A DNA stretch of 64,000 nt from an uncultured Alphaproteobacteria bacterium (GCA_902574225.1 CACGMO010000009.1:1-64000); one strand, 5' to 3'; positions 1-64,000 are shown, numbered from the stretch's first letter. The notes: generated from the letters alone by a model not told the origin. Program-made: numbers and translations.

Positions 1-1
1 T

Positions 2-1276
2 GTTGCTGCGGCTCTGGTTGTAATTGTAGGAGTGTTTTTCTTCATCAATTCAAACGAAAATGAAGCTCAAAAACCTTTGGTTATGGATACCTCAAAACCA
101 GTTATCATGGTTGCACCAATAAAAGCTACAGGATTGTCCGAGGATCAACAGGGATTTGCTAGAGGTATCACTGAAAGCATGATTTCCACATTTGCAAGTT
201 ATAATGGGTTAAGAGTTCTTTCTAGTAGCACGAGCTACCATAGTGAAAAGACCAATATGACGGATCAAGCCATACGGGATGAATATGGTGTTAATTTCAT
301 TATAAGAGGTTCAATGCAAGTAATGGGCAAAAATGCCCGATTAAATTTGGAAATTTCAGATCTTAAAATAGGAGAGATAGTAGAAACAAAAAAACGTGAT
401 TTTATTTTGGACGAAATCTTTAAAGTTCAAGATGAACTGAGTGACCAAATTCTTGAAATCCTTCAGATAGACCTTGGGTCTGGTAGTCATCTCAAAATGT
501 GGGTAAGCAGATTTGACTCCATGGAAGACTTCACAAAATTTTTAAATTGGATCCAATTATGGAGAACTTATGATTCAAAGAGTCATGCAAAAGCTCAAGA
601 AATTTTGGATGATTTAAGGAACCGGTATGGTGAAGAACATACTACCATTTATGTTTTAGAGTCTTGGCAGATCCACCAACGACTAGATTTGAACCTTTCC
701 AAAAATAAGGAAGAAGATCTTGAACGATTAAAGTACATAGTTAATAGAAACATTGACCTTCACCCAGAAAACTCTGATGCTTACAACGCACGCGCATTAA
801 TTGGCCTCAGACGCTTTGGGTTCTCTTGTGAACAAGCTATTGCTGATATTGATACAGCAGAAAAGAAAGGTAGCAATCAAGAAACACTGCTAATTGGTTC
901 TGGTGTTTACAGCAGATGTGGGCAAATAGAGGAAGCTATTGAACGTCTACAAGAGCTATTAAGAATAGTGCCGAATGATCCAGGTTGGTTTCAAACCGGT
1001 CTATTGGTAACTCAACTTTACGAAAACGGTCAACATTCCGAAATTTATGAATTAATCGGGCAAAAAATAGCAGCGAGTGACATGAACTCAAGGGTTTTAG
1101 CCATTTATTCAATATTAGAGTTTAAAAAAGGAAATAAAAAAGACGCAGTAGAATATTTCCTCAGATCTAAAAAAAACGGTTTTAATAACAGTCGACTTGA
1201 TTCTATAAGAAATGAGAAGATTAGAACAGAGGCTTTGAAGATATTAGAAGAGATTGAAAGACTATCTAAGAGTTGA
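2..1276 (+). CDS. C-terminal part of membrane-anchored TolB-like/TPR protein (adenylate-cyclase-associated type); 5' truncated by window
   Basis: Frame is open from base 2 (VAAALVVIVGVFFFIN transmembrane stretch) into the 414-aa ORF; TolB-like segment (IKATGLSEDQQGFARGITESMISTF...VNFIIRGSMQ) then TPR-like region. Confidence 0.7.
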   Translation, partial: VAAALVVIVGVFFFINSNENEAQKPLVMDTSKPVIMVAPIKATGLSEDQQGFARGITESMISTFASYNGLRVLSSSTSYHSEKTNMTDQAIRDEYGVNFIIRGSMQVMGKNARLNLEISDLKIGEIVETKKRDFILDEIFKVQDELSDQILEILQIDLGSGSHLKMWVSRFDSMEDFTKFLNWIQLWRTYDSKSHAKAQEILDDLRNRYGEEHTTIYVLESWQIHQRLDLNLSKNKEEDLERLKYIVNRNIDLHPENSDAYNARALIGLRRFGFSCEQAIADIDTAEKKGSNQETLLIGSGVYSRCGQIEEAIERLQELLRIVPNDPGWFQTGLLVTQLYENGQHSEIYELIGQKIAASDMNSRVLAIYSILEFKKGNKKDAVEYFLRSKKNGFNNSRLDSIRNEKIRTEALKILEEIERLSKS

Positions 1277-1298
1277 ATTTTTTAGTTTCAGCAGGTTG

Positions 1299-2390
1299 TC
1301 ATTTTTGTAAACTTCGTCCCTCTTCAGAAAGTTTTTTATTTAGTAGCTTTCTTACCAATATACCAGCACCATCTGCGCCAAGAGTTACCTCAAGGTAGCT
1401 CATGCCAGTGGGATCATCCTGAATTTGCTTCTGCATTATTTCTAATAGGTGCTTATCTTCATCGAATGCGGCTGTAACGCTATTTTTTGTCTTATTAATA
1501 ACATCTTCGTTTAGTTGAGGCACATCAAACGCTGCCCCCCAAAAATAATGTGTCTCTCCTTTTTTTCCGGGAGTAACTATATGGCAACCACGCATAATAA
1601 ACTTTGATCTAGCTCCTTCCTCTGGATTAGGATCGGTCACATTCCAATCAGAAAATGATATGGCCAAGGTAGGCATTCTACCTACTTGCTTTCTCAAAAT
1701 TGGTTTATCCTCTGGCAGGCCCATTCCAGCACAAAACAATGGGGAAAGAGGTGCTAAATCAAATTCTTGTTCATAACAGATTGTTTCACCATCTAAATAA
1801 CTATCCGGAGCTGTTATCCAGTCATTTTGCTTGAAAGTATTCTTATGGAGAAAAGCAATATGTGTTAAATCCATGACATTTTCTCTTATTAAAACCCAAT
1901 TTGCTTTTACATCATAGTAGCCGCCTAAAAAGGTCCAATCATTATCCGTTTGATAGCTGACATCTGGAGGCTCACAATCTATAGCGTCCTGATCACCCAT
2001 CCAAATCCAAAGAAAAGCACCGCGTTCCAAAACCTTGAATGAGGGTATTTGGGCAGTCTTTGGCATCATCTTTTGAGTTGGGGCTTTTGTGCAGTGTCCT
2101 TCGATATTGAATTGCATGCCGTGATAAGGACAAATAATTTTGTTTCCCTCAACATGTCCTTCAGATAAAGGTGCCCACCTATGTGGACATCGATCATATA
2201 ATGCTGCAGGAGTGCCATCCTCTAAGCGATATAGTACAACTGGAGTTTCAAGTAGCCAACGCGGAATCGGTTTTTCTTTTATCTCGTCGGAGCGCGCTGC
2301 AACCCACCACATATTTCTTGGATAGTTATCCTCGAGCATACCATTTGGTATTCTTTGTCCTATAAACTTTTGTTCGCTAGAGTCTTTCAA
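1299..2390 (-). CDS. Rieske [2Fe-2S] aromatic ring-hydroxylating/O-demethylating oxygenase, VanA-like
   Basis: Rieske motif CPHRWAPLSEG...CPYHGMQF; mononuclear iron-type ENVMDLTHIAFLH. Confidence 0.85.
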   Translation of the reverse strand: MKDSSEQKFIGQRIPNGMLEDNYPRNMWWVAARSDEIKEKPIPRWLLETPVVLYRLEDGTPAALYDRCPHRWAPLSEGHVEGNKIICPYHGMQFNIEGHCTKAPTQKMMPKTAQIPSFKVLERGAFLWIWMGDQDAIDCEPPDVSYQTDNDWTFLGGYYDVKANWVLIRENVMDLTHIAFLHKNTFKQNDWITAPDSYLDGETICYEQEFDLAPLSPLFCAGMGLPEDKPILRKQVGRMPTLAISFSDWNVTDPNPEEGARSKFIMRGCHIVTPGKKGETHYFWGAAFDVPQLNEDVINKTKNSVTAAFDEDKHLLEIMQKQIQDDPTGMSYLEVTLGADGAGILVRKLLNKKLSEEGRSLQK

Positions 2391-2541
2391 TATTTTATCC
2401 CAGTCTGAAAAATCTATTTCTATAATAACATAAGAAGATATAGAGCTAAATTGGTTTTTGTTGAAAATAGATTTTAAAATATCAGGGAAAATATAAACTC
2501 AATTGTTATTGGATATAATTAATTTAATTAAGGAGAAGGGA

Positions 2542-2778
2542 ATGAGTGTTGCACGAATAAATATGTTAGAATTTGAGACAGAGGATGATCTAAATAAAAG
2601 AGCTGAATTGTATGAAAAGGATGCGCCTACGCTTTTTCCAACTGCTGAGATCCTATTGACTATAAAAACGGGCCCAACCACAGCAATGTCGGTCTCCATT
2701 TACCCAGATAAGCAATCGGCTGAGGAATCTCTTATCCGAAGGGATAAACATTTTAAAACTGCAGAAATACAGCCATGA
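2542..2778 (+). CDS. Small hypothetical protein, possible dimeric alpha-beta barrel (antibiotic-biosynthesis-monooxygenase-like)
   Basis: ATG at 2542 preceded by AAGGAGAAGGG; 78 aa after start correction. Confidence 0.5.
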   Translation: MSVARINMLEFETEDDLNKRAELYEKDAPTLFPTAEILLTIKTGPTTAMSVSIYPDKQSAEESLIRRDKHFKTAEIQP

Positions 2779-2826
2779 GAGGCTTGGTATCTAGAAGGAA
2801 AAGTAGTTCAAAGGCATATAAAATAA

Positions 2827-3516
2827 TTATTCTTGATTATGTTCAATCAACGCTTCGAGATTTGGCTCATAAATTCGGGCAGGTCTGTGATTTCCTTCTC
2901 TAAACTTATCCGTTTCTCTAACTAATCCCTTACCGTCTGAATAATTTTTCAACCATAAACGAAAATTCCTTTTGTTCTTAGGACTAAATTTTTGTCCCCC
3001 AAAAGCAGCAAATGTTTGTTGTAATTCTGTTAATGTAAAACCATCTTTATGAAAAGCAAAAGCTAGAGAGGGCTTTCTCTCTATTAATAGCCGTGAATAT
3101 TTAATCCCATCACTACAAATTTTATTATGATCAAAACATAAGTCTGGCAAACTATCCACATTAAACCAATTAACATCAAAAACATCAGAGTTTGCCCTAA
3201 TCCTCAACTTTCCTGAAGGATGTACCGCTAAATAGGCAACTGAAATTACTTGATGTCGATTGTCTCTACTTGGATCGCTATAATTAGCAAAATGACTAAT
3301 ATAGGGAACTCGAATTCCTGTTTCTTCGTATAATTCTCTTTGTGCGCATTGATCAAGATCTTCACCTTTTTCTAAAAAACCGCCAGGCAGTGCCCATCCA
3401 TTTTCATGATCCAAGCGTTTGACAAGTAAAACTGAAAGTTTTTTTTGTCTTAGAGACAATAAAACAATGTCTGCTGCAACGGAGGGATGCCAATAATTTG
3501 ATTCAAAGAAAGCCAT
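2827..3516 (-). CDS. NUDIX domain protein with C-terminal winged-helix-like extension (NrtR-like)
   Basis: NUDIX box GGFLEKGEDLDQCAQRELYEETG; C-terminal region RNFRLWLKNY..GLVRETDKFREGNHRPARIYEPN. Confidence 0.8.
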   Translation of the reverse strand: MAFFESNYWHPSVAADIVLLSLRQKKLSVLLVKRLDHENGWALPGGFLEKGEDLDQCAQRELYEETGIRVPYISHFANYSDPSRDNRHQVISVAYLAVHPSGKLRIRANSDVFDVNWFNVDSLPDLCFDHNKICSDGIKYSRLLIERKPSLAFAFHKDGFTLTELQQTFAAFGGQKFSPKNKRNFRLWLKNYSDGKGLVRETDKFREGNHRPARIYEPNLEALIEHNQE

Positions 3517-3632
3517 GTAAGTATTATATACATACTAAGTAAAAATAACTATAAATTTGTTAAATATTAAAGTAATTGTTGAACTTCACATCCGAATTTC
3601 CTAAACGGAAAGATAAATTTTAAGAGCAACCG

Positions 3633-4586
3633 ATGTCTAATAAAATTCTTTTCTCGATTAAAAAGCGCTTAAAGCTACCGGCGGTAGTAGCTCCGATGTT
3701 TCTTGTTTCAGGGCCTGACGCTGTGATCCAATCATGCAAAGAAGGCCTTATGGGATGTTTTCCTGGCCCAAACGCCCGTTCTATTGATGATTTAAGAAGT
3801 TGGTTTGAAATAATCGATACTAAATTAAACCAAGAAGATGCCCCATGGGCATTTAATATGATAACCCACAACAGCTATGGACGCTTTGATCAAGAAATTA
3901 CACTTGTTGAAGAATTTAAACCAAAAATAGTTATCACAGCTCTTGGAGGACCGCATAGGGTGACACAGCAGGTTCATGCATATGGTGGACTAGTATTTGC
4001 GGATGTTAACTCTCCCTCTTTTGCAAGAAAGGCAATTGATAGGGGTGCCGATGGCTTAGTGCTTGTTTGTACCGGTGCTGGTGGCCACACTGGTGAGTAT
4101 GCCTTGATGCCCTTTCTCGATGAAGTAAGATCGTTTTTTGATGGCCCTATAATGGTAGGTGGTGGAATTAGCAATGGTAGGAGCATACGTGCTGCTGAAA
4201 CCCTTGGTATTGATTTTGCCTATATAGGTACAAGATTTCTGGCAGCTCAAGAAACGTTAATATCCGATGCCTACAGACAAATGGTCTGGGACAGTAAAAT
4301 GGAAGACTTGATCCAATCGCGTGCCATCACGGGAGCACTTGGAAACTGGATGAAAGCAAGCGTCGAAGCTTCTGGGCTATCTCTTGACGATACAAAGAAA
4401 ATAGCAAAAATTGATTTTTCAGGAGATATGCATGCGGGATCAAAAGCGTGGAAAACAGTCTGGAGTGCTGGGCAAGGCGTTGGAAACGTTAAAAAACCAG
4501 AAACAATTAAAGAAATTATAGACATTTTGAAAAAAGAGTATGAAACAGCCGTTAAGCTTCAGTCAAAAGGGAGTCAATATTTGTAG
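3633..4586 (+). CDS. Nitronate monooxygenase / 2-nitropropane dioxygenase family
   Basis: LPAVVAPMFLVSGP, GAGGHTGEYALMPFLDEV, VGGGISNGRSIRAAETLGIDFAYIGTRFLA. Confidence 0.88.
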   Translation: MSNKILFSIKKRLKLPAVVAPMFLVSGPDAVIQSCKEGLMGCFPGPNARSIDDLRSWFEIIDTKLNQEDAPWAFNMITHNSYGRFDQEITLVEEFKPKIVITALGGPHRVTQQVHAYGGLVFADVNSPSFARKAIDRGADGLVLVCTGAGGHTGEYALMPFLDEVRSFFDGPIMVGGGISNGRSIRAAETLGIDFAYIGTRFLAAQETLISDAYRQMVWDSKMEDLIQSRAITGALGNWMKASVEASGLSLDDTKKIAKIDFSGDMHAGSKAWKTVWSAGQGVGNVKKPETIKEIIDILKKEYETAVKLQSKGSQYL

Positions 4587-4683
4587 GGTATTTATTTGAC
4601 GCTTGAAGCTTATGATTTGTAGTTTCAAATAAAATATAAGTTATGATATTATCTAAGTTGAAGATAAGTCTTAAAGAAAAAAA

Positions 4684-5838
4684 ATGGTAACAAAAGAAGA
4701 AAAACAAATTATTGAGCAAATACTTGAGTATTGTGAAACCGGTAAAACTTCTATGACTGATGAAATAATGCATAATCCGGTTTCTAATTACAATGATCCA
4801 AAAAAATTGAATGCTGAAATCAATACACTTTTTCGTGAGTTTCCAATTATTGTTGCGCATGTAAGCGAATTATCGGAACCCGGAAAGTTTATCACCCACA
4901 ATGATACCGGAGTACCAATATTAGTTACAAGAAATAATGACAATAAGTTAAAAGCTTTCATGAATGTTTGCCGACATAGGGGCGCAAAAGTCGAAGGGCG
5001 TGAGTGTGGAAAAGCTAAGACTTTTTCATGTCCGTATCATAGCTGGACTTATGACCTCAATGGAAAATTAAGAGGAATGCCACAACCATTTGGGTTTGAT
5101 AACTTAGATAAAAGCAAGTATGGACTCAAGGAATTGCCAGTATACGAGCATTTTGGAATGGTATGGGTTAGACCATCTGCAGATGCAAAGCGGGTAGATA
5201 TGGCAAAATGGTTGGCTCCGATGGAGAGTCAATTTAATGCTTTGAACTTAGATAATCATATAATTTACAAAAAATGGACGCTGCCAAGAAACATGAGCTG
5301 GAGATTAGCTTTGGAGGGCTTTCAAGAAAATTATCATTTTTGCTCAGCGCATGAACATACTGCGTGTTCTGGGTACCTAGATAATCAAAGCGTTTTTACC
5401 AATCACTATCCCCATGTGCGTCACTCAGTTCCATTATGGAATATAAGGGAGCTTAAAGGCAAACCACAAGAAGAATGGACATATAGAAAATATTTTATGA
5501 CACAAAATTATTTATTTCCATGTAACTTTGTCCAAATTATGACAGACCATGTCTATGTACATTCAATAATCCCAACGGGTCCAGGCACTTGTGTATTTAA
5601 ATGTATGATGCTTATATCTGAACCAGCAAATACAGATAAGGCTAAACAATATTGGGAAAAAAATTACAATGTTGTCAAAGAAGTGTTTAATGAGGATTTT
5701 GAGATTGGCGAGGCCATTCAGGCAGGCTTGTCAACGAATGCAAATGATAACTTTATTTTTGGCAAATATGAATGTGGATTGCATTGGGGACAGCAAGCTA
5801 TAGATGATGCTCTAGAGGGACGATTAAAAGCAAGCTAA
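4684..5838 (+). CDS. Rieske aromatic ring-hydroxylating dioxygenase, large subunit type
   Basis: CRHRGAKVEG...CPYHSWTYDLNGKLRG Rieske motif; ENYHFCSAHEHTA iron ligand region. Confidence 0.88.
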   Translation: MVTKEEKQIIEQILEYCETGKTSMTDEIMHNPVSNYNDPKKLNAEINTLFREFPIIVAHVSELSEPGKFITHNDTGVPILVTRNNDNKLKAFMNVCRHRGAKVEGRECGKAKTFSCPYHSWTYDLNGKLRGMPQPFGFDNLDKSKYGLKELPVYEHFGMVWVRPSADAKRVDMAKWLAPMESQFNALNLDNHIIYKKWTLPRNMSWRLALEGFQENYHFCSAHEHTACSGYLDNQSVFTNHYPHVRHSVPLWNIRELKGKPQEEWTYRKYFMTQNYLFPCNFVQIMTDHVYVHSIIPTGPGTCVFKCMMLISEPANTDKAKQYWEKNYNVVKEVFNEDFEIGEAIQAGLSTNANDNFIFGKYECGLHWGQQAIDDALEGRLKAS

Positions 5839-5863
5839 TTACTCCTTCAATCTTAAAAAACAG

Positions 5864-7105
5864 CTAATTTTCTTTTGAAAACTCCTTTATGATTTCCAAA
5901 CATAAATGTGTAGCTTTTTCCATATCTTGAACGGAAATCCACTCTAAAGGACCATGAATGTTTTGCATGCCCGTGAATAGGTTTGGCGTAGGTATACCCA
6001 ACTCAGTTAACAACGATCCGTCTGTGCCACCTCTTATAGCTTTTGAGTAAGGGACAATATCTAAGTTTTCCATAGCTTTCTTAGCTATCTCAACAGGCCT
6101 CATATTCTTCTCAAGCCAATAACGCATGTTTCTGTATTGTGGTGTAATTTCGCAGGTAATTTCTGCTCTTGGCTCTGAGGAGTTAATCACCTCACATACC
6201 TGCTTTAAAAGATCACCTTTCTCTTTTAAGCCCGCAAGCTCAAAATCACGTAAAATAAAGCGAAGCGTCATTTGAGAGGACCCTCCAACCATATCTGTAG
6301 CATGAATAAAACCTTCGTTATCTTCCGTAGTTTCTGGAGTAAGAGTGGTTTGAGGCAAAGTACTAATAAGCTTTGCTGCAATGTGGATAGCATTTACCAA
6401 CTTATCTTTAGCTAAACCAGGGTGTATCGATACACCTTTAATTTTGACCTCCGCTTTATCTGCAGAAAAGGTTTCATATTCTAAGTCTCCGATTTTACCC
6501 CCATCAAAGGTGTATGCCGTGTCTACGCCGAGATCAGTAGCCAATTGGTTTTTTACACCACGACCTATTTCTTCATCTGGAGTAAATGCCACCCGGATGG
6601 GACCATGATTTAGTTCAGAACTTTGTAATAAGTGATTAATTGCTGTCATTATTATCGAGACACCAGCTTTATCATCAGCTCCAAGTAATGTAGTTCCGGA
6701 CGCGGTTATGATATCATCACCCTTTTTATCCTTTAGGTATTCGAACTCATTTGGCGAAAGGGTCAACTCCGGATCATCAGGAAATGTGATATCTCCCCCA
6801 TTATAGCCCTTAATTAACCTCGGCTTAACACCTGAAGCATTGAATTGTGGTGCTGTATCCACATGCGCTAAAAATCCGACAGCTGGTGCTGATATATTTC
6901 CGGGCACTGTAGCTAATACTACTCCATAGTCCGTGAGCTTAACGTCTTCAACTCCTAAGCCAAGAAGCTCTTCCTTCAATAAGTTTAGCATATCAAGCTG
7001 TTGATCCGTACTCGGCGATTTATTGGAAAGCTCATCACTCTGACTGTCTATAGCAGTATACAGCATCAACCTTTCTGTTAGCTCGTCTTTAAATCCATTT
7101 TCCAT
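5864..7105 (-). CDS. pepT: Peptidase T (tripeptide aminopeptidase, M20)
   Basis: GFLAHVDTAPQ, TTLLGADDKAGVS, FTPDEEIGRG, IRGGTDGSLL. Confidence 0.92.
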   Translation of the reverse strand: MENGFKDELTERLMLYTAIDSQSDELSNKSPSTDQQLDMLNLLKEELLGLGVEDVKLTDYGVVLATVPGNISAPAVGFLAHVDTAPQFNASGVKPRLIKGYNGGDITFPDDPELTLSPNEFEYLKDKKGDDIITASGTTLLGADDKAGVSIIMTAINHLLQSSELNHGPIRVAFTPDEEIGRGVKNQLATDLGVDTAYTFDGGKIGDLEYETFSADKAEVKIKGVSIHPGLAKDKLVNAIHIAAKLISTLPQTTLTPETTEDNEGFIHATDMVGGSSQMTLRFILRDFELAGLKEKGDLLKQVCEVINSSEPRAEITCEITPQYRNMRYWLEKNMRPVEIAKKAMENLDIVPYSKAIRGGTDGSLLTELGIPTPNLFTGMQNIHGPLEWISVQDMEKATHLCLEIIKEFSKEN

Positions 7106-7122
7106 TAGTACTCCTAATTTTT

Positions 7123-7935
7123 TTAGCTATTATCATGATAAATACGCGCAATTACTTCCTTCAATAATTTTGCGGCGACCATTGCCGTCAAATTATGAAA
7201 GTCTCTTTTTGGATTATACTCCACAATGTCGGCACCAATCAGCCGTCCCTTAAACCCAGCAATATAATCTATTACTTGACGTGTTGATAATCCACCCGGT
7301 TCAAAGTGAGAAACCCCTGGGGCATATGCTGGATCTAAAGCATCGATATCGATACTGCAGTATACAGGTTTTGAAAAGCTTAATGAACTACACTTACTGA
7401 GATCTTTCATTTGATACATCTCGACTTCAAATTTTTCTGCCTGTTCACGCTGATGTTTGTTCAAGGTTCGGATCCCTATTTGAACTAATCTATTAACCCT
7501 ACCTGTCTCCATTACTCTTGCAAAGGGTGACGCGTGACTGAGCTTATTATCTAATAAACTATCATAAAGATCTGGATGTGCATCAATATGGAGAATATCT
7601 AGGGCATCCCATATATCCAAATGAGCATCTAGAATGGGCCACGAAACCGAATGATCTCCACCTAAGGAAACCAGTTTTTGATTTGAAACCAAAACATCTT
7701 TTACAAAAGTTTTAATCTTTTTAAAGTTTTCTACTGCCACCTCACCTGCGAATTCGATATCGCCGAGGTCCTCCCAGATACCTTTTTGATCCAAGTTCAA
7801 ACCTGATTCAGAAAACAAATTTGAAGAAGCAGAATACAGTGCCTCTCTAATTAAAGGTGGAGCAGCACTCGACCCTCTCATAAAAGAGGAGTTTATATCG
7901 TCAGGAACCCCAAGTACTTTTATGGCTGGCTTCAT
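7123..7935 (-). CDS. Agmatinase/arginase family ureohydrolase
   Basis: SLGGDHSVSWPILDAH, ILHIDAHPDLYD, SIDIDALDPAYAPGVSHFEPGG. Confidence 0.9.
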   Translation of the reverse strand: MKPAIKVLGVPDDINSSFMRGSSAAPPLIREALYSASSNLFSESGLNLDQKGIWEDLGDIEFAGEVAVENFKKIKTFVKDVLVSNQKLVSLGGDHSVSWPILDAHLDIWDALDILHIDAHPDLYDSLLDNKLSHASPFARVMETGRVNRLVQIGIRTLNKHQREQAEKFEVEMYQMKDLSKCSSLSFSKPVYCSIDIDALDPAYAPGVSHFEPGGLSTRQVIDYIAGFKGRLIGADIVEYNPKRDFHNLTAMVAAKLLKEVIARIYHDNS

Positions 7936-7947
7936 TGAATTGCCTTA

Positions 7948-8748
7948 TCAATCTTTACTATTTAAGTATATGTTCCCATCTAAGTAGCGCGCCGTATAGC
8001 CTCCAATAAATACCCGTTCCCCTTTAAGCTCACAAATGAGCGCTCCTCCTCTTTCAGAACATTGATAGGCCTTTAAATTATTCTTTTTTAAAATATCTGC
8101 CCAATAAGGAATGAGAAGAGTATGAGCCGAGCCAGTTACTGGGTCCTCATCTATTTTGGATTTTGGGTAAAAACATCGTGAAACAAAATCATACTCATCA
8201 CCCTGAGCACTGACAATCAATCCTCTTGCGTCGAGCTCGGATACTTTGCCCATGTTTACGGATATATTTCTAATACTAGCTTCATTATCTAAAATTGCTA
8301 AGTAATCATCACGACCCTTAAACAATTGCTGGATATTAGCCCCTACACTCTCTCTTATAACATTATTAATATCTTGTTCGATTGGTTCATCAGCGGGGAA
8401 ATCTAAAAAGATTTGCTCGCTTTTTTTAATTGTTTTCAGAAGACCTCTCTGTGCAGAAAAAGTAATCTCTTTTTGATCTCTATCCATATATTCGTCGAAC
8501 AAAACCCGAGCACTTGCCAATGTTGCGTGGCCGCACAACCCCATTTCACATTCGGGCGTAAACCACCTAATACCAAAAGGTTTAGTGTTAATGTTTATAA
8601 ATGCAGTCTCAGATAAATTATTTTCAGATGCTATATCCTGCATTACTCTGTCGGATAACCAATTATTAAGGATACAAACCGCGGCAGGATTACCCGAGAA
8701 TACTTTCTTAGAAAATGCATCTACCTGGTATATTGGAATAGATTTCAC
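7948..8748 (-). CDS. PhzF family isomerase/epimerase
   Basis: YQVDAFSKKVFSGNPAAVCIL, NNLSETAFI, FTPECEMGLCGHATLASA, DPVTGSAHTLLIPYW. Confidence 0.92.
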   Translation of the reverse strand: MKSIPIYQVDAFSKKVFSGNPAAVCILNNWLSDRVMQDIASENNLSETAFININTKPFGIRWFTPECEMGLCGHATLASARVLFDEYMDRDQKEITFSAQRGLLKTIKKSEQIFLDFPADEPIEQDINNVIRESVGANIQQLFKGRDDYLAILDNEASIRNISVNMGKVSELDARGLIVSAQGDEYDFVSRCFYPKSKIDEDPVTGSAHTLLIPYWADILKKNNLKAYQCSERGGALICELKGERVFIGGYTARYLDGNIYLNSKD

Positions 8749-8873
8749 GATAATAGGATCTTTCTCATTGTAAAATTATAAATCCATAAGTTTACTGTTT
8801 CAAATAGATTTCTCTATCCAAGAATAGTTAGATTTTATATAACAAGTAGATCATAATTTTAGCCGCAACTAAC

Positions 8874-10064
8874 ATGAACTCAATATATAGAAAATCACTA
8901 TTTAATATCCCATCAGGTATGATCTATCTGGACGGTAACTCCCTAGGCCCTCCACTGAAAGGCATAGAGGCTATATCACAAAACGTAATTGCTAAAGAAT
9001 GGGGTGGAAAGCTGATAAAGGGATGGAATGAATCTAATTGGATGGAACAGCCAATAACTGTTGGTAATAAAATCGCTAATATAATCGGTGTGGATAAAGG
9101 TTCGATAGTAGCTGGGGACACTCTTTCCATAAAGACTTACCAAGCTTTGGCAGCGGCAATAAAACTTAATCCCCAAAGAAATATAATACTTACTGATATT
9201 GATAATTTTCCTTCAGACATTTATATAGCGGAAGGCATCGTTGATAGTGTGAACGCAAAATTTGAGCTTAAGAAAGTAAAAAAAAATGAGCTTATATCCT
9301 CGCTAGATGAGCAGGTTAACACAGTATTACTTACCCATGTCGATTATCGGACTGGGGCGATGTTTGAAATAGAAAATATCACAAATAAAGTTCATGAAAA
9401 TGGATCAACCATAATCTGGGACTTAGCACACAGTGCTGGAGCTGTTCCTTTAAATCTTAAAGAGATTAATTGCGATTTTGCTGTCGGGTGTACATACAAG
9501 TTTTTAAATGGTGGGCCAGGTGCACCTGCCTTCATATATGTAAGACCCGACTTGATAGAAAAATGTTACCCAATAATCAGAGGCTGGCTTGGTCATAAGG
9601 CACCATTTGATTTCAATAATACATTTGAGAAATCAGCTTCAATTGAAATGATGCGCGTTGGTACACCTCCCGTTATTCAAATGTCAATCTTAGAAAAATC
9701 TTTAGATATTTTTCGGGACCTCGACCTTCATAAACTAAGAGGAGAAAGCATAAAGCTGTCAGATTTATTCATTAATATGGTCCAACAAACATGTTCAGAT
9801 CTTCATTTAGAGAGTCCTATAAATTCCTCTGAAAGAGGATCACAGGTGTCTTTTTCTCATCCATCTGGTTATGCGATAATGCAGGCATTAATAGACAGAA
9901 ATATAGTTGGAGATTTTAGAGCTCCTAATATTATTAGATTTGGCATAACTCCACTCTATATCAATGAACAAGATATAATCCAAACGGTTATGGTCTTGAA
10001 GAATATACTGTCCAATAGACTTTGGGATAACCCAGCATATTTAAATAGAAAAAAAGTAACCTAG
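8874..10064 (+). CDS. kynU: Kynureninase
   Basis: YLDGNSLGPP, TDIDNFPSDIYIAEG, LTHVDYRTGAMFE, WDLAHSAGAVPL, GCTYKFLNGGPGAPAFIYV. Confidence 0.92.
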   Translation: MNSIYRKSLFNIPSGMIYLDGNSLGPPLKGIEAISQNVIAKEWGGKLIKGWNESNWMEQPITVGNKIANIIGVDKGSIVAGDTLSIKTYQALAAAIKLNPQRNIILTDIDNFPSDIYIAEGIVDSVNAKFELKKVKKNELISSLDEQVNTVLLTHVDYRTGAMFEIENITNKVHENGSTIIWDLAHSAGAVPLNLKEINCDFAVGCTYKFLNGGPGAPAFIYVRPDLIEKCYPIIRGWLGHKAPFDFNNTFEKSASIEMMRVGTPPVIQMSILEKSLDIFRDLDLHKLRGESIKLSDLFINMVQQTCSDLHLESPINSSERGSQVSFSHPSGYAIMQALIDRNIVGDFRAPNIIRFGITPLYINEQDIIQTVMVLKNILSNRLWDNPAYLNRKKVT

Positions 10065-10086
10065 CTTTGAGAAGCACGTACCTAAA

Positions 10087-10683
10087 ATGATAGCCTTTGC
10101 TTTTGCCGTTTTTTTTATGATTGCTACCCCTGGACCAGCAGTATTAGCGCTGGCAGGAGTGGGTGCAGCATACTCTTTTAACGTTGGTTTAAAGTTTCTT
10201 ATTGGATTAACGATAGGTTATCTGTCAGTTTGGGCTCTCGTTATTACCGGGTTTGCTTCAGTGATTTTTTCTATTCCAATAATGAGAACTATTTTTCTTT
10301 TTATTGCATCAGGATACCTAGTCTATCTCTCACTTAAAATTATGTTTAGAGGCTCTGAAATTGCTTTCGTAAGCCCTCAAAAAGAACCTACACTGGTCGA
10401 AGGCATTTTTCTCCAGTTGGTAAATCCTAAAGCGTATGCCTTTCACTCGATCCTTTTGACTGGTTTTGCGGTCTTTCCAGATAATTTTGTTTTAGAAACA
10501 ACGTGGAAATTTATCGTTATGAACTTGATCTGGATCCCTCTACATGTGGCTTGGTTAGCTTTGGGTTCAACAATAGAAAAAGTAAATTTAAAACCTAGCA
10601 CACAAAAATATATCAACATAATAATGGGTTCTTCATTATTAGTAGTTGCTGTTCTCAGCTTTCTTTCCATGACAAAAATTTGA
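10087..10683 (+). CDS. LysE/RhtB family transporter
   Basis: TPGPAVLALAGVGA..., LQLVNPKAYAFH; multiple hydrophobic helices. Confidence 0.85.
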   Translation: MIAFAFAVFFMIATPGPAVLALAGVGAAYSFNVGLKFLIGLTIGYLSVWALVITGFASVIFSIPIMRTIFLFIASGYLVYLSLKIMFRGSEIAFVSPQKEPTLVEGIFLQLVNPKAYAFHSILLTGFAVFPDNFVLETTWKFIVMNLIWIPLHVAWLALGSTIEKVNLKPSTQKYINIIMGSSLLVVAVLSFLSMTKI

Positions 10684-11120
10684 GTTTACAAAGCATGAAT
10701 AATGAATGGTTGTACCAAGTAAGAATAAAGCTTTCACAAGACTTAGCGGATGATTTAAGGAGTGAGAGCAATTTGGATATATCTAAGAAAATAAATAACA
10801 TTGCTAGAAAACATCAGACTAGACCCGTGTGTACGCTCGATGGATTTTTAGATTATGTGAAAGAGGCTGAAAGAAATAATATTAAAAATTACCCATTATA
10901 CCATTGGACTAAGTCAGTAGTTCAAGATCCGGATAAACAGATTAAACACTCAAAATCATTCGCTTTTTACTTTGGGGATGAACAGATATATGAAAAGGAA
11001 CTTGCTGTTTCTCTATACAATGATTTAGTAGAATTTAATGATGAAAATAAAATTGAGGAGATTAAGATGATTGACTCAAACCCAAGAAATAATCCCCAAC
11101 CCCCCAAGAATAAAAACTAA
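10680..11120 (+). CDS. Uncharacterised 146-aa protein (ATG at 10695 is an alternative start)
   Basis: Open frame overlapping the end of the LysE gene and leading into the EamA gene; no family recognised. Confidence 0.6.
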   Translation: MSLQSMNNEWLYQVRIKLSQDLADDLRSESNLDISKKINNIARKHQTRPVCTLDGFLDYVKEAERNNIKNYPLYHWTKSVVQDPDKQIKHSKSFAFYFGDEQIYEKELAVSLYNDLVEFNDENKIEEIKMIDSNPRNNPQPPKNKN

Positions 11121-11131
11121 CTTATGAAATA

Positions 11132-12031
11132 TTGGCAGTGAACTTTTTAATTTTAATTATTCTCGGTCTCGGATGGGGCCTGAGCTTTACACTTGGTAAA
11201 ATTGCTATAACAGCTGGTGGAACTCCCATTGGGTTGACCTTCTGGCAAAGTCTTTTTAGTGGCCTCATTCTATTAGCTTATGTATTTTTTAGGCACGGAA
11301 AAATTATTATCCCAAAAATAATGTTTCTTCCTATAGTTATAATTACTTTTCTATCTGTAGTTATCCCCAATATTATCTTTTACGCTTGTGTTGAACACCT
11401 TGACGCTGGTGTATTGTCGATTTCAGTGTCGGTAATTCCCCTCTTTACCTATTTAATTGCCTTGGGGCTAAGAATGGATAAGTTCAAGGGAAGAAGAGTG
11501 ATAGGCCTTATCACTGGTTTCTGTGCTCTTCTAATTTTGATACTTCCAGAAAACAGTTTGCCAGATAAAAGAGACATTCCCTGGGTCTTACTGGCTCTTA
11601 ATTGCGCTCTTTGTTATGCCCTGGAAAATATCTACATTGATAGACTAGCCTTACAAAATTTTGGACCCATCCGCTTAGTTTGTGCAGTTTCCTTTGTCTC
11701 CGCAATAATCACCTTTTTTCTTTCTTTAGTAATGGATCAATTTTTTATACTGCAGCCAACAAATTTATATTTGTTTATCTCAACTTTAGGTCTAGGGTTC
11801 ATCAGCGCTACTGCATACTCAATATTTATTTATCTCATTGGAAGAGCAGGATCGGTTTTTTCATCTCAAGTAGGATATCTTGTGACGTTTTTTGGCGTCG
11901 TCTGGGGAATAATTATTCTAGGTGAAAGCCACTCGGTTTTTGTGTGGATATCTTTAGCTATGATAATGATGGGGATATTCCTTGTTCAACCCAAACAAAA
12001 TAGTGAAAGCACCGATTTTGAAAAAGTTTAA
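11132..12031 (+). CDS. EamA/DMT family transporter
   Basis: About ten hydrophobic helices in a drug/metabolite transporter pattern; start may be an alternative codon. Confidence 0.82.
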   Translation: MAVNFLILIILGLGWGLSFTLGKIAITAGGTPIGLTFWQSLFSGLILLAYVFFRHGKIIIPKIMFLPIVIITFLSVVIPNIIFYACVEHLDAGVLSISVSVIPLFTYLIALGLRMDKFKGRRVIGLITGFCALLILILPENSLPDKRDIPWVLLALNCALCYALENIYIDRLALQNFGPIRLVCAVSFVSAIITFFLSLVMDQFFILQPTNLYLFISTLGLGFISATAYSIFIYLIGRAGSVFSSQVGYLVTFFGVVWGIIILGESHSVFVWISLAMIMMGIFLVQPKQNSESTDFEKV

Positions 12032-12037
12032 ATGTCT

Positions 12038-13078
12038 CTATGGAATACTGTAAACATTACTTGCTGTCTTAAAGAAAAGATTATTCTTCTCTGTTTCGCT
12101 AAAATCCTTTACCAGATTTTTAAAGGAATTCCATAAAACTTGATATGAGACTGAATACTTATCTACAGGAAAATTGCTTTCAAACATACATCGTTCTGAT
12201 CCAAAAAAATCTATAGTCGTTAAATAAAATTGTCTCTGAAGTGCCATAAATTGATCAGAAGTAGGAGGATTGGGGTTTGCTTCAAAACCAAGACCATTTA
12301 TTGGCATAGCTAAACCCCCCAATTTAGCAAAGACATTCTTATACTGGGATAATTCCTTTAGATCTTTTTTCCAATTTTTATAAACCTGTTCTTTTATTGT
12401 GGCATAAGAGCCGATCCCCAACGGACCACTAAAATGATTCAAGATAATTATCAGATCGGGGTTATTACTTGCCAAATGGGCTACTTGGAGTAGTTGATGA
12501 TGATATTGCCATGCCTCAAAAACAAGTCCTTTTCCAGATAAAATTTTTAGCCCTTCCCCAAATTCTTTCATTAAATACATGTCTTTCGGTGGATTGTGAT
12601 GTGAATTATTTATCGTGTCACTAAAATCCCAGCTTCCCGCATGCCGGATACCTTTAAATAGGTTTCCTCCAATATCAAGATGCCTCTCTAGAACCTCATC
12701 CACATCTTTTCCCAGTAACATGTTTGCGTGGCCAATTATTCCTGAAATTGTTGTCTTTTTACTATTTTCTAAAGAAAGTTGCGCTAATCCTTTTATGTAT
12801 TCAGTTTCTCCAACTGGATTAATATGCTCATTTTCAGAATTCCAAAAAAACTCTGAACACTCAATGTAAACACTATCTGTCACATTATGTCCTGAGCCAG
12901 TATCTTCCCAAAAATCTTCAAGCATATAGTCATAAAGACGATGTCGCCTAACATTTGAGGAACCTGCAACTGTCTTTGGCCACAAGTGATGGTGAGGATC
13001 AATTATCCTCTGACCGGGGTCGATTATATCTTCCCTTACCCTTTTGAGCCAATCCAAATCTACAGTATACGCACTCAT
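12038..13078 (-). CDS. Amidohydrolase family, TIM-barrel metal-dependent hydrolase (PDC-hydrolase-like)
   Basis: IIDPHHHLWP, HAGSWDF, ILNHFSGPLG, MFESNFPVDK. Confidence 0.85.
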   Translation of the reverse strand: MSAYTVDLDWLKRVREDIIDPGQRIIDPHHHLWPKTVAGSSNVRRHRLYDYMLEDFWEDTGSGHNVTDSVYIECSEFFWNSENEHINPVGETEYIKGLAQLSLENSKKTTISGIIGHANMLLGKDVDEVLERHLDIGGNLFKGIRHAGSWDFSDTINNSHHNPPKDMYLMKEFGEGLKILSGKGLVFEAWQYHHQLLQVAHLASNNPDLIIILNHFSGPLGIGSYATIKEQVYKNWKKDLKELSQYKNVFAKLGGLAMPINGLGFEANPNPPTSDQFMALQRQFYLTTIDFFGSERCMFESNFPVDKYSVSYQVLWNSFKNLVKDFSETEKNNLFFKTASNVYSIP

Positions 13079-13127
13079 GAAATCATTCTATGGGTGACAG
13101 GAAAATAATAAAGGATAAAATAAAGTA

Positions 13128-13994
13128 ATGGAGAATTATGAAAAAAATATTGTGGATCCAAAGTATGTTTATCAGAAACTGGACGTTAAAAATTTCAAAG
13201 TCATTGATTGCACCGTCTACTTTGAACTAAAAAAGGTAGGCGCCTCAACGATACACAGTGGATATGAGGATTATTTAAAACGGCATATCCCTGGTTCGGC
13301 TTATTTACATATGGTTGATGATCTATCCGAAAAGGATAATCCCATACCTTTTTCAATTGTCTCGCAAGAAAAATTAAATGAAAAACTGTCGAGCATTGGG
13401 ATAAATAATGAAGATGAAATTATTCTTTATGGGTCTGGGTTTCACATGGCTATCACAAGAGCGTGGTGGGTATTAACAATGTCTGGGGCTAAGAATGTAA
13501 AAATTATGAATGGCGGGTTGGCCTCATGGCAACAACAGAATTTTCCTCTATCAAAAGGAGAAGAGGTGTTTGCGAAAGGAAATTTTCAAGGAGCTCGTAG
13601 TCAAGAAACGATTTTTGATAAGAATAAAATGAAAGAAGCTCTGAAAGATGACGAATTTATTTTTGTAAACGCCCTAACACGTAAACAATTTTGTGGTGGG
13701 GGAACACATTATGGTAGGCCTGGAAGGATACCAAAAAGCATAAATATTCCCGCATTAAATTTACTTAATCATGATACCGGTAAATTCCTACCTTCATCCG
13801 AAATGCACGCTATGATAAAACCTCTAATTGATACTGATAAGTCAATAGTAAGCTACTGTGGAGGTGGTATAGCGGCCACGACTGTTTTTTTTGTTGCTAA
13901 GATTTTCGACATAGAAAAACTCTTTCTGTATGATAACTCGCTTCTCGAATGGTCCAATGATCCCACCTGCCCAATGGAGCTGGACCAAGAATAA
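13128..13994 (+). CDS. Two-domain rhodanese-like sulfurtransferase
   Basis: KRHIPGSAYLH, YGSGFHMAITRAWWVL, MNGGLASWQ, SYCGGGIAAT. Confidence 0.85.
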   Translation: MENYEKNIVDPKYVYQKLDVKNFKVIDCTVYFELKKVGASTIHSGYEDYLKRHIPGSAYLHMVDDLSEKDNPIPFSIVSQEKLNEKLSSIGINNEDEIILYGSGFHMAITRAWWVLTMSGAKNVKIMNGGLASWQQQNFPLSKGEEVFAKGNFQGARSQETIFDKNKMKEALKDDEFIFVNALTRKQFCGGGTHYGRPGRIPKSINIPALNLLNHDTGKFLPSSEMHAMIKPLIDTDKSIVSYCGGGIAATTVFFVAKIFDIEKLFLYDNSLLEWSNDPTCPMELDQE

Positions 13995-14067
13995 AAGTTA
14001 AAAATCTTTATGCTTGCCTATTATTTTTTGAGTGCTAACGTTATCAGAAATTTTTAGGAGAGATTTC

Positions 14068-14427
14068 ATGTTTTTTTTAGGACTAATTGGGGTATTTGGC
14101 GTAATGATGTATGCGGCAGTCTTAGGTGGAAGTCTAACCGCATTTATAGACCTTCCTTCTCTTATAGTAGTTGTCGTTGCATCATTCTTTGCTGCACTGG
14201 CTATGAGCAAAGGAAAATTTGATGAAAGAACAATTTCACTAACGGGAGATGCAGCCGTAATAATAGGTTGGCTAGGTTTCCTTATTGGCTTAGTTTTGAT
14301 GGCTCGAGGTCTAAATAATCTGTTGGCCGATCAAATGCTTGGATCTGCTTTTAGCGTAGCTTTTTTGACCGTTTTTTACGGCTACTTTATTAAACTCATT
14401 TGCTTAATGTACAGTAATTCTAAGTAA
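14068..14427 (+). CDS. Small integral membrane protein resembling the N-terminal part of MotA
   Basis: LGGSLTAFIDLPSLIVVVVASFFAAL is MotA N-terminal-like; ATG 14068 has AGGAG upstream; lacks the later MotA helices. Confidence 0.6.
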   Translation: MFFLGLIGVFGVMMYAAVLGGSLTAFIDLPSLIVVVVASFFAALAMSKGKFDERTISLTGDAAVIIGWLGFLIGLVLMARGLNNLLADQMLGSAFSVAFLTVFYGYFIKLICLMYSNSK

Positions 14428-14465
14428 ATCCAGAGAAACCTTAAGGCTTCCAAAACAGATCATTT

Positions 14466-15782
14466 ATGGACAAAAATACTGAGTCTAAGTCATTTCCTGT
14501 CCCCAAAGGTAGGCTTAGAAGGGCATCAAGTTTTGGTAAAATAGCAATAAAGTTTGCCAGCTCAATCGTGGTGGGCGGCACAAAAGAATTAGTTGGTGGA
14601 CGATCTCCTGCGTTAAAAAACCTACTATTTCAAGAAAAAAATATCCTCACTTTTATAGAAGAACTCGCAAAATTAAGAGGTGCGGCATTAAAAATTGGGC
14701 AATTATTATCTCTTGAGGCAAATGACTTTTTGCCAGAACAAGTAAGTGAAATGCTTGGTGACCTAAGAAATAAAAACTTTCATATGCCAAATTATCAACT
14801 TGGTGAGGTCTTGAGAGAAAATTATGGTGATGATTTTTTAGATATCTTCTCCGAATTCAATGAAACGCCAATCGCTGCTGCTTCAATTGGTCAAGTGCAC
14901 AAGTGTAAATACGGCAATAAGGAGTTAATATTAAAAATTCAATACCCAAAAATTGGAGAGAGCATAGAAAGTGATATTAATAATATTAGACTAGTGACTA
15001 AAAACCTTGGAATCTTACCAAAATCCTTTGATTTCGATAAACTGCTTGAAGCTGGGAAAACACAGTTACTAAACGAAACCGATTACTTGCTCGAAGCAGC
15101 ACACCAGAAAAATTTTCATCGTCTACTTAAAACAGATAAAAAATTTGTTGTACCAAAGATTAATAAAAAACTTACCACTACAAAAATTTTGGCAATGGAT
15201 TATCATAAGGGGGTAACAATTGATCAGGTCGCACATGGTGATCAAAAAACAAAAAATTCAATAATAAATAATTTAGTGGAACTTGCCTTCAAAGAGATAT
15301 TTGAATTTAATTTAATTCAAACAGATCCAAATTTTGCTAACTTTCTATTTGATGTTACATCGAAAAAAATTGTTTTACTGGACTTTGGTGCAACTAGTAA
15401 AGTCTCTAAAAAAAATATCCGAGTCTTTAAAGATATTCTTAACGGCTTAGCGCTTGATAGAAAGGAAATGGTTGAAAAAGCTCTTATAACTTTGAAGATC
15501 TTCAGTCCTCATGCTAGTAATTCGGTAAAGAATTATCTTATAGACATAATCTGGAATTTATCTTTGCCTTTACGGAAAAATAAGGAATTTGATTTCCTAC
15601 ATTGCATTTCTACAGAGGATTTGAACTTGCTTTCATCAACACTGATAAACCAAAAAGATAAATTTCAGCTACCCGATCCTCAAATCCTCTTCATTCAAAG
15701 AAAATTAGGAGGTATTTTTCTTCTAGGTCGAAAATTCGGCGCAAGAAAAAACTTTTCCAAATTAGTTACAAAATATATCTAA
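14466..15782 (+). CDS. ABC1/UbiB-family (AarF) atypical kinase
   Basis: RGAALKIGQLLSLE (KxGQ), AAASIGQVHKC, LLNETDYLLEA, QTDPNFANFLF, LLDFGAT. Confidence 0.92.
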   Translation: MDKNTESKSFPVPKGRLRRASSFGKIAIKFASSIVVGGTKELVGGRSPALKNLLFQEKNILTFIEELAKLRGAALKIGQLLSLEANDFLPEQVSEMLGDLRNKNFHMPNYQLGEVLRENYGDDFLDIFSEFNETPIAAASIGQVHKCKYGNKELILKIQYPKIGESIESDINNIRLVTKNLGILPKSFDFDKLLEAGKTQLLNETDYLLEAAHQKNFHRLLKTDKKFVVPKINKKLTTTKILAMDYHKGVTIDQVAHGDQKTKNSIINNLVELAFKEIFEFNLIQTDPNFANFLFDVTSKKIVLLDFGATSKVSKKNIRVFKDILNGLALDRKEMVEKALITLKIFSPHASNSVKNYLIDIIWNLSLPLRKNKEFDFLHCISTEDLNLLSSTLINQKDKFQLPDPQILFIQRKLGGIFLLGRKFGARKNFSKLVTKYI

Positions 15783-15783
15783 A

Positions 15784-16230
15784 TTAAATTCGAGACTTAA
15801 TCATCAAGGTGCTTTTAGTGAAAAATACTATTTCATTGTCTTGATTGACCAACTTCGCCTCGTATCTAACAAAACCAAGTCCGGGTTTGCTTTTTGATTT
15901 TCTACTCTCCAATATTTCTAATTGACCAGTCACTTTGTCATCAGGTCTTACTGGTTTTGGCCAGGTCATTTCCTCATGCCCGGGTGATCCCATTATCGTA
16001 TCGTAGGATAAAAAACTTTTATGCATCATTCCAAGCCAAATAAGAGCTGTTAGCCATCCACTTGATATAATACCGCCAAATACAGATTTTTCTGCTGCAT
16101 TTTTGTTAGTATGAAAAGGAAAAGGATCATACTTTTTTGCAAAATCTATTATTTCATTCTCTGAAAAAGCATACTCCCCAAGATCAAAAATGTCCCCCTT
16201 TTTAAAATCCTCTGCATATCGCTTTTCCAT
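15784..16230 (-). CDS. MaoC-like acyl dehydratase
   Basis: YAFSENEIIDFAKKYDPFPFHT, VFGGIISSGWLTA. Confidence 0.85.
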   Translation of the reverse strand: MEKRYAEDFKKGDIFDLGEYAFSENEIIDFAKKYDPFPFHTNKNAAEKSVFGGIISSGWLTALIWLGMMHKSFLSYDTIMGSPGHEEMTWPKPVRPDDKVTGQLEILESRKSKSKPGLGFVRYEAKLVNQDNEIVFFTKSTLMIKSRI

Positions 16231-16242
16231 CTTTTTTCCTCT

Positions 16243-16896
16243 CTATGGCTTTTCAAATTGAATGAGAGTGTAGCGCGATCTATCCTCACCTAAATCTATA
16301 AAGTTACTTGAGGCTTTAAAACCAAGGTTTAATAGTTGAGTTATGATCGCTCCTTCATCTCTATTAGGGGCAACTTCAATGTCAAAATTCTTTATACTTT
16401 CAAATTTACATCCCAAATAACCAATTCCCCCCTTTTTTAATATTCTTTTGAACTCAAGGATATATTCTTCTATTGGCTTTAAGAAATATATTACATTTAT
16501 CGCTAGAAGTTTATCTATAGAACCATCTGGAATTTTATTGCTCAAATCTTTTGCGTCATTTTCTAAAATAACTATATTTTTAGGCAGTTTCATTTTGAGC
16601 AGATTTCTTCTAAACTCCGCACTTATTTCTACTCCAATTATCTTATTTCCACTCATCTTTGCAATTTCTTTTATTGCTAATCCATTACCTACACCCAACT
16701 CCAGCACATGATCGGTTTTTTTCAGTTTCATTCTATTTACAATATCAATACTTACTTGCGCATTTGAATAATTCATTAACGTTCTAGCTACCCAGGCGAG
16801 CCCGATCGTTTTCGGGGATCTCATATTTTCTGTCATCAATTCGGTATGAATAAGAAATTTATGGATCCATCGAGCTACAATAAGTTTAAAGTTCAT
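16243..16896 (-). CDS. Class I SAM-dependent methyltransferase
   Basis: HVLELGVGNGLAIKEIA, IIGVEIS, DGSIDKLLAINVIYFL. Confidence 0.85.
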   Translation of the reverse strand: MNFKLIVARWIHKFLIHTELMTENMRSPKTIGLAWVARTLMNYSNAQVSIDIVNRMKLKKTDHVLELGVGNGLAIKEIAKMSGNKIIGVEISAEFRRNLLKMKLPKNIVILENDAKDLSNKIPDGSIDKLLAINVIYFLKPIEEYILEFKRILKKGGIGYLGCKFESIKNFDIEVAPNRDEGAIITQLLNLGFKASSNFIDLGEDRSRYTLIQFEKP

Positions 16897-17027
16897 TAAA
16901 TATACTCAACATTATTTAACTTTGCATAGGTTTGATGTATCGTGGTCATATATTATAGTAATAAAATTTTTATGAATTTTAAAATGATATTGCTGATACT
17001 TTAAACTCTCTAAGATGAAGGTTAAAT

Positions 17028-17378
17028 ATGAATACTTACATAATATACGGAAAAACAAATTCAGAATATGCCAGTGGTATGCTTAACAAACCCCAAGATA
17101 GGCTACCAATTGTTAGAAATCTAACAGATCAATTTGCTATGAACATAAGAGAGTTTCTTTTTACACATACTGAAAGTTTTAGCTTTTTTTGTGTAGTAGA
17201 TGCTAAGAGCGATGAAGATATGGAGGCGGGAATGAATATCGCGAGAGCCTCAGGAACTTGGACTAACTTATATTGGTCAAGAGCATTCGACTCAATAGAA
17301 CATATGAAGATCTATGAAAAAGCTAAAGACGGTATGGCCTCTTATGTAACAACTATGCAAGCCGCCGAGACTTCTTGA
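17028..17378 (+). CDS. Small GYD-domain-like protein
   Basis: N-terminal YIIYGKTNSEYA...PQDRLPIVRNLTDQF with ferredoxin-like-fold pattern; RBS-like AAGGTTAAAT before ATG. Confidence 0.55.
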   Translation: MNTYIIYGKTNSEYASGMLNKPQDRLPIVRNLTDQFAMNIREFLFTHTESFSFFCVVDAKSDEDMEAGMNIARASGTWTNLYWSRAFDSIEHMKIYEKAKDGMASYVTTMQAAETS

Positions 17379-17629
17379 TGTATGGAAGAGCAATTAATTT
17401 CACTCTATTGGCACCTTCCTTATGGTCTGTAGTTGAAGCAGTAGCGCAGCCTATTGAAACTGATGAGTTAAAAAGGAATCTATTTAAATCAAGTGATAAT
17501 ACAGGTTTTATTATTGAAATCTTTCCCTCAAAACAAGTGGCAGGATCTAATCTTGACGTATTAAAAGCGATGCAAAGTTTGAAAGAGCAAGCGATGGCAA
17601 AAGTGTCGGTTTTAGAAGGAAGTAGGTGA
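17378..17629 (+). CDS. Small uncharacterised protein, translationally coupled to the preceding gene
   Basis: TGATG stop/start overlap at 17376-17380. Confidence 0.5.
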   Translation: MYGRAINFTLLAPSLWSVVEAVAQPIETDELKRNLFKSSDNTGFIIEIFPSKQVAGSNLDVLKAMQSLKEQAMAKVSVLEGSR

Positions 17630-17637
17630 AGCGAAAA

Positions 17638-18621
17638 ATGACTTTTAAAATTTTAAAATCAAATAATATAGAAATACGTGCAAAAATAGAAGGATCAGGT
17701 CCGTTAATCGTTTTAGTCCATGGATGTCCTGAAAGCTGGTATAGTTGGAGACACCAAATCCCATTGTTAGCTGAAAAAGGCTTCACCGTAGCCGCTATCG
17801 ACGTTAGAGGATATGGAGGCTCATCAAAGCCATATGAAATTGAAGCCTACAGCATGAGGGAACTTACTAAAGATGTTATTGGTGTTATAGACGCTCTAGG
17901 CTTTGAAAAGGCTATCTTAATGGGTCGAGATTGGGGTGGCCCAATTGTGTGGAATACTGCCGTTTTAAATGCAAGTAGAATATCTGCTGTTTTAGGCCTA
18001 TCAGTACCATTTTTTCCGAGAGGTAAAATCTCAACAATTGATCTCTTCAGAAAAATATATAAAGGCAAGTTTTTCTATCAGCTCTATTTTCAAGAAGAAG
18101 GTGTTGCCGAACAAGAGTTTGAAGAAAATATACGAAAATATTTGGAGCTAACCTATTTTTCGATTGATGCGAGAGGAATGAGGTATCAGAAAGAGAATGC
18201 TATAAATGCTAGCTCGAAAGGGCCTAATGCGAAATATCTAGATGGTATACCCGTATTCGACAATTACCCCTCTTGGATGACTGCAAAAGATATGGACTAT
18301 CTAGTCAACGAGTTTGAAAATAGTGGAATGCGAGGGCCTCTTAATAGATACAGAGCGCAACAAATTGATTTTGAAGACTTACTTGAGCTGACAGATGCAA
18401 AAATTAAACAACCCTCTGCTTTCTTAACTGGGAGATATGATCCTGTAAATTTCTTCACAGGCTCTAATTATGAAAGTAGCGAAGATCTAAGGAACAGAAT
18501 TAGTAAAAATTATGAAAACCTTTTGTCAGTATGTCTCCTAGAGGATGCGGGACACTGGGTTCAGCAGGAAAAACCTGCAGAAGTAAATAACTTCATTTTA
18601 GACTTTCTCTCAAGACTTTGA
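17638..18621 (+). CDS. Alpha/beta hydrolase, epoxide hydrolase-like
   Basis: LVHGCPESWYSWRHQIP, VAAIDVRGYGGSSKP, LMGRDWGGPIVWNTA, DAGHWVQQEKP. Confidence 0.9.
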   Translation: MTFKILKSNNIEIRAKIEGSGPLIVLVHGCPESWYSWRHQIPLLAEKGFTVAAIDVRGYGGSSKPYEIEAYSMRELTKDVIGVIDALGFEKAILMGRDWGGPIVWNTAVLNASRISAVLGLSVPFFPRGKISTIDLFRKIYKGKFFYQLYFQEEGVAEQEFEENIRKYLELTYFSIDARGMRYQKENAINASSKGPNAKYLDGIPVFDNYPSWMTAKDMDYLVNEFENSGMRGPLNRYRAQQIDFEDLLELTDAKIKQPSAFLTGRYDPVNFFTGSNYESSEDLRNRISKNYENLLSVCLLEDAGHWVQQEKPAEVNNFILDFLSRL

Positions 18622-18642
18622 TAGAAGTCGAACAAAGTAAAT

Positions 18643-19716
18643 TTGGATAAAGAAATGAACCTGATTCAAGAGATTGATACCCCGGCAATTATTGTAGATC
18701 TGAATATTGTTAAAGAAAACATAAATACTTATCAAAAATATTGTGACGGTATTGGTATTAAATTACGACCTCATATAAAGACGCATAAAATCCCAGCCTT
18801 AGCCAAATTACAGATAAGAGCTGGAGCTGTAGGGGTAACGGCACAAAAAATTAGCGAGGCCGAGGCTATAATCTCGGAGGGTGGAATTGATGATATCCTT
18901 ATTACCTACAATATAATTGGGAAAAAAAAATTAACTGCTCTTCGAAATTTATCCAAGAAAGTAAAGGTTTCTGTTGTGGCTGACAGCTCTTTTTGCATAA
19001 AAGGCCTATCCAAGACATTTGAAAAGGCTAAGGAAGCTTTACCCGTATTAGTTGAGTGTGATACTGGGGCTAACCGTTGTGGAGTCACAAATCCTCAAGA
19101 GGCATGTGAATTAGCAGAATTGATAAATATAAGCCCTGGACTAATTTTCAAGGGTTTAATGACCTACCCTCCTATTTCCCAAGCTCAAAAAATTAACAGC
19201 TTTTTATCTGAGGCAAAAAAGCTAATCGAAGAAAAAAATATCGCTGTAAATACAGTTTCAATCGGCGGGTCACCTGACATGTGGAAAGTCCAAGATATTC
19301 CCATTGCAACAGAGTATAGAATTGGAACATATATATTTAATGATAGATCTCTTGTCGAAAAAGAAATTTGTTTAGACGATAAAGTTGCTTTAACTGTTTT
19401 AGCAACTGTAGTGTCAACTCCAACAAAAAATAGAGCAATAATCGATGCTGGGTCAAAAGTATTAACGTCAGACCTCTTTGGAATGAATGACTATGGCTCC
19501 GTAATAAATTTTCCCGAGCTCAGAATTACACAACTAACAGAAGAGCATGGTACGATTGTGAGCGAACAAAACACAAATTTAAAAATTGGACAAAAAATCC
19601 GAATAATCCCTAATCATGCCTGCGTAGTAACGAACATGCTGGATGAAGTAAATCTTATCATTGAAGAGAAAAAATTAAAAAAAGAAAAAGTTATCGCAAG
19701 AGGTAAAGTCTGGTGA
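18643..19716 (+). CDS. PLP-dependent D-amino-acid lyase/aldolase (D-threonine aldolase / D-serine dehydratase-like)
   Basis: DTPAIIVDLNIVKENI, LRPHIKTHKIPALAKLQIRAGAVGVTAQKISEAE, PNHACVVTNM. Confidence 0.88.
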   Translation: MDKEMNLIQEIDTPAIIVDLNIVKENINTYQKYCDGIGIKLRPHIKTHKIPALAKLQIRAGAVGVTAQKISEAEAIISEGGIDDILITYNIIGKKKLTALRNLSKKVKVSVVADSSFCIKGLSKTFEKAKEALPVLVECDTGANRCGVTNPQEACELAELINISPGLIFKGLMTYPPISQAQKINSFLSEAKKLIEEKNIAVNTVSIGGSPDMWKVQDIPIATEYRIGTYIFNDRSLVEKEICLDDKVALTVLATVVSTPTKNRAIIDAGSKVLTSDLFGMNDYGSVINFPELRITQLTEEHGTIVSEQNTNLKIGQKIRIIPNHACVVTNMLDEVNLIIEEKKLKKEKVIARGKVW

Positions 19717-19718
19717 CT

Positions 19719-20519
19719 TTAAAATTTAACAACAAACTTCTTTTTAAATAATCTATCAAGTTCACAGGAAAAAACATCTGTCTTATTAATATCGTATGCG
19801 TCTGTGATAGTACCAGTCGTGATCGGCCCATTTAAGACCAACCAATCTGAGTTCTTTTCACAAAATTCTATGTAAGATCTCAAGGCAGCTAATGGACTTT
19901 TTTCTAAAATATTAGAAGACTTTCCCCGCTCTATAATATTATTGTTTTTTCTTAAAGTAAGATTAAATCTCTTTAATTCATCAATTATTGCAACCCTATT
20001 GTTTTCATCCGATGGAATTTCCCTTTCCTCTAAAATTTTATATTGGCCATGCAAACCAAATCCAGCGACTGTATCGGGTAATTTAAATATCCATCCCTCG
20101 TAGATGCTCTGGACTAACTCAACCCCAATTCCAAAGCTCTCACAACAAGAGATTAAGTCCATATCACTCATTTCACTATGTGGTTTCTTTCTAAGTCTAA
20201 AAAAGATCTCAGGCTCAAACTTCGGTTCAAGAAATTTTTCTGGTGAAAATAATTGTTCTTTTCTTAAAATCGTGGTGGAATACATGAAGCCAAAGATTGG
20301 TGCGTTTACAGAGTATTTTTCCCAAATTGTTTTGTTAGTAAATCCCACTTTTATTCCTAAAGCTTTTTCTTTTTTACCCTCACGGATTTCTTTTATTTCT
20401 ATAGCAATTCTGTAGGCATCCGACAGAGAGAAATTTGGAATAATACTGCTTGGTAATTGAGCTTGGGATGCATCTTCCAAGCAGTTAATTAAATAATTTG
20501 ACAGATTTTTTTTGCTCAT
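19719..20519 (-). CDS. 2-keto-4-pentenoate hydratase / fumarylacetoacetase-like hydratase
   Basis: ALGIKVGFTN...PIFGFMYS, EPKFEPEIFFRL, VLNGPITTG. Confidence 0.85.
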   Translation of the reverse strand: MSKKNLSNYLINCLEDASQAQLPSSIIPNFSLSDAYRIAIEIKEIREGKKEKALGIKVGFTNKTIWEKYSVNAPIFGFMYSTTILRKEQLFSPEKFLEPKFEPEIFFRLRKKPHSEMSDMDLISCCESFGIGVELVQSIYEGWIFKLPDTVAGFGLHGQYKILEEREIPSDENNRVAIIDELKRFNLTLRKNNNIIERGKSSNILEKSPLAALRSYIEFCEKNSDWLVLNGPITTGTITDAYDINKTDVFSCELDRLFKKKFVVKF

Positions 20520-21148
20520 GGGAAAAATACCGGGTTAGCATTCGGCCTCCATTGAACAAATTTCTTTTGCGATTTATCGAACATTTTGGATTCAACAAAT
20601 GCTTTTAACCAATTTTGAAGTTTTTCCCAGCCAAATTCGTTAAACCACTTAATGTCAATGTTTGCAAATTGTCTAACGAATGGAAATATTGCTACATCGG
20701 CTAACTTTGGTTGCTCGCCAAAAAGGAATTCCCCCTTTATTTTTCTGTCTAGATCAATCAAATATTCTATGACCAAACTTCTACTGACTTTGCTGTCATT
20801 TTGGGGATACCGAGTAGCGTATTTTGTTTTGTCTAAGTTAGGTTTAAATTTTTCCTCAACCTGATTAATCAATCGATATCCTTCAGCGGGCATGTCTAAC
20901 CAGTCATCCGGGTCATTTTTTCTTAAAGCCCAAATCATTATATCCATACTTTCATCAATAATTTTATCTTTTAATTGCAGGCATGGAACAGTACCAGAGT
21001 TGGAAGCCTTCAAGAATTCACGTGGCTTATCCCGCAATACAATTTCTCTTAATTCCACATCAATATGTGATGAAAGCAGGGCCCACCTAGCTCTTATGGC
21101 ATAGGGACATCTACGAAAACTATATAGTATTGGAATGTCTTTACCCAA
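20516..21148 (-). CDS. Glutathione S-transferase family protein
   Basis: ILYSFRRCPYAIRARWAL, SNSGTVPCLQLKDKIIDESMDIMIWAL. Confidence 0.88.
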   Translation of the reverse strand: MGKDIPILYSFRRCPYAIRARWALLSSHIDVELREIVLRDKPREFLKASNSGTVPCLQLKDKIIDESMDIMIWALRKNDPDDWLDMPAEGYRLINQVEEKFKPNLDKTKYATRYPQNDSKVSRSLVIEYLIDLDRKIKGEFLFGEQPKLADVAIFPFVRQFANIDIKWFNEFGWEKLQNWLKAFVESKMFDKSQKKFVQWRPNANPVFFP

Positions 21149-21185
21149 AAAAAACCTCTCTAATTTTTCAATATTTAATCAACAC

Positions 21186-22076
21186 CTAATCTATTTCCAT
21201 GGGAAGACTTTCATCCATAGCCCATTCACTAAGAGAATTATCATAAACTTTCAATTTCTGAAAACCAAGTTGGTAAAACACAAAAGCATTCAATGTGGCT
21301 GCAATACCTCCACCACAGTAGTTAAGTATCTCAATATCCTTTGTAATCTTATGTTTTTCAAAAACCGACAATGCTTCTTTGGGTGATTTTAACATATGCG
21401 TATTTATATCCATCAGATCGCTAAATGGAATATTTATGCTACCTGGAATCCTACCTGGTCTCCCATAACGCGTACTTTCTCCATTGTGAATATCACTTGT
21501 CAGTGCATTAATTAAAATGCACCGATTATCATCCATAGCATCTAATGTTTGTTCCCTGCCCACAAAAAAGCCTTGATTTTTAGAATTTGAGAATACCGAT
21601 TTAGAATATAAATTTTCGCCAGACTCAAGATCATAATTATTTCGTTTCCACTCTCTCAAACCACCATTTAATACGCTAACATTTTTATATCCCAACATGT
21701 AAATCATCCACCAAACCCTCGTGGCCCACTGAAGACCATTTGTTGAATACAAAATAATATGGTAGGGATCACCAATTCCCAACTTACCAAAACTATTACT
21801 TAAGCGCTCAATGTCAGGCAAGGTAAATTTGTATTGACTTTCTGGATCTGAAATCTGGATTTGAAGATCTAGAAATGATGCCCCAGGGATATGTTCCCTT
21901 AAATAATCCTGATGGCCACTCTCAACGTCATAGGGTTTAGAAGGATGATCATCCGTGTAATGCAAAAATGTTGAACAGTCATAAATACGTAAATTCTGAT
22001 TTCCTAAATTTTTCTTAAGCCATTCACATGAAATTATAGCTTCAGGATACTTCCAGCCTATTTCTATTTTTTCCAT
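21186..22076 (-). CDS. Two-domain rhodanese-like sulfurtransferase, paralogue of 13128-13994
   Basis: LREHIPGASFLDLQ, RYGRPGRIPGSINIPF, NYCGGGIAAT, VYDNSLSEWAMDESLPMEID. Confidence 0.85.
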   Translation of the reverse strand: MEKIEIGWKYPEAIISCEWLKKNLGNQNLRIYDCSTFLHYTDDHPSKPYDVESGHQDYLREHIPGASFLDLQIQISDPESQYKFTLPDIERLSNSFGKLGIGDPYHIILYSTNGLQWATRVWWMIYMLGYKNVSVLNGGLREWKRNNYDLESGENLYSKSVFSNSKNQGFFVGREQTLDAMDDNRCILINALTSDIHNGESTRYGRPGRIPGSINIPFSDLMDINTHMLKSPKEALSVFEKHKITKDIEILNYCGGGIAATLNAFVFYQLGFQKLKVYDNSLSEWAMDESLPMEID

Positions 22077-22085
22077 ATTATTACA

Positions 22086-23072
22086 TCAAGGGACTAAATA
22101 TATACTTCCCCCACCCTTTCTAGATTCTAGAGTTTCATGCGCCTTAGATGCATCTTTCAAATCAAATGGCAAAAATTCCGAAACCTTAATTATTTCATCT
22201 CCAAAAGCTTTAAATACAGAAGCTGCCATATTTTCATAGTTTTTCCGATTCCCAAAATAATGAAAAAGTATAGGGCGAGAAATAGATAGTGATTTCTCAG
22301 CTAGTGTACTCATTAAAACGGGTTGGACGGGACCTGATGATTGGCCAAAATTAATGAGATATCCACAATGCGCTAGTGATGATAGAGAAGACTCGAAGGT
22401 GTCATTCCCTACAGAGTCGAAAACTATATCCACACCTTTTCCATTAGTAATATCCAATACTTTCTCACTAAAATTTTTGTCACTCGAAACGAAAGTTTCA
22501 ATACATCCATTCAATTTCGTTTCATCAATTTTCTCTTGTGATCCTACACTTCCTATTACCTTCACACCCATTGCGGATGCCCACTGGCAAAGTAGGCGAC
22601 CAACACCCCCAGACGCGGCTGTTACCAAAATAGTTTTTGATGAGTCAACTAATGTTATACGATTAATAAGCATTTCTACTGTCATCGCTCTCAGGAAATT
22701 TGTCGCAACTAATTCATCGCTTAAGAAATCAGGGATTTTAATTACTTTATCATGGGAAATATTTATATGGGTTGCGTAAGCTCCATATTCTCTTGTGCAA
22801 AATGTCACTCTTTCTCCAATTACAAAGCCTTCGACATTATCGCCAATCTTTTCGACTATACCGCTAGCTTCGCATCCTGGAATGCCGGGTAAAGTCAGTG
22901 TTTTGTAAAGTCCCGATCGCACATACACGTCATGATAGTTTACACCTATAGCCATATTTCTAATTCTAATTTCATTAGCAGAAGGTTCACTGTTGTCCCT
23001 TTCCTGGTAGGACAAGACATCAGAGGAACCATATGCACTTACGATGATTGCCTTTGACAATTTTTTCTCCAA
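22086..23072 (-). CDS. Zinc-independent quinone oxidoreductase / MDR family dehydrogenase
   Basis: VNYHDVYVRSGLY, LPGIPGCEASGIVEKIG, VTAASGGVGRLLCQWASAMG. Confidence 0.9.
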   Translation of the reverse strand: MEKKLSKAIIVSAYGSSDVLSYQERDNSEPSANEIRIRNMAIGVNYHDVYVRSGLYKTLTLPGIPGCEASGIVEKIGDNVEGFVIGERVTFCTREYGAYATHINISHDKVIKIPDFLSDELVATNFLRAMTVEMLINRITLVDSSKTILVTAASGGVGRLLCQWASAMGVKVIGSVGSQEKIDETKLNGCIETFVSSDKNFSEKVLDITNGKGVDIVFDSVGNDTFESSLSSLAHCGYLINFGQSSGPVQPVLMSTLAEKSLSISRPILFHYFGNRKNYENMAASVFKAFGDEIIKVSEFLPFDLKDASKAHETLESRKGGGSIYLVP

Positions 23073-23156
23073 TTCGCTTGTTAAAATTTATAAATAATTT
23101 AAGCTCATATTCTTTGCATGCTAGTCATCACAATTTATTAAAGCAGGAATTAATAT

Positions 23157-24323
23157 ATGAATATTTTACCAGAAATAGACAAAATATCCAATGAACTAAA
23201 AAAAATCTTTAAAGATCTTCACCAGCATCCAGAATTAGGGTTTGAAGAGGTAAGAACATCTGAAATAGTAAAAGAAAAGCTTCAGGATTTTGGAGTGGAT
23301 GAGATACATACAAATATTGGGAAGACAGGAGTAGTAGCTGTAATAAATGGCAAGCAAAAAGGTGGTAATCAAATTGGGTTAAGAGCAGATATGGATGCGC
23401 TCCCAATTGAGGAAACCACTAATCTTGATTATGCATCAAAAAACCCAGGCAAAATGCATGCTTGTGGGCATGATGGGCATACTACAATGTTACTGGGGGC
23501 GGCAAAGCATCTGTGTGAAACCCGCAATTTTAAAGGCAAGGCTATCTTAATTTTTCAACCAGCTGAGGAAGGTCTAGGGGGAGCACGACTTATGCTACGA
23601 GAGGGTTTATTTGAAAAATTTCCATGCTCTGAAATTTATGGAATACATAATTCTCCAAATGGTAGACATAGCGAGATTTCAATATGCAAAGGCAAGGCCA
23701 TGGCTGGTGCTTCTTTTTTTGATATTACAATAAATGCAAAAGGAAGTCATGCTGCTATGCCTCATCAATCTATAGATCCGATTATTATTTGCGCAAACAT
23801 GATTGATCAAATGCAGGCTATAGTTTCAAGAAACACTCCACCTCTAGAAAGCGTTGTCTTATCAATAACTCAGATCCATTCTGGCTCGGCGTACAATGTT
23901 ATTCCTGAGGTAGCTACCCTCTGTGGAACGATACGGTATTTTTCTGAAGAAGTTTATGCGTTAATTGAAGAGCGTGTAAAAGCGATATGCAGAGGGCTTG
24001 AAGCAACCTACAATGTCGAAGTGACTCCTGATCTTCGAAATACTTTTGATGTTCTACATAATGATAACGAACTAAGTGATTGTTATATGGATGCCGCAGA
24101 AGAAATTGTTGGAAAAGAGAATATTATAAGAACTGCACGGCCAGCTACTGGCTCTGAAGACTTTGCAGATATGTTAAAACATGTTAAAGGCGCATACTGT
24201 AGGATAGGCCACAGTGGAACCCAACCGTTACATAGTCCTAAATTTACACTAGATCCAGATATCATTCCAGTGGGTGCATCAGTTTTAGCAAGGCTAGTAG
24301 AAAAGCAATTGCCCACCAATTGA
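23157..24323 (+). CDS. M20 family amidohydrolase (hippurate hydrolase-like)
   Basis: LHQHPELGFEEVRTSEIV, GLRADMDALPI, MHACGHDGHTTMLLGAAK, FQPAEEGLGGARLM. Confidence 0.92.
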   Translation: MNILPEIDKISNELKKIFKDLHQHPELGFEEVRTSEIVKEKLQDFGVDEIHTNIGKTGVVAVINGKQKGGNQIGLRADMDALPIEETTNLDYASKNPGKMHACGHDGHTTMLLGAAKHLCETRNFKGKAILIFQPAEEGLGGARLMLREGLFEKFPCSEIYGIHNSPNGRHSEISICKGKAMAGASFFDITINAKGSHAAMPHQSIDPIIICANMIDQMQAIVSRNTPPLESVVLSITQIHSGSAYNVIPEVATLCGTIRYFSEEVYALIEERVKAICRGLEATYNVEVTPDLRNTFDVLHNDNELSDCYMDAAEEIVGKENIIRTARPATGSEDFADMLKHVKGAYCRIGHSGTQPLHSPKFTLDPDIIPVGASVLARLVEKQLPTN

Positions 24324-24337
24324 TTTATAAGATAAAA

Positions 24338-25936
24338 TCATTTAGCTAGAACGCCTGTTTTTACATTATAATCAACAGCTATCTGGTAAGTTGGATCGTC
24401 ATCGCTGTCTACCATGAGCTGGCCTGTTTTTGTCAAGAGGTCATGACAATCACGGCTTAAGTGACGTAATTTCACCACTCTTCCAGAAACTTGATATTTT
24501 TCAGCAATATCTTCAATGGCTTTCAACGCCGATTGATCAACTACCTTCGACTTAGCAAAATCTAGAATAACTGTTTGCGGGTCATCATCAGGTTTGAAAA
24601 TTTCAACAAAACTTTCGACTGATCCAAAAAAAAGAGGTCCTTCAATATCATAAACCTTAGCTCCCTTTGTTCTTATAGAGGGGCGTTCAACGGCTCGTAT
24701 CCTTATAGCGGAGTTCCAGGCAAATACTAAAGCAGAAACTATAACACCCACTAAAACAGCAACAGCTAAATCTTCGAGAACTGTGACAACGGTTACCAAG
24801 ATGATAACAAGCGCATCTGATTTTGGGATTTTTGTAATTAGGCTTATAGAACTCCAAGCAAAAGTACCAATAACCACCATGAACATAACACCTACCAAAG
24901 CGGCTATTGGTATTGCCTCAATGAGAGCGCTACCATACAAAATAAAGAAAAGTAGAAAAAGGGAGGCTGCCGTAGCAGCAATTCTCGTTCTTCCGCCTGA
25001 TTTGACATTTATCATAGATTGACCAATCATTGCACATCCACCCATTCCACCAAAAAAGCCCGTAATGGTATTTGCAGCACCTTGGGCCATGCACTCTTGT
25101 CTTGTTCCACCTCTTTTATTCGTGATTTCCCCAACAAGGTTGAGTGTCAAAAGACTTTCAATCAATCCGATAGCAGACAAGACTATCGCGTAAGGGAAAA
25201 TGATATATAAAGTTTCTAAATTAATAGGAACCGTTGGAATAGAAAAAAGTGGCAACCCACCAGCCACTGGAGCGAGATCCCCAACCGAGGGAACAGGAAT
25301 ATCAAAATAAATAACAACGAGGCTCACAATAATAATTGCTGCTAAAGGTCCAGGCAAGAGTCGTGTTATTTTTGGTGTGAGCCAAATTAAAACCATTGTA
25401 ATACAGACGATTAAGACTGAGGTGCTTAATAGCATACCACTCATCCATTCCAAATTGCCTTCTGCTGTTTCATATTGAAATTGTCTTATTTGGGCAAGAC
25501 CTATTACTATTGCGAGCCCATTAACAAAACCCAACATCACTGGTTGAGGAACCATCCTAATAAATTTCCCTAACTTAAAAACTCCAGCAAGTATCTGAAG
25601 TATCCCCATAAGGATAACAGTCGCAAATAGGTACTGAACACCATGCTCCGATACAAGGGAAATCATAACAACAGCCAATGCACCTGTTGCGCCCGAGATC
25701 ATCCCCGGCCTTCCACCAAAAAGAGCAGTAACTAAACCAACAATAAACGCAGCATATAATCCAACCAGAGGCTCTACTCCAGCTACGAAAGCAAACGCAA
25801 CTGCTTCAGGTACTAATGCTATAGCTACCGTTAGTCCTGCTAGAATCTCAACTCTTAAAAGTGATATGGAGAGCTGGTTGTTAAGAGTATTATTTTGATA
25901 ACTCTCAGCTAATATTGAAATTGCTGTTTTTATCAC
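24338..25936 (-). CDS. SulP family anion (sulfate/bicarbonate) transporter with STAS domain
   Basis: LVPEAVAFAFVAGVEPLVGLYAAF, NTITGFFGGMGGCAMIGQSMINV, STAS region VILDFAKSKVVDQSALKAIEDI. Confidence 0.92.
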   Translation of the reverse strand: MIKTAISILAESYQNNTLNNQLSISLLRVEILAGLTVAIALVPEAVAFAFVAGVEPLVGLYAAFIVGLVTALFGGRPGMISGATGALAVVMISLVSEHGVQYLFATVILMGILQILAGVFKLGKFIRMVPQPVMLGFVNGLAIVIGLAQIRQFQYETAEGNLEWMSGMLLSTSVLIVCITMVLIWLTPKITRLLPGPLAAIIIVSLVVIYFDIPVPSVGDLAPVAGGLPLFSIPTVPINLETLYIIFPYAIVLSAIGLIESLLTLNLVGEITNKRGGTRQECMAQGAANTITGFFGGMGGCAMIGQSMINVKSGGRTRIAATAASLFLLFFILYGSALIEAIPIAALVGVMFMVVIGTFAWSSISLITKIPKSDALVIILVTVVTVLEDLAVAVLVGVIVSALVFAWNSAIRIRAVERPSIRTKGAKVYDIEGPLFFGSVESFVEIFKPDDDPQTVILDFAKSKVVDQSALKAIEDIAEKYQVSGRVVKLRHLSRDCHDLLTKTGQLMVDSDDDPTYQIAVDYNVKTGVLAK

Positions 25937-26057
25937 GACCGCCTCATTAATAGTTTAAAAAAAAATTTGTATCACTTAATATGGACTTTAAATAAATATG
26001 TAAAGCCTGTTTTCACTATTTAGATAGAATATAAAAAACTTTGTTAGGACTTATTAA

Positions 26058-26909
26058 ATTACTTGCCAGTTAAAAATACCTTCAATTGATAAGCTCGTTG
26101 ACAAAAAAATCCTTGCTTGCCAGCTTCAAAAAGAGGAGCGTTTTTTTCGTTTCTGGAAGGAACAAAATCTATCAAAAACAGATTATATTAGAACTCTAAT
26201 TACTGCGGCATCTGTTTCAAATAATCTGTCATGGATTTTTTTTTCTGCCTATCAATGTGCTATAAGACATCACTTTAATCAAAGAATTAATGGAACTATT
26301 TCACTAGCAGTCAGAGAAATCTCAGATGCTCCGATTAAAACTACTTTTGATAATAAGAAAAATATATTGTTACTAAGTGGTAAGAAATCTTGGTTAGTGA
26401 GCACAAATGTTGACATGATCCTATTGTATGTAAAGCTAGGGGAACCTATCGAGTTTCCACTAAACAACAAGACGCGTTTTCTAAACTCAGTTTTAGTTCC
26501 GCTTTATAAAGAAAAATCGACAATTCGTGAAACGTTTGAGAAAGTAAAATTTCTAAGAAGTTTGAATCAAGGTAGTTTAACATTGAAAAAAACAAAAATA
26601 ATGCCGGAGAATATTTTTTCAGGGAAAAATATCCGTGGTTTCGGTTACATAGAGCAATTTTTTGTTATGCTCTCCTTTGGCATATTTTTTGTTACTAAGG
26701 TCAATAACATAAAATATAAGAGGATATTTTTCAAAGCAGTGAAAGCATTCACTAGTGATTTTAACACACGTAATTCTCCTAAAATGACAGTAAGATTTCA
26801 TAAAAAACACTTTAAAAAAATGATACATATTTTTGATCGTTTACCTGAGAGAAAAGTAATAATTGGTTGGGAATTTGATAAGTATATTTTCTTCAACCTT
26901 CTTAAATAA
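26058..26909 (+). pseudogene. Open frame without a canonical early start; weakly acyl-CoA-dehydrogenase-like, possibly decayed or non-canonically initiated
   Basis: Continuous in-frame translation from ITCQLKIPSIDKLVDKKILACQLQKEERFFRFWKEQN... to ...KYIFFNLLK; first TTG is at 26367, no earlier in-frame ATG/GTG/TTG. Confidence 0.5.
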
Positions 26910-26986
26910 AAAGTTCAATAATTATACCTTTTCAAAGTATAGTTATTGTGGTATGCCTAACATGATAAAATATAAGGAGTATAGAT

Positions 26987-27256
26987 ATGAAGGTTAATTT
27001 ATTCGTCACCATCATGCTTTTTTGTTTTAGTACAACATCTTTTGCCGAAGGACTTTGGACCCATTGGTGTGATCCTAAATCAGCATGGTTTTCTGAAAAG
27101 ATAAGTAGTGGAATTCAAACCGCATCTCTTGATACAGAAACCTTGCTCAAGGTAGATGAACTTACAATTCAGTGTCATTATGAGGTCAATTTGGGTATAT
27201 CAACATACGAAACAGCAAAGTGTAAAAAAGCTCTTGACCTTGTAGGCTATAATTAA
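26987..27256 (+). CDS. Small secreted cysteine-containing protein of unknown function
   Basis: Signal peptide MKVNLFVTIMLFCFSTTSFAEG; RBS AAGGAG upstream. Confidence 0.7.
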   Translation: MKVNLFVTIMLFCFSTTSFAEGLWTHWCDPKSAWFSEKISSGIQTASLDTETLLKVDELTIQCHYEVNLGISTYETAKCKKALDLVGYN

Positions 27257-27289
27257 TTCTTATAAATGTATTATTTCTTTATGGAGAGA

Positions 27290-28000
27290 CTACCAATACT
27301 CTCCATAAGGTCGTAGTTCCACTCTGAAGGACCATGTAGATTTGTCCTGCTTTACGACATTAAAAATCTCTTTTGCTATATTTTTTGGGGAAGCAAAAAA
27401 TTTATCTGGCTTATCTGGGGCAAGACGCGGTCGTGTTCTCGGAGTATCAATTAAAGCGTCTATGATAATATAAGCTATATGTATACCCTTTGGCCCAAAT
27501 TCCCTAGCCATAGACTCTGCTAATATCTTCTGAGCAGATTTAGATGCAGAAAAAAAACCCCATCCATCTTTTCCTCTTTCCGCAGCCGTGTTGCCGGTAA
27601 CAATAATCGTACCACTTTTTTGTTCTAACATTTTTGGAAGAGTCATTTGTGATAAAATAAGTAAGGCGGTTGTGTTAACTCTAAAATTTTTTTCCAAATC
27701 TTCGTAGCTCAAATCAAGGATGGGTCCTCGCGTTCCCAGAGGAGCATTATGTATCACAACTGCAGCTGGCCCAAGGTCGGTTTGTATTTTATTTAATGTT
27801 TTTTGAAAATCCTCTATTTTCCCAACATCGCAAGGATAGGCAGAAGTATTGTCATACTTTTTTTCTAAATATTTGAGATTTTCTTCAGTTCGAGCAATCA
27901 TGGCAACATGGTAGCCATTCTCCGAAAAATAACGTGCTATTTCAGCACCTGTACCGGTTTCTGGTCCAACTCCTGTTAATATACATAATTTTTTATCCAT
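27290..28000 (-). CDS. SDR family oxidoreductase
   Basis: LTGVGPETGTGAEIARYF; N-terminal Rossmann fold; IIVTGNTAAERGKDGWGFFSASKSA. Confidence 0.85.
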   Translation of the reverse strand: MDKKLCILTGVGPETGTGAEIARYFSENGYHVAMIARTEENLKYLEKKYDNTSAYPCDVGKIEDFQKTLNKIQTDLGPAAVVIHNAPLGTRGPILDLSYEDLEKNFRVNTTALLILSQMTLPKMLEQKSGTIIVTGNTAAERGKDGWGFFSASKSAQKILAESMAREFGPKGIHIAYIIIDALIDTPRTRPRLAPDKPDKFFASPKNIAKEIFNVVKQDKSTWSFRVELRPYGEYW

Positions 28001-28625
28001 CTAACTTAAATCTTCTATCCAGTTTTTCATGCCATGCTTTGACTTCTTCAAATTCATCAAAATTCATTTCAATAGCATCCGCCAGCTGTACGACCTCATA
28101 GCCAGTTATATCAGCTATGGTTAACGCTTCACCGGCTACGTACGAGGTTGTATTTAAATGAGCGTTCAATCTCTTGAACAAGATTCTGCACGACTCTATA
28201 CCTCTTCTTGCAATTGCAGGGACCTGTGGTAAATCGTTACGCGTTCCAGGTAAAACTTTTCCTTTGTATCTCTCAAATTTATTTCTCATGCCATTCATAA
28301 GCGGAATATAACCATCAATTTCTAGTCGTCTATTCCACATCTCAATTATTGCTCTTTCTTTAGAAGTCTTTCCAAATAGTTTTTTTGAAGTGTTATTAGT
28401 CTCTTCTAAAAATCTACAGATTGCCACACTTTCGGAAATTGTAGTCCCATCTGCTAATTCAAGAAAGGGAATGCAATGAAACGGATTTAGTGAATTGAAA
28501 GGTTCTTCAAATTGATCTCCATCTCTAACATTAAGTTGCACTATTGGCACCTCAATTCCTGTTTCTTTGAGAAAGAAAGTGACTCTCTTAGAGGCTGGAG
28601 CCAGATCAAATTGATAAAGTTTCAT
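27993..28625 (-). CDS. Glutathione S-transferase family protein
   Basis: LYQFDLAPASKRVTFFLKETG, FHCIPFLELADGTTISESVAICRFLEE. Confidence 0.88.
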   Translation of the reverse strand: MKLYQFDLAPASKRVTFFLKETGIEVPIVQLNVRDGDQFEEPFNSLNPFHCIPFLELADGTTISESVAICRFLEETNNTSKKLFGKTSKERAIIEMWNRRLEIDGYIPLMNGMRNKFERYKGKVLPGTRNDLPQVPAIARRGIESCRILFKRLNAHLNTTSYVAGEALTIADITGYEVVQLADAIEMNFDEFEEVKAWHEKLDRRFKLDG

Positions 28626-28738
28626 TAATTTTTTTCTTTTTTTCGCAAGTAAGCTTAGTTCATATTATGAATTAAACAAATACATAAATATAAATTCGGT
28701 AATTTTTGTCGTTTATAGTATTGGGAAATAGGTTTGGA

Positions 28739-29551
28739 ATGTCGTTAACTTTAAATAATGACAGTGCAGTTGGATTTGCATTGATTGCGTTGAGCCGTTC
28801 ATCAAGTTTGATGAATGAAGCTATGGAACGTTTATCCACTGGAAAAAGAATTAACAGGGCATCTGATGATCCTGCCGGAATTCATCAGGTAATGAGAATT
28901 AATGCAGAAATTCGCGGAATTAACACTGCGTCGAGAAATGCCGCTGATGGACAGTCTTTAGTAGATACTTTGGACACAAGTTTATCCGAAGTGCAATCTA
29001 TCTTGTTGAGAATGCGCGAGCTGACTATCCAAGCTATGAGTGATACGAATTCTGCTGATGATAGGTTAGCTTTAGATTCAGAGTTATCACAACTAGAGCT
29101 TGAAATTACTCGCATCGGTAGCACTACCTCTTTCGGGGGCAAACCAGTATTTGACGGAAACACGCACTATCTTCAGATAGGGCCCCGATCCGGTGACACG
29201 CTAGAAGTTCAGTCCTATACTCTGAGCGCCTCAACGTTGGGATTGAGTCAAGATTTAACATCTAGAAGTAATGCAGAAAACTATCTGGGTATTATTGATA
29301 CTGCGATACAAAATATTAACGAAAAAAGAGGTGCTGCTGGAGCATTGTCAAACAGACTGGATTTCATAATGTCCAACCTAGATAATAGTAAAGTAAACTT
29401 GATCAAATCGAGAAGTAATATTGAAGATGCAGATTTTGCTGCGGAGAGTATGAAATTGGCAAAAGCAAAGATATTGGAACAGGTTGCAATAGCGATGATC
29501 GCTCAGGCGAATGCTAGAATGCAATGGATACTAAAGCTTTTGGAAAATTAA
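28739..29551 (+). CDS. Short flagellin-like protein (D0/D1 only)
   Basis: MERLSTGKRINRASDDPAG, AADGQSLVDTLDTSLSEVQSILLRMRELTIQAMSDTNS, IEDADFAAESMKLAKAKILEQVAIAMIAQAN. Confidence 0.9.
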   Translation: MSLTLNNDSAVGFALIALSRSSSLMNEAMERLSTGKRINRASDDPAGIHQVMRINAEIRGINTASRNAADGQSLVDTLDTSLSEVQSILLRMRELTIQAMSDTNSADDRLALDSELSQLELEITRIGSTTSFGGKPVFDGNTHYLQIGPRSGDTLEVQSYTLSASTLGLSQDLTSRSNAENYLGIIDTAIQNINEKRGAAGALSNRLDFIMSNLDNSKVNLIKSRSNIEDADFAAESMKLAKAKILEQVAIAMIAQANARMQWILKLLEN

Positions 29552-29573
29552 AAAAAAATGTTACATAAAGTAT

Positions 29574-30350
29574 ATGAAGTCTAATGTCGAAAAAATAAGT
29601 ACCTTTCTTTTTGAGGCGCACGAAGCCGGTGATAAATTTGTTAATCTTGAAAAAGGTATGAAACCAAAAGATTTTAATGAAGCTTACCAAATTCAGAAGC
29701 AATTGCGGCAGAAGTTACCACGAGGGCCACTTGGAGGGTACAAAATTGCCCTATCTTCTAAAATACAACAAGACTATCACAAAATTAGTCACCCTGTTTA
29801 TGGTGGTCTATTTAAGAGTGAGATTTTTACGAGTCCTCAGACCATTGTACTAGGAAACTATCATAGAATGAGTGTTGAGTTTGAATTAGCTTTTGAACTA
29901 TCAGACCACATTATAGATCCTACCATTCAAAGAAACTCAGAAAATATTATAAAAGATATTTCAAATGTGATGCCCGCAATCGAGCTTATAGATGATAGAG
30001 GAGCGAATTATGATGGTCTGGATCCACTTTCCCTAGCCTGTGACAACGCGTGGTCTGGTGGCCTAGTTCTAGGAGAGCCAATATACAATTGGCAGGAAAA
30101 GGATTTTCTAGATATACAATCGTCCTGTGAGTGGAACCAAGAGCCAAAATTAACAACTGGCGTGCTTGACGCAAAGCCTTTTGAAAATCTGTGCTGGTTG
30201 ATCAATGAGCTACACTCGAGTAAAAGTGAACTAAACCCTGGAATGATTATAATAACGGGAAGTGTCTTTAAAGTAAGACAAGCAAAGGTAGGGGATAAGA
30301 TAAACCATATCCTTTCTGATCATGGGAAAGTGAGCATTTCAGTAATCTAG
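29574..30350 (+). CDS. 2-keto-4-pentenoate hydratase-like protein
   Basis: DFNEAYQIQKQL...GGYKIALSSKIQQ...HPVYGGLF, VEFELAFELS, PGMIIITGSVF. Confidence 0.8.
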   Translation: MKSNVEKISTFLFEAHEAGDKFVNLEKGMKPKDFNEAYQIQKQLRQKLPRGPLGGYKIALSSKIQQDYHKISHPVYGGLFKSEIFTSPQTIVLGNYHRMSVEFELAFELSDHIIDPTIQRNSENIIKDISNVMPAIELIDDRGANYDGLDPLSLACDNAWSGGLVLGEPIYNWQEKDFLDIQSSCEWNQEPKLTTGVLDAKPFENLCWLINELHSSKSELNPGMIIITGSVFKVRQAKVGDKINHILSDHGKVSISVI

Positions 30351-30379
30351 GAAGTAACTGTTTAATTTGGAGATAATAA

Positions 30380-30886
30380 ATGGAAAGCAACACAAAGTTA
30401 AAGGACGAGCTAACGCAAAAGATTGGAGTTTTAACACGGCGCGAAACAGAAGCTAGGATCATTGCACCTTTTGTAGATGCCCTAATAAAAACCTTTGGCA
30501 AAGAAAAAATAATACCGATTTTAGAAAAAACAGTTATGGAGCTAGCTCGCGATCAAGGCTCATCTCTGGCGAAAGAATATGGCAATGATGTTTCTGCCTT
30601 TCTTGAAACACTAAAGTTCTGGACTCAAGATGGAGCGCTGGAAATAGACTTGCTTGAGAAGAATGACACAAAACTAGATTTCAATGTAACAAGGTGCAGA
30701 TATGCCGAAATGTATAAGGCATTAGGAATACAAGACCTTGGGGCTGTTTTGTCCTGCAATAGAGATGCCGCAATGATTGAAGGATTCAACCAAGATGCAA
30801 GACTTAATCGAGAAACCACTATTATGAGTGGTGGGAAATGCTGTACTTTTAGATACACATTTGAGAAACCCAACGCGCTAAGATAA
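30380..30886 (+). CDS. L-2-amino-thiazoline-4-carboxylic acid hydrolase family protein
   Basis: VTRCRYAEMYKALGIQDLGAVLSCNRDAAMIEGFN...RETTIMSGGKCCTFRY. Confidence 0.72.
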   Translation: MESNTKLKDELTQKIGVLTRRETEARIIAPFVDALIKTFGKEKIIPILEKTVMELARDQGSSLAKEYGNDVSAFLETLKFWTQDGALEIDLLEKNDTKLDFNVTRCRYAEMYKALGIQDLGAVLSCNRDAAMIEGFNQDARLNRETTIMSGGKCCTFRYTFEKPNALR

Positions 30887-30887
30887 G

Positions 30888-32399
30888 TTGTATTTGTTAA
30901 AAAGCTCTAAGAACACTATACATAAAGTCTTTTGCCTTTTGTTGATTTTAATAGCCCTGTTTGCATTTTGGAAACTCGATTTTGCCGAAACAAATTTGAC
31001 TAGTGTCAGAGAGTTGGTCAATAAAACCCCCGTTACTCTGACTTTTAAAGACAATATAAAAACTAAGGGAATTGTATTTTTAGCACATGGATTTGCTGGA
31101 TCCACTAGTTTTATGAGACCAATAGCTGTAGCTCTTGCAGAGGCTGGCTATTTAACAGTTCGTTTTGATTTTTTAGGGCATGGACGTCATCCTCTACCGT
31201 ACTCTGGAGATATTACAACGATTGAGGGAGCGACGCAGAAATTCGTTAATCAAACGAATGAAATAATCTCTCATTATTTATTAAAACATAGCCCCAGCTT
31301 TTCAATGATAATTGGCCATTCAATGGCATCCGATATAATAATCAGATCAGCCTCTTTAAATCCTAGTCTTAATAGCGCAGTTGCTATTTCCGCTTATACT
31401 GACGCTTTAAAAGCCAAAGAACCTAAAAATGTCCTCATTCTTAATGGTCAGTGGGAGCCTCAATTGAGATCGAAATCCTTAGAAATTTTACAAAATATTG
31501 GAGTTGATAATCCAAAGGAGGGAAGATTATATGGAGCCCTTGATGATACTGCTATTAGAAAAGTGGATTTTATAGAAAACGCCGACCATGTAGGCGTTTT
31601 ATATTCTGTTCGCACTCAGAGAGAGCTGGTAGATTGGATTAATTTTCTTGAAAAGGATAAGCAATTATTTATAGGCAACTATATTGGAATATGGACTGGT
31701 ATTTTATTTTTTAGTATTTTTTTTCTCATTATACTACTGACCAAGTTCCTTCCTAAAAAAACCTTAGGGAAATATCAGTTTGGCTATATTCGGTTCTTTT
31801 CCATAAATATTATCGCTTGTGTACTCCCGCCACTTATATTGTATAACTTTACATTTAAATTTGTTAATTTCCCTGCCCACAATCATCTCATTAATCAAAT
31901 GATCCTAATATCCATAATTCTGTTTTTCAGCCTACCGCCTACCCAGTTTAAGGAGTTAACAAAATCATTTAATTTTCCATTATTTGCTTTTTTATTTATT
32001 TTGTTTTGTATTTTGTTTGGATCCATTTTGGATGCCTACGTGAGCTCGTTTCTTCTGACCGGAACCAGAGTACCTTTGTTTTTCTCTTGCTTAATTGGGT
32101 CTATCCCCTTGATGGTACTAATGCAAATGTATTATGATAATTATTCAAATGGTTGGATATTAGGAAATATATTTAAATTGTTTCTAATAATCTCCTTATC
32201 AGCCTCAATCCTTTTGAATATCTCTCAGTTGTTTATTATTGGATACGCGATAATTTTATTTATTACCTTCACATTAATATTTGGATTTTTATCAAATATG
32301 ATAAGTAGAAAGTACAATAATACTCTTTCAGTAGGGTTAGCCAATGGAATAGCATTAGCTTGGACATTTTCAACGGCACTACCGATGTACGTAAATTGA
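30888..32399 (+). CDS. Membrane-anchored alpha/beta hydrolase fused to C-terminal multi-helix membrane domain
   Basis: LAHGFAGSTSFM, RFDFLGHGRHP, IIGHSMASDI nucleophile elbow; several C-terminal TM helices; TTG start. Confidence 0.75.
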   Translation: MYLLKSSKNTIHKVFCLLLILIALFAFWKLDFAETNLTSVRELVNKTPVTLTFKDNIKTKGIVFLAHGFAGSTSFMRPIAVALAEAGYLTVRFDFLGHGRHPLPYSGDITTIEGATQKFVNQTNEIISHYLLKHSPSFSMIIGHSMASDIIIRSASLNPSLNSAVAISAYTDALKAKEPKNVLILNGQWEPQLRSKSLEILQNIGVDNPKEGRLYGALDDTAIRKVDFIENADHVGVLYSVRTQRELVDWINFLEKDKQLFIGNYIGIWTGILFFSIFFLIILLTKFLPKKTLGKYQFGYIRFFSINIIACVLPPLILYNFTFKFVNFPAHNHLINQMILISIILFFSLPPTQFKELTKSFNFPLFAFLFILFCILFGSILDAYVSSFLLTGTRVPLFFSCLIGSIPLMVLMQMYYDNYSNGWILGNIFKLFLIISLSASILLNISQLFIIGYAIILFITFTLIFGFLSNMISRKYNNTLSVGLANGIALAWTFSTALPMYVN

Positions 32400-32452
32400 A
32401 TGAAAATTTTTTATGGTCTACATATACGTTACTCAGATAAGATTAATTTAAA

Positions 32453-33712
32453 ATGACAGTACTGATTTGTGGAGCAGGAATAGGTGGTTTGAGTTTAGGT
32501 CTATCCCTACAACAACTAAAAATTCCATTTCAAATATTTGAGTCCTCTGCATCTATTGAACCCCTAGGAGTTGGAGTCAACCTCCAACCTAATGCCGTAA
32601 AGGAACTTTTCGCTTTAGGATTAAAAGATCCTCTGACAAGAATTGGGATACAAACCGAGGAATTTGGATTATTTTCAAAAAAAGGTTTGGAAATTTGGAC
32701 TGAAGCACGGGGCTTAAAAGCAGGGTATAATGTACCACAATTTTCTGTCCATAGAGGAGAACTCCAAAAGTTACTTTATGATACTCTTGTTGAACGCTCA
32801 AAAAAAAGCTCAGTTAGTTTGGGTATTAGAGCTACTGGCTTCAAAAATTTATCCTCTTCAGTACAATTGCATTACTTCAATAAGAATACAAAAAAAAATG
32901 AATTCATTTATGGCGATATTCTAGTTGCTTGTGATGGAATAAATTCAAATATTCGAAAACAATTATTCCCAAATGAAGGGGACCCTCTATGGAACGGAGC
33001 AATTTTATGGCGTGGGCTAACAGCTGCTTCTCCGTTTAGGACTGGAGCTTCTATGGTGATGATTGGACATGATACGCAACGATTTGTTTCATACCCAATA
33101 AGTCAGAAAGACAGGCGTGGGAATGCAAAAATAAATTGGATAGCGGAACTAAAATTTAATCCTGAAAAAAAATATATGAAAAGTGACTGGAGTAAAAAGG
33201 TAGATAAATCAAAATTTATAGGTAGCTTTACAGATTGGTTTTTTGAATGGATAAATCCTTTAAGCCTTATTTCAGAAACAAGCTCAATCTATGAGTATCC
33301 AATGGTTGACAGAGATCCATTAGAAAAATGGACGTTTGGAAGAACAACACTGTTAGGTGATGCTGCCCACCCAACATATCCAGTTGGATCAAATGGTGCC
33401 AGCCAAGCTATTATTGATGCTAGAAAGCTCGCGTTTCATTTTAAAGTAAATGGACTTAATGAAACAGCTTTATTGAGCTATGAAAAAGAGATGCTCCCCC
33501 TAACTGCCAAAATAACATTAGCAAATAGAAGTTCCGGTCCCGATGCTCTCCTACAAGTAGTTGAAGACCGTTGTGGAGGAACCTTTAATAACATCCAGGA
33601 AGTCATTAGCCAGAGCGAACTTAAAAATCACTCAGAAAAATATAAATCCATCGCTGGTCTTAACATTGAGAGACTTAATAATGCAGATAGTATTTTGAGT
33701 TCATTGATTTAA
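32453..33712 (+). CDS. FAD-dependent monooxygenase (salicylate-hydroxylase/PHBH fold)
   Basis: VLICGAGIGGLSLGLSLQQ, VACDGINSNIRKQLF, TTLLGDAAHPTYPVGSNGASQAI. Confidence 0.92.
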   Translation: MTVLICGAGIGGLSLGLSLQQLKIPFQIFESSASIEPLGVGVNLQPNAVKELFALGLKDPLTRIGIQTEEFGLFSKKGLEIWTEARGLKAGYNVPQFSVHRGELQKLLYDTLVERSKKSSVSLGIRATGFKNLSSSVQLHYFNKNTKKNEFIYGDILVACDGINSNIRKQLFPNEGDPLWNGAILWRGLTAASPFRTGASMVMIGHDTQRFVSYPISQKDRRGNAKINWIAELKFNPEKKYMKSDWSKKVDKSKFIGSFTDWFFEWINPLSLISETSSIYEYPMVDRDPLEKWTFGRTTLLGDAAHPTYPVGSNGASQAIIDARKLAFHFKVNGLNETALLSYEKEMLPLTAKITLANRSSGPDALLQVVEDRCGGTFNNIQEVISQSELKNHSEKYKSIAGLNIERLNNADSILSSLI

Positions 33713-34474
33713 ACTTTGAGCAAGAAATTTTCCATATTCACAATAGTCTGAATGCTGAGGTCTTTTGCTCTCGTTCAAACACTCGCTAATATCTTGCAAC
33801 GTCGGCTCTATCCAGGTTTCGTTAGTCTTATAGTCAATTAAAGTAATCTTAAAATTCATAGATGCGGTAGTGGTTGATAAAAAATCATACTCACTAAACC
33901 TATCCCCATCGCAATATAGGAAGTAACCCACATCATCAACATGAAAGCCTTTTTTTCTTAAAACCCAAACATAGAGGTCCATTTGCCTTTTATAAGAAGC
34001 TTTCCAGGGATCATCCAAAGTAATAGGTCCTTTGTCTGATTTTTGCGACGTACTTTTATAATCAACTATATGCAAACAATTAGTGTTAATATTTAACCAA
34101 ACGTCATCGAGACCACCACCGACTTTTAGATTTGTTTTGGGATCCACAAAGTTTAGCCTATCTTTTGCTCCAAAATGCAAGCTTTGCGTCCATAATTCAA
34201 AGTGTTCATGAGAGAAAGGAATGAGAAAGTCTCGTCCTTTGGCAACCAAAAACGGATGGGGCTCTCCAATTTCTCTGTATTTATCAAAATCTCTTTTAAG
34301 CAATATATCAGTAGCCTCATTTATATTGAACCCCGGAATAGAAGGGAACTTTATGCCCTCTACTTGTTCCATATAAAAACAAGCTTTACATCTGACAAAG
34401 TTTTCAATTCTGCTTCTACTTAGTTCATAGGGCTCAATCTTACTTTTATCAAATTTTCCACGATGCCTTGGCAT
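33701..34474 (-). CDS. PD-(D/E)XK (RecB/Cas4-like) nuclease-family protein
   Basis: GGGLDDVWLNINTNCLHIVDYKSTS (core D...DYK), N-terminal VRCKACFYMEQ and C-terminal SDYCEYGKF cysteines. Confidence 0.7.
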   Translation of the reverse strand: MPRHRGKFDKSKIEPYELSRSRIENFVRCKACFYMEQVEGIKFPSIPGFNINEATDILLKRDFDKYREIGEPHPFLVAKGRDFLIPFSHEHFELWTQSLHFGAKDRLNFVDPKTNLKVGGGLDDVWLNINTNCLHIVDYKSTSQKSDKGPITLDDPWKASYKRQMDLYVWVLRKKGFHVDDVGYFLYCDGDRFSEYDFLSTTTASMNFKITLIDYKTNETWIEPTLQDISECLNESKRPQHSDYCEYGKFLAQSLNQ

Positions 34475-34475
34475 A

Positions 34476-35051
34476 TTAATCCCCTCTTATTAATTCGATA
34501 ATAGAATTTAATTTAATTTCCTTGCCAACAAGAAAAGGAAATCCATCGGCACCAAAATCATATCTGTTAATAGAAGACATTATCTCAAATATAAGAGTTT
34601 TTGCATTTTTTATGTATTTGTCTTTGGTAAAAACCATAATAACAATATTTTTCTGTACTCCTTTCAGTTTGAGTAGACCGCTTACTCGATATCCCTCATC
34701 TTTTTTAGAAATACTTGTGCTTTCAAACTCCATAAATGGGTATTTGTTCGCATTTAATACACTTTGTCCTAACATGGCGCTGGTAGCTAAAGGAAAGCCT
34801 GCGGTACTTTTTCTAATATCTACTTTAATGTAAAACTTAGATTGCTGTTCTTCAGTAAAATCGATAGTGAAATAAGATCTGTCTACATGAAACTCACCAT
34901 ATAAAGGAACGCCACTCACAAAATAAGTAAATTTAAGTGTTTTTGAGTTTGCAATTGTATATCTTTCACTTGCAAAGGTCTTATCTACAAATGAAGGAAA
35001 TGCAAAAAAAACTAAAAAAATGCCAAACCGTAATAAATTTTTTAAATACAT
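34476..35051 (-). CDS. YceI family periplasmic protein
   Basis: Signal peptide; LKFTYFVSGVPLYGEFHV..., ANKYPFMEFESTSI, YRVSGLLKLKGVQK. Confidence 0.78.
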   Translation of the reverse strand: MYLKNLLRFGIFLVFFAFPSFVDKTFASERYTIANSKTLKFTYFVSGVPLYGEFHVDRSYFTIDFTEEQQSKFYIKVDIRKSTAGFPLATSAMLGQSVLNANKYPFMEFESTSISKKDEGYRVSGLLKLKGVQKNIVIMVFTKDKYIKNAKTLIFEIMSSINRYDFGADGFPFLVGKEIKLNSIIELIRGD

Positions 35052-35095
35052 TAATAGACCTTTGATCAGAAGAAAGTATGTTTTAATATATTACT

Positions 35096-36178
35096 ATGAA
35101 GCAATTATTTAAAGAACTCACGTTTTCAAACGGTGTAAAAGCAAAAAATAAATTTCTCCTTGCACCACTCACCAACATGCAAAGTCCCGATCAAGGGAGA
35201 ATTTCTGATGATGAATTTATTTGGCTTACAAAAAGGGCCGAAGGAGGTTTTGGGATAATAATGACTTGCGCCATGCCGGTGTTAAAATCTGGAATTGGTT
35301 GGAAGGGGCAACTTGGCATTTATGACCGGAAACATGAAGATGGCCACTATCGTTTAAATGAGAGATTACACAATTTAGAAGCACTTTCCATAGCACAAAT
35401 TTTCCATGCAGGGATAAGGGCAGACATTAATTATTCCGGCGATAAAATAGGTCCGAGTATAAATTCAGAAAAGTCTGCGAGAGAGATGTCGTTAGCAGAA
35501 ATTGAAGAAATGAAAGTGGCTTTTGTTGAATGTGCCACTAGAGCACACCAATGTAACTATGATGGCATAGAACTGCATGCTGCTCACGGTTATTTAATTG
35601 GTCAATTTCTTTCTAAAAAGTTTAATAAAAGAGAAGACGATTATGGAGGTTCTTTCAAAAACAGAGCCAAGTTTCTAATAGATATTATCGAGGAAATTAA
35701 AGAAAAGACTTCCTCGAACTTTCTGATCGGTGTGAGAATTTCTCCAGAAAGGTTTGGTTTAGATACTATCGAAATGATAACACTATATAAAATGCTTTGT
35801 GAAAATAATAATATTCATTTTATCGATATTTCACTCTGGGATTCATTTAAATTGGTTGATGATGGACCTTTCACAGGTGAAAGCTTGTTAAAAATATTTA
35901 CGACTATCGACAGAGGTTCAAAGTTACTAACCGTAGCAGGAAAGATTTTTTCTTTTGAAGATATAGAAATTCTACAAAATAATAACGTCGACTTTTTCTG
36001 TTTAGGGAGAGCCGCAATTTTAGATCATCAATTTCCAAACCGCCTCAAAGCTGAAGGATCAAACTTTCAGCCCTACTCTGCACCTGTCACAAGGGATCAT
36101 CTTTTGAAAGAAGGTTTATCAGAAACATTTGTCAACTACATGGCTACCTGGAAAAATTTTGTAAGTGATTCAGCATGA
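35096..36178 (+). CDS. NADH:flavin oxidoreductase (Old Yellow Enzyme family)
   Basis: LLAPLTNMQSPDQG, YDGIELHAAHGYLIGQFLSKKFNKREDDYGGSFKNR, CLGRAAILDHQFP. Confidence 0.93.
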   Translation: MKQLFKELTFSNGVKAKNKFLLAPLTNMQSPDQGRISDDEFIWLTKRAEGGFGIIMTCAMPVLKSGIGWKGQLGIYDRKHEDGHYRLNERLHNLEALSIAQIFHAGIRADINYSGDKIGPSINSEKSAREMSLAEIEEMKVAFVECATRAHQCNYDGIELHAAHGYLIGQFLSKKFNKREDDYGGSFKNRAKFLIDIIEEIKEKTSSNFLIGVRISPERFGLDTIEMITLYKMLCENNNIHFIDISLWDSFKLVDDGPFTGESLLKIFTTIDRGSKLLTVAGKIFSFEDIEILQNNNVDFFCLGRAAILDHQFPNRLKAEGSNFQPYSAPVTRDHLLKEGLSETFVNYMATWKNFVSDSA

Positions 36179-37380
36179 ACTACGACCCATCTGATCCAAA
36201 TACTTTGGCTAATCCCTATCCCTATTTCTTGGCACTTAGAAATGAAGATCCTATACACTGGCACACGAAATTGAAATCATGGATAATTACAAGATACGAT
36301 GACGTGAGATCTATACTTTCCAGTGATAATATTACTGTTGATAGATTAAATAACTTTTATAGTAAACTCCCTACCAAGGAAGCAAAGCTATTGGCAGAAA
36401 TTGTAAAATATTTAAATCTATGGGCTGCATTCAGAAATCCCCCTGATCATACCAGAATGAGAAAGATAATGATGGTTGCATTCACAAGAAAATCTATTAA
36501 CGAAATGCAACCAAAGATCAATGCTATAACGGATGCCACATTATCTAAGCTAAAAAATATAAGCGAAATTGACTTAGTTAGTCATTATGCTTCTCCGATT
36601 CCTGCACTTACTATAATGCACCTACTGGGCGTTCCAATAGACATGCTACCCGAATTTAAATCATGGTCAGATGATATGTCAAAGTTTATTGGCGGCGCCA
36701 GGAATGATAAGCATAAGTATGAGAAAGCGTCTCGTGGATGTAGAAAAATGGTTTCTTTCTTTAGGGAAATTATCGAAGAGCGAAGGGCTAATCCTTCCGA
36801 GGGTTTTCTAATGGATTTGATAAATGCATCTGTTGAAAACGACAAGTTTTCTGATGATGAGTTGATTGCGACTTGCATGTTAATTTTATTTGCTGGTCAT
36901 GAAACCACTACTAATCTTATATCAAACGGGATTCTCACTCTTATTAAAAATCCATCAGAACTGTCAAAACTTCTTAAAAACCCTGATCTACTTGATCTTA
37001 CCATAGAAGAAATAATGAGATATGATGGACCAACAAACTCACTCGTAAGAAATGTGGAAAAAGAACATGAGCTTCATGATAAAATACTCAAAAAAGGTGA
37101 TAGGGTGTTTGCAATGGTTTCTAGTGCAAATAGAGACGAGAATATTTTTGACAAACCAGATGTTTTTAAAATTGACCGTTCACCGAACAGGCATTTAACA
37201 TTTGGGTATGGTCCTCATCTTTGTATTGGTGCTGCCCTCGCTAGAGAGGAAGGACGTATCGCTATATTAAATTTCTTCAAGCGATATCCAAAAACTAGGC
37301 TGAAAACAGAGAATTCCATTGAATGGATTGATGCAATGGTACCCCGTGGCCTTAAAAAGTTAGACGTTAATTTGACCTAA
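36175..37380 (+). CDS. Cytochrome P450
   Basis: I-helix LFAGHETTTNL, EEIMRYDGPT, heme-binding HLTFGYGPHLCIGAALAREEGR. Confidence 0.95.
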   Translation: MNYDPSDPNTLANPYPYFLALRNEDPIHWHTKLKSWIITRYDDVRSILSSDNITVDRLNNFYSKLPTKEAKLLAEIVKYLNLWAAFRNPPDHTRMRKIMMVAFTRKSINEMQPKINAITDATLSKLKNISEIDLVSHYASPIPALTIMHLLGVPIDMLPEFKSWSDDMSKFIGGARNDKHKYEKASRGCRKMVSFFREIIEERRANPSEGFLMDLINASVENDKFSDDELIATCMLILFAGHETTTNLISNGILTLIKNPSELSKLLKNPDLLDLTIEEIMRYDGPTNSLVRNVEKEHELHDKILKKGDRVFAMVSSANRDENIFDKPDVFKIDRSPNRHLTFGYGPHLCIGAALAREEGRIAILNFFKRYPKTRLKTENSIEWIDAMVPRGLKKLDVNLT

Positions 37381-37394
37381 AAAAGGAGGATAAA

Positions 37395-38648
37395 TTGGAA
37401 GCCTATGTTATTGCCACTGCGTGCACCAAGTTTGAGAAAAAAGCAGATCAGACATTTAAAAGCCTTACAGAGGAGGTTTACTACGATTTACTAAAATCAG
37501 CTAAAGTGGAAAATGGTAATATGATTGGACAAGCATGGTTTGGTAATTGTGGAATGGGTACCTTCGGACAAAATAATATTAGAGGTCAAGTTTGCTTTAC
37601 TCCCCTGGTACAAAAAAAATTATTCCCTGAAAGAGTTGGCATTATCAATGTAGAAGGAGGTTGCGCTACAGGGTCAATGGCATTTCATGGAGCTTGGAAA
37701 GATGTTATTTCTGGAACAGAGGATGTATCTTTGGCAATAGGCGTGGAGAAAATATATCAACCAAATAATCCGGATAAGGTCCAAGAAATATACGACGGAG
37801 GCATTGATCAATTCGATAGGAATGAATGGCTCGAATTTTATGAGTCAATTGGTAATGAACTTGGGAAACCGTTTGTCCCTGGAAATAAAAAAGGGACAAT
37901 TTTTATGGATACTTATGGTCTTCAGGCGCTCTGGCATATGAAGGCCTATGGAACCACTCAAAGGCAAATTGCTTTTGCTGCTTCCAAAAATCATTTTCAT
38001 GGTTCATTAAATGAAAAAGCTCAATATCAATTTAAAGTGAGCGTAGAGGATGTATTAAAAGATAGAGAAATTTCATATCCACTAACAAGGGCAATGTGTG
38101 CGCCTATTGGAGATGGAGCAGCGGCAGCTCTTATTTGTTCTGAAAAAGGTCTAAAACACTTTCCAACAGAAATACAACAATCAGCTATAAAAATTAAGGC
38201 AAGTGTACTATCTGGTGGAAAGTATCGAACCCCTCAAGAAACAGGATTATCCAGAGTGGCTGCAAAAAAGGCCTACAGGCAAGCTGAGCTAGAACCAAAA
38301 GATATTAATTTTGTCGAAGTCCATGACGCAACGTCGTTTTGTGAAATATATCAGCTTGAGATGCTTGGTTTTTGTGAGATTGGTTCAGGTGGGAAATTTG
38401 TTGAGGAAGGTCATACTCAACTTGGCGGCAAATTACCTGTTAATTTGTCGGGTGGATTGGTGTCAAAGGGTCATCCTGTAGGCGCAACTGGATTATCTAT
38501 GATCCATGAGCTCGCTGTTCAGCTTAAGGGAGAAGCAGGAAAGAGACAAAGTGAAAGAAATAAGATTGGGCTTGCAGAAAATGGTGGAGGCGTAATCGGC
38601 TTTGAGGAAGCTGCGTGTTCTGTAATAATTTTGGAAGGATCTCACTGA
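37395..38648 (+). CDS. Thiolase / lipid-transfer (SCP-x type) acyl-CoA acyltransferase
   Basis: VEGGCATGSMAFHGAW, VEVHDATSFCEIYQLE, NLSGGLVSKGHPVGATGLSMIHE; AAAAAGGAGG RBS, TTG start. Confidence 0.9.
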   Translation: MEAYVIATACTKFEKKADQTFKSLTEEVYYDLLKSAKVENGNMIGQAWFGNCGMGTFGQNNIRGQVCFTPLVQKKLFPERVGIINVEGGCATGSMAFHGAWKDVISGTEDVSLAIGVEKIYQPNNPDKVQEIYDGGIDQFDRNEWLEFYESIGNELGKPFVPGNKKGTIFMDTYGLQALWHMKAYGTTQRQIAFAASKNHFHGSLNEKAQYQFKVSVEDVLKDREISYPLTRAMCAPIGDGAAAALICSEKGLKHFPTEIQQSAIKIKASVLSGGKYRTPQETGLSRVAAKKAYRQAELEPKDINFVEVHDATSFCEIYQLEMLGFCEIGSGGKFVEEGHTQLGGKLPVNLSGGLVSKGHPVGATGLSMIHELAVQLKGEAGKRQSERNKIGLAENGGGVIGFEEAACSVIILEGSH

Positions 38649-40180
38649 GACCAGTAAGGCTCTCTTAGAACTCTTTTCAAGACTTTTCCTAAAGCATTTC
38701 TAGGAAACTCAGTCCTAGTTTCAACCTTATACAATCTCTGATGTTTGGCCAACTTTTCGTTTGACCAATTTTTAATTTCATCACAATCTATTTCTAACCC
38801 ATCCTTGGGAATAATAAGTGCTACGCACGTTTCCCCCCATTTTTCATGGGGCACGCCAATGACTGTAACATCAGTAATATTGGGGTGCTTGCCAACCACT
38901 TCTTCGATGTCTACGGGAAATACGTTCAGACCACCAGAGATTATCATATCTTTTTTTCTATCCAGGATGGTCAAAAACCCATCTTCGTCCAAGCTGCCAA
39001 TATCTCCAGATTTTATAAAGCTTCTACCCCTATTGTCAGTCCATATGAGGCTATTTGTCAGTTCAACTTCACTATAGTATTCCTTCATCATTCCGGCTCC
39101 ATAACCCGCTATTTCCCCAGCCACATTAGGAGAACACTCATTACCTTTTTCATCAATAATTTTGATTTCAAACCCTAAGACCGGTGTGCCAACAGAACCA
39201 AATTTTTTCCTTTGATCGTGGGGTTTTAATATTGTTGCAAATCCTTCAGAAAATCCGTACAGCTCGAATAGGTTTTCACTCATATTAGTTAGAATATTTT
39301 CCTTAACATCAAGCCTTAGGGGAGACCCTGCTGACAAGATAGTCTTTAAAGAACTAAAAATACCTTTTTCTAGGTCTTCTAAAGATAAGATCGCACTAAA
39401 TTGTGGCGGCACAAGGAACGTATGTGTAATTCTTTCTCTATGAACCAAATCTACAAAAGCTTTCGGATCAAAACCAGTCATAACATGAAGGGTGCCTCCA
39501 ACAAATAGTGTGGGAAGCATCATTAACCATGTGCCATTTGAATAGAGTGCTGTTGTCGTGAGAGACTTGCATTCTGAATTGAATGACATTTCAATCGCAT
39601 TAGATGTTGCCCAATGACTTCTTGCCCTATGCGTTTGAACTATACCTTTTGGAACTCCAGTTGTTCCTGATGAATAAATAATATTAAAATTATCTTCTGG
39701 CTTGCAATCATAGTCGAAACAATAGTCTTTTTCTTCGAAAGATATTTTTTCCCAACAATCTAGCTCGCCACCTAATAAAAGTAACTTACCTTCGTCAATA
39801 TTTTTAAATTGTGATAAATCTGAAGTTACTAAATTTATAAGTTCAGTATCTACGATAAATAATTTTGCATCACTATTATTTACTAAAACAGTTATTTGTT
39901 CTTTAGTTAAAAGGCCAGAAAGAGGTACAACACAGGCTCCCATTTTCACTATACCAAAAATTAGCTCAAGTATTTCGGGCCGATTACCTATTAAGAGCGC
40001 AACGTTATCTCCCTTATGAACACCCATTTTCTTAAAGAAATTTGCTACCTTATTGATATTTTGTCTAAAATCTTTCCACAGCCTTGTTATTTCACCACAA
40101 CATATAGCTGGTTTTTCAGGTTGATAAGTACCGTGGGTCTCAATTACATTTAAAATATCGAAATGGGTATTATCAATCAT
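38642..40180 (-). CDS. AMP-dependent acyl-CoA synthetase/ligase
   Basis: NIIYSSGTTGVPKGIVQTH, LYGFSEG, IKSGDIGSLDEDGFLTILDRKKDMIISGGLNVFP. Confidence 0.95.
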   Translation of the reverse strand: MIDNTHFDILNVIETHGTYQPEKPAICCGEITRLWKDFRQNINKVANFFKKMGVHKGDNVALLIGNRPEILELIFGIVKMGACVVPLSGLLTKEQITVLVNNSDAKLFIVDTELINLVTSDLSQFKNIDEGKLLLLGGELDCWEKISFEEKDYCFDYDCKPEDNFNIIYSSGTTGVPKGIVQTHRARSHWATSNAIEMSFNSECKSLTTTALYSNGTWLMMLPTLFVGGTLHVMTGFDPKAFVDLVHRERITHTFLVPPQFSAILSLEDLEKGIFSSLKTILSAGSPLRLDVKENILTNMSENLFELYGFSEGFATILKPHDQRKKFGSVGTPVLGFEIKIIDEKGNECSPNVAGEIAGYGAGMMKEYYSEVELTNSLIWTDNRGRSFIKSGDIGSLDEDGFLTILDRKKDMIISGGLNVFPVDIEEVVGKHPNITDVTVIGVPHEKWGETCVALIIPKDGLEIDCDEIKNWSNEKLAKHQRLYKVETRTEFPRNALGKVLKRVLREPYWSQ

Positions 40181-40273
40181 GTTCGAGACTCCGATTTTAA
40201 TATTAAAAGCAATATTTATAATTTATTATAGGCTTTATAATAATAGTGAATTTAAAATTAAAGAAATCAATTT

Positions 40274-41440
40274 ATGCCGAAATTATTTATTTTTACCACT
40301 TTTCTAATTTGTGTCTGGAGTACAATAGCTCTTGGGTTTTCCACGACTGCTAAGACAGCGTTGGTTATTGATAACACAACTGGCGAAGTTTTACTCTCTA
40401 AAGATATTGATCGACCAATTCCCCCAGCTTCAATGTCAAAATTGATGACACTATGGATGGTGTTTGAAAGTTTAGAGGAAGGCAAAATAGAATTGGATGA
40501 CACTCTCAGAGTATCAAAAAAAGCTTGGAAAAAGGGTGGGTCTAAGATGTTTCTCAGAGAAGGGGAATACGTCACAATTAAAAACCTAATTAAGGGGGTT
40601 ATTATCCAATCGGGAAATGACGCATGCATCGTATTAGCCGAGGGAATAGCTGGAACAGAAGCGAATTTTGCAGAACTTATGACCATAAGAGCGAAGGAAA
40701 TTGGGTTGGAAAGCTCAACCTTTACCAATTCAACAGGTTGGCCTGACCCTGAACACAAGATGTCTTCGAAAGATCTTGTTACCTTGGCAAATAAAATAAG
40801 GGAAGAATATCCTTCCTATTACAGAATATTTGATGATCTAGAGTTTACTTGGGATAATATTTCTCAAAAAAATAGAAATCCTCTACTTTACATGAACCTA
40901 GGTGCCGATGGGTTGAAGACTGGATACACGGAGGAGGCTGGTTATGGATTAATTGCTTCAGTAAAACAAAACAAACGACGAGTAACTTTTGTTATTACCG
41001 GTCTTAACTCGGTTGAGCAAAGAGCACGCGAAGCAAAAGGCATAACTACGTGGGCTTTCAAGAAATTTAAATTGAAAACATATTTTAAAAAAAACTCTAC
41101 CATTTTGGAGGCGCCAGTATGGAGAGGTAAAAAAGACAGCGTGAAGATATCTGCGACAAATGATGTTCAGACACTTCTTGCTTCTGATGCTAAAGAAGGT
41201 ATTAAGATACAAATTGTTTTAAAAGAACCGCTAGTAGCGCCTTTGAAGAAAGGGCAAAAAATAAATGGTCACTTGGTAATCAAAACAACACCCCTTGCTG
41301 AAACGGGTGTCAAGAAAAAACAACTAATTTTTCCAATAGAGGTTGGTGAAGATGTACAAAGAGGAGGGTTGGCAAATAAACTAGTGACTAATCTGGATAC
41401 TTTGAAATCAAAACTTTTCTCACTTTTCGGGTCTAAATAA
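40274..41440 (+). CDS. dacA: D-alanyl-D-alanine carboxypeptidase
   Basis: IPPASMSKLMTLW (SxxK), SGNDACIVLAEGIAG (SxN), GADGLKTGYTEEAGYG (KTG). Confidence 0.93.
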   Translation: MPKLFIFTTFLICVWSTIALGFSTTAKTALVIDNTTGEVLLSKDIDRPIPPASMSKLMTLWMVFESLEEGKIELDDTLRVSKKAWKKGGSKMFLREGEYVTIKNLIKGVIIQSGNDACIVLAEGIAGTEANFAELMTIRAKEIGLESSTFTNSTGWPDPEHKMSSKDLVTLANKIREEYPSYYRIFDDLEFTWDNISQKNRNPLLYMNLGADGLKTGYTEEAGYGLIASVKQNKRRVTFVITGLNSVEQRAREAKGITTWAFKKFKLKTYFKKNSTILEAPVWRGKKDSVKISATNDVQTLLASDAKEGIKIQIVLKEPLVAPLKKGQKINGHLVIKTTPLAETGVKKKQLIFPIEVGEDVQRGGLANKLVTNLDTLKSKLFSLFGSK

Positions 41441-42057
41441 TGAAAGGTTTTTTTATTAGCTTTGAAGGAATTGATGGTTGTGGGAAATCTACTCAAATAA
41501 ATCTTCTTGCAAAATACCTTGCTAAGCAGAAAAAATCTTTTGTTAAGACTGAGGAGCCGGGAGGTACTGAAGGAGCAAATGAAATAAGAAAAATCCTTCT
41601 CAGGGAGAATAATTTTCAGTGGTCAGTTGAGTCAGAGACATTGCTTTTCATGGCTGCCAGAAATGATCATGTCGAGAAAGTTATCAAACCAGCCATTGAA
41701 GACAATAAAATTGTTATATGTGACCGATTCATGGATAGCACCATAGTTTATCAAGGAATGCGAAGTCCTCAGGCTAAAAAATTGAGCCTAACATTATTTG
41801 AACTTATAGGCATTAATCCAGACATCACATTTCTTATTGATATGGACCCTGAAATCGCTTTAGACCGTGCATTAAATAGGGCAACTAACGAGGATAGATT
41901 TGAAAACTATGGAATTAACTTTCAACGCCAACTGCGACAAAACTTTTTAGATATTGCAAACAAAGATAGTAACAGAATAAAGATAATTGATGGAAATCGA
42001 TCGCCACAGCAAGTAGCTGCCCAAATAATCCAGAGCATAGATACCCTAGCCAAGTGA
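41440..42057 (+). CDS. tmk: Thymidylate kinase
   Basis: SFEGIDGCGKSTQINLLAKYL, EEPGGTEGANEIRKILL, CDRFMDSTIVYQG. Confidence 0.95.
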   Translation: MKGFFISFEGIDGCGKSTQINLLAKYLAKQKKSFVKTEEPGGTEGANEIRKILLRENNFQWSVESETLLFMAARNDHVEKVIKPAIEDNKIVICDRFMDSTIVYQGMRSPQAKKLSLTLFELIGINPDITFLIDMDPEIALDRALNRATNEDRFENYGINFQRQLRQNFLDIANKDSNRIKIIDGNRSPQQVAAQIIQSIDTLAK

Positions 42058-42058
42058 T

Positions 42059-43120
42059 ATGATAGAAAAAGAAAATCACAAGTTTACAGGACCGTCATAT
42101 GGGGATAATTTCTTTCTTTTTGGGCATAAAGAACAAATAGCTTATCTACTTAATTGCATTAATACTAACCAAATTCCTAACGCATGGCTTTTTCATGGAC
42201 CGGTGGGGATTGGTAAAGCCTCTCTTGCATTAAATATAGCAAAAGTTTTATCAAATAATAGAGCATTCAAAGAAGACAGTCTGAGTTGTCTTTCTGAAAA
42301 AGATATAAGAAATCCAAATGCTTCTATTCGCGTGAACAATATTTTCTTCTGCAAAAGAAAATGGGATGACAAAAAAAAGCTTTTTCAAAAGAATATTTCT
42401 ATTGATGATATACGAGAACTCGGTAGAAAATTCTATTTATCTTCAGCTGACTACTCTTACAAAGTCTGCATAGTTGATACTACAGAAGATCTAAACAAGT
42501 CTGCATCAAATTCCCTATTAAAAATGCTTGAGGAACCACCAAAAAATACCCTATTCATTTTAGTGTCAAACAACAAGCAATCTATCCTGCCAACCATTCT
42601 TTCCAGATGTCAAAAAATTTGCTTCCAAAGACTGAATGAGGAAGACCTTGAAAATATATCTGTGGGCTTATTTGAAGAAAATCACCTTGATCTACTTAAG
42701 AGGACTGGTGCTCTGACATCTTGTGATGGATCTGTAAAAAAGCTTCTTAATTTTCTAGACAAAGATTATATGAAATTTTTTAATAGCATGAAGGAGTTAT
42801 TATTGGATCTACCAAATCTTAATAAAAGAAAAGCACTTAGATTATTAACAGGTTATAAAGAATTTCTCGGTAACGACGATTCTGAAAAATCCGCGTTAGG
42901 GGTTCTTTTAAGGTTACTTGCGTCTCTCGCAAAAAATGAAATCGATTTGTTGATTGATAATAAATCAGTTAAAGAAGAGATCAGTCTTATAGCAGCTCAT
43001 TTGTATCCACAAATTTCACTTTTGAGACATCAATCAATGGAGTACAATGTTGAAGTTAAGAAAGTTCTCTTTCTAGCCCTTAACGTGATAGAATTGGCCT
43101 TTGAAAAATACAAAAAATAA
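42059..43120 (+). CDS. holB: DNA polymerase III delta' subunit
   Basis: FGHKEQIAYLLNCINTNQIPNAWLFHGPVGIGKASLALNIAK, ASNSLLKMLEEPPKNTLFILVSNN. Confidence 0.92.
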   Translation: MIEKENHKFTGPSYGDNFFLFGHKEQIAYLLNCINTNQIPNAWLFHGPVGIGKASLALNIAKVLSNNRAFKEDSLSCLSEKDIRNPNASIRVNNIFFCKRKWDDKKKLFQKNISIDDIRELGRKFYLSSADYSYKVCIVDTTEDLNKSASNSLLKMLEEPPKNTLFILVSNNKQSILPTILSRCQKICFQRLNEEDLENISVGLFEENHLDLLKRTGALTSCDGSVKKLLNFLDKDYMKFFNSMKELLLDLPNLNKRKALRLLTGYKEFLGNDDSEKSALGVLLRLLASLAKNEIDLLIDNKSVKEEISLIAAHLYPQISLLRHQSMEYNVEVKKVLFLALNVIELAFEKYKK

Positions 43121-43901
43121 TAAAGCAATTATAGTAGACAGCCATTGTCATTTGGATTTCAGGACTTTGTACAACGATCTATCTGGTGTTCTGAGTAGGG
43201 CGAAGTCTGAGGGCGTTCAAAAGATGTTAACTATCGGGACAAACTATAGAGAAATAAGTGAGACCATTTCTTTAAGCGAAAGATACGAAGAAATATTTTT
43301 TGCAGCGGGGGTACATCCAAACCAGCCATCAGATGATCTAAAATTTAATAGTGACGATTTACTATCGATCTGTGGACATAAAAAAATGATCGGAGTGGGT
43401 GAAACTGGTTTAGATTTTCACTATTCTCAAGAAAGTAAAAAAGATCAAATAAAATCATTGATACAACATATTGAAGTAGCTAAAGAGGCAGATCTACCAG
43501 TTATCATTCATGCAAGAAACGCAGATAAAGAGATTGGGAAAATTTTATCTGAGCAATATCACAAAAGTTCTTTTAAATGTGTTATGCACTGCTTTTCTTC
43601 CGGCGCGTATCTAGCAGAGGAGGTACTTGACTTAGGCTTTTATCTTTCAATGTCAGGCATGATTACTTTTAAAAACTCTCAAAATCTTAGAGAAATATTT
43701 GCAAAGGTACCGATAGATAAAATCTTAGTAGAAACTGACAGCCCTTATCTAGCCCCAGTTCCACATCGTGGAAAATCTAACGAACCGGCTTTTGTTTCTT
43801 TTATCGCTAAAAAAGGAGCAGAAGTTCTTGATGTTGACGAAGACTTTTTCAGAACTCAAACTACAAAAAATTTTTTCACTCTTTTTAAGAAAGCATTTTA
43901 G
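43101..43901 (+). CDS. tatD: TatD family DNase/hydrolase
   Basis: VDSHCHLDF, AAGVHPNQ, IGVGETGLDFHY, ETDSPYLAPVPHRGKSNEPAFV; TTG start overlaps holB. Confidence 0.95.
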   Translation: MKNTKNNKAIIVDSHCHLDFRTLYNDLSGVLSRAKSEGVQKMLTIGTNYREISETISLSERYEEIFFAAGVHPNQPSDDLKFNSDDLLSICGHKKMIGVGETGLDFHYSQESKKDQIKSLIQHIEVAKEADLPVIIHARNADKEIGKILSEQYHKSSFKCVMHCFSSGAYLAEEVLDLGFYLSMSGMITFKNSQNLREIFAKVPIDKILVETDSPYLAPVPHRGKSNEPAFVSFIAKKGAEVLDVDEDFFRTQTTKNFFTLFKKAF

Positions 43902-43903
43902 CT

Positions 43904-44698
43904 GTGTCATATCAATTTAGAATTTTGGGTTGTGGCTCATCTGGTGGGGTTCCAAGAGTCGGTTTTGGTTGGGGCAGTTGTGATCCAATGAATAAAAAAA
44001 ATAGGCGATCAAGGTGCTCTTTACTTGTTGAAAGAACTACAAATTCAAAAAAAACAACTGTGCTTATAGATACTGGTCCAGATATGAGAGAACAACTTTT
44101 AGAAGCAAAAGTTACTAATTTAGATGCCGTATTATACACTCACTCACATGCCGATCATGTTCATGGTATTGATGATTTAAGGACACTAGCCTACAGAAAA
44201 AAAGAAAAAATTCCTGTATGGGCAGATAAAATAACCCAGAAAAGATTATTACAAGGTTTCTCATATATTTTTCAAACTCCAAAAAATAGTAAGTATCCAC
44301 CTATTTGTAAATTGAATCTTATCAAGGCAAAAGATGTAAAAATTCAGGGTGCCGGAGGCGAAATCATCTTTCGGCCTTTATTAGTTAATCATGGTGATAT
44401 AGAATCCCTAGGCTTTAAAATAGATAAAATGGCGTATATTCCTGATGTTCTAGATATACCGCTTGCCAGTTGGAAGGAATTAGGAAATCTAGACATTCTC
44501 ATAATCGATGCACTTCGTAGAGATCCTCATCCATCTCATACCCACCTAGAAAAAACACTTCACTGGCTAAAGAAGTTGAACCCAAAACGAGCTATTTTAA
44601 CTAATTTACATAATGATCTAGATTATTCTGATCTGAAAAAAGAGCTGCCAAAAAACGTTGAACCAGCATTTGATGGGCTTGAAGTAAAACTGAAATAA
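43904..44698 (+). CDS. MBL-fold metallohydrolase (PhnP-like)
   Basis: LGCGSSGGVPRVGFGWGSCD, YTHSHADHVHGIDDLR; start GTG or ATG alternatives. Confidence 0.92.
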   Translation: MSYQFRILGCGSSGGVPRVGFGWGSCDPMNKKNRRSRCSLLVERTTNSKKTTVLIDTGPDMREQLLEAKVTNLDAVLYTHSHADHVHGIDDLRTLAYRKKEKIPVWADKITQKRLLQGFSYIFQTPKNSKYPPICKLNLIKAKDVKIQGAGGEIIFRPLLVNHGDIESLGFKIDKMAYIPDVLDIPLASWKELGNLDILIIDALRRDPHPSHTHLEKTLHWLKKLNPKRAILTNLHNDLDYSDLKKELPKNVEPAFDGLEVKLK

Positions 44699-45639
44699 TG
44701 CTCTTTGAGATCGCTCTTGTAATTCTGCCAGTTTTTATATTAGTAACGATAGGCTTCATTTCATCTTATATCAACTTATTGAAAAGGCATTCAGTTGATG
44801 GCCTTACAAAATTCTGTCAGGATTTTGGCATACCTTTTCTCTTATTTTTCAACTTAGCGATACTTGATTTAGATAAAGCCTTCGATTTTGGAATTTTAAT
44901 TTGTTTCTACAGCTCAATGGTAATTTCATTTTTTATAATAAGCTGTACTAGCTATTTCCTATTTCAGCAACCTTACAAGAGTTCCATAGTACTTGGATTT
45001 TGTGCGATGTTTTCTAATGGAGTCTTGTTGGGTCTACCAATTAGTGAACTCGCCTATGGAGCCAACAGTCTTTTCATAAATTATACGATTATAATTGGAC
45101 ATGCGCCACTATGCTATTTAGTTGGCATAGCATTTATAGAGATCGCTAACGCCAATAATAAAAGCAAAACGTTTCTAGTTTCCCTAAAAAGTGCTCTCAA
45201 AGCAATCGTTCTAAATAACCTAACTATTGGAATCTTATTAGGTATCAGTTTTAACTTACTAAAATTAGAATTTTCAACATATACTGAGGATTTATTAAAA
45301 AGAGGAACAGTATGGATCATACCTATCTCACTTTTTACAATGGGAGGCGTTTTATATTACTATAGAATAACCAACTCTTTTAAAATACCTTTTGCAATAA
45401 TATTTACTTCTCTATTCATTCAGCCTGCAGTTGTTTATCTACTAGGAGTCTATTCTTGGGGTATTGAAATAGAATTATTAAGAAATGCAGTAGTTATGGC
45501 TGCCATGGCTCCTGGATTAAACGCATATTTTTTCGCTAACATTTACGGGCAATGCAGAGATATCGTAGCCACTACTATTTTAATTTCAACTGGACTTACT
45601 ATTTTATCTTCGTCTTTCTGGATCTACTTCTTATCATAG
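44698..45639 (+). CDS. AEC family (auxin efflux carrier-like) transporter
   Basis: VFILVTIGFISSYINLLKRHSVDGLTKFCQDFGIPFLLF...; ten-helix hydrophobic pattern. Confidence 0.85.
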   Translation: MLFEIALVILPVFILVTIGFISSYINLLKRHSVDGLTKFCQDFGIPFLLFFNLAILDLDKAFDFGILICFYSSMVISFFIISCTSYFLFQQPYKSSIVLGFCAMFSNGVLLGLPISELAYGANSLFINYTIIIGHAPLCYLVGIAFIEIANANNKSKTFLVSLKSALKAIVLNNLTIGILLGISFNLLKLEFSTYTEDLLKRGTVWIIPISLFTMGGVLYYYRITNSFKIPFAIIFTSLFIQPAVVYLLGVYSWGIEIELLRNAVVMAAMAPGLNAYFFANIYGQCRDIVATTILISTGLTILSSSFWIYFLS

Positions 45640-45640
45640 A

Positions 45641-45847
45641 CTAGTTTCCATAGTGAGTATTAAATGACTGTTCGCATAGTTTATAGAGTACATTATCCTT
45701 ACCGACTCCAGCTTTTCTAGCGCAGTGTAGTTCAACAGCAGCTGACCTATTTCCACCTAAATAGTCGGTGGGACTATTTAGATAACTTGGTCCAGAGCAG
45801 CATGCGAGCATGCTTAATGTGATCAAACCACAAATTATTTTTTTCAT
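45641..45847 (-). CDS. Small lipoprotein
   Basis: MKKIICGLITLSMLACCSG signal peptide with lipobox-like cysteine. Confidence 0.65.
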   Translation of the reverse strand: MKKIICGLITLSMLACCSGPSYLNSPTDYLGGNRSAAVELHCARKAGVGKDNVLYKLCEQSFNTHYGN

Positions 45848-45848
45848 T

Positions 45849-46616
45849 CTACCGCCCTATATCCACTTCCAAATAATTCATACACTCTTTAAACTTTTTT
45901 TCAATACATTTTCTCGATAGCTTTTCAGCTCTCTTTATTTGGTCTGGGGACATCTTTGTTTCTAGCTCAGTTCTCAACTGAATACTTCTACTAATACTGC
46001 CAATATCTCTTGAAAGTAAAGTTGCCAGATTACAACTGACGTGTGCAAGAGTTAAGTTTTTGTCTACGCCACGCCCTAAGATAAAATTTGTAGCTAGTGC
46101 TAAGTGTGCCTCTGGATTTCCTAGTTGAGCTGATTTTGAAAACCAGAAGTGACTTTCTTTAAAATTTCTAAATTCTTCTTGTAATAAAGATGCGAGCCTA
46201 AATTGAGCAATATCGTGTTGATTAAATGCCGCTTGCGAATACCAATATAGAGCTTTTTCTTTATCAATCTTTGTTCCTTCACCCTTTTCATACTTCAGTC
46301 CAACATTGATTTGTGCCTGTATGTGACCAGAAGAAGCTGCTTTTGTGAAAAAGAATAATGCTTCTTTATCATTCTGCAAAACTCCGTCATATAAGAAGCC
46401 CAAAAGAAAATCAGCTTCTCTACTGCCTACTTCAGAGGCAGATTTCCAACTCTGCAACGCATCAGCATAGTTTCCTTTATCATAAAAAGTTAGCCCTTCC
46501 CTTATTAAGCTTTTAGGCGATTGTGCTAGAGTTAGCCCGCTGTACATACAAAGCCAAAAGAATAAATAGATCATGGCTATTTTTGAAAAGTTATTTTTAG
46601 CAAACATTGTTGACAT
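45849..46616 (-). CDS. Sel1-like repeat protein
   Basis: Repeats such as EADFLLGFLYDGVLQNDKEALFFFTKAASSGHIQAQINVGLKYEKGEGTKIDKEKALYWYSQAA. Confidence 0.88.
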   Translation of the reverse strand: MSTMFAKNNFSKIAMIYLFFWLCMYSGLTLAQSPKSLIREGLTFYDKGNYADALQSWKSASEVGSREADFLLGFLYDGVLQNDKEALFFFTKAASSGHIQAQINVGLKYEKGEGTKIDKEKALYWYSQAAFNQHDIAQFRLASLLQEEFRNFKESHFWFSKSAQLGNPEAHLALATNFILGRGVDKNLTLAHVSCNLATLLSRDIGSISRSIQLRTELETKMSPDQIKRAEKLSRKCIEKKFKECMNYLEVDIGR

Positions 46617-46875
46617 AAATTCGTTACTCTGTTCAGCAATCTTTTAGTTATGAAGATATATGTATTTAAATCATATTTTATCTATTTTGTCTTTTATTGA
46701 ATGTTTTCCATATAATCTGTGGAAAACCCTGTGAATTAGTACGAAAATATTTCACTAAACCTTTGTTCGATAATAACTTCACCCTATATGCCTAAAACTT
46801 AGGCACCATAAAAATAAATACTTGAAAAAGACAATAATTTTTGTAGACATGCGATATTTAGATTGGAGTAGCAAT

Positions 46876-47298
46876 ATGGTCAAAGAATTAGAGCATGATG
46901 AACTAAGTGAAACTGTAGAATCTGGCAAGATGCACAATATTACTTCAAAGGCTGGAAGACTGGCTATGGAATTAGCAGCAGAAAAAAAGCGTCTTGCACA
47001 GGAACTTGAAGAATTACAGGGAGAATACGATGATATTAAACCCCTGACACCCACAGGAACCAGAGATTGGTATGTGAAGTGGAGCTCTATGATTTTAGGA
47101 GTTATGGGAGTATTTCTCATCTCGGCCGAAGTATATCTTTTTGGACAGTTAGCTTACTTGATAAGCGCGATAGGATGGATTTATGTAGGTATGCAGTGGG
47201 GAGATCGAGCCATTATGATTGGTTCTGCGATAAGTGCTACTGCGGTCGCAATGTTTTTAATAGAAAACCCTTCGCTCTTTAGCCAACTCTTTGGTTAA
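46876..47298 (+). CDS. Coiled-coil plus C-terminal membrane-helix protein of unknown function
   Basis: ATG 46876 with GGAG RBS; AMELAAEKKRLAQELEELQGEYDD coiled coil followed by TM helices. Confidence 0.65.
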   Translation: MVKELEHDELSETVESGKMHNITSKAGRLAMELAAEKKRLAQELEELQGEYDDIKPLTPTGTRDWYVKWSSMILGVMGVFLISAEVYLFGQLAYLISAIGWIYVGMQWGDRAIMIGSAISATAVAMFLIENPSLFSQLFG

Positions 47299-47323
47299 AA
47301 AACTAATAGGCTTACTATGAGAT

Positions 47324-48181
47324 TTATACCGATTTTAGAAAGCTATTAATCTTTTTAAACGACTCACTTGCTACGTTTAGAGGTCGACCAGCCAATAAAC
47401 CTCCATCAACGACAAAATCCTGCCCAGTTACAAATGTACTTTCATCACTGGCGAGATATATAGCCAAGTTAGCAATATCTTCTGGCAACCCTGCTCGGGA
47501 TATTGGTTGAAAATCATTAAAGGCTTGGCTTGATTTAAGATGATCATCACTCAAAGAGAGCTTTTCGCCTGATAATTTCTGACCTACACCAAATATTTCG
47601 GTTATTATTGCTCCAGGAGAAATTGAGTTAACTCGAATATTATATTTTGCTAATTCAAGCGAGGTAACCTTGCTGAAGTGTATAACCCCTGCTTTGGCTG
47701 CCGAATACACGGAACCACCACAGCCTCCCCAATGGCCTGCAATACTCGCTGTGTTCACTATGCTGCCTTTGTTCTGCTTACTCATAATTCTGGTCACTTC
47801 TCTGGTCCCAATAATGACACTAGTAAGAAGAAGATCCAGACTATGCCTTATTTTATCGTAAGAAATATCTTCAATATTTCTAACAAAATCTGGTGCGCCC
47901 GCATTATTGAACATGGCATCAATTTTTCCGTAGTGACTAAATACTTGTTCAACGAGTGCGCAGATCTGATCTTCGTATAATACATCACACTTGATAAATC
48001 GGCACCTATCTCCTAGCTCCTTTACTATTTTTTTTCCTTCATCTTCTCTCCTACCAGAAATAACCACTTCTGCTCCTTGAGAAATAGAATATTTTGCTAT
48101 TTCAAGCCCTATGCCGCTTGTTGCTCCTGTAATAACAACCACTTTATCTAATAATCTTTTTACCATAACCAATCCTATCAT
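47324..48181 (-). CDS. SDR family oxidoreductase
   Basis: VVITGATSGIGLEIAKY, FNNAGAPDFV, YSAAKAGVIHFSK, FVTGQDFVVDGGLL; internal ATG 6 codons in may be the true start. Confidence 0.92.
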   Translation of the reverse strand: MIGLVMVKRLLDKVVVITGATSGIGLEIAKYSISQGAEVVISGRREDEGKKIVKELGDRCRFIKCDVLYEDQICALVEQVFSHYGKIDAMFNNAGAPDFVRNIEDISYDKIRHSLDLLLTSVIIGTREVTRIMSKQNKGSIVNTASIAGHWGGCGGSVYSAAKAGVIHFSKVTSLELAKYNIRVNSISPGAIITEIFGVGQKLSGEKLSLSDDHLKSSQAFNDFQPISRAGLPEDIANLAIYLASDESTFVTGQDFVVDGGLLAGRPLNVASESFKKINSFLKSV

Positions 48182-48194
48182 TTTCGTTTGTTTT

Positions 48195-49349
48195 TTATTG
48201 AAGATATTTTTTTTCTTTCATAAATATTTTAATCCTCTCTATACCATTTAATATCTCCGGTGTGCTTCTAGCATAAGATAACCTAATCTTTGACTTTCCA
48301 TTTATTGGATCAAAATCTATCCCAGGTGTCATGGCTACACCTCCAACATCTAACATTTTTTTTACAAAATCATAGCTATCAGACGAAAATTCACTGATAT
48401 CTATGTATAAATAAAATGCTCCGTCTGGCGGTGCTATATTATTTAAACCAAATTCAGGTAATGCTTTTAATAAATTCTCTCTATTCTCTTTGTAAGTCAC
48501 GAGGTTTTTTTCTAATTCAACTTTACCCTCAAACGCTCCAATTGCTAAAATTTGACTTGCGTGAGAAGCACATATAAACATATTTTGCTGTATTCTTTCA
48601 ACGATCCTCACATGTTCTTTAGGAACAACAATCCAACCAATTCTCCAGCCTGTCATAGAAAAATATTTTGAAAATGAGTTTATGATATAGCAGTTATCGC
48701 TAAACTCTAAGACAGTTGATGGTTGCATATCGTATTGTATGCCGTGGTATATTTCATCACTTATTAGTGAGATCTTTCTATCTGCACAATAATTCACTAA
48801 AGCTTCTAAAGGCTCTCTATCAATCATAGAGCCAGTAGGATTTCCTGGTGAGGCAATTAATAAGCCATTAATATTATAAGGGCTTAGATCAGTCGGAGTT
48901 GGTTGAAATTTATTTTTTTCAGTAGTATTTATAAGTACCGGATCTAGGTTGAGAGTTTTCATAATTTGCCGATAACTGGGATAGCCTGGATTTGCTAACC
49001 CCACCTTGTCAAGCTTGTCAAAAAGTGCGGTAAAAGCAAGGATAAAACCTGCCGATGAACCACCAGTTATTATTATCCTGTTCCAATCGACATCCAGTCC
49101 ATACCAATCGCCATATAATTCAGCAATTTTTTTTCGCAAATCAGGCAGCCCTAGAGCTACTGTATAACCCATTGGATTATCTTCCATAGCTTTCTTTAAG
49201 AAATCCTTGGCAGCCTCTGGCGCTGAGGTTCCTGGCTGCCCAACTTCCATATGAACCACTGTTTGTCCTTTTTGCTCAATTGAATTAGCTCTTTCCATGA
49301 TATCCATCACAATGAAGGGGTTTATTATACTTCTCTTGGAACTTTTCAT
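48195..49349 (-). CDS. PLP-dependent class I/II aminotransferase
   Basis: YTVALGLPDLRKKIAELY, ASPGNPTGSMIDRE, LISDEIYHGIQYD, SFSKYFSMTGWRIGW. Confidence 0.94.
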   Translation of the reverse strand: MKSSKRSIINPFIVMDIMERANSIEQKGQTVVHMEVGQPGTSAPEAAKDFLKKAMEDNPMGYTVALGLPDLRKKIAELYGDWYGLDVDWNRIIITGGSSAGFILAFTALFDKLDKVGLANPGYPSYRQIMKTLNLDPVLINTTEKNKFQPTPTDLSPYNINGLLIASPGNPTGSMIDREPLEALVNYCADRKISLISDEIYHGIQYDMQPSTVLEFSDNCYIINSFSKYFSMTGWRIGWIVVPKEHVRIVERIQQNMFICASHASQILAIGAFEGKVELEKNLVTYKENRENLLKALPEFGLNNIAPPDGAFYLYIDISEFSSDSYDFVKKMLDVGGVAMTPGIDFDPINGKSKIRLSYARSTPEILNGIERIKIFMKEKKYLQ

Positions 49350-49406
49350 ATTCTTTGATTAATAAAAACTTTTAGTTTTGCCATAATGTATTATTTAGTA
49401 TGTTCA

Positions 49407-49850
49407 CTATTTTAGTAATTCACAGTTTTCTAGACCGACTGCCATACAAACTTCAGCGAGTTCCTTAGATTTATTAATACTAGCCTCAGAAATGCCAAAC
49501 TCATCTTCAATCATTAAATGATAACCTATATCAACCTTATTATCGATTAAAGCGGCAAGATAAAAAAAAGTATGAGCAGCAACTAAGTCATTTTTTACCT
49601 TTTCGTTGTAAGCATATAGATTCCCTAAAAATTCAAGCGCTGGTAAATAACCAGCTTTTGCAGACAATTTTAAATAATTGACCCCTTCAAGAATGTCTGT
49701 CTCAACAGTTTGATCTATAGGTGAAATGAGCATGTTACCTATAAAATACGTAGCAAATTTATTACCACTTTGTGCTAGGGGAAATAATACTTCATAAGTT
49801 TCCAAATGACTCTTTGCGTAAAAAAGGGATATGATGTCCTCTTCATTCAT
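49407..49850 (-). CDS. Sel1-like repeat protein
   Basis: GVNYLKLSAKAGYLPALEFLGNLYAYNEKVKNDLVAAHTFFYLAA. Confidence 0.7.
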   Translation of the reverse strand: MNEEDIISLFYAKSHLETYEVLFPLAQSGNKFATYFIGNMLISPIDQTVETDILEGVNYLKLSAKAGYLPALEFLGNLYAYNEKVKNDLVAAHTFFYLAALIDNKVDIGYHLMIEDEFGISEASINKSKELAEVCMAVGLENCELLK

Positions 49851-49863
49851 AATGCACTCGTTT

Positions 49864-50490
49864 TTACTTACTCTCTGAGGAGTTGTGGTTTTTGGTTATG
49901 GTTTTCTCTCGACTTCCTCTTGGATCAATCCAACCAATGTTACCATCCTTCCTGTAGTAAACTAAATTTAATCCTGAATGCGAAGCATTTCTAAAAAATA
50001 TGCAACTTTCATTTTCTAATTCTAGGCGAATAACAGCTTGTTCGACTGTCATTTCGTCTATCTTATAGGATAATTCTGCAACCACAGGCATACTATCCCC
50101 ATCGTTACCATCTATCTCATCCTCATCTAAATTCAAAACACTTTGATAAATCCTTAATGGTTCATCAGTTGATGAAATATTTTTATTTTCAATATTCCTG
50201 TGACTTTTCATCCTTCTATGATAACGCCTCAGTTTTTTTTCTATATGGTCTAAGGCATCCTCATAACTGGTATTTGCATCCTTTCCTCTACCGGTTGCAT
50301 CTAATTCAATTTTGTTCTTGAGATATACTTTTAACTTAGCTTTAAAGCTCCCAATTCTTTTTTCTAAAGTTATTTGAGTACTAACAGCGTCATATGAATA
50401 TTTGTTCAGAATTTCGCCTATCCTAGCACTACTGTAAGCTTGAAACGATTCTCCAAGTTCAATATTTTTACCGACTATTTTTATATTCAA
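49864..50490 (-). CDS. hpf: Long-type ribosome hibernation promoting factor
   Basis: N-terminal HPF/RaiA domain (GKNIELGESFQAYSSARIGEILNKY) and C-terminal EMTVEQAVIRLELENESCIFFRNASHSGLNLVYYRKDGNIGWIDP. Confidence 0.92.
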   Translation of the reverse strand: MNIKIVGKNIELGESFQAYSSARIGEILNKYSYDAVSTQITLEKRIGSFKAKLKVYLKNKIELDATGRGKDANTSYEDALDHIEKKLRRYHRRMKSHRNIENKNISSTDEPLRIYQSVLNLDEDEIDGNDGDSMPVVAELSYKIDEMTVEQAVIRLELENESCIFFRNASHSGLNLVYYRKDGNIGWIDPRGSREKTITKNHNSSESK

Positions 50491-50674
50491 ATTTAATTCA
50501 CACTCCCTAGTTTAATTATATATCAATTCATAAAAAAAAATAGCGTTTGTTAAAAATCTGACGGTCGCTTAAACCAAGACTACGCTATTATCATTCTGAT
50601 CTTCATAAATAATTTTTCTTTATTTTCAGATTGAAATGGTAAATAAAGAGCTTAGAAACGCTTTGAAAAGATAA

Positions 50675-51889
50675 ATGAAAATCAACATAGACACAATAAC
50701 GCGCGCTAATAAGGAATTGATAGGTAATATAATTAGAACACCTACTATTCGATCTCAGCATTTAAGTAGTAAAATAAATGGGGAGGTTTTTCTCAAACTA
50801 GAAAACCTTCAATATACATCTTCTTTCAAAGTTAGAGGGGCTTACACGTCCATAACCCGTTTAAAAGAAGAACAAAAAAAAATGGGCGTTATTGCTATGT
50901 CTGCGGGTAACCATGCCCAAGCTGTAGCTTGGTGGGCAAAAAAAGAACGCGTCAACGCGACAATCGTTATGCCAGAGCATGCTCCTTTATTCAAAGTAAT
51001 GAAAACAAAAAGTTTAGGTGCAGACGTTATCCTGAGGGGACGCACTTTAAATGAGTCTCAAACTTATGTTTCCGAATTGGTAAACGATAAAAAATTGACT
51101 CTTATACATCCATATGACGATTCCAACGTTGTAATTGGACAGGGCACCCTCGGACTGGAGTTCATGGAAGATATTAAAGATTTAGACGTATTAGTCATTC
51201 CTATTGGAGGGGGTGGATTGATATCTGGCGTATCAATTGTGGCCAAGGCTTTGAACTCCGACATAAAAATATATGGAGTGCAAACTGAAAAATTCCCCTC
51301 TATGTATAATGTGCTTCACAAAAAAGAACTTGCGATTTTAGGAGACACCTTAGCTGATGGGATTGCCGTCAAGAGGCCTGGGGAAATTACTTCGGAGATA
51401 ATTAAAGATAATGTCGATGATATTTTGCTCATTAACGAATTTGAGCTTGAAAAAGCAATTAGCTCGTTATTTGAAAACGAAAGGATTGTTGCTGAAGGAG
51501 CAGGCGCTGCTGGAGTAGCGGCAATAATGAAAAATAAAGACAAATTTTCTGGCAAAAAAATAGGAACAGTTATTTGTGGAGGCAACATTGATGCTAGGCT
51601 ATTTGCCAGCATATTAAACCGAAAGCTCTTGATGGATGGAAGGATGACAAAAGTACGCATCGATATAATTGATGAGCCTGGAATGTTAGCTAGAATTTCA
51701 AATTTAATCGCTACGTATGGAGGCAACATTATTGAAATCTATCACCAAAGAATGTTTAATGACGTTCCAGTTAAGAATGCAAAAATTGATGCTATTATCG
51801 AGGCTTTAAGCGTAGAACATATTGCCTCTATCATTAAGGCTCTAAGGGAGGACGGGTTTCAGGTTTCAGAAATAATGGAAAAATCCTAA
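50675..51889 (+). CDS. ilvA: Threonine ammonia-lyase with C-terminal ACT-like domain
   Basis: LENLQYTSSFKVRGAY, MSAGNHAQAVAWWA, PIGGGGLISGVSIVAKA, ICGGNIDARLFASIL. Confidence 0.92.
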   Translation: MKINIDTITRANKELIGNIIRTPTIRSQHLSSKINGEVFLKLENLQYTSSFKVRGAYTSITRLKEEQKKMGVIAMSAGNHAQAVAWWAKKERVNATIVMPEHAPLFKVMKTKSLGADVILRGRTLNESQTYVSELVNDKKLTLIHPYDDSNVVIGQGTLGLEFMEDIKDLDVLVIPIGGGGLISGVSIVAKALNSDIKIYGVQTEKFPSMYNVLHKKELAILGDTLADGIAVKRPGEITSEIIKDNVDDILLINEFELEKAISSLFENERIVAEGAGAAGVAAIMKNKDKFSGKKIGTVICGGNIDARLFASILNRKLLMDGRMTKVRIDIIDEPGMLARISNLIATYGGNIIEIYHQRMFNDVPVKNAKIDAIIEALSVEHIASIIKALREDGFQVSEIMEKS

Positions 51890-51935
51890 CTTTCTAATTA
51901 TTTGACATCTATCCACTTTTATTTATTTTTATGGC

Positions 51936-52673
51936 ATGAAGTTAAAAGATATTGTTTTTAAATCAAAAAAAATAAATAAAGCGTTTGCATGGGCTGCTCA
52001 CATTTTCACTGCATCAGGACTAATTTTTGGATTTCTGGGCCTAATAGCAATATTAAATGGTGAACAAACTTTTGCATTTTTATTTATGGGGTTTGCTTTA
52101 GTTATCGATGGCGTCGATGGTACTCTAGCTAGATACGTCAACGTGGAAGAAGCACTTCCAGAAGTAGATGGGAGTACTTTGGACAACGTTATAGATATGT
52201 TTAACTACTCAATACTACCGGTCTTAATGATTTATTGGTTTTCAATGGTACCATATAATCTCGTTCATTTAACCTGCATATGTATTTTGCTGGCTAGTTG
52301 TTACACGTTTTCAGATAAGAATATGAAAACAAAAGATTATTATTTCAAAGGCTTTTCTGCGCTTTGGAACTTACTAGTTTTCTTCCTTTTTATTTTAGAC
52401 CTTGGACTTTGGTTTAATTTTGGTGCTATATGCTTATGTTTAATATTGACGTTCATTCCAATAAAAATAATTCATCCATTTAGAGTTAAAGAGCTACGTA
52501 ATTCTTCGATAATGATGGTGGGAGTATGGTCCATAAGTGCATTCTTTCTAATACTGCATAAACACAGTTTCTTATTACACCAATTCCATGCGATGATTTT
52601 TGGGTTATGGCTCGTGAGCACAGCTTATTTTGTGTGGATCTCCCTAAGGAGATCCTTTAAACAAAACACTTAA
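51936..52673 (+). CDS. pcs: CDP-alcohol phosphotransferase, phosphatidylcholine synthase-like
   Basis: LVIDGVDGTLARYVNVEEALPEVDGSTLDNVIDMFNYSILPVLMIYW. Confidence 0.88.
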   Translation: MKLKDIVFKSKKINKAFAWAAHIFTASGLIFGFLGLIAILNGEQTFAFLFMGFALVIDGVDGTLARYVNVEEALPEVDGSTLDNVIDMFNYSILPVLMIYWFSMVPYNLVHLTCICILLASCYTFSDKNMKTKDYYFKGFSALWNLLVFFLFILDLGLWFNFGAICLCLILTFIPIKIIHPFRVKELRNSSIMMVGVWSISAFFLILHKHSFLLHQFHAMIFGLWLVSTAYFVWISLRRSFKQNT

Positions 52674-53114
52674 TTAAGAACCAACTTGACTTAGGTAATT
52701 TTCGAGCCGCTCTTTAGATTTTTTAGGAACTTTTTGTCCTTTAAGAAAATCAGTAGGATCGACGGCATCTCCAACTTGTATTAGAGCAACCATTCCATTC
52801 GCATAATGAGGTGTGCACCGAATCCCGTAAAGTCCTTCAACTTCCACCGTGTAAGTAAATTTCTTGTTAATTTTACTCTTGAACTTTTTTGCCCCTTCGG
52901 GGATTAATCCTTTTATGGACGCAGCCATATGCCCCTTGTCCGTTGGTAGAAAAATTATATTGTCACCTACTTGGGCTTTTATAAAAGAAGGCTCGAATAT
53001 CATTTTTCCTTCTTCGCCCTTATTAAGCATTTTTACTTCAATGTCAGCTGCAAAAGAAGCCGCGGAAACCAAAAAACTAGCCAACAATGTTACCGTTAAT
53101 GAAAAAAGTCTCAT
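52674..53114 (-). CDS. Pseudoazurin-like blue copper protein
   Basis: Signal peptide; FEPSFIKAQVGDNIIFLPTDKGHMAASIKGLIPEGA, YGIRCTPHYANGMVALIQVG. Confidence 0.92.
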   Translation of the reverse strand: MRLFSLTVTLLASFLVSAASFAADIEVKMLNKGEEGKMIFEPSFIKAQVGDNIIFLPTDKGHMAASIKGLIPEGAKKFKSKINKKFTYTVEVEGLYGIRCTPHYANGMVALIQVGDAVDPTDFLKGQKVPKKSKERLENYLSQVGS

Positions 53115-53210
53115 ATTATCCTCCTATACAATATGTAACCCACAAGCTGTAACATGGAGTAAATTTAAGTGGTGTCAACCAAAAATATAAAAACCTAAGG
53201 ACATTATTTT

Positions 53211-53621
53211 TTAATGAGGCTCCAGTTTTTTTTGTCGTCGCACGAATATGAAACTTTGGACGCAAAAATATACATAAACAAATCCAGTGATCAAAAGCAT
53301 AAGCTTTGATAATCCAGCATAATAATTAGTAAACATGCCTCTAAAAAAATCCAGCCCACCCAAAAAAGTTATTATGCCGATAACTACTGCTATATGCATC
53401 AAAGCCTTCCTTAATGTTGGTTTTCTCATTGATATAAAGCCAATAAGAGCAAGTGGAACCCCGATAAAGGCAGGTATCATAGACGTTATAGAAGAACTCC
53501 CAGAAATTAATGATATAAAGATACCCCAAATAACCATGAACAAGCCATAAAGTGTCGTTAAAAGCTCTATAGACAACGAGAACACCCTAAAATCTTGGGT
53601 GTTATGAGTATTTTCAGACAT
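53211..53621 (-). CDS. Small four-helix membrane protein
   Basis: Hydrophobic helices; PAFIGVPLALIGFISMRKPTLRKALMHIAVVIGIITFLGG. Confidence 0.65.
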   Translation of the reverse strand: MSENTHNTQDFRVFSLSIELLTTLYGLFMVIWGIFISLISGSSSITSMIPAFIGVPLALIGFISMRKPTLRKALMHIAVVIGIITFLGGLDFFRGMFTNYYAGLSKLMLLITGFVYVYFCVQSFIFVRRQKKLEPH

Positions 53622-54020
53622 CTAATTTCCTCCAGTGTGTTTTTTTAAGTGTTCCAAATCGCAAATATCTAGGCATTTGATGTTTGTTGCTTCAAGAACA
53701 ACTTTAGGTGCTTTACCTGCCAATCTAGCCTCTTCCCACCTTGCTGCACAAAGACACCAATGATCCCCATCCTTCAAACCTTCAAATTGATATTCTGGTC
53801 TAGGAGTAGATAGGTCATTTCCTCGTTCTTTTGAAAACTCAAGGAACTCCGTTGTCATTATTGCACAAACAGTATGACTGCCTATATCTCTCGGATCCCA
53901 GCTACAACAACCGTCTCTCAAAAACCCGGTTAATGGGTCACTAGAACAGGGTTCGAGTTTTGTGCCATTTACATTTAGTTGTGATTTTCTTGGGTCAAAG
54001 TACTCTTTTTCATCAAACAT
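53622..54020 (-). CDS. DUF2237 family protein
   Basis: LNVNGTKLEPCSSDPLTGFLRDGCCSWDPRDIGSHTVCAIMTTEFLEFSKERGNDLSTPRPEYQFEGLKDGDHWCLCAARWEEA. Confidence 0.88.
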   Translation of the reverse strand: MFDEKEYFDPRKSQLNVNGTKLEPCSSDPLTGFLRDGCCSWDPRDIGSHTVCAIMTTEFLEFSKERGNDLSTPRPEYQFEGLKDGDHWCLCAARWEEARLAGKAPKVVLEATNIKCLDICDLEHLKKHTGGN

Positions 54021-54097
54021 ATTTCATACTCCTTAAAAACTTTTTAAGTTCTGTTTTTTTGTAACATTTAGGTAAATATACCAACCTGAAACTATAT

Positions 54098-54679
54098 CTA
54101 GCTGAAAGGGATAGTATTGTCATTTTTCTTACTTTGGTACTCGGCGGACAAACTGTCATATATTGACGATATACGCTCAGATATTTTCAATAAATCATCT
54201 CTGCTTGCTGGTTCTAGCATATCGATCTGCTCTTTTATTGCAAAACATTTCCAAAAATAATTTTCTCTACTATACGCTCCGTCCGACCTTCCAAATACTT
54301 CAGAAAGAATGTCTAAATCGTGAGCTATATTAAAAGCTTTTTTTGTATCTTCGTAATTAAAAAAAAAGTAAATAGTATTAAACCCGGCCCAAGTAATAGC
54401 TGATAAACACATTGGGCAAGGCTCATGTGTTGACAAAAATATGAGATCATCTGTGGACCTATTTTTGTTTTCAGCAAAAAATTTATTTAACGTAGATATT
54501 TCACCGTGAAAGAGCGGGTTTTCAGTTTCTTGATTAACCCCAATAGTCATAGTTGAATAATCACTTTTAGTTAGAATAGCACCTCCAAAAACTTTATTAC
54601 CTTTCGCAACACCTTTTTTTGTTTCTGGAATTATTTCTTCTTCGATGACTCTCAAAGCTCTTTCTATGAAATTTTTCAT
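54098..54679 (-). CDS. Zinc-dependent nucleoside/cytidine-like deaminase
   Basis: PLFHGEISTLNKF (HxE), THEPCPMCLSAITWAG (PCxxC). Confidence 0.85.
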   Translation of the reverse strand: MKNFIERALRVIEEEIIPETKKGVAKGNKVFGGAILTKSDYSTMTIGVNQETENPLFHGEISTLNKFFAENKNRSTDDLIFLSTHEPCPMCLSAITWAGFNTIYFFFNYEDTKKAFNIAHDLDILSEVFGRSDGAYSRENYFWKCFAIKEQIDMLEPASRDDLLKISERISSIYDSLSAEYQSKKNDNTIPFS

Positions 54680-55857
54680 AATGGTATGCCCACATAGTTT
54701 TCGGCAAAATGCGCTTGTGCAAAATTTGAGTGAGACAGATGTTCTAATTCACTAATTTTTATTTTCCTATCAAATTCTTTAGTCTCAGGAAACTCATGCA
54801 TCAAAGTAGTCATCCACCAACTAAATCGCACGGCTTTCCATATTCTATTCAAAGCCGTTTTAGAGTAGTTAAGTAATTTCTTATCACCCTCCCCTCTATA
54901 AAAGGATTTAAGGCCCTCTGATAAATAATGCACATCTGACACCGCTAGGTTCAAACCCTTAGCTCCAGTTGGAGGCACTATGTGAGCAGCGTCTCCAACT
55001 AGAAAGAGATTCCCATATTGAAGCGGCTCGACCACGAAACTCCTCAGGGGAGCAATAGATTTCTCAATTGAAGGACCAGTCCGCAAATTATCCTTTGCAT
55101 TCTCGGGTAGTCGTTTTATGAGTTCCTTCCAAAAATAATCATCCGGATAGTCCTCTGCTTTAGTATTCACATCACACTGAAGATAGTATCTTGAAAGATT
55201 ATTATTCCTCATAGAGCATAGGGCAAATCCATCACTAGTGTTGGCATAAATCAACTCATCACTGACGGGAGGGGTTTCAGACAAAATACCTAACCAGCCG
55301 AATGGATATATTCTTTCATACTCTTTTCTTTGGTTGAGAGGGATACGTTGCCTGCTAACGCCATGAAATCCATCACAGCCTACAATAAAGTCAGATACAA
55401 TTTTAATTTCTTTCCCAATTTCATCTTCAAATATTACCTCGGTCTTTGAAGATTTTGGATCGATTATATTTACGTTTTTCACTTGGAAAAAGATATTAGC
55501 CTCTCTTTCCTCCTGCTTTTGATATAAATCTTTTGTTACTTCAGTTTGTCCAAAAATTGTAACATTTTTACCAACGGTTTCTGAAAAAGAAACTCTGAAG
55601 CCTTTATTTTCTGATGAAAGGTAAGTACCTTCATGAACAAACCCATCAATATCAATTCTTTCACCTACACCTGCTCGTTTCAATATTTCTACAGTACCAC
55701 TCTCCAAAACACCTGCTCTTATTCTTGATAATACATGGCTTTTAGTGTGTTTTTCCAAGACGATGGTTTCTATGCCCTCATTCATGAGCAACTGGGATAA
55801 TAATAGACCTGAAGGACCACCACCTATAATCGTTACTTGTGTTTTGAAATCTACCAT
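54676..55857 (-). CDS. pobA: 4-hydroxybenzoate 3-monooxygenase
   Basis: VTIIGGGPSGLLLSQLLMNEGIETIVLEKH...RIRAGVLESGTVEILKRAGVGERID, VGDAAHIVPPTGAKGLNLAVSDV. Confidence 0.88.
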   Translation of the reverse strand: MVDFKTQVTIIGGGPSGLLLSQLLMNEGIETIVLEKHTKSHVLSRIRAGVLESGTVEILKRAGVGERIDIDGFVHEGTYLSSENKGFRVSFSETVGKNVTIFGQTEVTKDLYQKQEEREANIFFQVKNVNIIDPKSSKTEVIFEDEIGKEIKIVSDFIVGCDGFHGVSRQRIPLNQRKEYERIYPFGWLGILSETPPVSDELIYANTSDGFALCSMRNNNLSRYYLQCDVNTKAEDYPDDYFWKELIKRLPENAKDNLRTGPSIEKSIAPLRSFVVEPLQYGNLFLVGDAAHIVPPTGAKGLNLAVSDVHYLSEGLKSFYRGEGDKKLLNYSKTALNRIWKAVRFSWWMTTLMHEFPETKEFDRKIKISELEHLSHSNFAQAHFAENYVGIPL

Positions 55858-55869
55858 AATTATAAAAAG

Positions 55870-55895
55870 CGAAGGAGGCTGTTGAGCCTCCTTCG
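55870..55895 (-). terminator. Intrinsic terminator between the small ORF and pobA
   Basis: Minus strand CGAAGGAGGCT-CAAC-AGCCTCCTTCG (11-bp perfect stem, 4-nt loop) followed by CTTTTTATA. Confidence 0.88.
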
Positions 55896-55913
55896 GTGAC
55901 TGACGATTTAGTG

Positions 55914-55994
55914 TCAGACCCCTTTTTTCCCCTCGAATGTTTTTGTCGAGAGGGTATCTATGTCTGCCACTATCATCGAATAATCACTAGACAT
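55914..55994 (-). CDS. 26-codon small ORF MSSDYSMIVADIDTLSTKTFEGKKGV
   Basis: ATG preceded by GAAAGGAGGTGGTCC, an extended Shine-Dalgarno; followed by hairpins and a terminator; absent from supplied ORF track. Confidence 0.65.
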   Translation of the reverse strand: MSSDYSMIVADIDTLSTKTFEGKKGV

Positions 55995-56135
55995 TGGACC
56001 ACCTCCTTTCAGTTGTTAAACTCTGATGTATAATGTAAGCTAAATTGTATTCTTCTCAAACTATAAAATTTATAATTGATTTAAAGGTCAGAAATTACAG
56101 TTTAAAGAAACTACAAAGCTATTGGATAAGTCGAG

Positions 56136-56567
56136 ATGTCTATTGAAAAAGCTCTGATTGAGGCCGTAATGAAGGTCTACCAAAGCAAAGGTGTTGGAAA
56201 ATTTTTCTCAATTAAATTTTTGGAGGAAACTGATGGCGAATTTGTTTTTGAAGTGTGCTTTCCTCATGATTGTTTAAACCCTCAAGGAAATGTACAGGGT
56301 GGAATGATTACTAGCGTACTAGACGATTGCACTGCACTATGTGTTTTGTTTTCTACTAAAGGCAAAAGATTTCCCAACACAACGGACTTCCACACAACAT
56401 TCCATCGGCCGTTATTGCTAGAGACTGCAATAATAAAGGCATCCATATTGAAAATGGGCAAAAATATCGTTTCTGTAGAGGGTAAGGTTTTTAAAGAAAA
56501 GAATACATTAGTGGCTTCCTGTCTTCATACAGGGTTCCTTTTCGATACGCACGGAATGAATAAATAG
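56136..56567 (+). CDS. Hotdog-fold thioesterase (PaaI-like)
   Basis: NPQGNVQGGMITSVLDDCTALCVLF, TTDFHTTFHRPLL. Confidence 0.85.
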   Translation: MSIEKALIEAVMKVYQSKGVGKFFSIKFLEETDGEFVFEVCFPHDCLNPQGNVQGGMITSVLDDCTALCVLFSTKGKRFPNTTDFHTTFHRPLLLETAIIKASILKMGKNIVSVEGKVFKEKNTLVASCLHTGFLFDTHGMNK

Positions 56568-56578
56568 TTTTTAGTAAT

Positions 56579-56917
56579 CTATTTGGGTAATGTTATATTC
56601 GTATTTACGAGAACAACACCAGTAACTATTAGAGCTAATCCAATCATAGACAAAAAGTTGAGAGATTGATTGAAAGCAAAATAAGATACTAGAGCCAAAG
56701 TGAAAATTCCTAATCCACTCCAAGTAGCATACATGATCGCAATAGGGATAAAGTTAACAACAATTGACAAAAAGTAAAAGGAAACACCATATAGTAGCGC
56801 TAGCGATATAGTAGCTTTTACGTTTGTAAAATTTTGAGACGCGGGTAACAAAAGGGTGCCACTTACCTCAAAGACAATCGCAGCTAGTAGGCAGAGATAT
56901 GCCGTTATTGGTTGCAT
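56579..56917 (-). CDS. Small multidrug resistance (SMR) family transporter
   Basis: AYLCLLAAIVFEVSGTLLLPASQNF, AIMYATWSGLGIFTLALVSYFAFNQSL. Confidence 0.9.
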   Translation of the reverse strand: MQPITAYLCLLAAIVFEVSGTLLLPASQNFTNVKATISLALLYGVSFYFLSIVVNFIPIAIMYATWSGLGIFTLALVSYFAFNQSLNFLSMIGLALIVTGVVLVNTNITLPK

Positions 56918-56920
56918 TTT

Positions 56921-57487
56921 TTACAAGCTCTTTCCATATATTTTGTTTTCTAGCATAGGCAAAAACCTTTTACTATCCTCATTAAAGGGATCGATCTCAG
57001 TCAGCCTCTTGTATGATTTATACGCTTCAAGAAAATCACTATTGTGAATATGAATTAGCCCAGAACCAGATATCGCTCCGAAGTGACGTGGCTGTCTTTT
57101 AAGCACTTCCTCAATATCTTTAAGTGACCCATAGAAATCACCCAATAAAAATTTTACCGTCGCCCTTTTATTCCATCCTTCTACATAATCCGGATCTAAT
57201 TCAATTATTTCGCTAAACGCAATCTTTGCTTCTTCTAGTTTTCCAGTATTGAATAAGTCTAATGCCTCATTGACCTTGCTCTTATTTGTTTTATCGATAT
57301 ACCCTTCTAACCACAAACTCCAAACTTCTCTTCTTATAAGCCCTGAGTTAGAGGGGCTTGATGAATATGCTAGTTTATCAAGGAGTGTTTCTATTCTGCT
57401 TTTCTCGTTTGATGAGAGAGAAAGTGACGTGATTGAAAAGGTAAAGCAGATAGCAAAGCAGCATATGTATATTAGTTTTTTTTCCAT
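56921..57487 (-). CDS. TPR repeat protein
   Basis: Signal peptide; ALDLFNTGKLEEAKIAFSEIIELDPDYVEGWNKRATVKFLLGDFYGSLKDIEEVLKRQPRHFGAISGSG. Confidence 0.85.
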   Translation of the reverse strand: MEKKLIYICCFAICFTFSITSLSLSSNEKSRIETLLDKLAYSSSPSNSGLIRREVWSLWLEGYIDKTNKSKVNEALDLFNTGKLEEAKIAFSEIIELDPDYVEGWNKRATVKFLLGDFYGSLKDIEEVLKRQPRHFGAISGSGLIHIHNSDFLEAYKSYKRLTEIDPFNEDSKRFLPMLENKIYGKSL

Positions 57488-57649
57488 TTAAATATGGGTG
57501 CAAATTTATTTCTTTTTTAACTTAGCATAATATTGTTTTTTTCAAGTAAGAATTTGAAAACACTATCAACTGTTTACATTTAACTTCAGCTGAGTTAGTT
57601 GTACTCACTTTCGGAGACTAAAAAATAAAGATTACCGACTTCAACGAAA

Positions 57650-58591
57650 ATGAAAAGATCTATCAAAAATATCGTTCTCATAGCAGGAGGTGTAGGCGGT
57701 GCAAAATTAGCAGAGGGACTACATTCCATAAAAAATATAAATCTCGCTATCATTGGTAACATTGCAGATGACGATGAGTTCCATGGGCTAAGAGTTTCTC
57801 CAGATATAGATACCTTAACATATACACTTTCAGGTATGGTGAACCGAAAGCAAGGATGGGGAGTAAAGAAAGACACCTATAAAACGCTCTCAATGTTAAA
57901 TAAATTAGGCGAAGAAACCTGGATGTCTTTAGGTGACCTTGACTTTGGTCTTCATATTTACAGACAGCTTAGACTATTAAAAGATCACCGCCCGACAATT
58001 ATCGCGAACGAGATCGCTAAAAAATTTGGGATAACGGCAGATATAATCTTACCGACTGACGACAAAATAAGAACAAAGGTACAGACTAAGACGGGTTGGA
58101 TATCATTTCAAGAATATTTTGTCAAAAAACGTTGTTCACCGAAAATTATAAAACTTAAATACACCGGAATTAAATCAGCCAAAATTACCAAAGAGGCAAA
58201 AAAAGCACTTTTTAACGCTGAACTCATAATTATTGCTCCCTCAAATCCTTTAGTAAGCATAAAACCAATACTTGAAATACCTGGGTTTAAATCGATCATT
58301 AAAAAAAATAATAAGAAGGTGATAGCAATAAGTCCGTTGATCCAAGGAAAGGCTGTAAAAGGACCCGCAACAAAAATGCTTAAACAATTAGGTTTCAAGC
58401 CAAATTCTTTTTCTTGTATGCAGATATACAAAGATATTTGCAAATCATTCATTCTCGATAGGTCCGATGAAGGACTGAAGAAACAATTTGTCTCGCTAAA
58501 TCAGAAACCTATATTTACTAATACCCTGATGACATCTCTTGCAGACAAGAAAAGACTAGCTAAGTTCATTATTAACCAACCTATTGATTGA
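57650..58591 (+). CDS. cofD: 2-phospho-L-lactate transferase (coenzyme F420 biosynthesis)
   Basis: IVLIAGGVGGAKLAEGL, NIADDDEFHGLRVSPDIDTLTYTLSG, GLHIYRQLRL, IAPSNPLVSIKPIL, SPLIQGKAVKGPA. Confidence 0.92.
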   Translation: MKRSIKNIVLIAGGVGGAKLAEGLHSIKNINLAIIGNIADDDEFHGLRVSPDIDTLTYTLSGMVNRKQGWGVKKDTYKTLSMLNKLGEETWMSLGDLDFGLHIYRQLRLLKDHRPTIIANEIAKKFGITADIILPTDDKIRTKVQTKTGWISFQEYFVKKRCSPKIIKLKYTGIKSAKITKEAKKALFNAELIIIAPSNPLVSIKPILEIPGFKSIIKKNNKKVIAISPLIQGKAVKGPATKMLKQLGFKPNSFSCMQIYKDICKSFILDRSDEGLKKQFVSLNQKPIFTNTLMTSLADKKRLAKFIINQPID

Positions 58592-58686
58592 TTTTCAAAA
58601 AAACTTTAGAACTTTTTCGAAAAGGTTAATAACAGATTTGGATCTGTAACATGCATAATTGCAATTTAGGGTAGCTATTAAAGAAA

Positions 58687-59466
58687 ATGTCAAATTCAAT
58701 GTTAAATTTAAATATTATTCCGAATATTCCTGACATCGAAATAGGTGACGACATTAGTGGCATCCTAATTTCTGCTTTAAACAAATCTTCTATGTGTCTG
58801 AAAGAATTTGACGTTATTTGTATAGCACATAAAATATTTTCAAAAGCTGAGGGATGCATAATAGAATTAAAAGAAATTTCTCCCTCGGAAAAAGCAATCG
58901 AACTTGGGAAAAGCCTTAACAAGGACCCAAGAAAGGTCGAAGTCGTATTGCAAGAAAGTAACAATATTATTCGCTCCTTTAAAAGAGAGAAACAAAATGA
59001 AGGAACTCTCATCTGCCAGCATAAACTTGGATTTATCTGCGCTAATGCAGGAGTTGATGAGTCTAATATAGGATGTCAGGAAACAGTGATTACCGTCCCA
59101 AAAAATCCTGATCTTAGTGTTCAAGTTTTAAGAGAAAAACTTAAAAATCACTTTAATTTGGAGAACTTGGGGATAGTTATGAGCGATACCTTTGGAAGAC
59201 CGTGGAGAATTGGACAGGTCAATGTTGCTATTGGTGTCTCAGGACTACCGGCAACAAAAAAAAAGCAGGGAACTAGCGATGCTTGGGGAAATCAATTATA
59301 CGTGACAGAACCAGCTTTTTGTGATGAAATAGCAGCATCTTCAGGGCTTCTTATGAGCAAAGCAGGGAAATGTCCTGCTATTTTATTGAGAGGACTTAGC
59401 TGGAGTGGCAAGCATGGCTCTGCAAATGACATTCTGCGTAAACAAAATGAGGATATGTTTAGATGA
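58687..59466 (+). CDS. cofE: Coenzyme F420-0:L-glutamate ligase (single-domain type)
   Basis: [78 protein letters not shown]. Confidence 0.92.
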
Positions 59467-60131
59467 AGTTATCAATTATTGGAGGAACTGGACCCCAAGG
59501 GAAAGGCCTCGCCCTTAGATTTGCTAAGGCAGGTTTCGAAGTTGCTTTAGGATCACGTGATGAATCCAGAGCTATCGAAGTTGCAGATAGTTTAACATCA
59601 AAAAACCAAAACCTCTTGGGGTCAATAATTGGGCTTTCGAATAGCGAAGCAATAGCATTCACGGACAAGTTTGTAATATTTTCAGTACCTTGGAGTGGTC
59701 ACAACAATACACTTTCTCAAATCAAAGGCATGCTAGCCGATAAGATACTTGTTGATATAGTAGTTCCATTGGAAGACGGAAACCCCAGAAAAGTAGCTAT
59801 GCCCCCTGAAGGCTCAGCTACAGAAGCAGCCCAAGCCATATTAGGATCTGACATACCAGTAGTTGGCGCCCTCCATAATGTTTCCGCGAATACACTAAAT
59901 CACCTAGAGAAAAAAATTAATTGTGATATCTTGGTATGTGGGAACAATTTGGATGCTAGGTTAGATACTATAGAATTGTTAAAAAACTTAGAAGTCGAAG
60001 CTTACAATGCTGGTGATGCAACATCAGCGAGATGTTTAGAGGCTATAACGCCTATATTGATCAGAATAAATATGTCTAAAGCGGTGCCTTTTTCACATGC
60101 TGGAATAAAAATTTGGCCACCGGAGGAATAA
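59463..60131 (+). CDS. npdG: F420-dependent NADP reductase-like protein
   Basis: [58 protein letters not shown]; overlaps cofE by 4 bp. Confidence 0.88.
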
Positions 60132-60144
60132 AAAGGAGGAAGTT

Positions 60145-61146
60145 ATGGAATTTGCAATTTGTTTTAAAGGGTTTGTTCAACCAGATCGAGCAAAAGCGCT
60201 GGTTAGATTGGCTGAGAGCGCTGGATTCACATATTGCTGGTTCTACGATAGCCACATCCTTTGGAGAGAAAGCTTTGCTCAAATGGCTATGTGTATGGAA
60301 CACACAAAAAAAATGCGGTTTGGACCATGTGTAACCAATCCCAATACTAGAGACTGGTCTTTAGCGGCATCAATGTTTGGCTCACTAGCTCTACAATCGA
60401 ATGGACGATTTGATATCGGTGTTGGAAGAGGAGACAGCGCTGTTCGCGTAATGGGAAAGAAGCCTGCGAACCTAGCACGAATGGAAGAATTTATTTTAAA
60501 AGTAAAGGCAATGGTTAAGGGGGAAGAAGTCCAGTATGGTGATGTTCCTAACCCAATTCAATTTCCATGGGCAGAAGGATATGATTTGCCAGTCTGGGTA
60601 GCTGCATATGGGCCAAAGGCTCTTACATCTGCAGGAAAAGTTGGAGATGGTTTGGTGCTTCAAATTGCTTCTCCAACCGTTTGCAAATGGCTAAGAGATC
60701 AAGCAGTGAAAGCAGGAGAAGAACATGGACGTGATATGTCAGACTATAAGGTAATGGTGGCTGCACCTGCTTACTTTGGAGACAGAGCAGAAAGTATTGA
60801 GAAAGTAAAGTGGTTTCCCGCTATGGTTGGAAATCACGTAGCTGACATAGTTGAGAAGTATGGTGAAGATAATAAGGACATTCCCAACAGCCTTACGGAC
60901 TATATCAAAGATCGCCGCGGCTATGATTACTCTAAACATGGCCAGAGCGATAATCCCTATTTAGAATTTATCACAGACGAAATAGTTGAAGAATTTTGTG
61001 TTTTGGGAACCGCTGATCAACATGTAAAAAAACTAAAAACGTTGAAAGATCTCGGAGTAACCCAATTCAATATTTATCTGGATAGTGGAGACGAGGAAAG
61101 AATTATCGCAGAATACGGCGAAAATGTTATACCAGCTTTTTCATAG
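60145..61146 (+). CDS. Luciferase-like (LLM) F420-dependent oxidoreductase
   Basis: ALVRLAESAGFTYCWFYDSH, FGPCVTNPNTRDWSLAASMFGSLALQSNGRFDIGVGRGDSAVR, PVWVAAYGPKALTSAGKVGDGLVLQ; RBS AAAAAGGAGG. Confidence 0.9.
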   Translation: MEFAICFKGFVQPDRAKALVRLAESAGFTYCWFYDSHILWRESFAQMAMCMEHTKKMRFGPCVTNPNTRDWSLAASMFGSLALQSNGRFDIGVGRGDSAVRVMGKKPANLARMEEFILKVKAMVKGEEVQYGDVPNPIQFPWAEGYDLPVWVAAYGPKALTSAGKVGDGLVLQIASPTVCKWLRDQAVKAGEEHGRDMSDYKVMVAAPAYFGDRAESIEKVKWFPAMVGNHVADIVEKYGEDNKDIPNSLTDYIKDRRGYDYSKHGQSDNPYLEFITDEIVEEFCVLGTADQHVKKLKTLKDLGVTQFNIYLDSGDEERIIAEYGENVIPAFS

Positions 61147-61244
61147 GATGCCTAAGATATTGTAAAAAAGACATTCTTCTATTCTCAGCTTTAAAAGACT
61201 GCATAACAAACAAAGCTCAGGATATTTTTTAGGTTAATTAGCTC

Positions 61245-62156
61245 TTGATAAAAAAAATATCGTTAGAGACATCAGAGGTTTGGGGACACGGAGCAATGCT
61301 CCTTTTCTCCTTATGTGTGTCAGTGTCTTATATTTTAGGAGCAATGGTTGCAAATGACATAGAACCAGGAGCTATAACAGCAGCAAGGTTTTTGATAGGG
61401 GCAAGTGTAATGGGAACATTATTATTTATTTCAAAAAACCTAAAGAAAGAGGACTTCAAAAAACCATGGCGATTTCTCATTCTAGGATCAAGCATAGTTA
61501 TCTATTTTGTTTTAATGTTCGAAGCACTAAAAACAGCTTCTTCTCTATCACTAGCTGTAGTTTTCACTCTTACCCCTTTTATTGCGCTTTTTTTTGAATA
61601 TTTTTTAAAGAAAAAAGTGACCCTCAAGGCCTTCCTGGCGATTTCTCTTGGCGCAATGGGAGCAATTTGGGTAATTTTTGAAGGCAATCTAGAAAACCTT
61701 TTAACATTTAAAATAGGCTATGGTGAACTACTCTTTTTTTGGGGGTGTGTTGGCCATGCTTTATACGCTATTTTAATCCCAGTTCTTAACAAAGGGGAGA
61801 ATGCAGCATCGCAAACCTTAGGAACTTTGAGTGCTGGATTCCTACTACTTATTTTAATTTTTACCAATGATGTTGTAGAAACAAATTGGACTAGCCTGTC
61901 TCCATTAATTTGGATAACTATAATTTACTTGGCTACAATTGCGACAGCTTTTACTTTTTTCTTAATCCAGTTTGCAGCGAAAAGAATAAGCGCTTCAAAA
62001 GTAATGGCCTACACCTATGCTGTTCCTTTTTGGGTGGCATTAGGAGAGATAATTATTAACTCTAGCTTTCCAAATACAAACATAATTTTTGGAGGCTTTA
62101 TAATTGCCTTTGCATTATTAGTGCTAATTAGTGATAATACAAAAGCGAGGATTTAA
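61245..62156 (+). CDS. EamA/DMT family transporter
   Basis: AMVANDIEPGAITAARFLIGASVMGTLLF, SLSLAVVFTLTPFIALFFEYFLKKKVTLKAFLAISLGAMGAIWV; TTG start. Confidence 0.88.
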   Translation: MIKKISLETSEVWGHGAMLLFSLCVSVSYILGAMVANDIEPGAITAARFLIGASVMGTLLFISKNLKKEDFKKPWRFLILGSSIVIYFVLMFEALKTASSLSLAVVFTLTPFIALFFEYFLKKKVTLKAFLAISLGAMGAIWVIFEGNLENLLTFKIGYGELLFFWGCVGHALYAILIPVLNKGENAASQTLGTLSAGFLLLILIFTNDVVETNWTSLSPLIWITIIYLATIATAFTFFLIQFAAKRISASKVMAYTYAVPFWVALGEIIINSSFPNTNIIFGGFIIAFALLVLISDNTKARI

Positions 62157-62175
62157 AATTTGTTAAGAGGATCGA

Positions 62176-63423
62176 ATGTCAACACCAGCAGCTAATTTAA
62201 AAATTAACTCATCTCGTCTTTGGGACTCCCTAATGGAAATGGCAAAAATAGGTCCCGGTATCGCAGGTGGAAACAACAGACAAACACTCACAGACGAAGA
62301 CGCCGAAGGACGAGAATTGTTCCAAAAGTGGTGTGATAAAGAAAATTTGGAAATGGGTGTTGACAAAATGGGAACAATGTTCGCTAGACGTGAAGGAACA
62401 GACCCAAATGCTTTACCTGTTTACGTTGGAAGCCATCTTGATACCCAGCCAACTGGCGGTAAGTATGATGGAGTTTTAGGAGTTCTGGGTGGATTGGAAA
62501 TAATAAGAACACTCAATGAGCTTGATATAAAAACAAAGCACCCAATTGTAGTCGTAAATTTTACAAATGAAGAAGGGACTCGCTTTGCTCCTCCAATGAT
62601 GGCATCGGGAGTTTTTGCAGGAGTACATGAACTCCAATGGGCTTATGATAGAAGGGATGCAGCAGGAAAAACGTTTGGAGAAGAAATCAAGCGCATCGGA
62701 TGGATTGGTGACGAAGAAGTAGGATCACGAAAAATGCATGCTTTTTTTGAACTCCACATTGAGCAAGGACCAATATTAGAGGCTGAAAATAAAGATATTG
62801 GCGTTGTGACCCATGGACAAGGGCTTAATTGGATACAAGTAACTCTTAACGGTCGGGAAAGCCATACGGGATCAACCCCCATGCCGATGCGTAAAAATGC
62901 CGGTCTAGGTATGGCTAGAATTACAGAGCTAGTTCAAGAGATCGCAATGGGTCACCAGCCATCTGCAGTTGGTGGGATAGGGCAATGCGATGTGTTTCCT
63001 AATAGTAGAAACATAATACCTGGTAAAGTGGTGTTTACTATAGATTTTAGATCTCCATCATTTGATGTCCAGGATGATATGGAAAAACGTTTGTATGAGG
63101 GAGCAAAAAAAATTGCTTCTGATTTGGAATTGACTGTGGAATTTGAAAAGGTTGGGCATTTTGACCCTGTGACCTTTGATGAAGGATGTGTAGATAAAGT
63201 TAGAAGAGCTGCTGAAAGATTAGGGTATTCACATAAAAATATTATATCGGGAGCGGGGCATGACGCGTGTTGGATAAATAAAGTAGCGCCAACGGCGATG
63301 ATTATGTGTCCTTGCGTTGATGGTTTGAGCCATAATGAGGCAGAAGAGATATCTGAAAAGTGGGCTTCAGCAGGTGCCGATGTTTTATTGCATGCAGTAT
63401 TAGAAGCTGCTGAAATAGTTTAA
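62176..63423 (+). CDS. Zn-dependent N-carbamoyl amino acid/beta-ureidopropionase-type amidohydrolase (M20 family)
   Basis: VGSHLDTQPTGGKYDGVLGVLGGLEI, FTNEEGTRFAPPMMASG, ELHIEQGPILE, SGAGHDACWI. Confidence 0.92.
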   Translation: MSTPAANLKINSSRLWDSLMEMAKIGPGIAGGNNRQTLTDEDAEGRELFQKWCDKENLEMGVDKMGTMFARREGTDPNALPVYVGSHLDTQPTGGKYDGVLGVLGGLEIIRTLNELDIKTKHPIVVVNFTNEEGTRFAPPMMASGVFAGVHELQWAYDRRDAAGKTFGEEIKRIGWIGDEEVGSRKMHAFFELHIEQGPILEAENKDIGVVTHGQGLNWIQVTLNGRESHTGSTPMPMRKNAGLGMARITELVQEIAMGHQPSAVGGIGQCDVFPNSRNIIPGKVVFTIDFRSPSFDVQDDMEKRLYEGAKKIASDLELTVEFEKVGHFDPVTFDEGCVDKVRRAAERLGYSHKNIISGAGHDACWINKVAPTAMIMCPCVDGLSHNEAEEISEKWASAGADVLLHAVLEAAEIV

Positions 63424-63436
63424 TTGGGAGGGTAAA

Positions 63437-64000
63437 ATGACTAAAGTAATAAAGGGTGGAACCATTGTAACAGCTGATCGAGAGTGGAAAGCTGATGTAT
63501 TAATAGAAAATGAAACAATTAAGCAGATTGGGGAAAATCTAAAGGGGGATGAGACGATTGACGCCGAAGGCGCTTATGTGATCCCCGGCGGAATAGACCC
63601 ACATACGCACCTTGAGATGCCATTTATGGGGACCACCGCCGCCGAGACTTTTGAAACAGGTACCTGGGCAGCCGCAGTCGGTGGAACAACAATGTTAGTG
63701 GACTTCTGTCTTCCAGGAGAGGACGGTAGCTTGGTTAATGCAGTAAAGGAGTGGCATAGAAAGTCAGAGCCTCAAATTTGTTCCGACATTGGTTATCACA
63801 TGGCGGTTACCGGTTGGTCTGAACAGATTTTTGATGATATGCCAAAGGTAGTTGAGATGGGAGTAAATTCATTTAAACATTTTATGGCTTATAAAGGAGC
63901 CCTAATGATTGAGGATGATGAAATGTTTGCATCTTTTAAAAGATGTGCATCTATCGGCGCTCTGCCTATGGTTCACGCAGAAAATGGTGATATTGTAGCC
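63437..64000 (+). CDS. hydA: Dihydropyrimidinase / D-hydantoinase, 3' truncated by window end
   Basis: ATG 63437 after GGGAGGG; MTKVIKGGTIVTADREWKADVLIENETIKQIG...YVIPGGIDPHTHLEMPFMGTTAAETFETGTWAAAVGGTTMLVDF...FKHFMAYKGALMIEDDEMF; not in ORF track because no stop before the edge. Confidence 0.93.
   Translation, partial: MTKVIKGGTIVTADREWKADVLIENETIKQIGENLKGDETIDAEGAYVIPGGIDPHTHLEMPFMGTTAAETFETGTWAAAVGGTTMLVDFCLPGEDGSLVNAVKEWHRKSEPQICSDIGYHMAVTGWSEQIFDDMPKVVEMGVNSFKHFMAYKGALMIEDDEMFASFKRCASIGALPMVHAENGDIVA

Follow-up and report, generated by a model that had tools for sequence, protein, structure and literature searches.

A locus at the end of a 64,000-base stretch of DNA from an uncultured alphaproteobacterium (the window) encodes, with a probability that we put at roughly 0.8, a pathway for reductive pyrimidine degradation (Pyd) in which an LLM class oxidoreductase carries out the first step with F420. 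Dihydropyrimidinase and beta-ureidopropionase catalyze steps 2 and 3 of reductive pyrimidine catabolism, and CofD and CofE make F420. The LLM protein is best read as a predicted uracil/thymine reductase that depends on F420H2 and is not homologous to the enzymes that use NAD(P)H or ferredoxin.

The contig that contains the window is 70,121 bases long, the window being its first 64,000 bases, and belongs to a genome assembly of 2.09 Mb in 76 contigs (88% complete). The nearest relatives are marine Alphaproteobacteria represented by single-cell genomes and MAGs. The initial annotation had described seven consecutive genes on the same strand, a 4-bp overlap between cofE and npdG and a strong ribosome-binding site of the LLM gene. 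All seven ORFs lie where it had placed them and match the families it had named (Table 1), and both details are visible in the sequence, the shared bases being ATGA and the Shine-Dalgarno sequence AAAAGGAGG. Family calls for cofD, cofE, npdG, the LLM gene, the carbamoylase and full-length hydA were made with the curated cut-offs of NCBIfam, all of which were exceeded. The hydA product contains the motifs DPHTH, FKHF, VHAEN, VVHVS and ATDHA, and the M20 amidase shares its subfamily (NF006769, a model that leaves the substrate undefined) with the carbamoylase adjoining a canonical PreTA in another locus (L111). The genes 3' of hydA encode the ATPase and two permeases of an ABC transporter with an NMT1/THI5-like binding protein, and also a class III aminotransferase, which is closer to glutamate-1-semialdehyde aminomutase (HemL-like) than to AptA.

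Table 1. Genes of the F420-pyrimidine locus, with positions counted from the first base of the window
Gene and product	Position	Strand	Family evidence
cofD, 2-phospho-L-lactate transferase (F420 synthesis)	57650-58591	+	TIGR01819 262.5 bits, cut-off 257.45
cofE, F420-0:L-glutamate ligase	58687-59466	+	TIGR01916 226 bits, cut-off 180.65
npdG, NADPH-dependent F420 reductase, predicted F420H2 regeneration	59463-60131	+	TIGR01915 173 bits, equivalog cut-off 149.8
LLM class F420-dependent oxidoreductase, proposed F420H2-dependent uracil/thymine reductase	60145-61146	+	TIGR03842 504 bits, cut-off 295
EamA/DMT transporter	61245-62156	+	PF00892 (Pfam-level assignment only)
M20 hydantoinase/carbamoylase-family amidase, proposed beta-ureidopropionase (PydC)	62176-63423	+	TIGR01879 392 bits, cut-off 204; NF006769 686, cut-off 452
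hydA, dihydropyrimidinase (PydB)	63437-64000, runs past the window to contig position 64897	+	full length TIGR02033 594 bits, cut-off 393

The cofG, cofH and cofC genes, looked for elsewhere in the genome, are all present and form one group on another contig (contig 11), each scoring above its curated cut-off. Together with cofD and cofE in the window, they complete the F420 synthesis set.

The LLM protein belongs to TIGR03842 (F420_CPS_4043), which has the status of a hypothetical equivalog only in NCBIfam, with no assigned function. Streptomyces and Acidobacteria members score 586 and 436 bits, respectively, and 74 positions are invariant across the members from Proteobacteria, Acidobacteria and Streptomyces. 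The nearest families (by profile), sequences and folds are those of F420-dependent Mer enzymes, and the best PDB folds for the AlphaFold model (pLDDT 86.7) are Mer structures 8qq8, 8qpl and 1z69, with a TM of ~0.8. By alignment, the GPxVTNP region, which contains a non-prolyl cis-peptide in Mer, is kept, and the conserved Asp97 corresponds to Mer Asp96, which is reported to contact the pyrimidine ring of the pterin (PMC11094777). The position of Glu6, the catalytic residue of Mer (PMC11094777), is occupied by Cys, Thr or Val in the LLM family (36 sequences). Gln173 is invariant and is tentatively placed near the Mer carboxamide position, the match between the published residue and the aligned chain being inexact. 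LLM-family folds bind FMN too; the alignments and the structural model suggest that this protein is a candidate F420-dependent enzyme that would bind F420.

RutA likewise has an LLM fold and acts on uracil, which raises the alternative that the window's enzyme is a RutA-type FMN-dependent oxygenase of an oxidative pathway, its linkage to cof genes being incidental. We regard this as highly improbable, and no result of the analysis speaks for it. BLASTP against E. coli RutA gave 21 bits (E 0.036), which is no meaningful similarity, and RutA-type oxidation was rejected for this reason; moreover, the closest sequences with solved structures belong to F420 enzymes, the substrates of HydA are reduced rings, and the LLM gene forms one conserved operon with the cof genes and npdG.

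The linkage of LLM and hydantoinase genes recurs in other Alphaproteobacteria, in Gammaproteobacteria and in a Streptomyces. The order cofG-cofH-cofD-cofC-cofE-npdG-LLM was found in Rhodobacteraceae, Cellvibrionales, Vibrio, Alteromonas, Colwellia and Oceanospirillaceae, surrounded by genes for a carbamoylase or nitrilase-type amidase, HydA, an NCS1 symporter, AptA, methylmalonate-semialdehyde dehydrogenase (MMSDH), LysR and RutR-like regulators and sometimes PntAB. Whole loci in relatives combine a RutR-like regulator, NCS1, cofGHDCE, npdG and LLM with dihydropyrimidinase, ureidopropionase, omega-aminotransferase and MMSDH genes, and in Vibrio and Alteromonas a complete pyrimidine-degradation pathway surrounds the F420 operon. 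A 176-kb plasmid of Leisingera aquaemixtae carries NCS1, hydA, carbamoylase, aminotransferase, pntAB, cofGHDCE, npdG, LLM and regulator genes together. On contigs of Arenicellales and Acidiferrobacteraceae the LLM gene adjoins hydA without cof genes, and in Streptomyces sp. BHT-5-2 it lies directly 3' of the dihydropyrimidinase gene, with a nitrilase-type amidase and an aminotransferase, and no cof genes, near it. The LLM gene thus tracks pyrimidine genes even without linked cofactor genes.

Two F420-LLM operons, those of Paracoccus alcaliphilus and of one member of the Rhodobacterales (G535), have no hydA beside them in the stretch examined, as would be expected if the window joined two unrelated neighbors, an F420/LLM unit of another function and a hydantoinase unit. 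Rearranged co-clustering across many families, the hydA-LLM pair of Streptomyces, the replacement of PreA and the shared operators described below leave very little room for such an arrangement, and chance adjacency of F420 and hydA genes is rejected on the ground of the linkage across classes and phyla. The EamA protein had initially been thought to export or import a substrate or product of the pathway. Its gene is adjacent in some alphaproteobacterial loci only, and the conserved transporters are NCS1 or ABC systems; with adjacency this patchy, a dedicated transport role for EamA is unsupported.

We found no canonical dihydropyrimidine dehydrogenase (PreA/PydA type), an enzyme that the initial annotation had taken to speak against its proposal if placed next to hydA, either downstream of position 64000 or elsewhere in the genome. 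The E. coli PreA query returned nothing credible (best 26 bits) from the 88% complete assembly, from which a PreA gene could be missing. Among 30 LLM-bearing genomes, PreA was clear in one (324 bits) and weak in two (136 and 101 bits), and the remainder scored <=40 bits, while hydA was present in all of the 26 LLM-bearing genomes tested. Seven genomes of a gammaproteobacterial sample (276, drawn across the class) contained hydA; five of them carried PreA, on the same contig as hydA and close by, and exactly the other two carried LLM, an exclusivity that is suggestive only, because there are just two LLM genomes and one of them is the sample's center.

In the Rhodobacterales sample (346 genomes), hydA was present in 321 and PreA in 310, all of which also had hydA, and 11 genomes had hydA without PreA. 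LLM was found in four genomes, two without PreA (the window's genome and G535) and two with PreA and a second hydA (G448 and G543); two hydA copies alongside PreA occurred in only five of the 346. The associations of LLM with PreA absence and with a second hydA gave Fisher p values of 0.006 and 0.0002, respectively, with no correction for phylogeny. Nine of the 11 genomes with hydA and no PreA also lacked LLM, indicating that hydA serves other pathways too. One hydA locus of G448 is canonical (preT-preA, rutR, carbamoylase, hydA and ABC transporter), and the other contains a transhydrogenase, an AptA-like aminotransferase, a carbamoylase and NCS1. A Colwellia genome with both LLM and PreA also has two loci, hydA-preT-preA-NCS1-carbamoylase and hydA-cofGHDCE-npdG-LLM-carbamoylase. 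LLM genomes of the two samples always have hydA, and they either lack PreA or have a second hydA; LLM and PreA behave as alternatives.

A RutR-type palindrome precedes cofG in most relatives, and it also occurs before some of the genes for carbamoylase, NCS1 and HydA and, in canonical loci, before preT. Of 54 sites, 47 fell within the 250 bp upstream of pathway genes (6.3 expected), and 20 of 28 cofG promoters had one; the p value for this enrichment is inflated, since the RutR consensus was relaxed from TTGACCA to TTKACCA following an initial inspection, and a test with the strict consensus is safer. When the E. coli consensus was applied strictly, 17 of 21 clade representatives had a site that outscored shuffled sequences (p <=0.01). 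E. coli RutR binds a palindrome of ~16 bp and has uracil as its effector, which it contacts through W77, Y97, W167, Q171 and Q179 (PMC10891134). These five residues are kept in 22 of the 23 neighboring RutR-like regulators, at an overall identity of 32-45%. In the window's genus, no RutR box upstream of the genes and no adjacent regulator or rutR was seen in the stretches read.

Both enzyme families, dihydropyrimidinases and M20 carbamoylases, are promiscuous; the locus has an NMT1/THI5-like binding protein, and its aminotransferase is not AptA-like. The LLM substrate might accordingly be some other unsaturated ureide or cyclic amide (hydantoin-like, a thiamine-pyrimidine fragment or a modified pyrimidine), whose reduced form HydA and the amidase would then degrade, and the F420 luciferase-family reductase predicted in uric acid clusters of Chloroflexota (PMC12507026) makes this conceivable. 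We consider it unlikely, because the operators of the RutR-like regulators lie upstream of cofG and these regulators retain all five residues that contact uracil, because in G448 a canonical PreTA is found with this ABC transporter and this set of hydA and carbamoylase, and because the AptA and MMSDH of relatives suit beta-alanine and beta-aminoisobutyrate. RutR-type control and the kept uracil-contact residues point to uracil or thymine, not hydantoin, as the probable substrate, and hydantoin as the main substrate is disfavored by the uracil-sensing RutR and by the replacement of PreA. It had been proposed at the outset that the LLM enzyme performs step 1 with NpdG-regenerated F420H2 on a pyrimidine or a hydantoin-like ring; linkage, PreA replacement and RutR favor the pyrimidine part of this proposal, and the hydantoin option is dropped. 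Of the four findings that the initial annotation had named as contrary to its proposal, all of them checked or approached, none turned out to speak against it.

In the predicted F420-dependent Pyd pathway, uracil or thymine would be taken up, probably by the downstream ABC transporter here and by the NCS1 symporter in relatives. NpdG would use NADPH to form F420H2, and the LLM enzyme, acting in the reductive direction, would reduce the C5=C6 double bond with a hydride taken from F420H2, yielding dihydrouracil or dihydrothymine. HydA would then open the ring, and the M20 amidase (nitrilase-type in some relatives) would release ammonia, CO2 and the beta-amino acid, which the class III aminotransferase, plus MMSDH in relatives, would direct to central metabolism.

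The classical dihydropyrimidine dehydrogenase contains four [4Fe-4S] clusters, and its exchange for the LLM enzyme may therefore save iron in the open ocean. A 2021 review described the question of why Proteobacteria synthesize F420 as unanswered (PMC8498797). We lean toward the view that these marine Proteobacteria use F420 mainly for pyrimidine catabolism, by means of a mobile, uracil-controlled module that contains cofactor synthesis, its reductase and a non-homologous dihydropyrimidine-forming enzyme and that spares iron-sulfur clusters. If true, this answers the question for one group of marine Proteobacteria. The proposed function of TIGR03842 would be that of an F420H2-dependent uracil/thymine reductase. 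The known uracil-reducing enzymes depend on NADPH, NADH or ferredoxin (PMC7332683), and a non-homologous, F420H2-dependent enzyme would join them. No prior description of F420 with dihydropyrimidinase, dihydrouracil or TIGR03842, or of an F420 form of the pyrimidine pathway, was found in the openly licensed literature that was searched.

Among known systems, the F420-dependent methylene-H4MPT reductase Mer is the closest characterized family by profile, sequence and fold, and GPxVTNP and Asp96 are kept; however, identity to the LLM protein is ~26%, the catalytic Glu6 is replaced by Cys, Thr or Val, and the genomic context is different. The Rut pathway shares the RutR-type uracil-responsive regulator with relatives of the window, and RutA has the LLM fold, but RutA is oxidative, has no detectable similarity to the LLM protein and is followed by other downstream enzymes. 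In uric acid clusters of Chloroflexota, an F420-dependent luciferase-family yanthine reductase has been predicted (PMC12507026); there, too, an F420 LLM protein would take the place of UacX/YgfK, the usual reductase, before the ring is opened, although that pathway is a purine pathway and the assignment is a prediction only. The Pyd pathway with PydA, PreAT or PydAc (PMC7332683) has in common with the predicted F420 pathway the dihydropyrimidinase, a proposed ureidopropionase and, as seen in relatives, nucleobase transporters, an aminotransferase for beta-amino acids and a semialdehyde dehydrogenase, and reduction would come before ring opening in both. Step 1 is assigned here to an F420-type LLM TIM barrel, whereas it is catalyzed there by a DHODH-like FMN/Fe-S enzyme, and the electron donor would be F420H2 instead of NADPH, NADH or ferredoxin, with the synthesis of the cofactor encoded alongside.

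The block of genes downstream of hydA that encodes the ABC transporter, with its ATPase, pair of permeases and binding protein, occurs in two versions within the window's genus (compared stretches L005-L016), one of which is about 56-72% identical to that of the window, versus 96-100% for the other. The hydA and aminotransferase genes flanking the block remain about 91-99% identical. The presence of two divergent transporter versions between well-kept flanks suggests that the transporter has undergone allelic replacement.

At position 52, which contacts DNA, three RutR-like regulators have Thr in place of Lys. No significant standard RutR box was found upstream of cofG in two of these stretches (L105 and L113), and the box in the third (L107) is weak, hinting that the operator has changed for these regulators. 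RutR-type palindromes were also present upstream of the TonB-dependent receptor gene that adjoins LLM in Alteromonas relatives, which possibly encodes an outer-membrane receptor for a pyrimidine or nucleoside.

Apart from LLM itself, the LLM query matched only a distant luciferase-family protein in the window's genome, the gene of which is next to enoyl-CoA hydratase-like and aldehyde dehydrogenase-like genes. In the window, a 4-hydroxybenzoate 3-monooxygenase (TIGR02360, scoring above the cut-off) adjoins a cytidine deaminase fold protein. A plasmid of Caballeronia sp. SBC2 carries an LLM fragment of 128 residues next to a Zn-dependent hydrolase gene and transhydrogenase-like genes, apparently a decayed copy of the module.

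Coordinates of the features discussed, by compared stretch
Feature	Coordinates	Remark
RutR-type palindromes and TonB-dependent receptor gene by LLM	L025:11287-13715	Alteromonas relative
RutR-type palindromes and TonB-dependent receptor gene by LLM	L041:11173-13680	Alteromonas relative
Distant luciferase-family protein	L004:9822-10859	27% identity to LLM query
RutR-like regulator, Thr-52	L105:7128-7754	
RutR-like regulator, Thr-52	L107:9931-10545	
RutR-like regulator, Thr-52	L113:13228-13857	
4-Hydroxybenzoate 3-monooxygenase and cytidine deaminase fold protein	window 54098-55857	
LLM fragment region	L115:12001-17000	Caballeronia sp. SBC2 plasmid
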